In this document: positions 1-34,307 of the stretch, one piece after another
How positions within the stretch are numbered: position 1 is the first letter of the stretch
Layout: every line of letters starts with the position of its first letter
Assembly: GCF_018066915.1 (NCBI RefSeq)
Contig: NZ_JAGPVV010000019.1
Coordinates: forward strand, 1-34,307
Length of the DNA stretch: 34,307 bases
Source of the DNA: Roseovarius sp.
GTDB taxonomy: Bacteria > Pseudomonadota > Alphaproteobacteria > Rhodobacterales > Rhodobacteraceae
Direction: 5' to 3'
Notes under the pieces: model-generated
Told to the model about the DNA's origin: nothing
The model's database searches: none
The model's input: the letters and a program-made list of their open reading frames with translations, nothing else
Program-made: the position numbers and the translations under genes

Positions 1-1
1 C

Positions 2-301
2 AAGAAAGAGGAACAGCTGCTGGCCATGCAGGGCGAGATGTCCCAAGCGGCCAATCGGGCGTTCCGCCAATTACTCGATGCCGACATGAAGTTCGGGGTC
101 GTCAAGGACACCGACGGCAGCCTCAAGGTCACCAAGACCGAGAACGGCGTCAACCCGCTCTGCTTCGGCCAAACCGCGCTTCTGGGCTGCGACGTGTGGG
201 AACATTCCTACTACATCGACTTCCGCAACAAGCGCCCGGCCTATCTGACCAACTTCCTCGACAATCTGGTCAACTGGGAAAACGTCGCTTCGCGGATGTG
301 A
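2..301 (+). CDS. sodB: Superoxide dismutase (Fe/Mn family), C-terminal part
   Basis: This is the 3' end of a gene that starts before the window; the open frame runs from base 2 to a TGA at 299-301. Fe/Mn superoxide dismutases convert superoxide to oxygen and hydrogen peroxide. The visible part carries the family's C-terminal metal-binding signature, DVWEHSYYIDF, in which the Asp and His are metal ligands, followed by the typical NKRPAYLTNFLDNLVNW tail. The internal ATG at 26 reported by the ORF track is not the true start. A strong terminator lies 20 bases after the stop. I cannot tell Fe from Mn specificity from this fragment; sodB is the usual name in this group. Confidence 0.93.
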   Translation, partial: KKEEQLLAMQGEMSQAANRAFRQLLDADMKFGVVKDTDGSLKVTKTENGVNPLCFGQTALLGCDVWEHSYYIDFRNKRPAYLTNFLDNLVNWENVASRM

Positions 302-321
302 TCGACCTTCTGACTTTCGTC

Positions 322-354
322 AAAGCCCCCCACCTCTGTCGTGGGGGGCTTTTT
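322..354 (+). terminator. Rho-independent terminator of the superoxide dismutase gene
   Basis: A perfect 12-base-pair stem (AAAGCCCCCCAC / GTGGGGGGCTTT) with a 7-base loop ends in five T. It lies 20 bases after the sod stop, so it very likely ends that transcript and isolates it from the next gene. Confidence 0.92.
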
Positions 355-382
355 CGTGTCCCACCCCGCGCGACGTGCCAGA

Positions 383-411
383 CCTTACAAAATCACCTTA
401 CAAACCTTACA
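383..411 (+). repeat. Three short direct repeats CCTTACA upstream of the permease gene
   Basis: CCTTACA occurs at 383, 396 and 405, with a degenerate fourth copy (CCTTGAG) at 414. They lie between the sod terminator and the rarD-like start at 488. Direct repeats in a promoter region can be operator half-sites, but no regulator is identified and chance cannot be excluded. Confidence 0.4.
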
Positions 412-487
412 GACCTTGAGGTTTGCCCTTGCCCCCACCGGCCACATGCGGCAGCACTCGGGCAACGGATCTGAAGGACGACATCAC

Positions 488-1384
488 ATGCGCGAGGCGA
501 CCAAAGGTATTCTGGCGATGGTCGCCACCTGCACGGTCTGGGGGCTGTCGGGCATCTATTACAAGCTGCTCGATCATATTCCCCCCATTGAAATTCTCGC
601 CCACCGCACTCTCTGGTCCTTCATCTTCTTTGCGCTCGTCCTCTTGGTGCAGGGGAGAATTTCCGTTTTGCGTCAAACCCTTGGCGCGCGCCACTCGGTG
701 CTCTTGATCGGTTTTGCGGCGCTGATGATCTCGACCAACTGGTTCGTTTTCATCACCTCGATTCAGATCGGCAAGGCGGTCGAGGCCTCTTTGGGCTATT
801 ACATCTTCCCACTGGTCGCGGTGCTCTTGGGGGCCATCGCCTTTCGCGAACGTCTTGGAAAGGCTCAGCTTTTTGCCGTGGCCCTTGCCGCGACGGCGGT
901 CATCACCCTGACCATCGGCCTTGGCGTCCCACCTTGGATCGCGCTCATACTGGCCACCAGCTTTGGCTTCTATGGTCTTGTTAAAAAAGGGCTTTCCGTT
1001 GGTCCTGTGGTTTCCGTGACAGCCGAGGTGCTGCTCCTCTCGCCCATTGCCTTGGGGGTCTTGTGGTGGTTCCACTCCGACGGGCACGGGGCCTTTGGCA
1101 CCAATTGGCAGGACAGCCTGCTCCTGGCCTTCTCCGGCATCCTCACCGCGTCCCCGCTCATCATGTTCAGTTACGCGACAAAACGCATCACTCTGGCCAC
1201 GGTCGGACTGGTCCAATACTTGAACCCCAGCCTGCAATTCCTTGTTGCGACACTCTTATTTCGCGAAGTCTTCAGCTTCTGGCACGCCATCGCCTTTGGC
1301 ATGATCTGGTCTGCCTTGGCGATTTACACCACCGCCAGTCTGCGTCAGGACAGGGCGGCGCGCAGGGCCATCCTCAAATCCTGA
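488..1384 (+). CDS. rarD: RarD/EamA family permease
   Basis: This encodes a 298-residue inner-membrane protein of the drug/metabolite transporter superfamily (EamA repeats), with about ten hydrophobic segments. The N-terminus (KGILAMVATCTVWGLSGIYYKLL, then PPIEILAHRTLWS) matches the RarD subfamily, and the length is normal for it. The start at 488 is chosen because GAAGGA lies just upstream and the protein begins at the first membrane segment. The ORF-track start at 341 would overlap the sod terminator. The 3' end overlaps the convergent LOG-family gene by 40 bases. The substrate is unknown; RarD is historically called a chloramphenicol-sensitivity protein, but that says little about function here. 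Confidence 0.9.
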   Translation: MREATKGILAMVATCTVWGLSGIYYKLLDHIPPIEILAHRTLWSFIFFALVLLVQGRISVLRQTLGARHSVLLIGFAALMISTNWFVFITSIQIGKAVEASLGYYIFPLVAVLLGAIAFRERLGKAQLFAVALAATAVITLTIGLGVPPWIALILATSFGFYGLVKKGLSVGPVVSVTAEVLLLSPIALGVLWWFHSDGHGAFGTNWQDSLLLAFSGILTASPLIMFSYATKRITLATVGLVQYLNPSLQFLVATLLFREVFSFWHAIAFGMIWSALAIYTTASLRQDRAARRAILKS

Positions 1385-1896
1385 ACCGTTTCAACGCTTT
1401 GCACAAAGGACTTCACGTTGTCCCCGGCAAATCCCTGCGTCACCACATGATCCAGAAGCTGAATGAGAGGTGTCCAATAGCCTTCTGTATTCAATAGGAA
1501 AATCGGCTTTTGGTGCAGCCCGAGTTGCCGCCATGTCAGCACCTCAAAGAACTCATCCAGCGATCCCGCGCCACCGGGCAGAACCACGATGGCGTCTGAA
1601 TTCATGAACATCACTTTCTTGCGTTCATGCATGGTCTCGACCACAATATATTGCGTCAGATCCCGCTTGCCCACTTCCCAAGCCACGAGATGCGCGGGGA
1701 TAACCCCAAAGGTCTCGCCGCCCGCCTCTTGCACCGCCCGCGCCGTGGCCCCCATCAGCCCAACATCCCCCGCGCCATAAACGAGCCGCCATCCCGCCGC
1801 GGCCAACATCTCGCCTACGGCGGTTGCATCTTGCATATATATAGGGTCGCGCCCGGGGCGTGCGCCGCAAAAGACACAGACGGAACGCGCGGTCAT
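1345..1896 (-). CDS. LOG-family Rossmann-fold protein (TIGR00730 type)
   Basis: This 183-residue protein belongs to the LOG / 'lysine decarboxylase-like' family. Characterised members are nucleoside 5'-monophosphate phosphoribohydrolases, including cytokinin-activating enzymes. The N-terminus CVFCGARPG and the motif PGGAGSLDEFFEVLTW (family pattern PGGxGTxxE, with Ser instead of Thr) are visible. The start at 1896 (MTARSVCVFCG) has GGAG upstream and gives the normal length. The longer ORF to 2211 is antisense to the LysM gene and is rejected. It converges on the permease gene with a 40-base overlap and diverges from the LysM gene. Its real substrate in this organism is unknown. Confidence 0.92.
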   Translation of the reverse strand: MTARSVCVFCGARPGRDPIYMQDATAVGEMLAAAGWRLVYGAGDVGLMGATARAVQEAGGETFGVIPAHLVAWEVGKRDLTQYIVVETMHERKKVMFMNSDAIVVLPGGAGSLDEFFEVLTWRQLGLHQKPIFLLNTEGYWTPLIQLLDHVVTQGFAGDNVKSFVQSVETVQDLRMALRAALS

Positions 1897-1926
1897 GAAA
1901 TCACTCCGGGCATATGCAGGGTTGTT

Positions 1927-1955
1927 TTGACCCGTGATAGCCTTGTTGCTATTCT
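1927..1955 (+). promoter_or_regulatory. Sigma-70 type promoter for the LysM protein gene
   Basis: TTGACC (1927-1932) and TATTCT (1950-1955) are separated by 17 bases, a near-ideal -35/-10 pair. Transcription would start near 1962, after the ORF-track start at 1934. This supports the LysM gene start at 2000. Confidence 0.65.
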
Positions 1956-1999
1956 CGGACAACCGGCCAAAGCGCCGCGATAGGGGGATTTTTAGAAAG

Positions 2000-3106
2000 A
2001 TGAGCAAATTCGGTGGCTTAGGCACTGGATCGGCGGTCGGCCTTGGCGGGTTGGCGGTGATCGGCGCAGTTGTGGCGGCCCTCTGGTTCCGCGCGCAGCC
2101 CGCGCCCACCTCGGAAACGGCCCCCGTGATCGAAACCGCCGAGGCTCCAGCCCCCGCACTTCCCGACCCCGCCCCGACCCCTGACATGCCCGAGGCCCCG
2201 ACCATCGACACGTTCCGGTTGGAACCCGGCGGTCAGATGATCATTGCCGGTCAGGCCGAGCCGGGATCGCAGGTTTCCATCCTCTTGGACAACGTCAATG
2301 TCGGCGCGGTTCTTTCTGATAATGCAGGGAAATTCGTGCAATTCCTCGACCTGCCCGCCAGCACCGCGCCGCGTGTCCTGTCGCTCCGGATGCGCTCGGA
2401 GGCGTCCGGCCAAGAGCGTGCCTCTGAGGACGAAATCATCATCGCACCTACCCCGACCACAGTCGCGGCCAGTGACGCGCAAACTGTGAGCTCCGACACC
2501 CAAGTTACCGATACAGAAGAAAATTCCTCGCAAGAGGTGACCGAGGCGCAAGGCGGCGAGCAACCCAGCCAGACCGTGCTTCTGACCGATGAAACCGGCG
2601 TGCGCGTCCTGCAGACCCCCTCTGTGGGTACCCCGCCCGACGTCATGTCGAGCGTCGCCCTCGATGCGATCACCTATTCGCCCGACGGCGATGTCGAGCT
2701 GTCTGGCCGCGCGCAAGGCACTGGATTCGTTCGGATTTATCTCGACAACGATCCTGTCGTGACCTCGCCCATATCTCCCGCCGGGGATTGGACCACCCCC
2801 TTGCCCGAGGTCGATACCGGCGTCTACACCCTGCGTGTGGACGAGGTGGACACCACCGGCGCCGTCACGTCGCGGGTGGAAACCCCTTTCAAGCGCGAGG
2901 ATCAGGCCCTCCTGACCGCCGCGCAAACAACCGAGACCAGCCCCATCCGCGCCATCACCGTGCAACCCGGCTCGACCCTCTGGGCAATCTCGCGTGAGGC
3001 CTATGGCGAGGGTCTGCTCTATGTCCGCGTGTTCGAGGCCAATCGCGACCGCATCCGCGATCCCGACTTGATCTATCCCGGCCAAGTGTTTGCCTTGCCA
3101 CAATAA
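2000..3106 (+). CDS. Membrane-anchored LysM-domain protein
   Basis: The 368-residue product has one N-terminal membrane segment (about residues 12-30), a Pro/Ala/Glu-rich linker, two beta-rich repeats that look Ig-like (around IDTFRLEPGGQMIIAGQAEPGS and ITYSPDGDVELSGRAQGTG), and a C-terminal LysM domain (about 318-368: VQPGSTLWAISREAYGEG..IYPGQVF). LysM binds the glycan of peptidoglycan, so the protein is probably anchored in the inner membrane and contacts the cell wall. The start at 2000 is set by the promoter at 1927-1955 and the position of the membrane segment; the ribosome-binding site is weak. The exact role is unknown. Similar proteins are common in Rhodobacteraceae. Confidence 0.88.
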   Translation: MSKFGGLGTGSAVGLGGLAVIGAVVAALWFRAQPAPTSETAPVIETAEAPAPALPDPAPTPDMPEAPTIDTFRLEPGGQMIIAGQAEPGSQVSILLDNVNVGAVLSDNAGKFVQFLDLPASTAPRVLSLRMRSEASGQERASEDEIIIAPTPTTVAASDAQTVSSDTQVTDTEENSSQEVTEAQGGEQPSQTVLLTDETGVRVLQTPSVGTPPDVMSSVALDAITYSPDGDVELSGRAQGTGFVRIYLDNDPVVTSPISPAGDWTTPLPEVDTGVYTLRVDEVDTTGAVTSRVETPFKREDQALLTAAQTTETSPIRAITVQPGSTLWAISREAYGEGLLYVRVFEANRDRIRDPDLIYPGQVFALPQ

Positions 3107-3125
3107 TCCTTTCTGGCAATCACCC

Positions 3126-3149
3126 TGTCTCAGGGCTATCTCTGAGACA
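3126..3149 (+). terminator. Hairpin between the LysM and ABC exporter genes
   Basis: TGTCTCAG and CTGAGACA form a perfect 8-base-pair stem with an 8-base loop; flanking CCC/GGG can extend it with one bulged base. It lies 20 bases after the LysM stop. There is no T tract, so termination is only a suggestion. Confidence 0.4.
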
Positions 3150-3170
3150 AGGGATTGAAAAGGCCAGCCC

Positions 3171-4991
3171 ATGCGCCACGCCAGAATTACCACGTCAGAC
3201 GCCCCCTCGAAGGGGTGGCGCACCATACGCCGGGTCGCCCCCTACCTGTGGCCCGCCGATCAACCCTGGGTCAAGCGCCGCGTGGTGCTGGCGCTCCTGT
3301 CTCTGGTGGTGGCCAAGCTGATCGGCGTGGGCACACCGTTTTTCTATAAGGCCGCCGTCGACATGCTGGCCGGAGAGGGGCAATCCGCAGCCTGGATGTT
3401 GGGGGCGGGGGCGATTGGCCTGACGGTCGCATATGGCATGGCGCGGCTGATGACGGTCGGGTTCCAACAGTTGCGCGATGTGATCTTTGCCCGTGTCGCA
3501 CAACGTGCCTTGCGGGCGTTGGCCCTCAAGACCTTCCAACATATCCACGCAATGTCAATGCGTTACCACATCACACGCAAGACCGGCGGCCTCAGCCGGA
3601 TCATCGAGCGCGGGGTCAAGGGGGTCGAGTTCCTGCTGCGCTTCCTACTCTTCTCCATCGGTCCGCTCGTCCTCGAACTGGCGCTGATTGGCATCGTGCT
3701 CGCGCTGGTGTTCAATATCTGGTATCTGGTCGTGGTTGTCGCGGTAATCGGCACCTATGTCGCCTTTACCTTCAAGGTCACGGAATGGCGCGTGCGCTTG
3801 CGCAAGGAAATGAACGATCAGGATACCGACGCCAACCAAAAGGCGATCGACAGCCTACTCAATTTCGAGACGGTCAAGTATTTCGGCGCGGAACGCCGCG
3901 AAGCCAGCCGGTATGACGCAGCCATGGCCGGCTATGAGCAGGCCGCGCTTCAGACGTCCTATTCGCTGGCCTTTCTCAACTTTGGCCAGTCGCTGATCAT
4001 CACTGGCGGCTTGGTGATCGTGATGGTCATGGCGGCGATGGGCGTGCAATCGGGCAGTATGACAGTGGGGGATTTCGTCATGGTCAACGCCTACATGATC
4101 CAGATCACAATGCCTCTCAACTTTCTTGGCACCGTTTATCGCGAGATCCGGCAGGCCTTGGTTGATATGTCGGAAATGTTCGATTTGTTAGAGCAAAAGA
4201 CTGATGTAGAGGATAAGCCGGGTGCGGAAGTTCTGAAAGTGAAAGGGGCCGCTGTGCGGCTTGAGGCGGTGGATTTCGGGTATGACGCCAATCGCGCCAT
4301 TTTGCGGGGGGTCACGCTCGATGTTCCGGCGGGGCAGACGGTGGCGGTCGTGGGCCCCTCGGGATCGGGCAAGTCGACCATCGGGCGCTTGCTCTTTCGG
4401 TTCTATGACGTGCAGGCGGGGCGTGTGCTGATCGACGGGCAGGATGTGCGCGACGTCACGCAAGAGAGCCTGCATGCAGCCATTGGCGTGGTGCCGCAGG
4501 ATACGGTGCTCTTCAACGACACCGTCGGCTATAACATCGGCTATGGCCGCGCCGGGGCCACACAGGCCGAGATCGAAGAGGCTGCGCGCGCAGCCCAGAT
4601 CCATGATTTTATTGCAAGCTTGCCAGAGGGATATGCGACGCAGGTGGGCGAACGCGGGCTGAAGTTGTCGGGGGGTGAGAAACAGCGTGTGGGAATCGCC
4701 CGGACGCTGCTCAAAAATCCACCAATCCTTCTCCTCGACGAGGCGACCAGCGCGCTTGATACCCAGACCGAAGGCGACATTCAGGGTGCCTTGGCGCGTG
4801 CGGCCGAAGGGCGCACCGTGATCATGATTGCGCATCGCCTGTCCACCGTTGCCAATGCCGATAGAATTGTTGTTCTGGATCAAGGTGTTGTTGTCGAAGA
4901 AGGCACGCATGCCGATCTCTTGGCCCGGCAGGGGCGCTATGCCGCCCTCTGGCAACGGCAGGCCAGCGAGGCGGCAGAAGAAGCGGCCTGA
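3171..4991 (+). CDS. Atm1-type ABC exporter (fused permease and ATPase)
   Basis: This 606-residue half-transporter has an N-terminal six-helix membrane domain (about 40-330) and a C-terminal ATPase domain. Walker A is GPSGSGKST (about 394), the signature is LSGGEKQ (about 499), and Walker B is ILLLDEATSALD. The segment NFETVKYFGAERRE is typical of the Atm1/ABCB7/HMT1 subfamily, whose members export glutathione-linked sulfur or metal compounds from the cytosol or mitochondrial matrix. It should work as a homodimer in the inner membrane. The start at 3171 has AAAAGG upstream. Substrate assignment is by family only; a general multidrug exporter is the alternative. Confidence 0.92.
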   Translation: MRHARITTSDAPSKGWRTIRRVAPYLWPADQPWVKRRVVLALLSLVVAKLIGVGTPFFYKAAVDMLAGEGQSAAWMLGAGAIGLTVAYGMARLMTVGFQQLRDVIFARVAQRALRALALKTFQHIHAMSMRYHITRKTGGLSRIIERGVKGVEFLLRFLLFSIGPLVLELALIGIVLALVFNIWYLVVVVAVIGTYVAFTFKVTEWRVRLRKEMNDQDTDANQKAIDSLLNFETVKYFGAERREASRYDAAMAGYEQAALQTSYSLAFLNFGQSLIITGGLVIVMVMAAMGVQSGSMTVGDFVMVNAYMIQITMPLNFLGTVYREIRQALVDMSEMFDLLEQKTDVEDKPGAEVLKVKGAAVRLEAVDFGYDANRAILRGVTLDVPAGQTVAVVGPSGSGKSTIGRLLFRFYDVQAGRVLIDGQDVRDVTQESLHAAIGVVPQDTVLFNDTVGYNIGYGRAGATQAEIEEAARAAQIHDFIASLPEGYATQVGERGLKLSGGEKQRVGIARTLLKNPPILLLDEATSALDTQTEGDIQGALARAAEGRTVIMIAHRLSTVANADRIVVLDQGVVVEEGTHADLLARQGRYAALWQRQASEAAEEAA

Positions 4992-5058
4992 CCGCCTTGT
5001 CATGGGACAGTTACCTTGGCCCATTAGACATCCGAGCATCGAGCGCTACATATCGCAC

Positions 5059-5086
5059 TTGTCAGGGTGCAATGACGATATATAGT
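5059..5086 (+). promoter_or_regulatory. Candidate promoter with inverted repeat upstream of the HNH gene
   Basis: TTGTCA (5059-5064) and TATAGT (5081-5086) are 16 bases apart. The inverted repeat ATATCG (5050-5055) / CGATAT (5076-5081) surrounds the -35 element and touches the -10 element, which is where a repressor site could lie. This is a candidate from pattern only. Confidence 0.4.
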
Positions 5087-5103
5087 GGATTCAGGACGGG
5101 GTG

Positions 5104-5123
5104 AGGTGCCCGCTCTGGCACCT
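5104..5123 (+). other. Hairpin in the leader of the HNH gene
   Basis: AGGTGCC and GGCACCT form a perfect 7-base-pair stem with a 6-base loop. It lies 38 bases upstream of the HNH start and downstream of the candidate promoter. Its function is unknown; no T tract follows. Confidence 0.35.
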
Positions 5124-5161
5124 GCATCCCTGACGACCGGGGTGAGAGGATAGTCTGTCAG

Positions 5162-5746
5162 ATGGACGGCGATTTCAGGACCGAATTCGTAAGAGAACCC
5201 GCCTCGTTGCGGCATTTTCCGGCGCTCGTGCTGAACGCTGACTATCGCCCTCTGTCCTACTACCCGCTCTCGCTCTGGACTTGGCAAGAGGCGGTCAAGG
5301 CGGCTTGGTCGGATCGGGTGGACATCGTGGCGGAATACGATCACTGGGTCCGAAGCCCAAGCACGGTGATCCGCATACCGTCCGTTATCGTGTTGAAAGA
5401 TTACGTAAAACCCCAAAAGCGCGTGGCCTTCACGCGCTTTAATTTATTTCTGCGCGACGAATTCATGTGCCAATATTGCGGCTCCAAGGGCGATCTGACC
5501 TTTGACCACGTGGTGCCGCGCGCCTCGGGCGGGGTTACAAGCTGGGAGAATGTTGTGGCGGCTTGCAGCCCCTGCAACCTGCGAAAAGGCTCCAAGAGCC
5601 TGCGCCAATCGGGCCTGAGCCTGCGCAAACCGCCGCGCATGCCGGGGGCAGAGCAATTGCGCAATCTGGGGCGCAAGTTTCCCCCGAACCATCTGCATGA
5701 CAGTTGGCTCGATTACCTCTACTGGGATGCCGAACTCGACGCTTGA
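5162..5746 (+). CDS. HNH endonuclease-family protein
   Basis: The 194-residue protein has a C-terminal HNH domain (about 100-150): a CxxC pair (CQYC), the core FDHVVPRASGG, the central Asn in WENVVAACSPCN, and a second CxxC pair that together form a structural zinc site. The N-terminal half (PALVLNADYRPLSYYPLSLWTW) is characteristic of a widely conserved bacterial HNH protein of unknown cellular role, common in alphaproteobacteria. It is a predicted metal-dependent nuclease, but there is no restriction or phage context here, so a housekeeping function is plausible. The start has GAGAGG upstream. Confidence 0.9.
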   Translation: MDGDFRTEFVREPASLRHFPALVLNADYRPLSYYPLSLWTWQEAVKAAWSDRVDIVAEYDHWVRSPSTVIRIPSVIVLKDYVKPQKRVAFTRFNLFLRDEFMCQYCGSKGDLTFDHVVPRASGGVTSWENVVAACSPCNLRKGSKSLRQSGLSLRKPPRMPGAEQLRNLGRKFPPNHLHDSWLDYLYWDAELDA

Positions 5747-5849
5747 GGGCGGGCTCTTTGCCTGCTGGCCAACGCTTGCATCTTGCCCCGGTCCCGGCGC
5801 AAATATGCGCGGTGGCTAGGGCGGGGCAACGACCCTAAGGGAGAACAGA

Positions 5850-7253
5850 ATGATTCCGGTCAGAGGATATGCAGGCGCCAAGGTTGCGGTGCTGGGGCTG
5901 GGCCGGTCTGGCCTCTCGGCGGCGCGCGCCCTGCGCGCGGGCGGTGCCGAGGTGCTGGCCTGGGACGATAGCGAAACCGCGCGCGCTGCGGCCGCCGCCG
6001 AGGGATTTGCCACTGTCGATCTGGCACGCGCGGGGGCCTTTGACGGGGTCGCCTCTCTCATCGTCAGCCCTGGCATCCCGCATCTTTATCCAACGCCCAA
6101 CCGCGTGATCGCTGCGGCGCAAGAGGTGGGTGTGCCGGTCGACAATGACATCGGCCTCTTTTTCCGCTCGCTCGCCACTGATGAGTGGGATGGGTTCGAC
6201 GTGACCCCCAAAGTGATTGCAGTCACCGGCAGCAATGGAAAATCCACCACATCGGCGCTCATTCACCATATCTTGTGCGAGGCAGGGCGCGCGGCGCAGC
6301 TTGCGGGCAATATCGGGCGCGGTGTGCTCGACATCGACCCGCCCGAGGAAAGCGGCGTCGTCGTGCTGGAACTGAGCAGCTATCAGACCGATCTGGCCCG
6401 GGCGCTGACGCCGGATGTGGCGGTTTTCACCAACCTGTCGCCCGACCATCTCGACCGTCATGGCGGCTTGGGGGGGTATTTCGCAGCCAAGCGCAGGCTA
6501 TTCGCCGAAGGCGGACCGGACCGGGCGGTGATTGGCGTGGACGAGGCCGAGGGGCGCTATCTGGCAGGGCAGATGGCCGAAGGACCGACCGATGATCGGG
6601 TGATCCGCATTTCGGTCGATCGCAAACTTACCGGCTTTGGTTGGTCGGTCTTTGCGCGCAAGGGGTTTCTCAGCGAATATCGGCATGGGCGACAAGTGGG
6701 CGCAATTGATCTGCGCGAGGTCAAGGGCCTGCCGGGATCGCACAATCACCAGAACGCCTGTGCCGCCTATGCCGCCTGCCGGACCTTGGGTCTGGCCCCG
6801 CGCGTGATCGAGGCAGGGTTTCACAGCTATGCCGGTCTGCCGCATCGCAGTCAGCGGGTGGCGGAAAAGGATGGTGTCATCTTTGTCAACGACAGCAAGG
6901 CCACCAATGTCGACAGCGCGCTCAAGGCGCTGTTGGCGTTCCAGAATATCCGCTGGATCTGTGGTGGGCTGGAAAAAGAAGGCGGTTTGGCCGGGCTGGC
7001 CCCCGGTCTTGCGCATGTGCGCCGGGCCTATGTGATCGGGCGCGAAGCGGCACAATTCGCCATCGGGCTGGGGGCGGTTGATACCGAGGTCTGCACCACC
7101 ATGGCCGAGGCGGTGGCGCGTGCGATGCGCGATGCAGAGCCGGGGGATGTGGTGCTCTTGGCCCCGGCTGCGGCGAGTTTCGACCAATACGACAATTTCG
7201 AACAGCGCGGCGAGGATTTCATGGCGCAGGTGCGCGCGCGGCTGGATCTCTAG
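5850..7253 (+). CDS. murD: UDP-N-acetylmuramoyl-L-alanine--D-glutamate ligase
   Basis: MurD adds D-glutamate to UDP-MurNAc-L-Ala in the cytoplasmic stage of peptidoglycan synthesis, using ATP. The 467-residue protein shows the N-terminal Rossmann segment ([17 protein letters not shown]), the Mur ligase ATP loop GSNGKSTT (about 127-134), ELSSYQTD and [11 protein letters not shown] in the central domain, and NDSKATN in the third. All three Mur ligase domains are present and the length is normal. AAGGGAG lies upstream of the ATG. The usual dcw neighbours (mraY, ftsW, murG) are not adjacent; instead it leads a run of unrelated small genes. Confidence 0.96.
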
Positions 7254-7256
7254 GCC

Positions 7257-7868
7257 ATGATGCGGCTCGATCATCTGGCGGTCGCGGCACAGAGCCTTGA
7301 GGCAGGGCGCGCGCATGTCGAAGAGGCACTTGGCCTGCGGTTGCAGCCCGGCGGTCAGCATGAGCATTTCGGCACGCATAACCTGCTCTTGGGGTTGGAG
7401 GATGGGCTCTATCTCGAGCTGATCGCGATTGATCCGGGCGCTTCGGCCCCCGCTTATCCGCGCTGGTTCGATCTTGATCGGTTCACTGGCGTGCCGCGCT
7501 TGCGCAACTGGATTTGCGCGGTCGATGATCTGAGTGCGGCGCTCTTGCGGCATCCGGGCGCGGGGCAGGCGGTGGCCTTGGCGCGTGGCGATCTGCGGTG
7601 GCGAATGGCGGTGCCGGTGGATGGTATCCTGCCGCTGGACAATCTCTTTCCGGCGCTGATCGAGTGGCAGGGTGCGGCGCATCCGGCGGCGCGCCTCACG
7701 CCTTCGGGCGCGCGGCTGTTGCGGCTGGTGGTCACGCATCCCGAAGCGGCGATCCTGCGGGCGACGGTTGGGGCCGAGTTGCACGATGCGCGCGTGGTGT
7801 TCGAGCCAGGCCCCACGGGTATGCGGGCCGAGATTGAAACGCCCCATGGGCCAAGGGTGATCGAATGA
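7257..7868 (+). CDS. Glyoxalase-like (VOC superfamily) protein
   Basis: The 203-residue protein starts with RLDHLAVAAQSLEAGRAHVEEALGL and continues HFGTHNLLLGLEDGLYLELIAIDP. This is the pattern of the Glyoxalase_3-like domain of the vicinal oxygen chelate superfamily, which holds metal-dependent lyases, dioxygenases and binding proteins. Possible metal ligands are His5 and the Glu of YLELIAID. It starts 3 bases after the murD stop and overlaps the next gene by 4 bases, so it is probably co-transcribed with both. ATG at 7260 is an equally possible start. The substrate is unknown. Confidence 0.86.
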   Translation: MMRLDHLAVAAQSLEAGRAHVEEALGLRLQPGGQHEHFGTHNLLLGLEDGLYLELIAIDPGASAPAYPRWFDLDRFTGVPRLRNWICAVDDLSAALLRHPGAGQAVALARGDLRWRMAVPVDGILPLDNLFPALIEWQGAAHPAARLTPSGARLLRLVVTHPEAAILRATVGAELHDARVVFEPGPTGMRAEIETPHGPRVIE

Positions 7869-8344
7869 TCCTGAGACAAGCAGACCCGCGCGATATTCCC
7901 CAGATCCTCGCCTTCTGGAACCCGCTTATTCGCGAGACCTCCGTCACCTTTACCACGGTGGAAAAGACGCCAGAAACTTTGGCGGCGGATCTTGCGGCGC
8001 GCGGTGCCGCGTTTCAGGTGGCAGAAGAGGCGGGCAGGCTGCTGGGATTTGCCAGCTATGGCACGTTCCGGTCGGGGCCGGGTTATGCCCATACCGCCGA
8101 ACATACGGTCATTCTGGCTCCCGAGGCGCGCGGGCGCGGGGTAGGGCGGGCCTTGATGGCGCGACTGCAAGAGGTGGCGCGCGCGGCGGATATGCATGTG
8201 CTGGTGGCGGGTGTCAGCGGCGAGAACTTGGGCGCCATTGCCTTTCACCGGGCCATCGGCTTTGCCGAGGTGGCGCGCATGCCCGAAGTGGGGCGAAAAT
8301 TCGGGCGCTGGATGGATTTGGTGCTTTTGCAGAAAGTCCTGTGA
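7865..8344 (+). CDS. GNAT family N-acetyltransferase (phosphinothricin acetyltransferase-like)
   Basis: The 159-residue protein is a single GNAT domain. The acetyl-CoA binding motif is visible as HTVILAPEARGRGVGRALMARL, and the C-terminal AIAFHRAIGFAEVARMPEVGRKFGRWMDLVLLQK is typical of the phosphinothricin/methionine sulfoximine acetyltransferase branch. Enzymes of this branch N-acetylate small amino-acid-like compounds. Its ATG overlaps the preceding stop by 4 bases (ATGA), indicating translational coupling. The real substrate cannot be read from sequence. Confidence 0.9.
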   Translation: MILRQADPRDIPQILAFWNPLIRETSVTFTTVEKTPETLAADLAARGAAFQVAEEAGRLLGFASYGTFRSGPGYAHTAEHTVILAPEARGRGVGRALMARLQEVARAADMHVLVAGVSGENLGAIAFHRAIGFAEVARMPEVGRKFGRWMDLVLLQKVL

Positions 8345-8389
8345 TGGTTTGCACTGACAGGGGCGGGGAATGGGTCTAGGGTAACGCCC

Positions 8390-9088
8390 ATGTCGATCTG
8401 GGTCCGTATCTCCGAAGCCTTGTCAGCCCTTGCCAATGGCGAGGGGCTGAGTGCCGTTTTCGACCGTCTCCGCACCCCGCCCGAGCGCAGCGTGGCCTTT
8501 ACAATCGCGGTGATCGCGCTCTCGGCCAAGATGGCCAAGGCCGATGGGCTGGTCACGCGGGACGAGGTCACGGCCTTTCGTGAGGTGTTCCAGATCGCCG
8601 AGACGGATGAGGCGGATGCTGCCCGCGTCTTCAACCTTGCGCGGCAGGATGTGGCGGGGTTCGAGGACTATGCCCGCCGTATCGCGCGGATGTTCGAGGG
8701 CCAGCCCGGCACGCTCTGCGATCTGATGGAGGGGCTCTTTCACATCGCCATGGCGGACGGGGTCTATCACGCCAAAGAGGATGAATTTCTAGCGCGCGTG
8801 GCCGAGATATTCGCGCTGCCTGCGTCCTCCTTTCGCACGTTGCGGACGCGGTTCGTGCCGGATGCACCCTCCGATCCTTGGTCCGTTCTGGGGGTGAGCC
8901 CGGAGACGCCGATGGAAGAGGTGCGCAAGGCCTGGCGCGATTTGGTGCGCGAGACCCACCCGGACCGCATGCAGGCGCGCGGGGTTCCGCCAGAGGCGAT
9001 CCGCCTTGCAGAGCGGCGGCTGGTGGACATCAACCGCGCCTGGGAAGAGATCAGCGAGGCACGCGCCCATGCGGATCGCGACCTATAA
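8390..9088 (+). CDS. TerB and DnaJ domain co-chaperone (DjlA-like)
   Basis: The 232-residue protein has a TerB-type helical domain (about 35-145; VAFTIAVIALSAKMAKADG and LFHIAMADGVYHAKEDEFL) followed by a C-terminal J domain (about 163-225; DPWSVLGVSPETPMEEVRKAWRDLVRETHPD). The HPD tripeptide needed to stimulate DnaK ATPase is intact at about residue 190. The arrangement resembles DjlA, but I see no clear N-terminal membrane anchor, so a soluble form is likely. The ribosome-binding site is weak (AGGG). The 3' end overlaps the next gene by 20 bases. Confidence 0.9.
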   Translation: MSIWVRISEALSALANGEGLSAVFDRLRTPPERSVAFTIAVIALSAKMAKADGLVTRDEVTAFREVFQIAETDEADAARVFNLARQDVAGFEDYARRIARMFEGQPGTLCDLMEGLFHIAMADGVYHAKEDEFLARVAEIFALPASSFRTLRTRFVPDAPSDPWSVLGVSPETPMEEVRKAWRDLVRETHPDRMQARGVPPEAIRLAERRLVDINRAWEEISEARAHADRDL

Positions 9089-10094
9089 TGTCGAGTGGTT
9101 CAACGCGCTCTTTGACGATCAGGGCCACCCCCATGACAACGGCGCATGGTCCGCGCGCTACAATGTGACACGCGCCGACCAGCTTGCGGCGCTCGGGATC
9201 GTGTTCACCGCTTTGGATGCCGATGTGGTGTTGGTGGTCGAGGCCCCCGACGACAATGGTCGCCGCAGCACAGTCAAGGCGTTGGAAAATTTTGCAAAAA
9301 TCATGCAGCTTCGGGCGCGGCGGGCCCTGATCGGCTTTGCCAATGACACGCAACAGGAACTGGCGCTGCTCTATGATCCGGACGCGCTGAGCGCGCGGCA
9401 TGATCCGCAGGGCGCGACCACGGGGGCCGGGGACGGGACGCCGCGCTTTGACGGTGTGTTCCGGATCGATCTTGATATCGACGACCGCGCGGATCGGGTC
9501 ACGTTTTCTAAGCCGCCGCTCGAGGTGGAGTTGACCACCACCGCCGGTCGGGTGCTGCGTCTGATCGGCGCGCATCTCAAATCCAAGGCGCCGCATGGTG
9601 CTGTGGGCCGCGACGAGGCCATCCGCATCGGGATCACCAACCGGCGCAAGCAACTGGCGCAAGCCGTCTGGCTGCGGCAACGGATCGAGACGCATCTGGC
9701 GGCGGCGGACCCTCTGATCGTGTTGGGGGATCTGAACGATGGTCCGGGGCTTGACGAATACGAGCATCTTTTCGGGCGCTCTTCGGTCGAAATCATCATG
9801 GGCGAGGGGCAAGAGGCGGCGCAGACACTCTATGATCCGCATGCCCGCGGGGTGCTCTTGCGGCGGTTCGGGGCGGTGCATACTTCGGCGCGCTTCTACC
9901 TGCGTGATCAGCGGCGCTACATGCAGGCGCTGCTCGACTATATCCTGATTTCGCCCGATCTCATGGCGCGGCGTCCCATCTGGCGGATATGGCACCCGTT
10001 CGACGATCCGGTCTGCTTTGACAACCGCGATCTGCGTGAGGCGCTGCTGACCGCGTCGGATCATTTTCCGGTCAGTCTGGATCTCGAACTCTGA
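9069..10094 (+). CDS. Endonuclease/exonuclease/phosphatase family protein
   Basis: The 341-residue protein has the landmarks of the EEP fold: IATYNVEWF at the N-terminus, an acidic VVLVVEAPDD segment, LIGAHLKSKAP, LIVLGDLNDGPG (metal/phosphate-binding Asp and Asn) and the C-terminal SDHFPVSLDL with the catalytic Asp-His. Members cleave phosphodiester or phosphate-ester bonds in nucleic acids, inositol phosphates or lipids; the substrate is unknown here. The start at 9069 (MRIATYNVEW) begins the domain exactly and overlaps the DnaJ-domain gene by 20 bases. The longer ORF start at 9006 would add residues outside the fold. Confidence 0.88.
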   Translation: MRIATYNVEWFNALFDDQGHPHDNGAWSARYNVTRADQLAALGIVFTALDADVVLVVEAPDDNGRRSTVKALENFAKIMQLRARRALIGFANDTQQELALLYDPDALSARHDPQGATTGAGDGTPRFDGVFRIDLDIDDRADRVTFSKPPLEVELTTTAGRVLRLIGAHLKSKAPHGAVGRDEAIRIGITNRRKQLAQAVWLRQRIETHLAAADPLIVLGDLNDGPGLDEYEHLFGRSSVEIIMGEGQEAAQTLYDPHARGVLLRRFGAVHTSARFYLRDQRRYMQALLDYILISPDLMARRPIWRIWHPFDDPVCFDNRDLREALLTASDHFPVSLDLEL

Positions 10095-10122
10095 TCTTAA
10101 AATCGTCACTTGGAGCGCTTAT

Positions 10123-10512
10123 ATGATCTGCATGACCCCGATGACCCTGATCCGAACCGTTTGTGTGCTGACCGTGCTGGGCGCGGCCCCCCTTGCTGCG
10201 CAGGACGCGACTGAGGATGAGGGACGATCCCTGATGGAAGAGGGCGCGCGGCTCTTTTTCGAGGGGATACAGCGCGAGATGGGACCGGCTCTTGAGGGGT
10301 TGCGCGACCGCGCCCAAGAGATGGAGCCCGCGCTGCGCCAGTTTGTCGAGGAAATGGGCCCGGCGCTGCGTGATCTGATGGGTGAGATTGGCGATCTCAG
10401 CGCCTTTCACGCGCCCGAAGTGCTGCCGAATGGCGACATCCTCCTGCGTCGCAAGACGCCGCAAGAAATGCAGGATGTGTCACCACTGCCAGAGGGCGAA
10501 ATCGAACTCTGA
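10123..10512 (+). CDS. Small exported protein of unknown function
   Basis: The 129-residue product has an N-terminal signal peptide (MTLIRTVCVLTVLGAAPLAAQ, cleavage likely after AAQ or just before it) and a charged, Glu/Met/Leu-rich helical body with repeated EMGPAL-type segments (REMGPALEGL, EMEPALRQF, EMGPALRDL). It is therefore probably periplasmic. GGAG sits upstream of the ATG at 10123; ATG at 10132 is an alternative. It follows the EEP gene by 28 bases and converges on ppx. I know similar short proteins in Rhodobacteraceae but no function. Confidence 0.8.
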   Translation: MICMTPMTLIRTVCVLTVLGAAPLAAQDATEDEGRSLMEEGARLFFEGIQREMGPALEGLRDRAQEMEPALRQFVEEMGPALRDLMGEIGDLSAFHAPEVLPNGDILLRRKTPQEMQDVSPLPEGEIEL

Positions 10513-10526
10513 CTGATACGGCGCGC

Positions 10527-12071
10527 TTATCTTGGCGTCTTGATCACGATCCGCGCCGAGAGGGCTGTGGCAAGGGAGGCAAAGCGCGCTTGTGCCACTT
10601 CGCCAAAGAGCGGGGCTGCCTCTGCTGACAGGCGCAATTCCAGCACCTTCTTTTGCGGGAACCACCGCAATTCCCCCAAATGCGCGTTGCGCTTGAGCCA
10701 GAGCATCGCGGCAAAGCGCATGGCCTTGCCCAGAACCTCGGCTTCGTGGCGGTCCTTGTCGGTCAGCAACCCATCCAGATCGGCAAATCGGCTGCCCTCA
10801 CGTTTGTTCGAATAGCGGTGCAGCAGGGCGAGGCCCAGATAGACCCGCTCCGAATGTTTGAGCCCGCCCAGATTGGCGCGGGTGGCGTTGTCGAAACAGA
10901 CCTCGGCCCGGTAATCGGGATGGGCGCGCCAACTCACATCGTGCAAGAGACAGGCAGCCCGGATCAGGCGGCGGCGCTCGGGCTTGGCGGATTTGAAGAG
11001 CGGCAGGATGAAGTGATAGATTACCTTGCCAAAACCCGGCAGGCGCGCGTCCTTTTGCTCGGCAAAGCGGCAGGCCTCGATCAGCGGATCGCGGTCGCGC
11101 AGCATCTGCGGCATCTGCTCATAGAGCAGTCCCTCGCGGATACCATAGCTCGACACGGCGATGTCGCGCGGCTTGAAGGTTTTGATCAACTCGCCCAGAA
11201 CCTCGATCGCCTGCGGCACAAGCTCGATCCGTGCCATCGAGACACCGGATTGCGCGCGCAGCGTTTCGGCATCCGTCTTTTCGATGTACTTGATGGTCGC
11301 CCGCACATCGGCGGGGGTCATGCGGTATTCATGCAGCACATGCAGCGGGTATTTGCGCCGCACCATGTCGATCCGGGCGATGGCCCGCCACGACCCGCCC
11401 ACTAGGAAGAGGCGGTTCTTCTGCTCGCCCAATTCGTCGCGCATGGCGTTCAGGGTCTGGCGGATATAGGCGCGGCGCTCCTTCTTGCCGCCCTTCATGT
11501 CGCGCAGTTTGAGCGGGCCAAGCTGGGAGGAAACCCGCGCCCCCACCTTGCCACCGTTGATCTCGGCCAGTTCCATGGACGAGCCGCCGATGTCGCACAC
11601 AAGGCCGTAAGAGCCGGGCCATCCCAAGAGCACGCCTTGCGCCGACAACCGTGCCTCTTCGCGGCCGTCGATCACCCAGAGTTTGAGCCCTGTTTCCCGC
11701 TCGACCTCGGCGCGGAATTCCTCGCCGTCGCTGGCCTCGCGCACGGCGGCGGTGGCGACGATGACCAGCGGGCCGGTATCCATACCCTCGGCCAGCATCT
11801 TGAACCGCTTGAGCGCCTCGAGCGCGCGCTTGCGCCCAGTTGGGTTCAGCCGACCACTTTCGGACATGCCTGCCCCAAGGGCGCACATGATCTTTTCGTT
11901 GTAGAAATACGCGGGGCTTCGCGCTGCACCGTCGAACACCACAAGGCGCACCGAGTTGGAGCCCACATCGACCACCCCCACGCGGCTGAGCGCGCGCGCA
12001 GAGGGGCTATCGAAAAGAGGGCGACCAAAGGGGCCGCCGTCGGGTTCTGTTGGATCGTTGGTGCCGTCCAT
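10527..12071 (-). CDS. ppx: Ppx/GppA family phosphatase (exopolyphosphatase-like)
   Basis: Family members hydrolyse polyphosphate from its end or convert pppGpp to ppGpp. The 514-residue protein shows the actin-like ATPase fold motifs GVVDVGSNSVRLVVFDG near the N-terminus and CDIGGSSMELAEI in the middle, and an HD-like helical C-terminal part (LLHDVSWRAHPDYRAE). I chose the ATG at 12071; the ORF-track start at 12125 is a TTG overlapping the ppk1 stop and would add 18 poorly folded residues. It lies directly downstream of ppk1, so synthesis and breakdown of polyphosphate are encoded together. Ppx versus GppA specificity cannot be told from sequence. Confidence 0.9.
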   Translation of the reverse strand: MDGTNDPTEPDGGPFGRPLFDSPSARALSRVGVVDVGSNSVRLVVFDGAARSPAYFYNEKIMCALGAGMSESGRLNPTGRKRALEALKRFKMLAEGMDTGPLVIVATAAVREASDGEEFRAEVERETGLKLWVIDGREEARLSAQGVLLGWPGSYGLVCDIGGSSMELAEINGGKVGARVSSQLGPLKLRDMKGGKKERRAYIRQTLNAMRDELGEQKNRLFLVGGSWRAIARIDMVRRKYPLHVLHEYRMTPADVRATIKYIEKTDAETLRAQSGVSMARIELVPQAIEVLGELIKTFKPRDIAVSSYGIREGLLYEQMPQMLRDRDPLIEACRFAEQKDARLPGFGKVIYHFILPLFKSAKPERRRLIRAACLLHDVSWRAHPDYRAEVCFDNATRANLGGLKHSERVYLGLALLHRYSNKREGSRFADLDGLLTDKDRHEAEVLGKAMRFAAMLWLKRNAHLGELRWFPQKKVLELRLSAEAAPLFGEVAQARFASLATALSARIVIKTPR

Positions 12072-12121
12072 ATCCGTCCCAGTCTTTCGCGCCCCCTCTA
12101 TGCGACACGGGCGCGCGTGGG

Positions 12122-14296
12122 TCAATCCTCGGTATGGGTCAGTTTGGGCACATCCGACGCCCCGGCAGAGCCCCGTCCCGAGAGCGATGGGTTTTCCATG
12201 AAGAAGCGGTGACAGCTAAAGGCAAAGGCCCCTTCCACGGCAGGCGGGCGGGTAAAGCTGCCATCGGGGGCCATGACCCAGCTTTGCGCCACATCGGCCA
12301 TGTTGGCTGCCATGACCTGACTGACAATCTGCGCCTTGACGGTCGGATTCTCGATCTCGACAAGCGTTTCGACCCTGCGATTGAGGTTGCGCCCCATCCA
12401 GTCGGCAGAGGAAATGAACACCCGCGCCTTCTTGGACGGAAGGCCAGAGCCATTGCCGAAACAGACGATGCGGGAATGTTCAAGAAACCTGCCAATGATG
12501 GATTTCACGCGGATATTGCTCGACAATCCCTTGATGCCCGGTCGCAATCCGCAGATGCCGCGCACCACGAGGTCAATCTTGACGCCTGCCTCGGACGCGG
12601 CATAGAGCGCGTCGATGATATCGGGCTCAATCAGCGAATTCATCTTGGCCCAGATTGCCGCCGGTTTGCCCGCGCGCGCGTGCTCGGCCTCGCGCTCGAT
12701 CAACTCGAGCAGGCGCGGCTTGAGCGATTTGGGCGAAATCGCGAGGTTTTCCAGCCCCTCGGGCTCGGCATAGCCCGACAGGTAATTGAACACCTTGGTC
12801 GCGTCCCGCCCCAGTTTGGTATCGCAGGTGAAAAAGCTGAGATCCGTGTAGATGCGCGCGGTGATGGGGTGATAATTGCCGGTGCCGTAATGGGTATATG
12901 TCACCAGATTTTCGCCCTCGCGGCGCACCACTGTGGAAATCTTGGCATGGGTCTTGAGGTCGATGAAGCCATAGACCACATGCGCCCCCGCCCGTTCCAG
13001 CCGCCGTGATTGTCGGATATTCGCGGCCTCGTCGAATCGTGCCTTGAGTTCCACAAGGGCGGTGACGGATTTGCCATCCTCCGCCGCCTCGCACAGCGCC
13101 TCGACGATGGGAGAGTTGCGTGAGGTGCGATAGAGCGTCTGCTTGATCGCCACCACATCGGGATCATGCGCCGCCTGTGTCAGGAAGCGCACCACCATGT
13201 CAAAGGTCTCGTAGGGGTGATGCAGCAGCATGTCCTTTTGCCGGATCGCGGCAAACATGTCGCCGCCATGATCCTGCACCCGCTCCGGCACGCGCGGGGT
13301 AAAGGGCGGCCACAAGAGATCGGGGCGGGCGTCCAGCACCAATTCCTTGAGATCGGCCAGACCGATCATGCCTTCGACCTCGACCACCTCTTCGGGTATG
13401 ACGTGCAATTCCTGCATGATGACACGGCGCAGATCCTCGGGCGCGTTGGCCGAAATCTTCATGCGGACCACTTCGCCACGGCGGCGGCGCTTCAATGCCA
13501 CCTCGAATTCGCGCACGAGGTCTTCGGCCTCTTCCTCGACCTCGAGATCGCTGTCGCGCAGCACGCGAAAGGCACAATGGCTCTTGTAGCGATAGCCCGG
13601 AAAGAGGCTGTGCAGATGCAGCAAGAGCAGTTCTTCCAGCGGCAAGAAGCGATGGGTGCCCTCAGGGCCGGGCAGGGGGACGAAGCGCGCGATCTGCTGC
13701 GGAATGGGCAAGAGCGCCTGAAGCGGGCGCTTGTCGGCCTTGCGCTCAAGCTGAAGGGCCAGACTGTAGCCAAGGTTGGGGATGAAGGGAAACGGATGCG
13801 CAGGGTCAATCGCCAAGGGCGAGAGCACCGGAAATGTCTTGTTGAGAAAAACATCCGCCAGATAGTCCCGGTCTGCGTCCTCGATAGAACCGTGATCGAG
13901 GATCGAAATCTTCTCGGCCTCAAGCTCGCGGCGCAGGGTATTGTAGGTCTCTTGCTGAGAGGCCAGCAGTTTACGGGCATTCTCGTTGATCAGCACAAGC
14001 TGCTCTGCCGGGGATAGGCCATCCGCGGCCGGGGTCGTATTGCCCGCCTGCGCCAGTTCCCGCAGGCCCGCGACGCGCACGTTATAGAACTCATCAAGAT
14101 TGGTGGCCGAAATCGACAAGAAGCGCAGCCGTTCCAGCAGCGGCACACGGGTATTCTGGGCCTCTTCCAATACGCGCCAGTTGAAGCCAAGCCAGCTTAG
14201 CTCACGGTTATAGAACCGCCCCGGACCGGTGAGGTCCAGATCGGTCAGATCGACAGCTTCGGGCGTGGGGTGTTTGAGAAAATCTGCTTGGGTCAT
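12122..14296 (-). CDS. ppk1: Polyphosphate kinase 1
   Basis: PPK1 polymerises the terminal phosphate of ATP into polyphosphate. The 724-residue protein has the usual order of N, head, C1 and C2 domains: [19 protein letters not shown] at the start, [21 protein letters not shown], then the conserved active-site region [23 protein letters not shown] with the phospho-accepting His, and [14 protein letters not shown] near the end. The start is the ATG at 14296 just after hdaA; the longer ORF to 14524 is antisense-frame sequence of hdaA. The ribosome-binding site is poor. It forms an operon with hdaA and ppx. Confidence 0.96.
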
Positions 14297-14345
14297 GGGG
14301 GGCTTATGGCGCTGACTTGTAACGGAACGGTGACGCAGCGTGGCT

Positions 14346-15023
14346 CTATTGCGCCATTTTGTCCAGCACTTGCGCGGCGAGGGCGCGGGTGATTGCGCGA
14401 CCTTCCGCAAGGGCCAGGGAATCGAGTGCGGCAACCACCTCTTGTGCCGCATCAAAGGAGCGGTCCATTCGCCGCGCGAGATAGGGAATCGTGTCCGGGC
14501 TTGGGGAAATCTGGCGGTCGGCAAAGAGCTTGGTCAGCACGGCGGCCAAAAGCGTGTCATCCGGCGCGCGGAGTTGGGTCAACAGCGTGCCCTGCATGCG
14601 GCTGTGCAGATCAGGCAGGACGAGTGGCCAGAGGTTCGGTGGGCGTTCGGCCGTGAGCAAGAGGGTGTGCCCTTCGGCCAACACGAGGTTGTGCAGGTGA
14701 AAGAGCGCCTCTTCGGCGGGACGATCCCCTGCCACCCGATCTGCATCCTCAACCGCGACCGCACCGCTTGCGAGCGTGGGGATATCGGCATGGGAGAGGC
14801 GATTGGCTGCAACGATCCGGGCACCCGAGAGGGAGGCCCAGACATGCGCCAGATGCGTCTTGCCGGCACCTTTCGGCCCCGCGAGGATCAGTTTGCGTCC
14901 GGGCCAGCCTTGCCAGCCTTCGATCATCGCCACCGCTTCTGCATTGGCGGGCGAGACAAAGAAATCCTCGCGCCCCAGTGCGGGACGCACTGGCAGATCA
15001 AAGCTGAGTTGGCGCGGCGTCAT
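14346..15023 (-). CDS. hdaA: DnaA regulatory inactivator HdaA
   Basis: HdaA (Hda) binds the sliding clamp and stimulates ATP hydrolysis by DnaA, limiting replication initiation to once per cycle. The 225-residue protein begins [12 protein letters not shown], containing the clamp-binding QLSFDL motif, followed by a DnaA-like AAA+ domain with Walker [10 protein letters not shown] (about 49-57), a degenerate Walker B (GAVAVEDAD), and sensor segments. The length is normal. The ATG overlaps the stop of the upstream perM-like gene by 4 bases, and ppk1 follows, an order common in alphaproteobacteria. Confidence 0.94.
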
Positions 15024-16087
15024 TCGCGATCAATGCTTTCCAGCCCACGATAAAGGCGGCTTTCGCGGTATTGTTCAAGGGCAAAGCGGGCGATCACCCC
15101 AAGCGACGCCGCGACCGGCACGGCCACCAGCATACCGACAAACCCGAAAAGCGCGCCAAAGGCCGAGAGCGCGAAAATGAGCCAGACGGGATGCAGACCG
15201 ACCGAAGAGCCCACCAGCTTGGGCGTCAGGAAATTGCCCTCAATCACCTGTCCCGAGACAAAGACAGCGGCCACGAGACCGACACTGAGCCAATCGCCCC
15301 AGAACTGAAAGAGCGCAAGGCCAACGGCCAGCACGCCCCCGACAATCGAGCCGACATAGGGGATAAAGGTGATGAGCCCGGCAATCGCGCCCACCACGAG
15401 GCCGAATTGCAGCCCAACCAGCATGAGGGCGACCGCGTAATAGGTGCCCAAGATCAAACACACGGTGCCCATGCCGCGGATGAAACTGGCCAGCGTATTG
15501 TCGATCTGGCCTGCAAGGCTGCGGATCACGGGCGCATGGTCGCGCGGCAAAAGATTGTCGATCTCGGCGACCATATGATCCCAATCATAGAGCAGATACA
15601 CCGCCACAACGGGAACAATCACCAGCAGGATCAAGATATTGACCATGGAGGCCGCAGAGCTGAGGATCGTTTCGAGCAATTGGCCGCCACGTTCGCGAAT
15701 GGTCTCGCCCAAGGACAGCAGCGTCTTGTTCAGCGCCGAGTCAGGTTCGAAGAGCGTTGGGAAATGGGTGCTCAGAAATCCATGCAGATCGCGCGCCAGT
15801 TCCGGTGCCACGTTGAAGAGAGCCACCGCCTGATTGACAAGCGTGGGCACGATCAGCAGCACAATCACGACAAAGGCCAGAATGGCGATCAGGGTTATGA
15901 CCACGACCGATGCCGCGCGGCTCAGTCCCATACGTTCCAGCCGGTCGGCCACGGGGTCGAGGAAATAGGCAATCGCACCGCCCAGAACGAAGGGCAGGAT
16001 CACGTCGCCCAGAAACCAGAGCAACACAAAAAACACGGCCATGGCCGCGCCCCAATACTTCATCTGATCCCGGACGGGGAGCGCCAT
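15020..16087 (-). CDS. AI-2E/PerM family transporter
   Basis: The 355-residue protein has seven to eight hydrophobic segments with the family pattern: paired N-terminal helices (WGAAMAVFFVLLWFLGDVILPFVLGGAIAYFLDPVADRLER), a soluble insert, and a C-terminal half containing IAGLITFIPYVGSIVGG and EGNFLTPKLVGSSVGLHP, which are diagnostic of AI-2E family (PF01594) proteins. Members are inner-membrane exporters; autoinducer-2 export is shown for one member and should not be assumed. It is the first gene of the perM-hdaA-ppk1-ppx run and overlaps hdaA by 4 bases. Confidence 0.93.
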   Translation of the reverse strand: MALPVRDQMKYWGAAMAVFFVLLWFLGDVILPFVLGGAIAYFLDPVADRLERMGLSRAASVVVITLIAILAFVVIVLLIVPTLVNQAVALFNVAPELARDLHGFLSTHFPTLFEPDSALNKTLLSLGETIRERGGQLLETILSSAASMVNILILLVIVPVVAVYLLYDWDHMVAEIDNLLPRDHAPVIRSLAGQIDNTLASFIRGMGTVCLILGTYYAVALMLVGLQFGLVVGAIAGLITFIPYVGSIVGGVLAVGLALFQFWGDWLSVGLVAAVFVSGQVIEGNFLTPKLVGSSVGLHPVWLIFALSAFGALFGFVGMLVAVPVAASLGVIARFALEQYRESRLYRGLESIDRE

Positions 16088-16179
16088 GGTTCGCCTCCTG
16101 ATACGCGCCCTATGTCATGGTTTGGGCGTTCGGTTTCAAGAGGAAAGGCGCGTGCTGCGCAAATCCTGTGCGGCGGTGT

Positions 16180-16202
16180 ATCGCGCCCTCAGCGGGCGCG
16201 AT
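16180..16202. other. Hairpin between the cold-shock and PerM-like genes
   Basis: ATCGCGCCC and GGGCGCGAT form a perfect 9-base-pair stem with a 5-base loop. A second palindrome, GACCGCGCGCGGTC (16233-16246), lies just after the cold-shock stop. Neither has a T tract, so they may be factor-dependent 3' ends of the cold-shock mRNA, but this is uncertain. Confidence 0.35.
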
Positions 16203-16251
16203 GATGGTTTGCGGGGTGTGTTGGCAATCCCCGACCGCGCGCGGTCTGCGT

Positions 16252-16458
16252 TCAGGCGAGAACGATATTCGACGCGGATTCACGACCATCACGGCCGGAT
16301 TCGATGTCAAACTTGACCTTTTGATTGTCGGCAAGGCCGGTGAGGCCCGCGCGCTCGACCGCGCTGATGTGGACGAACACATCCTTGCCGCCGCCATCGG
16401 GCGCGATAAAGCCATAGCCTTTGGTGGCATTGAACCATTTCACGGTGCCAGTCGCCAT
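16252..16458 (-). CDS. Cold-shock domain protein (CspA family)
   Basis: The 68-residue protein is a single cold-shock domain that binds single-stranded RNA/DNA and melts secondary structure. The RNA-binding motifs RNP1 (KGYGFI, about residues 13-18) and RNP2 (VFVHI, about 27-31) are intact, and the N-terminus [18 protein letters not shown] is typical. AAGGA lies 9 bases upstream of the ATG, next to a leader hairpin. Whether expression is cold-induced cannot be read; many alphaproteobacterial copies are constitutive or growth-phase dependent. Confidence 0.96.
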
Positions 16459-16480
16459 CTTGCTGATTCCTTTTATAATT

Positions 16481-16503
16481 GTTGCCCGCGGGAGTGCGGC
16501 AAC
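16481..16503 (-). other. Leader hairpin of the cold-shock gene
   Basis: GTTGCC and GGCAAC (plus strand) can pair around an 11-base loop; on the minus strand the stem ends directly before the AATTATAAAAGGA sequence holding the ribosome-binding site. Cold-shock mRNAs often have structured leaders, so this may affect translation. Evidence is pairing only. Confidence 0.35.
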
Positions 16504-16569
16504 CCGGCAAAGTCATGCAACATCGAGTGACTGAGCCGAAAAGGACAGATGGTCGATAGTGGTAACGTC

Positions 16570-16598
16570 GCACGGGGAAATATGCCGGTTCCCCGTGC
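16570..16598. other. Hairpin downstream of the L,D-transpeptidase gene
   Basis: GCACGGGGAA and TTCCCCGTGC form a perfect 10-base-pair stem with a 9-base loop. It lies 11 bases after the stop of the minus-strand L,D-transpeptidase gene. On the minus strand the T-rich stretch precedes the stem rather than following it, so it is not a classical terminator in that direction. Confidence 0.45.
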
Positions 16599-16609
16599 AA
16601 AAATCAAGA

Positions 16610-17164
16610 TTACAGAACTGTAACGACTGTGCCGATCGGCACGCGTTCGTAGAGATCCTGCACATGTTCGTTAATCATCCGGATACAGCCGTTCGAGACA
16701 GAGCGCCCGATGGACGAGGGCTGTGTCGTGCCATGAATCCGGTAATAGGTGTCGCGCCCGTTCTGAAAAAGGTAGAGCGCGCGGGACCCGAGCGGATTGT
16801 CGGCGCCGCCGGGCTGCACATAGTCATTGCCCTTGAACCGCCCATAAGTATGCGGATCGCGTTCGATCATCTCGTCGGTCGGGCGCCAGGTCGGCCATTC
16901 TTTCTTGACGGCGATGGTGGCGGTGCCGGTGAATTCCAGCCCCGCCTTGCCCACGCCCACGCCATAGCGGCGGGCGCGGCCCGGTTGGGTCACGAAATAG
17001 AGAAAATGCGCGCGCGGCAGCACGATGAGCTGACCGGGTTGATAGACCGGATCGAAAGAGACCTCCTGCGGCATGAACCGCGGATCAACCTCGAAGGCAT
17101 TGGCAAGGGATGCTGTGCCCATGGCGGCGAGGCCAGTGGCCATGAATGTGCGGCGATGGATCAT
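16610..17164 (-). CDS. L,D-transpeptidase (YkuD family)
   Basis: L,D-transpeptidases crosslink meso-DAP residues in peptidoglycan or attach proteins to it, using a catalytic cysteine in the periplasm. The 184-residue protein has an N-terminal export signal (MIHRRTFMATGLAAMGTASLANA, Tat-like RR followed by a hydrophobic stretch) and the YkuD domain ending in the catalytic motif HGTTQPSSIGRSVSNGCIRM with His, Ser and Cys present. AGGAGG lies upstream of the ATG. Many Rhodobacteraceae carry several such enzymes, so the individual role is not assignable. Confidence 0.93.
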   Translation of the reverse strand: MIHRRTFMATGLAAMGTASLANAFEVDPRFMPQEVSFDPVYQPGQLIVLPRAHFLYFVTQPGRARRYGVGVGKAGLEFTGTATIAVKKEWPTWRPTDEMIERDPHTYGRFKGNDYVQPGGADNPLGSRALYLFQNGRDTYYRIHGTTQPSSIGRSVSNGCIRMINEHVQDLYERVPIGTVVTVL

Positions 17165-17283
17165 CGGGAACCTCCTGAACTATGGGCTCGTTTATAGGAC
17201 GGGTCGCGGCGGTGGTAGAAATCAAAATGCGTTCACATCTCGCGTTCTGGCCGGAACTGTTGCGATCCGGTCGCGCGCGCGCC

Positions 17284-17376
17284 TCAGATCGCGGCCCAAT
17301 CGGTGAAGCGGTATGGAAAGGGGGAACGGTGGACCGGCACGTTCGAATGCAGCGGCGGGGTGTTGCGGCGTATCAT
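17284..17376 (-). CDS. Probable 30-residue microprotein
   Basis: This short frame, absent from the ORF track, reads MIRRNTPPLHSNVPVHRSPF and continues to YRFTDWAAI before a TGA. It is supported by a perfect Shine-Dalgarno AGGAGG five bases before the ATG, GC-rich third positions like the neighbouring genes, and its position in an otherwise gene-free 301-base gap between the efflux pump and the L,D-transpeptidase, on the same strand as both. It is basic, Pro/His/Arg-rich, with no signal peptide or membrane segment. I do not recognise a family. A leader peptide for the transpeptidase gene is an alternative. Confidence 0.5.
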   Translation of the reverse strand: MIRRNTPPLHSNVPVHRSPFPYRFTDWAAI

Positions 17377-17465
17377 AGTGGCCTCCTGTGCTTGTTCTCT
17401 CAAACACGTGGGGGCGGTGGGGGTCAGTGGCCAGAGGCGCTAAAGCAATCGTGAACCTCAGTGAG

Positions 17466-18689
17466 TCATTTGGGCGACAACCCCAGCCTCCGTTCGCGGC
17501 GGATGACGGCGAGGATGGTCACAATCGCCGCGAGCGCCGTCGAGAGCATCAGCCCCAGCAAGGCATAGGCCCCGCTGCCGGGGGTGAGAAGCGTGCCCGC
17601 AAGCGCCGAGAGGCCCGCGCCGATGCCAATCATAAGCGCGCCCGACAACCCGCTTGCCGTGCCTGCAAGGTCCGGGCGGATCGACAACGCGCCGGCGGTG
17701 GCATTGGGGATCACCATGCCATTGCCAAGCCCCATGAAGGTCATCAGCCCAAAGAACGTGAATGGCGTACCCAACCCCACGAGAAACAGCGTGAGATTGA
17801 GCGCAATCCCCCCCGCGTTAAAGAGCGTGCCCCAAAGCACCATGCGGTTGACGCCGATGCGCATGGAAAATCGCCCCGAGGCGAAATTGCCGAGGAAATA
17901 GCCAATCGCCGGGGCACCGAACAAGAGCCCAAGTGTCGATGGAGGCAGGCCAAAGACCCGATCCCCCACAAAGGGCGCACCGCCCAGATAGGCAAAGAAC
18001 GCACCCGAACTCAGCCCCGCCGCAAGCGCATAGCCCCAGAACCTGCGCGAGGTCAGAAGCGCGGGATAGTCGCGGAACTGCTGCATCAGGGTCCGGCCCG
18101 TGAGGGGGGCGGTCTCGCCCAGATCACGCCAGCAGACGACAAAGAGCGCGGCCCCCAGCACGAAGAGCGCCCAGAAATTCGCTTGCCAGCCAAAGGCTTC
18201 GTCCAAGAGCCCGCCAAAGGCCGGGCCGATCATCGGCACCACCGCCATGCCCATGGTCACATAGCCGATCATCGAGGCGGCCCGGTCCTGAGGAACCATG
18301 TCGCGCACGATGGCGCGCGACAGGACCATGGCGACCACAACGCTGGCCTGCACCATGCGAAACGTCAGGAAGACCGTGATATTGGGGGCAAAGATGCAGC
18401 CCAAGGTCGCCACTAGAAAGAGGCCAAGACCCCAAAGAATGACCGGCCTCCGCCCCCACCGGTCCGAGATTGGCCCCATCAGCAGTTGAAGCCCGGCATT
18501 GACCCCGAGGTAGAGGGCGACGGAAAGCTGAATCAGCCGGTATTCGGTGTTGAAATAGGCTGTCATCCCCGGCAGGCTGGGCAGGAAGATGTTCATTGCA
18601 AGCGCCGATAGGCCCGCCAGCAGGATCAGCGTCGAGATATGCGGCGGGGTGGTGCGGTCGAGATAGTTGGATGTCTGTGCGCGGGTCAT
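17466..18689 (-). CDS. Bcr/CflA family multidrug efflux MFS transporter
   Basis: The 407-residue protein has about twelve hydrophobic segments. The N-terminal pattern LSALAMNIFLPSLPGMTAYF, followed by the MFS loop GPISDRWGRRPVILWG and the helix 4-5 region RMVQASVVVAMVLSRAIVRD, identifies the Bcr/CflA drug:H+ antiporter subfamily (12-TM DHA1). Members export bicyclomycin, chloramphenicol, sulfonamides or cysteine-like compounds; the natural substrate here is unknown. It diverges from pccB and shares the 169-base regulatory region that holds the TTTGC elements. Confidence 0.92.
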   Translation of the reverse strand: MTRAQTSNYLDRTTPPHISTLILLAGLSALAMNIFLPSLPGMTAYFNTEYRLIQLSVALYLGVNAGLQLLMGPISDRWGRRPVILWGLGLFLVATLGCIFAPNITVFLTFRMVQASVVVAMVLSRAIVRDMVPQDRAASMIGYVTMGMAVVPMIGPAFGGLLDEAFGWQANFWALFVLGAALFVVCWRDLGETAPLTGRTLMQQFRDYPALLTSRRFWGYALAAGLSSGAFFAYLGGAPFVGDRVFGLPPSTLGLLFGAPAIGYFLGNFASGRFSMRIGVNRMVLWGTLFNAGGIALNLTLFLVGLGTPFTFFGLMTFMGLGNGMVIPNATAGALSIRPDLAGTASGLSGALMIGIGAGLSALAGTLLTPGSGAYALLGLMLSTALAAIVTILAVIRRERRLGLSPK

Positions 18690-18740
18690 GGGTCATGGCT
18701 AGGAGTGGCCTGAGGGGAAGTCCATCGGGCGCAGACAGGT

Positions 18741-18810
18741 TTTGCAAGTTTACAGATTTGCGAAATATACTTTGCGATGATTTGCAAATTTGCCTGATTC
18801 TGCTTTGCGC
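18741..18810 (+). promoter_or_regulatory. Cluster of TTTGC elements upstream of pccB, candidate PccR/ScfR operator
   Basis: TTTGC occurs six times in 70 bases, starting at 18741, 18757, 18771, 18781, 18789 and 18804; the clearest copies are TTTGCAAG, TTTGCGAA and the palindrome TTTGCAAA. From memory, the short-chain acyl-CoA regulator PccR of Rhodobacter sphaeroides binds a paired TTTGCAA-type motif upstream of pccB; that link is established knowledge recalled, not tested here. The elements lie within 120 bases upstream of pccB, and the last one overlaps the candidate -35 element. Confidence 0.65.
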
Positions 18811-18832
18811 TCTGCCTTGTAAACCCTATGCT
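18804..18832 (+). promoter_or_regulatory. Candidate pccB promoter
   Basis: TTTGCG (18804-18809) and TATGCT (18827-18832) are separated by 17 bases, placing the start of transcription near 18839, twenty bases before the pccB ATG. The -35 element coincides with the last TTTGC copy, which would let a bound regulator block or assist RNA polymerase. Confidence 0.45.
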
Positions 18833-18858
18833 GCGCGCAACATCGCAAGGGGAGTGCC

Positions 18859-20391
18859 ATGAAAGACATCCTTCAGGAATTGGAGAACCGCCGCGCCGAA
18901 GCACGCAAGGGCGGTGGCGAGCGCCGGATCGAGGCTCAGCATGCCAAGGGCAAGCTGACGGCCCGCGAGCGGGTCGAATTGTTGCTCGACGAGGGCAGCT
19001 TTGAAGAATTCGACATGTTCAAGGCGCATCGCTGCACCGATTTCGGGATGGAGAAAGAGCGGCCCTATGGCGATGGCGTCGTCACCGGCTGGGGCACGAT
19101 CAATGGCCGCATGGTCTATGTCTTTTCGCAGGATTTCACCGTGTTCGGTGGGTCTTTGTCGGAAACCCATGCCGAGAAAATCTGCAAGATCATGGATATG
19201 GCCATGCAGAACGGCGCGCCGGTCATCGGGATCAACGATTCGGGTGGCGCGCGGATTCAAGAAGGCGTAGCCAGCCTTGCAGGCTATGCCGAGGTGTTTC
19301 AACGCAACATCATGGCGAGCGGTGTGATTCCGCAGATTTCGCTCATCATGGGCCCCTGTGCGGGTGGCGCGGTCTATAGCCCGGCGATGACCGATTTCAT
19401 CTTTATGGTGCGCGACAGCTCTTACATGTTCGTGACCGGCCCCGATGTGGTCAAGACCGTCACCAACGAAGTGGTCACGGCCGAGGAACTCGGGGGCGCA
19501 TCGACCCATACCAAGAAATCGAGCGTGGCCGATGGGGCGTTCGAAAACGATGTAGAGGCCTTGGCCGAAGTGCGGCGTCTGGTGGATTTCCTCCCGCTCA
19601 ACAACCGCGAAAAGCCGCCTGTGCGCCCGTTCTTTGACGAGCCGGGGCGGGTGGAGCAGAGCCTTGATACGCTGATCCCCGACAATGCCAACACCCCCTA
19701 TGACATGAAGGAACTGATCCTCAAGGTCGCGGATGAGGCGGATTTCTACGAAATTCAGGCGGAATTCGCCAAGAACATCATCACCGGCTTCATTCGCCTT
19801 GAAGGGCAGACCGTGGGGGTCGTAGCCAATCAGCCGATGGTGCTGGCAGGGTGTCTGGATATCGACAGCAGCCGCAAGGCGGCGCGGTTCGTACGGTTCT
19901 GCGATGCGTTCGAGATTCCGATCCTGACCTTTGTCGATGTGCCGGGGTTCCTGCCGGGTACGGGCCAGGAATATGGCGGCGTGATCAAGCACGGCGCGAA
20001 ACTTCTCTTTGCCTATGGCGAGGCGACGGTGCCCAAGGTGACGGTCATTACCCGCAAAGCCTATGGCGGGGCCTATGACGTGATGGCCTCCAAACATCTG
20101 CGGGGCGATTTCAACTATGCTTGGCCCACGGCGGAAATCGCGGTGATGGGGGCAAAGGGCGCCACCGAAATCATCCACCGCGCCGATCTGGGGTCGCCCG
20201 ACAAGATCGCGGCGCATACCAAGGATTACGAGGGCCGCTTTGCCAATCCGTTCGTCGCCGCCGAGCGCGGCTTTATCGACGAGGTGATCCAGCCGCGCAG
20301 CACGCGGATGCGCGTAAGCCGGGCATTTGCGTCGTTGCGCAACAAGAAGCTCAGCAACCCTTGGAAAAAGCACGATAACATTCCGCTCTGA
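18859..20391 (+). CDS. pccB: Propionyl-CoA carboxylase beta subunit (carboxyltransferase)
   Basis: PccB transfers the carboxyl group from biotin on PccA to propionyl-CoA, giving methylmalonyl-CoA. The 510-residue protein has the two crotonase-like carboxyltransferase domains: SGGARIQEG and [12 protein letters not shown] in the N-terminal domain (acyl-CoA oxyanion hole), and [22 protein letters not shown] with [14 protein letters not shown] in the C-terminal domain (biotin site). The ending [17 protein letters not shown] is typical for this subunit. AGGGGAG lies upstream of the ATG. It heads the locus whose partner pccA lies 2.4 kb downstream, and its regulatory region carries the TTTGC cluster. 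Confidence 0.97.
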
Positions 20392-20400
20392 GGGGGGCGA

Positions 20401-20456
20401 GGACTGGGGGCGCTGCCCCCAGTCCCCCGAGGTATTTAGGGCCAGATGACGCACGG
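20401..20456 (+). repeat. Hairpin followed by CCCGAGGTATTT: probable Rhodobacteraceae intergenic repeat
   Basis: An 11-base-pair stem (GGACTGGGGGC / GCCCCCAGTCC, 3-base loop) is followed by CCCGAGGTATTTAGGGCCAGATGA. I recall this combination, a GGGGGCGCTGCCCCC hairpin next to CCCCGAGGTATTT and a GCCAGATGA tail, as a recurrent intergenic sequence in Rhodobacteraceae genomes. It lies right after the pccB stop and may act as a terminator or attenuator. Only one copy is present in this window. Confidence 0.55.
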
Positions 20457-20465
20457 AGGAGCAGG

Positions 20466-20810
20466 ATGGGGCGCAGCCACTGGCATGTGATCGAAGACGA
20501 GGAGGGCGGCGCACTGACAGTTGCGCGGCGGGTGCCTGTGCGCTTCGATTTGGCGGTGGAGACGGTTCTGGCGGGCACGACCGGGCGGCGGCGCTTGGCG
20601 CATCTTGTGCGGCAAGACCTGTGGCGGGCGCTGCAATCGCTGCGCGGTTATGCGCCCGCGGTGCGCGTGCGCCGGGACGCGCAGGCGATGCATGTGCAGG
20701 CCGGGGGCGCCGTCATGGGCCGGTTTGATCGCGCCGGGTGCGAGGCGCTGATTGCACAGGTGTTGGAGGACGAGGCGAATCGCGTGCGCTGGATGGGCGG
20801 CGCGCGATGA
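20466..20810 (+). CDS. Conserved hypothetical protein in the pcc locus
   Basis: The 114-residue product is basic, soluble and without signal peptide or membrane segment (MGRSHWHVIEDEEGGALTVARRVPVRFDLAVETVL). GGAGGA lies 8 bases upstream of the ATG, and the 3' end overlaps the next gene by 4 bases (ATGA), so it is probably expressed. Codon and base use match the neighbours. I recognise it only as a type of small gene found near pccB in roseobacters; no domain or function can be given. Confidence 0.75.
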   Translation: MGRSHWHVIEDEEGGALTVARRVPVRFDLAVETVLAGTTGRRRLAHLVRQDLWRALQSLRGYAPAVRVRRDAQAMHVQAGGAVMGRFDRAGCEALIAQVLEDEANRVRWMGGAR

Positions 20811-21217
20811 GACGGGTGAGGTGGGCTGTGGCGCTGAGCGTCGGGCTGGCTCTCGCCCAAGGGGCGGCAGCGCAGGAGGAGGCGCTGCCGCTGCCCTCGG
20901 GCCTTAGAGCGCGGGTGCAGGAGGTGCTGACCGACCGGCCGGGTCTGGGTCTGACCTATCGCTTTCGGTTTGTGGCAGAGGGATTCGCCGGGGTTGGCGA
21001 TACGGATGCGCAACTCGAAACGGTGCTGGCTGATCTGGTCTGGCTGTGCGAGAGCTACGCCCTGCCGCGACTGGCGAACACGGGGCCGATGCCCGCTCAG
21101 GTTGTTATTTCGCTGGCGGATCGACCGTCAGAATTCGGGGTTTTCGACCCCGATGTCATTCAGGTCTTTGAGGCCTACAGGCCGCAGGAAGGCGCCTGCA
21201 TCTGGGAGATGTTCTAA
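20807..21217 (+). CDS. Exported DUF6497-like protein
   Basis: The 136-residue protein starts at the ATG overlapping the preceding stop (ATGA). It has a clear signal peptide (RRVRWAVALSVGLALAQGAAAQ), then a domain with LPLPSGLRARVQEVL, two cysteines (VWLCESYALP and the terminal GACIWEMF) that could form a disulfide, and QVVISLADRPSEFGVFDPDVIQVFEAYRP. This resembles the DUF6497 family from Rhodobacteraceae, of unknown function. A periplasmic location is predicted. The longer ORF from 20738 is in the wrong frame for the preceding gene's end and lacks a ribosome site. Confidence 0.82.
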   Translation: MRRVRWAVALSVGLALAQGAAAQEEALPLPSGLRARVQEVLTDRPGLGLTYRFRFVAEGFAGVGDTDAQLETVLADLVWLCESYALPRLANTGPMPAQVVISLADRPSEFGVFDPDVIQVFEAYRPQEGACIWEMF

Positions 21218-21374
21218 TGAAAACGCAAAATCTTGCGTCGCGAAATCAAGACCTTGGCGGGACTGAGGCTTTGGGGACACAGGCGCACGGGATTGGTGAT
21301 GACCGATGTTCAAATCCTAAAAATTCCGATAAGCTGCGTCGAGGTTGCACCCAAGCGACCTTTACCTCGCCCTT

Positions 21375-21429
21375 GAGACGGGCAGGGACATGGTGTCCTT
21401 GCGCGTCTCTTCATGAAGTTACGAGAGAC
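21375..21429 (+). promoter_or_regulatory. Two mutually exclusive hairpins in the leader of the small lipoprotein gene
   Basis: GAGACG (21375-21380) and CGTCTC (21404-21409) close a long hairpin whose inner arms (GCAGGGACA / TGTCCTTGC) also pair, with one mismatch and one G-T pair. GTCTCT (21405-21410) can instead pair with AGAGAC (21424-21429), immediately before the ribosome-binding site CAGGAG. The two helices share bases and cannot form together. This resembles a translational switch, but no ligand or family is recognised. Confidence 0.4.
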
Positions 21430-21440
21430 AGGAGATATAC

Positions 21441-21578
21441 ATGTCGAAGAGCATCAAGAGCATTCTCGCAATCGGTTTCATCGCCGTTGTCGCAGCATGC
21501 GCCCAGCCTGCCGAAGAAGAGTTCGTTGTGGTCGAGCCGATCACGACCGAGCCCGTTTCGACCGGCAAGTACAAGTAA
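21441..21578 (+). CDS. Small lipoprotein, 45 residues
   Basis: This short gene is missing from the ORF track in its true frame. It encodes MSKSIKSILAIGFIAVVAAC followed by AQPAEEEFVVVEPI and ends in STGKYK. The lipobox VAAC gives a mature lipopeptide of about 25 residues starting at Cys20, acidic and Val/Pro/Glu-rich. CAGGAG lies upstream of the ATG, preceded by a structured leader, and a strong hairpin follows the stop. Very similar tiny lipoproteins occur in many Rhodobacteraceae; function unknown, and an envelope location is inferred. Confidence 0.85.
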   Translation: MSKSIKSILAIGFIAVVAACAQPAEEEFVVVEPITTEPVSTGKYK

Positions 21579-21594
21579 GCCCATCGGGCTAGGC

Positions 21595-21622
21595 ACGGGA
21601 CGGACCACATGGTCCGTCCCGT
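21595..21622 (+). terminator. Strong hairpin after the small lipoprotein gene
   Basis: ACGGGACGGACC and GGTCCGTCCCGT form a perfect 12-base-pair stem with a 4-base loop (ACAT), 16 bases after the stop codon. No T tract follows (CCACCACAC), so it may be a processed or factor-dependent 3' end rather than a classical terminator. Confidence 0.6.
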
Positions 21623-21671
21623 CCACCACACACTCTGCCGCGCCGCGCCCCTTTGATTCGGAGGGCGCAAC

Positions 21672-22016
21672 ATGTTGAAACATCGCGGATTTCCCGGTCG
21701 TTTGCCGGGCACGGATTTCCAATTCACCATCAGACGCGCGAATCCCAAGGGGGCCACCCCTCTGATTGCGCGCGAGCGGTACCGAGACCGCAAGGCCGCC
21801 GACAAACGCGCGGACGCCGCCTTTGTGCGTGCGATATGGGAGTGTTTTGGCGAAGAGCCGTTCGAGCGTGGCAATCTCGATGCCGGGCGGTTGAGCTGGC
21901 TTTTGGGCCGCGAGGTCAAGCCGGTTGATGACCCCTTTGACTCCACAAGTTACGAGGCGCTGCTGGTTCTGGATCTCGCGCTCGCGCGCGAGTCATTTCC
22001 CGAGGTGTTCGTGTGA
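21672..22016 (+). CDS. Conserved hypothetical protein in the pcc locus
   Basis: The 114-residue product is soluble and basic at its N-terminus (MLKHRGFPGRLPGTDFQFTIRRANPKGATPLIARERYRDRKAADKRADAAFVRAIWECF) and acidic at its C-terminus. No signal peptide or membrane segment is visible. GGAGG lies 8 bases before the ATG. Base composition matches the neighbours. I do not recognise a domain. Like the other small genes between pccB and pccA, it may simply ride in this location rather than act in propionate metabolism. Confidence 0.75.
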   Translation: MLKHRGFPGRLPGTDFQFTIRRANPKGATPLIARERYRDRKAADKRADAAFVRAIWECFGEEPFERGNLDAGRLSWLLGREVKPVDDPFDSTSYEALLVLDLALARESFPEVFV

Positions 22017-22237
22017 GCAGGGCGCGCGTGAACCGCTCCAGAACCGCGGTTCAGAGCCGCAGCATGCGCGGCGTTCTGCCTATGGCGGATGAAAATAGGC
22101 AAGGCTCTGCTCATGCGGGTATCGCGCGGAAGCTGTGCTTGGTGCGGTCGAAAGATGCTGCCAAGGTGGAACGAGTGGCGGGAGTCCTTTCCCCAGAGGT
22201 CGTGACATTGCGTCTGTCCCGCCGCCCTTCCCCCTGG
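22017..22237 (+). other. Gene-free stretch before a strong terminator, possible small RNA
   Basis: No convincing protein-coding frame is seen between the stop at 22016 and the terminator at 22238. The stretch holds a perfect palindrome GAACCGCGGTTC (22041-22052) and a small hairpin GCCTAT / ATAGGC (22078-22083 / 22095-22100). Because a classical terminator follows more than 200 bases after the last gene, a stable small RNA or a long 3' UTR is possible. No known RNA family was recognised. Confidence 0.35.
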
Positions 22238-22278
22238 GGGCGATCCTGTGCGGGCGTGCAAGGATCGCCCTCTTTTTG
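22238..22278 (+). terminator. Rho-independent terminator
   Basis: GGGCGATCCT and AGGATCGCCC form a perfect 10-base-pair stem with a 13-base loop, followed by the T-rich tail TCTTTTTG. It ends whatever is transcribed from the upstream small genes or from the gene-free stretch, and splits the pccB-pccA interval into at least two transcription units. Confidence 0.88.
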
Positions 22279-22358
22279 TGTTGAAAATAGGATAGTTGCA
22301 AAGCCTGCCGCAGATGCGCGGGCCTTCGCCGATGATGCAAGGGCGCTGCGCAATCGCT

Positions 22359-22388
22359 TTGACCTTGCCCGGTTCGTGACGTTTTATG
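22359..22388 (+). promoter_or_regulatory. Candidate promoter for the 76-residue lipoprotein gene
   Basis: TTGACC (22359-22364) and TTTATG (22383-22388) are 18 bases apart, about 40 bases upstream of the lipoprotein ATG and just after the terminator at 22238-22278, where a new promoter is expected. Confidence 0.45.
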
Positions 22389-22428
22389 GCGTGGATTTTA
22401 CATGTGACATCACAGAAGGACGCCCATC

Positions 22429-22659
22429 ATGCAAAGACTTCAAACATATCTCGCTCCGCGCAGATTCGCCCAAGCACTTGGTGTTCTGGCACTTGGCGCT
22501 TTGGTGGCCTGTGGCGACACGGTGCCGGAGCAGGCGCTTATCGGGGGCGGGGCTGGGGCCCTCACGACGGCTGTCGTCGGCGGCAGCGTCATTACCGGTG
22601 CCGCAGTCGGGGCCGCGGGCAACGTGGTATTCTGCCAGGCCTATCCGAACCGCTGCTGA
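22429..22659 (+). CDS. Small glycine-rich lipoprotein
   Basis: The 76-residue product has a lipoprotein signal (FAQALGVLALGALVAC with lipobox LVAC, lipidated Cys at about residue 28), then a Gly/Ala-rich hydrophobic segment (ALIGGGAGALTTAVVGGSVITGAAVGAAGNVVF) resembling a glycine zipper, and a short tail with two cysteines (FCQAYPNRC). Glycine zippers can insert into or pack against membranes. GAAGGA lies upstream of the ATG and a terminator follows. Function is unknown; entericidin-like or glycine-zipper lipoproteins are the nearest comparison. Confidence 0.82.
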   Translation: MQRLQTYLAPRRFAQALGVLALGALVACGDTVPEQALIGGGAGALTTAVVGGSVITGAAVGAAGNVVFCQAYPNRC

Positions 22660-22719
22660 CGACCTGAGCCAGAGCGCGCTTTCGGACGCTCTGCCCGTCA
22701 TCCAAGACCAAGTCATTCG

Positions 22720-22750
22720 AGCCACCGGCACCTTGCGCGCCGGTGGCTTT
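22720..22750 (+). terminator. Rho-independent terminator before pccA
   Basis: AGCCACCGGC and GCCGGTGGCT form a perfect 10-base-pair stem with a 9-base loop, followed by TTTGTTGTTG. It lies 60 bases after the small lipoprotein stop and 70 bases before pccA, so pccA needs its own promoter or read-through; I see no convincing promoter in that gap. Confidence 0.8.
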
Positions 22751-22819
22751 GTTGTTGTGCCAGAAGAGATCCGGCGCGCCGCCTGAAGACCGCGCCGACA
22801 TGAGAGGAAGGGACGGAAG

Positions 22820-24819
22820 ATGTTCAAGAAAATACTGATTGCCAACCGGGGCGAAATCGCCTGTCGCGTGATCAAGACCGCGCGCAAGATGGGGATTGCG
22901 ACGGTGGCGATCTATTCCGATGCGGATCGCAACGCGCTGCATGTGCGCATGGCCGACGAGGCTGTTCACATCGGACCGGCACCCGCCTCTGAGAGCTATA
23001 TCGTGATCGACAAGGTGATGGCCGCCATCAAGGCCACGGGGGCCGAGGCGGTGCATCCCGGATATGGCTTTCTGTCCGAGAACCCCAAATTCGCGCAGGC
23101 GCTCGAGGCGGCGGGTGTGGCCTTTGTCGGGCCGCCGGTGCGGGCCATTGAGGCAATGGGCGACAAGATTACCAGCAAGAAGATCGCGCAGGAGGCCGGC
23201 GTCAGCACCGTGCCCGGCTACATGGGCCTGATCGCCGATGCCGAAGAGGCGGTGACGATCTCGAACCAGATCGGCTATCCGGTGATGATCAAGGCCTCTG
23301 CCGGGGGCGGCGGCAAGGGGATGCGTATCGCCTGGAATGACGAAGAGGCGCGTGAGGGATTTCAATCCTCCAAGAACGAGGCCGCGTCGAGTTTCGGGGA
23401 TGACCGCATCTTTATCGAGAAATTCGTCACCCAACCGCGCCATATCGAGATTCAGGTGCTCTGCGATACCCACGGTAACGGCATCTATCTGGGCGAGCGG
23501 GAATGCAGCATTCAGCGCCGGAACCAAAAGGTCATCGAAGAGGCGCCGAGCCCGTTTCTGGATGAGGCCACGCGCAAGGCGATGGGCGAGCAGGCCGTGG
23601 CGCTGGCGCAGGCGGTGGGCTATGCCAGTGCGGGCACCGTGGAATTCATCGTCGATGGCAAAAAGAATTTCTATTTCCTCGAGATGAACACGCGCCTTCA
23701 GGTGGAGCATCCGGTGACGGAATTGATCACCGGCGTTGATCTGGTCGAGCAGATGATCCGGGTGGCCAATGGTGAGGCGCTCAGCCTCACGCAGGCCGAT
23801 GTAAAGCTCAAGGGTTGGGCGATGGAGAGCCGCCTTTATGCCGAAGACCCCTATCGCGGGTTCCTGCCGTCGATCGGCCGTCTGAGCCGCTATCGTCCGC
23901 CCGAGGAATTGGCCATCGAGGGGCCGTGGTGCGCAATGACACCGGCGTCTTTGAAGGCGGCGAGATCAGCATGTATTATGACCCGATGATCGCCAAGCTC
24001 TGCACCTGGGGCCATACCCGCGCCGAGGCGATCGAGGGCATGCGGGTGGCACTCGACAGCTTTGAGGTTGAGGGGATCGGGCATAACCTGCCGTTCCTCA
24101 GTGCCGTGATGGATCATCCGCGCTTTGTCAGCGGCAATATCACCACGGCCTTTATCGCCGAGGAATATCCCGAAGGCTTCACTGGCGTCACGCTGCCGGA
24201 AGAGGCGTTGCGCGCGATTGCGGCAAGTACGGCGGCGATGCACCGTGTCGCCGAAATCCGGCGCACGCGGGTGTCGGGGCGGATGGACAATCACGAGCGG
24301 CATGTGGGCGAGGATTGGGTCGTGAACCTGCAAGGCCACAGCTATGCCGTGGTGGTGGCGGCGGATCGCGGGGGGGCGACCGTGCGGTTCGACGACGGCG
24401 ACACCCTGCGCGTCACAAGCGACTGGACACCGGGCGATCAACTGGCGCGGCTCGATGTGGATGGCCGGGCGCTGGTGCTCAAGGTCGGCAAGATCAGCGG
24501 CGGGTTCCGCATCCGCACACGCGGCGCCGATCTCAAGGTGCATGTGCGCACGCCCCGTCAGGCGGAATTGGCGGCGTTAATGCCCGAGAAACTGCCGCCT
24601 GATACATCAAAGCTGCTGCTCTGCCCGATGCCGGGGTTGATCGTGAAGGTCAATGTCGCGCCGGGCGACGAGGTGCAGGAGGGGCAGGCACTCTGCACGG
24701 TGGAGGCGATGAAGATGGAAAACATCCTGCGGGCCGAACGCAAGGGCGTGGTGGCAAAGGTCAACGCCGGACCGGGCGACAGTCTGGCGGTGGACGATGT
24801 GATCATGGAGTTCGAGTGA
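22820..24819 (+). pseudogene. pccA: Propionyl-CoA carboxylase alpha subunit, split by a one-base frameshift
   Basis: PccA carboxylates its own biotin and hands the carboxyl group to PccB. The first frame (22820-23989) carries the biotin carboxylase domain: [17 protein letters not shown], the ATP-grasp loop [12 protein letters not shown] (about 157), and [14 protein letters not shown]. Near 23920 homology jumps to the -1 frame (to 24819), which reads [25 protein letters not shown], then the BT domain and the biotinyl site EAMKMEN (about residue 630). Restoring one G in the run GAGGGGCC (23918-23925) yields about 666 residues, the normal length. Either a sequencing error or a recent inactivating mutation explains this. 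The ribosome-binding site is good. Confidence 0.92.
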
Positions 24820-24823
24820 GCGG

Positions 24824-25723
24824 ATGATACCTGATTATCAATCCTTGATGAAGCCGGTGCTTGAGTTGGCGGCGTCCGGAGAGATGAAAATCTCGGACGC
24901 GGTCACTCAATTGGAGCGAGCATTCCGTCTCACTGAGGATGAGAGATCAGAGTTGTTGCCAAGCGGTAAGCAGACGAAGTTTGCCAACCGAGTACATTGG
25001 GCACGCAGTTATCTAAAGCAAGCTGGTCTTCTTCGAAATACGCGACGTGGACATTTCGAGATTACTGAAGAAGGACGCCGAGTACTGAACGCGAAGCCCG
25101 AGCGGATCGATGCAAAGTTTCTCTCGCGTTACGATGCATTCTTGGAGTTTAAGGCGCGATCAGGCTCTACAGGTGATGAACCACTAGAAATAGTGCCTTC
25201 AAGTGCGACAACACCGGACGAAGCGATGCGCGTGTCTTATGAGCAAATCGCAAATGCGTTGGCGGCGGATATCCTGTCGCGCCTGCGCGAGGCAGAACCC
25301 GCATTCTTCGAGGGGGTGATTGTCGATCTGCTCTTGAAAATGGGCTATGGCTACGGAACGGCAGCGGGTAACGTGCTCGGCCAATCTGGTGATGATGGGG
25401 TGGATGGAGTGATCAACCTCGATCCCTTGGGCGTTGATCAGGTCTATGTGCAAGCCAAGCGCTATCAGGCTGGGAGTCCTATCGGATCAGCGGCGATCCG
25501 GGATTTTTACGGGGCGCTGGGCCTGAAGGACGTAACTAAGGGTATATTCGTCACTACCTCGTCTTTCAGTCCGAATGCCCGAGCGACAGCGGAGAAGTTA
25601 GGCGCGCGGATCGTGCTCATTGATGGGCCTCAACTTGCGCGCTTGATGGTGGCACATGAAGTCGGTTGTCGTGTGACAGAGATCTTCAAAGTTTCAGTGG
25701 TCGAGGAGAGCTATTTCGAATGA
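24824..25723 (+). CDS. mrr: Mrr-type restriction endonuclease (type IV)
   Basis: The 299-residue protein matches Mrr, a nuclease that restricts methylated foreign DNA. An N-terminal winged-helix domain (about 5-95; YQSLMKPVLELAASGEMKISDAV to HFEITEEGRRVLN) is followed by the catalytic PD-(D/E)xK-like domain: FFEGVIVDLLLKMGYGYG, SGDDGVDGVINLDPLGVDQVYVQAKRY with Asp and the QAK motif, then KGIFVTTSSFSPNA. The length is close to E. coli Mrr. It begins 4 bases after pccA. G+C counts in two 60-base lines (25021: 30; 25141: 29) are far below a line of mcm (28081: 42), suggesting horizontal acquisition. No partner methylase is seen. Confidence 0.92.
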   Translation: MIPDYQSLMKPVLELAASGEMKISDAVTQLERAFRLTEDERSELLPSGKQTKFANRVHWARSYLKQAGLLRNTRRGHFEITEEGRRVLNAKPERIDAKFLSRYDAFLEFKARSGSTGDEPLEIVPSSATTPDEAMRVSYEQIANALAADILSRLREAEPAFFEGVIVDLLLKMGYGYGTAAGNVLGQSGDDGVDGVINLDPLGVDQVYVQAKRYQAGSPIGSAAIRDFYGALGLKDVTKGIFVTTSSFSPNARATAEKLGARIVLIDGPQLARLMVAHEVGCRVTEIFKVSVVEESYFE

Positions 25724-26238
25724 GCCACTTTGGCCCTCATGCGCGCGCGTGCGGACTGTTCCTCGCGGTGATCGCTTTTGTGTCCGCCTGCGCGCGCGAT
25801 GCCGAGGCGGAGCAGCGGGGACGGTTGGGGGCGTGGTTTGCGCTAGGGGAAACGGTGGTCTTTACCGCGACGATGCACTGTGCCGTGGGCCTTTACCGGG
25901 TGGCGGATGGGCGGATCAAGGCGGCGATGCCCCTGGTCGGATCACCGCCCGAAATGGTGCGGGTGCTGGCCGCACGGGGGCTTGCCGCCTTGGTCACGCC
26001 GGGACTGGCACCTGATGCCGCGATGGTGGCCATGGCCAATCTCGACCGTCCCACCGGCATGGCCATGCGCCGCGCAGGGCTAGAGGCGCGCGCCTGCATG
26101 GAGGCCACAAGCGAGAGCGCGTTTCATCATCTGTTGGGGCAATCTGGTGCGGTTCTGGCCTGGGAGGCAGAGACAGGCGCGCTCATGCTGATGGACCCCG
26201 GAGCCGGGCTCTTGATCGTGGCGATGGGGGCCGGGTGA
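25720..26238 (+). CDS. Predicted lipoprotein of unknown function
   Basis: The 172-residue product starts at an ATG overlapping the mrr stop (ATGA), with GAGGAG upstream. Its N-terminus ACGLFLAVIAFVSACARDAEA ends in a lipobox-like VSAC, so a lipidated envelope protein is likely. The body is Ala/Met/Gly-rich (TATMHCAVGLYRVADGRIKAAMPLVGSPPEMVRVLAARGLAALV) with three further cysteines or none conserved enough to judge. Base use is again high-GC, unlike mrr. It converges on the DUF4174 gene with a 13-base gap. I do not recognise the family. Confidence 0.8.
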   Translation: MSHFGPHARACGLFLAVIAFVSACARDAEAEQRGRLGAWFALGETVVFTATMHCAVGLYRVADGRIKAAMPLVGSPPEMVRVLAARGLAALVTPGLAPDAAMVAMANLDRPTGMAMRRAGLEARACMEATSESAFHHLLGQSGAVLAWEAETGALMLMDPGAGLLIVAMGAG

Positions 26239-26251
26239 TGGCGCGCCGGGA

Positions 26252-26698
26252 TCAGCTATCGCCGGGACGCTCTCGCAATTCCTGCTGGCGCATTGGCAGC
26301 TTGTCGATGGTGCGGATGATCTCGCGCACATGCCAGGGCGCGGGTTTGCGCAGGTATATCACCCCGTCCTTGCCAATGAGCACGAGGCCAAACCCTCGGG
26401 GCCGCAGCGTCTTGCGCAGGGATGAGCGCGCGGCGGGGTCGGTATCGGTGATCACCACCACATCGAGCGCGGTCAGCACATCAAGGCGCTCGGTGATATA
26501 CCCCATCTGTTCGATGTATCGCGGATCGGCGGGGGTATCGGCAAAGATCACCAGCGGGCGTTTGAGCCAGAGAAAATCATTCAAATTGACCGTATCGGCC
26601 GAGAGGATCGCGGCGGATGCGGGGCCTGTATCGCTGTCCTGCGCGGTTGCGGATGAGGCGATAAATACTGCCAAAACAAGGGATAAGAGTGTTTTCAT
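26252..26698 (-). CDS. Exported DUF4174-domain protein
   Basis: The 148-residue protein has a signal peptide (MKTLLSLVLAVFIASSATAQ) and a thioredoxin-fold-like domain: LNDFLWLKRPLVIFADTPADPRYIEQ, VVVITDTDP, RGFGLVLIGKDGVIYLRKPAPW and the end IDKLPMRQQELRE. This is the DUF4174 pattern. No CxxC pair is present, so a redox role is not supported. CAGGAG precedes the ATG at 26698; the longer ORF start at 26911 is rejected. The protein is predicted to be periplasmic, with no known function. Confidence 0.88.
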   Translation of the reverse strand: MKTLLSLVLAVFIASSATAQDSDTGPASAAILSADTVNLNDFLWLKRPLVIFADTPADPRYIEQMGYITERLDVLTALDVVVITDTDPAARSSLRKTLRPRGFGLVLIGKDGVIYLRKPAPWHVREIIRTIDKLPMRQQELRERPGDS

Positions 26699-26867
26699 AG
26701 GGTCTCCTGCTGGTCCAGATATAGGCCTGTTGGGGGCGATTGCGAAGGGCGAATGGCGGGCGCGTGGAATTTTTCCGCAATTAAGCGCATGGTCAGGAAT
26801 GACAGTCAGGATCAGGGCCAAGCGTGTGTGGTCGCAGAGTGCGGCCAATCGAAAGGTCAGACCCGTC

Positions 26868-27803
26868 ATGGACATCATCCTGCATCTGGGGGCGCATCGC
26901 ACCGCCTCCACCTCGTTTCAGCACTATATGCGTGCCAATGCGGGCGCTTTGGCGACGCAGGGATTGGGATACTGGGGCCCTGAGGCGACGCGCGACGGGG
27001 TGCTGAGTGGGGTTGTTCCGGCACCTGGCCTGCCACGCGCGGCGGACCAGCTCGAGCGCGCGCGGGGTCGCATCGCGCTCCGTCTGGAGGAGGCGCGGAG
27101 ACAGGGGATAACCCGAGTTCTTATCAGCGATGAAAACATGATCGGGGCTACCCGGCGCAATCTGCGGCGCGCGCGGCTCTATCCCGGGATCGGCGAGCGG
27201 ATGGCGCGGTTTGCGCATGCCTTTGACGGGCGCATCACCCGCGTGGTCCTGTCGATCCGGGGACAAGATAGCTGGTGGGCGTCGTCGCTGGCCTATGGCG
27301 TGGCGCGGGGGCATGGGGTGCCGGGGGTTGATGACCTTGACCGGCTGGTGACGGTCAACCGGCATTGGCGCGAGGTGATCGGTGATCTGGCCTGTGCATT
27401 GCCCGGTGTGGACATTGTGGTCCTGCCGCATGAGGTGCATGCCAGTCGGCCCGAGGCGCGGTTGCATGCGATGACCGGGCTGGCGGAGGTGCCGCGCAAG
27501 GCGGCGCGCCTCTGGCTCAACCGTGCGCCAGATCTGGCGGCCTTGCGCCGTGCTGTGGCGGCGCGGGGTGGCGACGTGACACAATTGCCCGAGGGCGAGG
27601 GGCGTTGGCAGCCCTTTGACCGGGCGCAGCGATTGGCCCTGCAAGAGGCCTATGCCGACGATCTGTTCTGGCTCTCTGCCGGGGCAGAGGGTCTGGCGCG
27701 ACTATCAGAGGAAACCGGACCGGATGAGGCAGGGAGACATCTGCCCTCTGGTCAGACTGAAAGAGGACATCGGAATGGCGACGAAGAAAGACGATTGGCG
27801 TAA
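26868..27803 (+). CDS. Sulfotransferase-like protein
   Basis: The 311-residue protein begins [28 protein letters not shown], which resembles the 5'-phosphosulfate-binding loop of PAPS-dependent sulfotransferases (HxGxxKTGTTSLQ type). Further on are [32 protein letters not shown] (the 3'-phosphate site RxxxxxxxS style) and a C-terminal loading of charged residues. The sugar or lipid acceptor is unknown. The start at 26868 begins the fold; the upstream part of the ORF to 26235 is antisense to the DUF4174 gene. The 3' end overlaps mcm by 29 bases, which suggests coupling with it. Confidence 0.75.
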
Positions 27804-29904
27804 ACTCGCGGCGGCGGAACTTCGGGGGCGTGCGCCCGAGACCCTGACGTGGAACACGCTCGAGGGGATCGCGGTGCAACCGCTCTATACCCAAGAGGAT
27901 GTGGCCGACCTTCCGCATCTGGGTAGCATCCCCGGACAGGCTCCGTTTACCCGTGGCGTCAAGGCCACGATGTATGCGGGCCGCCCCTGGACTATTCGGC
28001 AATATGCCGGCTTCTCCACGGCAGAGGAATCGAACGCCTTTTACCGCCGCAATCTGGCCGCCGGGCAGCAGGGTGTCTCGGTCGCCTTCGATCTGGCCAC
28101 GCACCGCGGCTATGACAGCGACCATCCCCGCGTCGAGGGCGATGTGGGCAAGGCGGGCGTGGCGATTGACAGCGTCGAAGATATGAAAATCCTCTTTGAC
28201 GGCATCCCGCTCGACAAGGTTTCGGTCAGCATGACCATGAACGGTGCGGTGATCCCGGTTCTGGCCAGTTTCATCGTTGCAGGCGAAGAGCAGGGGCACG
28301 ACAAGGCGCTGCTGTCGGGTACCATCCAAAACGACATTCTCAAGGAGTTCATGGTCCGCAACACATATATCTATCCGCCCGCGCCTTCGATGCGGATCGT
28401 GTCGGACATCATCGGCTACACGGCCAAGCACATGCCGAAATTCAACTCGATCTCGATCTCGGGCTATCACATGCAAGAGGCGGGCGCGAACCTTGTGCAG
28501 GAATTGGCCTATACGCTGGCAGACGGGCGCGAATATGTGCGCGCGGCGATCGCTGCGGGAATGGATGTGGACAGCTTTGCGCCGCGCCTCTCGTTCTTCT
28601 TTGCCATCGGCATGAATTTCTTCATGGAGGCCGCCAAGCTGCGCGCCGCCCGCCTGCTCTGGCACCGGATCATGACGGAGTTTGGTGCCTCGGACGAGAA
28701 ATCCAAGATGCTGCGCACCCATTGCCAGACATCCGGCGTGAGCCTTCAGGAACAGGATCCCTATAACAACGTGGTGCGCACCGCCTATGAGGCGATGAGC
28801 GCGGTTCTGGGCGGCACACAGTCGCTGCACACCAATGCGCTTGACGAAGCGATTGCCCTGCCCACCGATTTCAGCGCCCGCATCGCGCGGAACACACAGC
28901 TTATCCTGCAAGAGGAAACCGGTGTGACCAAAGTGGTCGATCCGCTGGCGGGCTCTTATTACGTCGAGAGCCTGACGCATGAGTTGGCCGAGAAAGCCTG
29001 GGCATTGATCGAAGAGGTCGAGGCCATGGGCGGCATGACCAAGGCGGTGGAATCGGGCATGCCCAAACTGCGGATCGAGGAAACGGCAGCGACCCGTCAG
29101 GCCATGATCGACCGGGGTGACGAAGTGATCGTCGGCGTGAATAAGTATCGCAAGGACAAGGAAGACCCGATCGACATTCTCGACATCGACAATGACAAGG
29201 TGCGCGAGTCCCAGATCGCCCGGTTGGCGCAGATCCGCTCCAGCCGTGACGAGGCCGCCTGTCAGGCTACGTTGGACGAGTTGACGCGCCGTGCGCGCGA
29301 GGGGGGCAATCTGCTTGACGCGGCGGTGGATGCCGCGCGCGCGCGCGCCACGGTGGGAGAGATCAGCATGGCACTGGAAAAGGAATTCGGGCGGCACCGC
29401 GCCGAGGTCAAGACGCTGGCTGGCGTTTACGGCGCGGCCTATGAAGGCGATGCAGGTTTTGCCGCCATTCAGAAATCGGTCGAGGATTTCGCCGAGGCCG
29501 AGGGGCGGCGGCCACGGATGCTCGTCGTCAAGATGGGGCAGGACGGCCATGACCGGGGGGCCAAGGTGATCGCCACCGCCTTTGCCGATATCGGGTTTGA
29601 CGTGGATGTGGGGCCGCTGTTTCAGACACCGGAAGAGGCGGCGCAGGACGCCATCGACAACGACGTGCATGTGGTGGGCATCAGCTCTCAGGCGGCGGGG
29701 CACAAGACGCTTGCGCCCAAACTGATTGCGGCCCTCAAGGCGCGGGATGCAGGCGATATCATCGTGATCTGCGGTGGGGTGATCCCGCAGCAGGATTACG
29801 ATTTCCTCAAGAAGGCGGGGGTCAAGGCGATCTTTGGCCCCGGCACCAATATTCCCGAGGCCGCCAAGGATATTCTGCGGCTGATCCGCGAGGCGCACGG
29901 ATAG
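27775..29904 (+). CDS. mcm: Methylmalonyl-CoA mutase
   Basis: This adenosylcobalamin enzyme isomerises (R)-methylmalonyl-CoA to succinyl-CoA, the last step of propionyl-CoA assimilation. The 709-residue single-chain protein has the TIM-barrel catalytic domain (about 40-510; [51 protein letters not shown]) and the C-terminal cobalamin-binding domain with DGHDRGAK (about 588), the DxHxxG motif whose His ligates cobalt. AGAGGA lies before the ATG at 27775. The length is typical. It is also called scpA or mutB. It lies 3 kb after pccA and is overlapped by the sulfotransferase-like gene. Confidence 0.97.
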
Positions 29905-29989
29905 GCAGGCCCGCCGACACAGGGACATCGCTGACCTCGTGCAGACATGCGCGGGGTCAATCTCTGTATTAGGCACCGCACAAAAGGTT

Positions 29990-30017
29990 TCGCCCGGACG
30001 CGAGAGCGACCGGGCGA
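29990..30017. terminator. Hairpin between mcm and the small membrane protein gene
   Basis: TCGCCCGG and CCGGGCGA form a perfect 8-base-pair stem with a 12-base loop. On the minus strand it is followed by AACCTTTTG, so it may end the small minus-strand gene that stops at 30046; on the plus strand there is no T tract after mcm. It could serve both converging transcripts. Confidence 0.5.
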
Positions 30018-30045
30018 CAACACTTTGCAAGCTCTGGAGGGAGGC

Positions 30046-30213
30046 TTAGCCCAAAACCGAGAGAAGCGCGGAAATGATCCAGTACCACATCGCGATACCG
30101 AGACCAAGCATGGGGGCAAGCCACCATCCACTGGGGAGATGGAGGGGGGTATTGGTGTCTTGCCCAAACTGATGCGTATGGTTCACGGTCATATGCGGTG
30201 CCAACTGTTTCAT
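30046..30213 (-). CDS. Small membrane protein, 55 residues
   Basis: Starting at the ATG at 30213 (MKQLAPHMTVNHTHQFGQ), with a strong AGGAG upstream, this 55-residue protein has a His-containing soluble head and one C-terminal membrane segment (GWWLAPMLGLGIAMWYWIISALLSVLG). The longer 92-residue ORF would place the ribosome site inside the coding region. It looks like a genuine single-span inner-membrane microprotein; I do not know its function. Confidence 0.68.
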   Translation of the reverse strand: MKQLAPHMTVNHTHQFGQDTNTPLHLPSGWWLAPMLGLGIAMWYWIISALLSVLG

Positions 30214-30345
30214 TTCCGTATCTCCTGGCAGCCTTGGAAGTAAAGTCACAATCCCATGATCTGACTGTAATTGAAAGCGCGCGAAGGTATCTGCGCGTGG
30301 GCGAAAGAGAGGGCTGTTATCCAAAGATAGCGACCCTCACGGCGC

Positions 30346-30768
30346 TCAGTCATCCCCGAAGAAGTCATCCTCTGCGTCTTCGCCGCTGCCCAACTCGCTC
30401 ATCATCATCGACAGCGCACCGCCTGCCAGATCGAGGCTGACGAGCTTGGGGGTCTTGGCCGGTTTGGGGGGCGGGGCGGGTTCGGGTTCAGGCTCCGGTT
30501 CCGGCGCAGGCGGCGGCAGAGCCTCGGGTTCGGCCTTGGCTGGTGGAGCGGGTTTGCGCGGTGCGTCGAGCGCCTCTTGCAAGAGGCGCAGGCGCAGACG
30601 CAGCACAAGCGCACGCTGCACCGGATCGCGGGTCTGCGCATAAACGCTGTTCGCCAATGGCAGGCTCTCGGTGGCGGGAAGCGTCAGCAGCCGCCCCAGC
30701 ACACGGCTAAAGCTACGGGGCAGGGTGAGCGGTCTGCGCAGGGCGGGGCGAGGGGCGGTCTCTGACAT
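30346..30768 (-). CDS. Hypothetical protein with Pro/Glu-rich linker, divergent from flgB
   Basis: The 140-residue product has a basic N-terminal helical half ([22 protein letters not shown]), a low-complexity [19 protein letters not shown] linker, and an acidic C-terminus ([17 protein letters not shown]). AAGGAA lies upstream of the ATG at 30768; the longer ORF to 30903 overlaps the flgB promoter region and is rejected. Its start is 134 bases from flgB in the opposite direction, so it may be co-regulated with the flagellar operon. No domain is recognised; it is not obviously FlgA, FlgM or FlgN. Confidence 0.68.
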
Positions 30769-30793
30769 GGGTGTTCCTTGGTCTCGGGCCGGT

Positions 30794-30809
30794 TGGCACC
30801 GGAATTGCA
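30794..30809 (+). promoter_or_regulatory. Sigma-54 type -24/-12 promoter element upstream of flgB
   Basis: TGGCACCGGAATTGCA matches the sigma-54 consensus TGGCACG-N4-TTGCW at every fixed position except one (C for G at position 7). The spacing between the GG and GC doublets is exactly 10 bases. Transcription would begin near 30820, about 80 bases before flgB. In Rhodobacter sphaeroides the Fla1 flagellar genes use a dedicated sigma-54 (established knowledge). Confidence 0.68.
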
Positions 30810-30901
30810 GGGATGCGGGCAGGGCCGGGGCATCCACGATGTCTTTCGCCCTGCAAGGACTGGACCAACTGCGCTCAAGACCCCCGAAAGGACCCCGCGC
30901 C

Positions 30902-31288
30902 ATGACAGATGCGTTTCGCGATCACCTGAGCCTCTTTGCCTCGGCGCTGACCCTGCGCGAGCAGCGTGGCGGGATGCTGGCGTCAAACATCGCGAATGCG
31001 GCGACACCGGGATTCAAGGCGCGCGACATGGATTTCGAAACGGTGCTCAACGCCGAAACCGGTGGCGGTGCCCTCGCCACCAGCAACGGCCGCCATTTCG
31101 CGACCAGCGGTCCAAACGGCGGGCACGCGGGATACCGCGTGCCGGTCAACCCCTCGCTCGATGGCAATACGGTCGAACTGGCCGTGGAGCAGATGGAGTT
31201 TGCCGAAAACAGCCTGCGCTACCAGACCAGCCTCACGCTGCTCAACCGGCGGATTTCCGGATTGAGCCAGGCGATCAAGGGAGAATAA
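30902..31288 (+). CDS. flgB: Flagellar basal-body rod protein FlgB
   Basis: FlgB forms part of the proximal rod of the flagellar basal body in the periplasm. The 128-residue protein has the rod motif [21 protein letters not shown] and the C-terminal [44 protein letters not shown], features of the gammaproteobacterial-type FlgB. The start at 30902 matches the family N-terminus and has GAAAGGA upstream; ATG at 30839 would add 21 residues and is less likely. The operon is flgB-C-D-E-F, with flgC 3 bases downstream. Confidence 0.94.
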
Positions 31289-31291
31289 GCC

Positions 31292-31708
31292 ATGATGATC
31301 AAGAATATCTTTGACGTCGCCAGTTCCGCCATGTCGGCGCAGATGGTGCGCTTGAATACCGTGGCCTCGAACATGGCGAATGCGCAGGCGGTCAGCACCA
31401 CCAAGGAAGACGCCTATCGCCCGCTGCGGCCCGTGTTCGAGACGATCTATGCCGATCAGACCGGACAGCAGGGCCTATCGACCACGCATGTCACCGATGT
31501 GGTCCAACTCGACCGAGAGCCGGTGCGCGCCTACCGGCCTGACCATCCGATGGCCGATGAAGAGGGCTTTGTCTACGAATCCGTGGTCAACCCCGACGAG
31601 GAAATGGTCGAGATGGTCGAGGCCAGCCGCCAGTATCAGAATGTTTTGGAAACCGTCTCGACCCTGCGCACGCTGATGGCGCGCACGGTCATGATGGGTC
31701 AGGGTTAA
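31292..31708 (+). CDS. flgC: Flagellar basal-body rod protein FlgC
   Basis: FlgC is a proximal rod component. The 138-residue protein begins MMIKNIFDVASSAMSAQMVRLNTVASNMANAQAVSTTKEDAYRPLRPVFE and ends EEMVEMVEASRQYQNVLETVSTLRTLMARTVMMGQG. The N- and C-terminal helices of the rod/hook family are both present, and the whole pattern is close to gammaproteobacterial FlgC. GGGAG lies upstream of the ATG. It follows flgB by 3 bases and precedes flgD by 11. Confidence 0.95.
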   Translation: MMIKNIFDVASSAMSAQMVRLNTVASNMANAQAVSTTKEDAYRPLRPVFETIYADQTGQQGLSTTHVTDVVQLDREPVRAYRPDHPMADEEGFVYESVVNPDEEMVEMVEASRQYQNVLETVSTLRTLMARTVMMGQG

Positions 31709-31719
31709 GGAGCGCCGTC

Positions 31720-32397
31720 ATGCCCGAAATCAACACAGCAACCGGCGCAAGCGCCACATTCACCGCCGCTGCCGCTGCCAATGCGGCCCCCAAGCGAACG
31801 GGGAACGGCGATTTGGGACAGCAGGATTTTCTGTCCCTGATGACCGCACAATTACAGAACCAAGACCCTTTCGCGCCGATGGAAAATGGCGAGTTCCTCG
31901 CACAGATGGCGCAGTTTTCGACTGTGGCGGGCCTCGACCGGGTAAACACAACCCTGAGCGATATCGGCAGCCAGATCGGGGGCAACCGGATTGCCACCGC
32001 CTCGTCGCTCTTGGGGCAGCAGGTGCTGGTGCCCGGCACGCTGGCGCGGCCTGATGCCTCGGGCGGGGTGCATGGCGTGGCGGATTTGCCAGAGGCCGCA
32101 AGTGCCGTGAGCGTGATCTATTCCGATGCCGAAACCGGCGTGGAGCTGCATCGGCAGGATATGGGCGCGCAGCCCGCCGGGCTGATGGGCTTTGACTGGG
32201 ACGGCCTGCCGCCTGAAATCGTTGCGGCCCGCGGTGCCGTGCGGGTGGCGATCGAAGTGGATGGCGACACCCCTGCAGAGCCCTTTGTCTATGCGCGGGT
32301 GGTGGGCGTCCAGATGCCCGAAGGGGGGCAGGACATGACCCTCCGGGTCGAAGATTACGGCCTGCGCAGCAGCCTGGAAATCACCGACATCCGCTGA
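31720..32397 (+). CDS. flgD: Flagellar hook assembly (cap) protein FlgD
   Basis: FlgD caps the growing hook and guides FlgE assembly; it leaves when the hook is complete. The 225-residue protein has a flexible Ala-rich N-terminus, the FlgD signature LGQQDFLSLMTAQLQNQDPFAPMENGEFLAQMAQFSTVAGL (about 32-72), and a C-terminal tudor/FnIII-like region (SAVSVIYSDAETGVELHRQDM, MGFDWDGLPPE). The length is typical. GGAG lies upstream of the ATG. Confidence 0.95.
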   Translation: MPEINTATGASATFTAAAAANAAPKRTGNGDLGQQDFLSLMTAQLQNQDPFAPMENGEFLAQMAQFSTVAGLDRVNTTLSDIGSQIGGNRIATASSLLGQQVLVPGTLARPDASGGVHGVADLPEAASAVSVIYSDAETGVELHRQDMGAQPAGLMGFDWDGLPPEIVAARGAVRVAIEVDGDTPAEPFVYARVVGVQMPEGGQDMTLRVEDYGLRSSLEITDIR

Positions 32398-32444
32398 ACC
32401 CAACCCAACAACAGACCCTTCAACGACCTGACAGGACCAGATCC

Positions 32445-33704
32445 ATGAGCTTTCACACTGCACTTTCCGGGCTGAATGCCGCGCAGACCGATATTTCCGT
32501 CACCTCCAACAACATCGCCAACGTGGGCACCCTCGGGTTTCACGGCAGCCGGGCGGAATTCGCGGATATCTATACCACCAGCCCCTATAGCCGCCCTGCG
32601 TCGCAGATCGGATCGGGCACCGAGGTCAGCCGCATCGGAGTGGATTTCAAGCAAGGTTCGTTGACGGCGACCGGCAATGTGCTCGACCTTTCATTGCAGG
32701 GTCCGGGCTTTTTTCAGGTGCGCACAGGGCCGGATGCGGGGGCCGATGCCGGCTATACGCGCGCCGGGGCTTTTGGCATGAACCGCGAGGGTTTTGTGAC
32801 CAATGCCGCAGGGCATTTCCTGACGGTTTTCCCAACCTCGGAGAATGGCGACACGCTGTCCACGACGCAGACCCAACGCCTGCAAATCCCGCAGCAATTT
32901 GGCACGCCGCAGCCGACGACGTCGGTTGATCTTTCGTTCAACCTGTCGCTGACGGATAACGGCGGGTTGGGGACGCAAGCGGCCATTCCCGCCCCGGCCT
33001 TTGATCCGGCCGATCCCACCACCTATGCCGCGACCACGCAAATCCCGGTGCTTGATGGGTCAGGGCGCGCGGTGCCTGCGCAGGCGTTCTTTGTCATGTC
33101 GGATGCGCCCGACGCGCTCGATGGCGGGCTGGCCTACACGGTCCAACTGGTTGTGGACGGTGTCACAGCCACGCCCGCCGATCCGCTGGCCACCTTGTCC
33201 TTTGATGCGGGTGGTGCGCAGACCGGGGGGCTTGAGGCGATGAGCTTTGCCCTTGGCTCTCAGGCGCTCTCGGTTTCGCTTGGCGGATCGCGCGTGTCGG
33301 ATGGCCCCTTTGGCGCGATTGCCGTGTCACAGAATGGCACCCGCCAGCTTGACCTCTCTTCGGTCGATGTGCGTCAAGATGGCACCGTCTGGGCCAGCTA
33401 CGGGGCAGAGCGTTCGGTTGCCGTGGGGCAGGTGGCAGTCGCGAATTTCTCGGATATTCAGGGCCTAGGCAGTATCGGCAGCGCGACCTACCGGGCTTCG
33501 CGTGAATCGGGCGAGGTGCGTTTGGGCGTGCCGGGGACAAGTGGCTTTGGCGCGATCCGTGCCGGTTCGGTCGAGCGGTCGAACGTCGATCTGACCGAGC
33601 AACTGGTCAACCTGATCATGGCGCAACGGAATTATCAGGCCTCGGCCAAGGCGCTCGAGACCAACGGCACCTTGGCCGACACGGTCCTGAACATCCGTAG
33701 CTAA
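32445..33704 (+). CDS. flgE: Flagellar hook protein FlgE
   Basis: FlgE polymerises into the flexible hook outside the outer membrane. The 419-residue protein starts MSFHTALSGLNAAQTDISVTSNNIANVGTLGFHGSRAEFADIY and ends SNVDLTEQLVNLIMAQRNYQASAKALETNGTLADTVLNIRS, the two helical segments that form the hook core. The middle part is a variable beta domain. The N-terminal hook pattern and the LTATGNVLDLSLQGPGFFQV motif are clear. ACAGGA lies upstream of the ATG. Confidence 0.95.
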   Translation: MSFHTALSGLNAAQTDISVTSNNIANVGTLGFHGSRAEFADIYTTSPYSRPASQIGSGTEVSRIGVDFKQGSLTATGNVLDLSLQGPGFFQVRTGPDAGADAGYTRAGAFGMNREGFVTNAAGHFLTVFPTSENGDTLSTTQTQRLQIPQQFGTPQPTTSVDLSFNLSLTDNGGLGTQAAIPAPAFDPADPTTYAATTQIPVLDGSGRAVPAQAFFVMSDAPDALDGGLAYTVQLVVDGVTATPADPLATLSFDAGGAQTGGLEAMSFALGSQALSVSLGGSRVSDGPFGAIAVSQNGTRQLDLSSVDVRQDGTVWASYGAERSVAVGQVAVANFSDIQGLGSIGSATYRASRESGEVRLGVPGTSGFGAIRAGSVERSNVDLTEQLVNLIMAQRNYQASAKALETNGTLADTVLNIRS

Positions 33705-33718
33705 GGCAGGGCGCCACC

Positions 33719-34307
33719 ATGGACCGCATGATCTACACCGCGCTCAACGCATTGGGCGTCAATCGCGACAGCCAGGTGGCGCAGGCGCAAAACCTCGCCA
33801 ACCAGACCGTGCCGGGCTATCGCCGCGACCTGCCGAACGAAGGCGGGGTGCGGTTTCTCGAGATGATGGAGGGGTTGACCACCCGTGCCTTTCAGGTCGA
33901 GACGGGCCCTGCCGGGTTTTCGCAGGAAACGGGCAGGCTCTCGCGGACCGACGAAGAACTCGATGTCGCAATCGCCGATCAAGGGTTTTTCTATGTCATG
34001 CCCGACTCTGGTGATCCCGCCCTCAGCCGCCGTGGCGACCTGCGGCGTGACACCGATGGCACGCTGCGCAATGGCGCGGGAGATGCGATGCTGGGGCCGG
34101 ATCTGGCCCCTATTCAGGTGCCCGCCTATCGCGATATCCGGATCACGGATATCGGCGAAATCTATATCCAGCCGATTGATGATCCCGAGGGCGAGCCAGT
34201 TCTGGCCGGGGTCTTGGCTACGGTGGTGCCTCCAGCGGAGATCGCGCTGACCAAGGGCGCGGATGGCCAGATCAGGACCGTCGAAGGGCCTCTGCCGCCG
34301 CCCGATC
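33719..34307 (+). CDS. flgF: Flagellar basal-body rod protein FlgF (N-terminal part)
   Basis: FlgF is a proximal rod protein between the export gate and the distal rod. The frame runs from the ATG at 33719, 14 bases after flgE, to the window end without a stop; it is absent from the ORF track because no stop is reached. The 196 visible residues start MDRMIYTALNALGVNRDSQVAQAQNLANQTVPGYRRDL and include TGRLSRTDEELDVAIADQGFFYV and LRRDTDGTLRNGAGDAMLGPD, which are typical of FlgF. The order predicts flgG next. Confidence 0.92.
   Translation, partial: MDRMIYTALNALGVNRDSQVAQAQNLANQTVPGYRRDLPNEGGVRFLEMMEGLTTRAFQVETGPAGFSQETGRLSRTDEELDVAIADQGFFYVMPDSGDPALSRRGDLRRDTDGTLRNGAGDAMLGPDLAPIQVPAYRDIRITDIGEIYIQPIDDPEGEPVLAGVLATVVPPAEIALTKGADGQIRTVEGPLPPPD

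Follow-up and report, generated by a model that had tools for sequence, protein, structure and literature searches.

We have analyzed a stretch of DNA of 34,307 nucleotides from a Roseovarius genome (the window), and within it a 301-bp gap that runs from the stop of a gene for an MFS efflux transporter (17466) to the start of a gene for an L,D-transpeptidase (17164). An open reading frame (ORF) of 30 codons lies in this gap on the reverse strand, with no second credible gene beside it. The features of the locus, read 5' to 3' along that strand, are the following:

17466..18689, (-), Bcr/CflA family MFS efflux transporter; a neighbour, given as context
17431..17464, (-), upstream element TCAC-N6-TCAC-N16-CTGG (TCACTGAGGTTCACgattgctttagcgcctCTGG), 88 bp before the ATG; candidate operator or promoter of the microprotein
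17387-17382, (-), Shine-Dalgarno sequence AGGAGG, 5 bases from the ATG; a purine-rich site is retained in relatives
17376-17374, (-), ATG of the microprotein ORF
17284..17376, (-), microprotein ORF, 30 codons plus TGA, product MIRRNTPPLHSNVPVHRSPFPYRFTDWAAI; open and kept in relatives, with pS above pN
17284..17307, (-), C-terminal motif F-T-D-W-A-A-I plus stop, common to about 190 distinct microproteins with variable synonymous codons; judged from the sequence comparison, it is the conserved, functional part of the ORF
17191..17227, (-), a TTTTGATT block (17227-17220) and TATAAA (17196-17191), from an alignment of 19 transpeptidase-linked loci
16610..17164, (-), YkuD L,D-transpeptidase with a possible TAT signal; a neighbour, given as context and outside the unit

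A preliminary description of this locus had reported a perfect AGGAGG five bases from the ATG of a 30-codon frame in a gap otherwise empty of genes, and this was borne out at 17284-17376 of the reverse strand. It had also ranked the ribosome site above those of most genes in the window, which holds because only 4 of the 34 genes called there have a site as good. Gene calling relied on a home-made program. When the whole window was scanned for intergenic ATG ORFs of 20–80 codons preceded by at least six bases matching AAGGAGGTGA, the microprotein ORF was the only one returned. Elsewhere in the window, the alpha subunit of a propionyl-CoA carboxylase is split into two overlapping frames, 22820-23989 (+) and 23815-24819 (+), with the break inside the Biotin_carb_C domain; this comes either from a frameshift mutation or from an error of assembly (the genome is in 363 contigs). 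Directly after the carboxylase genes lies a Mrr-type restriction endonuclease with Mrr_N and Mrr_cat domains (24824-25723, (+)).

We compared the DNA of this region with 40 whole genomes, and in the congeneric ones found, at the corresponding position, ORFs of 28–40 codons whose bodies differ but whose tail is shared, F-x-D-W-A-A-[I/L/F]. The tail was searched, as the motif followed by a stop and with TGG allowed as an internal contrast, in a family sample of 298 Rhodobacteraceae genomes, one per genus. The strict C-terminal pattern was present in 98 of them. Stop-ending matches far outnumbered TGG-ending ones, and nearly all closed an ORF of 19–73 codons that has both an ATG and its own ribosome site; the control, in which the pattern was reversed, had a total of 32 matches. 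Altogether we have found about 190 distinct relatives, 19–73 codons long and each with its own ribosome site, in Roseovarius and across the Rhodobacteraceae.

The microprotein is restricted to this family. Some 380 other alphaproteobacterial genomes contained only two stop-ending matches, both without a usable start, and the motif as a general alphaproteobacterial feature was therefore rejected. A scan of named genomes gave mostly Rhodobacteraceae, including Jannaschia, Aliiroseovarius, Paracoccus, Salipiger and Phaeobacter, with a copy also in Rhodobacter capsulatus DSM 1710 (L212), which belongs to a species amenable to laboratory work; the matches outside the family were stray ones, mostly without an ORF. 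The locus is not universal in Roseovarius either, where 26 of 60 genomes have the strict motif; about half of the genomes of the genus do without it, so the microprotein is dispensable. Pattern searches of the genome of the window recovered apparently one copy only. Several genomes carry two or three, sometimes in tandem, whose bodies differ while the tail stays the same.

Over the 192 distinct ORFs collected, the median length was 37 aa and the ORFs ended exactly at F-x-D-W-A-[S/A/M]-[I/L], the penultimate residue being S in 86, A in 77 and M in 18, and the last one I in 166, L in 19 and F in 7. As the search pattern itself partly dictates that F, D, W and A do not vary in this set, we took a motif-blind sample, reading the DNA upstream of the TfoX_C genes (a frequent neighbour, see below) of 121 family genomes regardless of the motif. 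The ORFs found there had tails such as ITDWASI, ITDYASL, FTDFASI, IRDFASI and FRDYASI. These conservative variants keep D, A, an aromatic residue and the terminal I/L, while F and W vary, indicating that the core is hydrophobic-x-D-[W/Y/F]-A-[S/A]-[I/L]-stop.

A short conserved intergenic stretch, with conserved DNA blocks on both sides, could also be a DNA or RNA element (an operator, a small RNA or a terminator) open in one frame by chance. The codons speak against this. Both TCN and AGY codons are in use for the penultimate Ser, and selection is thus on the residue itself. The codons of Asp, Phe and Ala vary freely, with third positions variable. Synonymous differences numbered 521 over 1282 sites, against 462 replacements over 4157 sites (pS 0.41 and pN 0.11, from pairs that are not independent), and the ORF of the window compared with its relative L003 gave a pS of 0.61 and a pN of 0.23. 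Besides, changes of length keep the frame, every copy has a start and a ribosome site, and Rfam gave no match for the region of the window ORF. We regard a nucleic acid element as extremely improbable. Two of the checks put forward in the preliminary description, frame disruption in close relatives and a bias towards synonymous substitution, gave matching answers: the transpeptidase-linked relatives stay open for 28–40 codons and end in the same motif, and pS exceeds pN. This ORF is a genuine conserved gene, beyond chance, and the small functional protein that had been suggested is supported by the conserved family, the purifying selection, the conserved start region and the fixed C-terminus.

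The rest of the chain is different in character. The bodies of the 192 ORFs contain 20% Pro, 12% Gln, 10% Arg and 7% Lys, with few hydrophobic residues, and fold prediction, in which 32 relatives were included, gave no secondary structure and a pTM of 0.13. Because of this composition and the absence of a predicted fold, the fast-evolving, Pro/Gln/Arg-rich body is probably disordered. One version, MVYKSQNKQIKTPKRVVRYLRQQTPPKTDRTKTEEPETPAVVFTDWASI, is found in Aliiroseovarius and relatives (L180, L202, L251, L282 and L293) with 92–98% identity over its full length and changed synonymous sites; in this Aliiroseovarius-type lineage the body, to judge by these substitutions, is constrained too.

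A conserved element at a free C-terminus, carried by a disordered, tether-like chain, is also what a degradation signal would look like, and the product might then be a very short-lived peptide read by an AAA+ protease or its adaptor and acting as a decoy or a timer. ClpXP recognizes AA-type C-terminal signals. However, the set of hydrophobic residue, Asp, aromatic residue, Ala and I/L is more specific than such signals, and longer proteins with this tail were not prominent among the matches. We consider this explanation unlikely.

The surroundings of the gene are diverse. A gene with a TfoX_C domain (confirmed with Pfam) follows the ORF at 43 of 110 loci, mostly at a distance of 15–190 bp, and beyond that gene there is usually a convergent nucleoside diphosphate kinase, named by eye from its sequence. 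Another 11 are upstream of a transpeptidase, 24 have a cold-shock gene (CspA) within 2.6 kb, and others have an FnrL-like regulator or genes of ATP synthase nearby (both named by eye, with no family search). Of 169 non-redundant copies, 47 (about 28%) are followed by a gene on the opposite strand, which in some cases overlaps the stop by 4 bp. Fifteen of the 169 stand alone between opposite-strand genes; at two Roseovarius loci, L158 and L161, an opposite-strand gene lies within 20 bp downstream of the ORF. The microprotein is thus independent of the downstream gene. TfoX_C was considered as an obligate partner and rejected, since the microprotein is present in genomes G105 and G110, where TfoX_C has no match. 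A subgroup of copies near the FnrL-like regulator or the ATP synthase genes (L063, L066, L074, L097, L118 and L188) starts with M(T)FCTAH, placing a Cys and a His near the N-terminus, which hints at a response to metal or oxygen.

With a competence-family TfoX_C gene as the commonest neighbour, and with differing precursors that share one C-terminal heptapeptide, the product might be a precursor that is processed into a secreted signal, with the heptapeptide released and sensed and the paralogues yielding a near-identical mature peptide. The streptococcal XIP pheromone, likewise a short peptide from a C-terminus and with a Trp in its core, offers a likeness. Against such a precursor, the ORFs have no hydrophobic export segment, the neighbouring genes include no recurrent exporter or peptidase, and the two genomes without a TfoX_C match have the microprotein all the same. 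This makes a pheromone very unlikely.

The other role proposed in the preliminary description was that of a leader peptide for the L,D-transpeptidase. In the general form of this idea, ribosomes that translate the ORF, and perhaps stall at its tail and stop codon, would control the gene downstream. The arrangement is suggestive, as in the window and in about 20 relatives the ORF lies on the same strand and 64–254 bp upstream of the transpeptidase, the 43 loci with TfoX_C repeat the picture at mostly 15–190 bp, and a motif fixed at the C-terminus beside the stop resembles an arrest peptide. However, stalling in cis is contradicted by the copies that have no same-strand gene downstream, including those that overlap an opposite-strand gene or are flanked by such genes on both sides, and many unrelated genes take the place of the transpeptidase. 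The RNA of the window folds no better than shuffled sequences (z-score 0.35), and no terminator or attenuator-like structure was found at the ORF. The signal sequence, the RAPP-like motif and the sec/yidC neighbour of the Sec/YidC arrest peptides (PMC10987492) are missing as well. Finally, the TTTTGATT and TATAA blocks, conserved in relatives, lie 3' of the microprotein stop and before the transpeptidase start; they suggest a candidate separate promoter of the transpeptidase, with a spacing that is not canonical for sigma-70, although transcription from the ORF may also read through into the gene. The leader peptide is left unsupported by these data, and control in cis seems to us improbable.

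On its other side the microprotein has an upstream element of its own. The repeat TCAC-N6-TCAC, located at 17464-17450 in the window, was found in 28 of 180 non-redundant upstream regions where 0.42 were expected, at a near-fixed position that is mostly 77–95 bp before the ATG, and in Roseovarius it is followed by CTCTGG. A weight matrix for the element placed 44 of the 180 regions above the 99% control threshold. It is also present at the Roseovarius copies L158 and L161, which have no transpeptidase behind them, indicating that the unit consists of the element and the ORF. Genome-wide there are 33 sites of the form TCAC-N6-TCACR, and as nearly all of them are within genes we claim no large regulon. 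CenR of R. sphaeroides, which binds TGA-N8-TGA and has an L,D-transpeptidase in its regulon (PMC9275681), was for the latter reason a candidate regulator; it was not identified as the reader of the element, its half-sites lying 11 bp apart as written, against the 10-bp repeat here. A second enriched dyad, ATCC-N5-GTGA, was discarded, as in nearly every case it corresponds to the 3' end of the MFS gene, which is itself conserved. Outside Roseovarius (for example at L035, L036, L294 and L088) the element seems to extend to TCACA-N~8-CA-N~6-TGAAACA, a further conserved block.

A motif that is strictly C-terminal on a variable body, under selection for amino acids and not for DNA, leads us to favor, with reasonable though not high confidence, a cytosolic, disordered microprotein that acts in trans and uses its C-terminal heptapeptide as a docking motif. 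This fits the evidence better than a leader peptide. The variable Pro/Arg/His-rich body would serve as a tether, and the heptapeptide with its free carboxylate (hydrophobic-x-D-aromatic-A-small-I/L) as a short linear motif that would dock in one conserved pocket of a putative partner present throughout the Rhodobacteraceae. Paralogues of one genome, expressed from separate promoters, would share this pocket and would probably modulate the partner under differing conditions. A bolder extension, tentative and in our opinion rather doubtful, is a signalling code across the Rhodobacteraceae, in which many disordered microproteins of unrelated appearance, with their own promoters and the tail F-x-D-W-A-x-I as a key, compete for one hub. 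If true, the hub protein would integrate many conditions, in a kind of microprotein hub network that has not been described before.

The family is apparently undescribed. Pfam and NCBIfam have no family for the window ORF or for five relatives, and in the open literature, to which the search was confined (subscription papers and sORF databases lay outside it), we found no relevant paper with the motif, and nothing pertinent on small proteins or TfoX of Rhodobacter. By the strict motif alone the family is present in about a third of the sampled genera, and very short ORFs are a blind spot of gene finding that can hide a family-wide component. The seven-residue C-terminal handle makes the putative partner directly findable by pulldown.

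Several known systems share some of these traits. The his and trp leaders are amino-acid attenuator leader peptides, short ORFs with a strong ribosome site, and the microprotein resembles them in both respects and in its His and Pro codons. However, its 3 His are scattered over 30 residues with no regulatory run of codons, there is no attenuator fold, and it is not tied to a biosynthetic operon. The DUF1127/YjiS-type proteins are likewise short (often under 50 aa), basic and present in several copies per alphaproteobacterial genome, and in Agrobacterium they reportedly act by protein-protein contact with the sensor kinase PhoR (PMC12501420). The microprotein differs from them in having another sequence, no Pfam match, no predicted fold and conservation of the C-terminus only. 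The Sec/YidC arrest peptides (SecM, ApdP and the RQH family; PMC10987492) are also short upstream ORFs with a variable N-terminal part and a conserved C-terminal motif, whereas the microproteins are hydrophilic, with 20% Pro, without an N-terminal localisation signal or RAPP-like motif, without secA, secDF or yidC downstream, and often with no same-strand gene there at all. Another proline-rich short upstream ORF is CutF, which has a poly-proline sequence and reportedly acts on the downstream gene cutO (PMC10987492). The microprotein, unlike CutF, is not bound to one downstream gene. In proteins with docking tails at the C-terminus, such as SSB with its acidic tip, a disordered linker ends in a short conserved peptide that has a free carboxylate and docks in a pocket. 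The microprotein has the same combination of a probably disordered linker and a short conserved tail with a free carboxylate, and may dock in the same way, although with a different tail sequence and with no folded domain attached to it.
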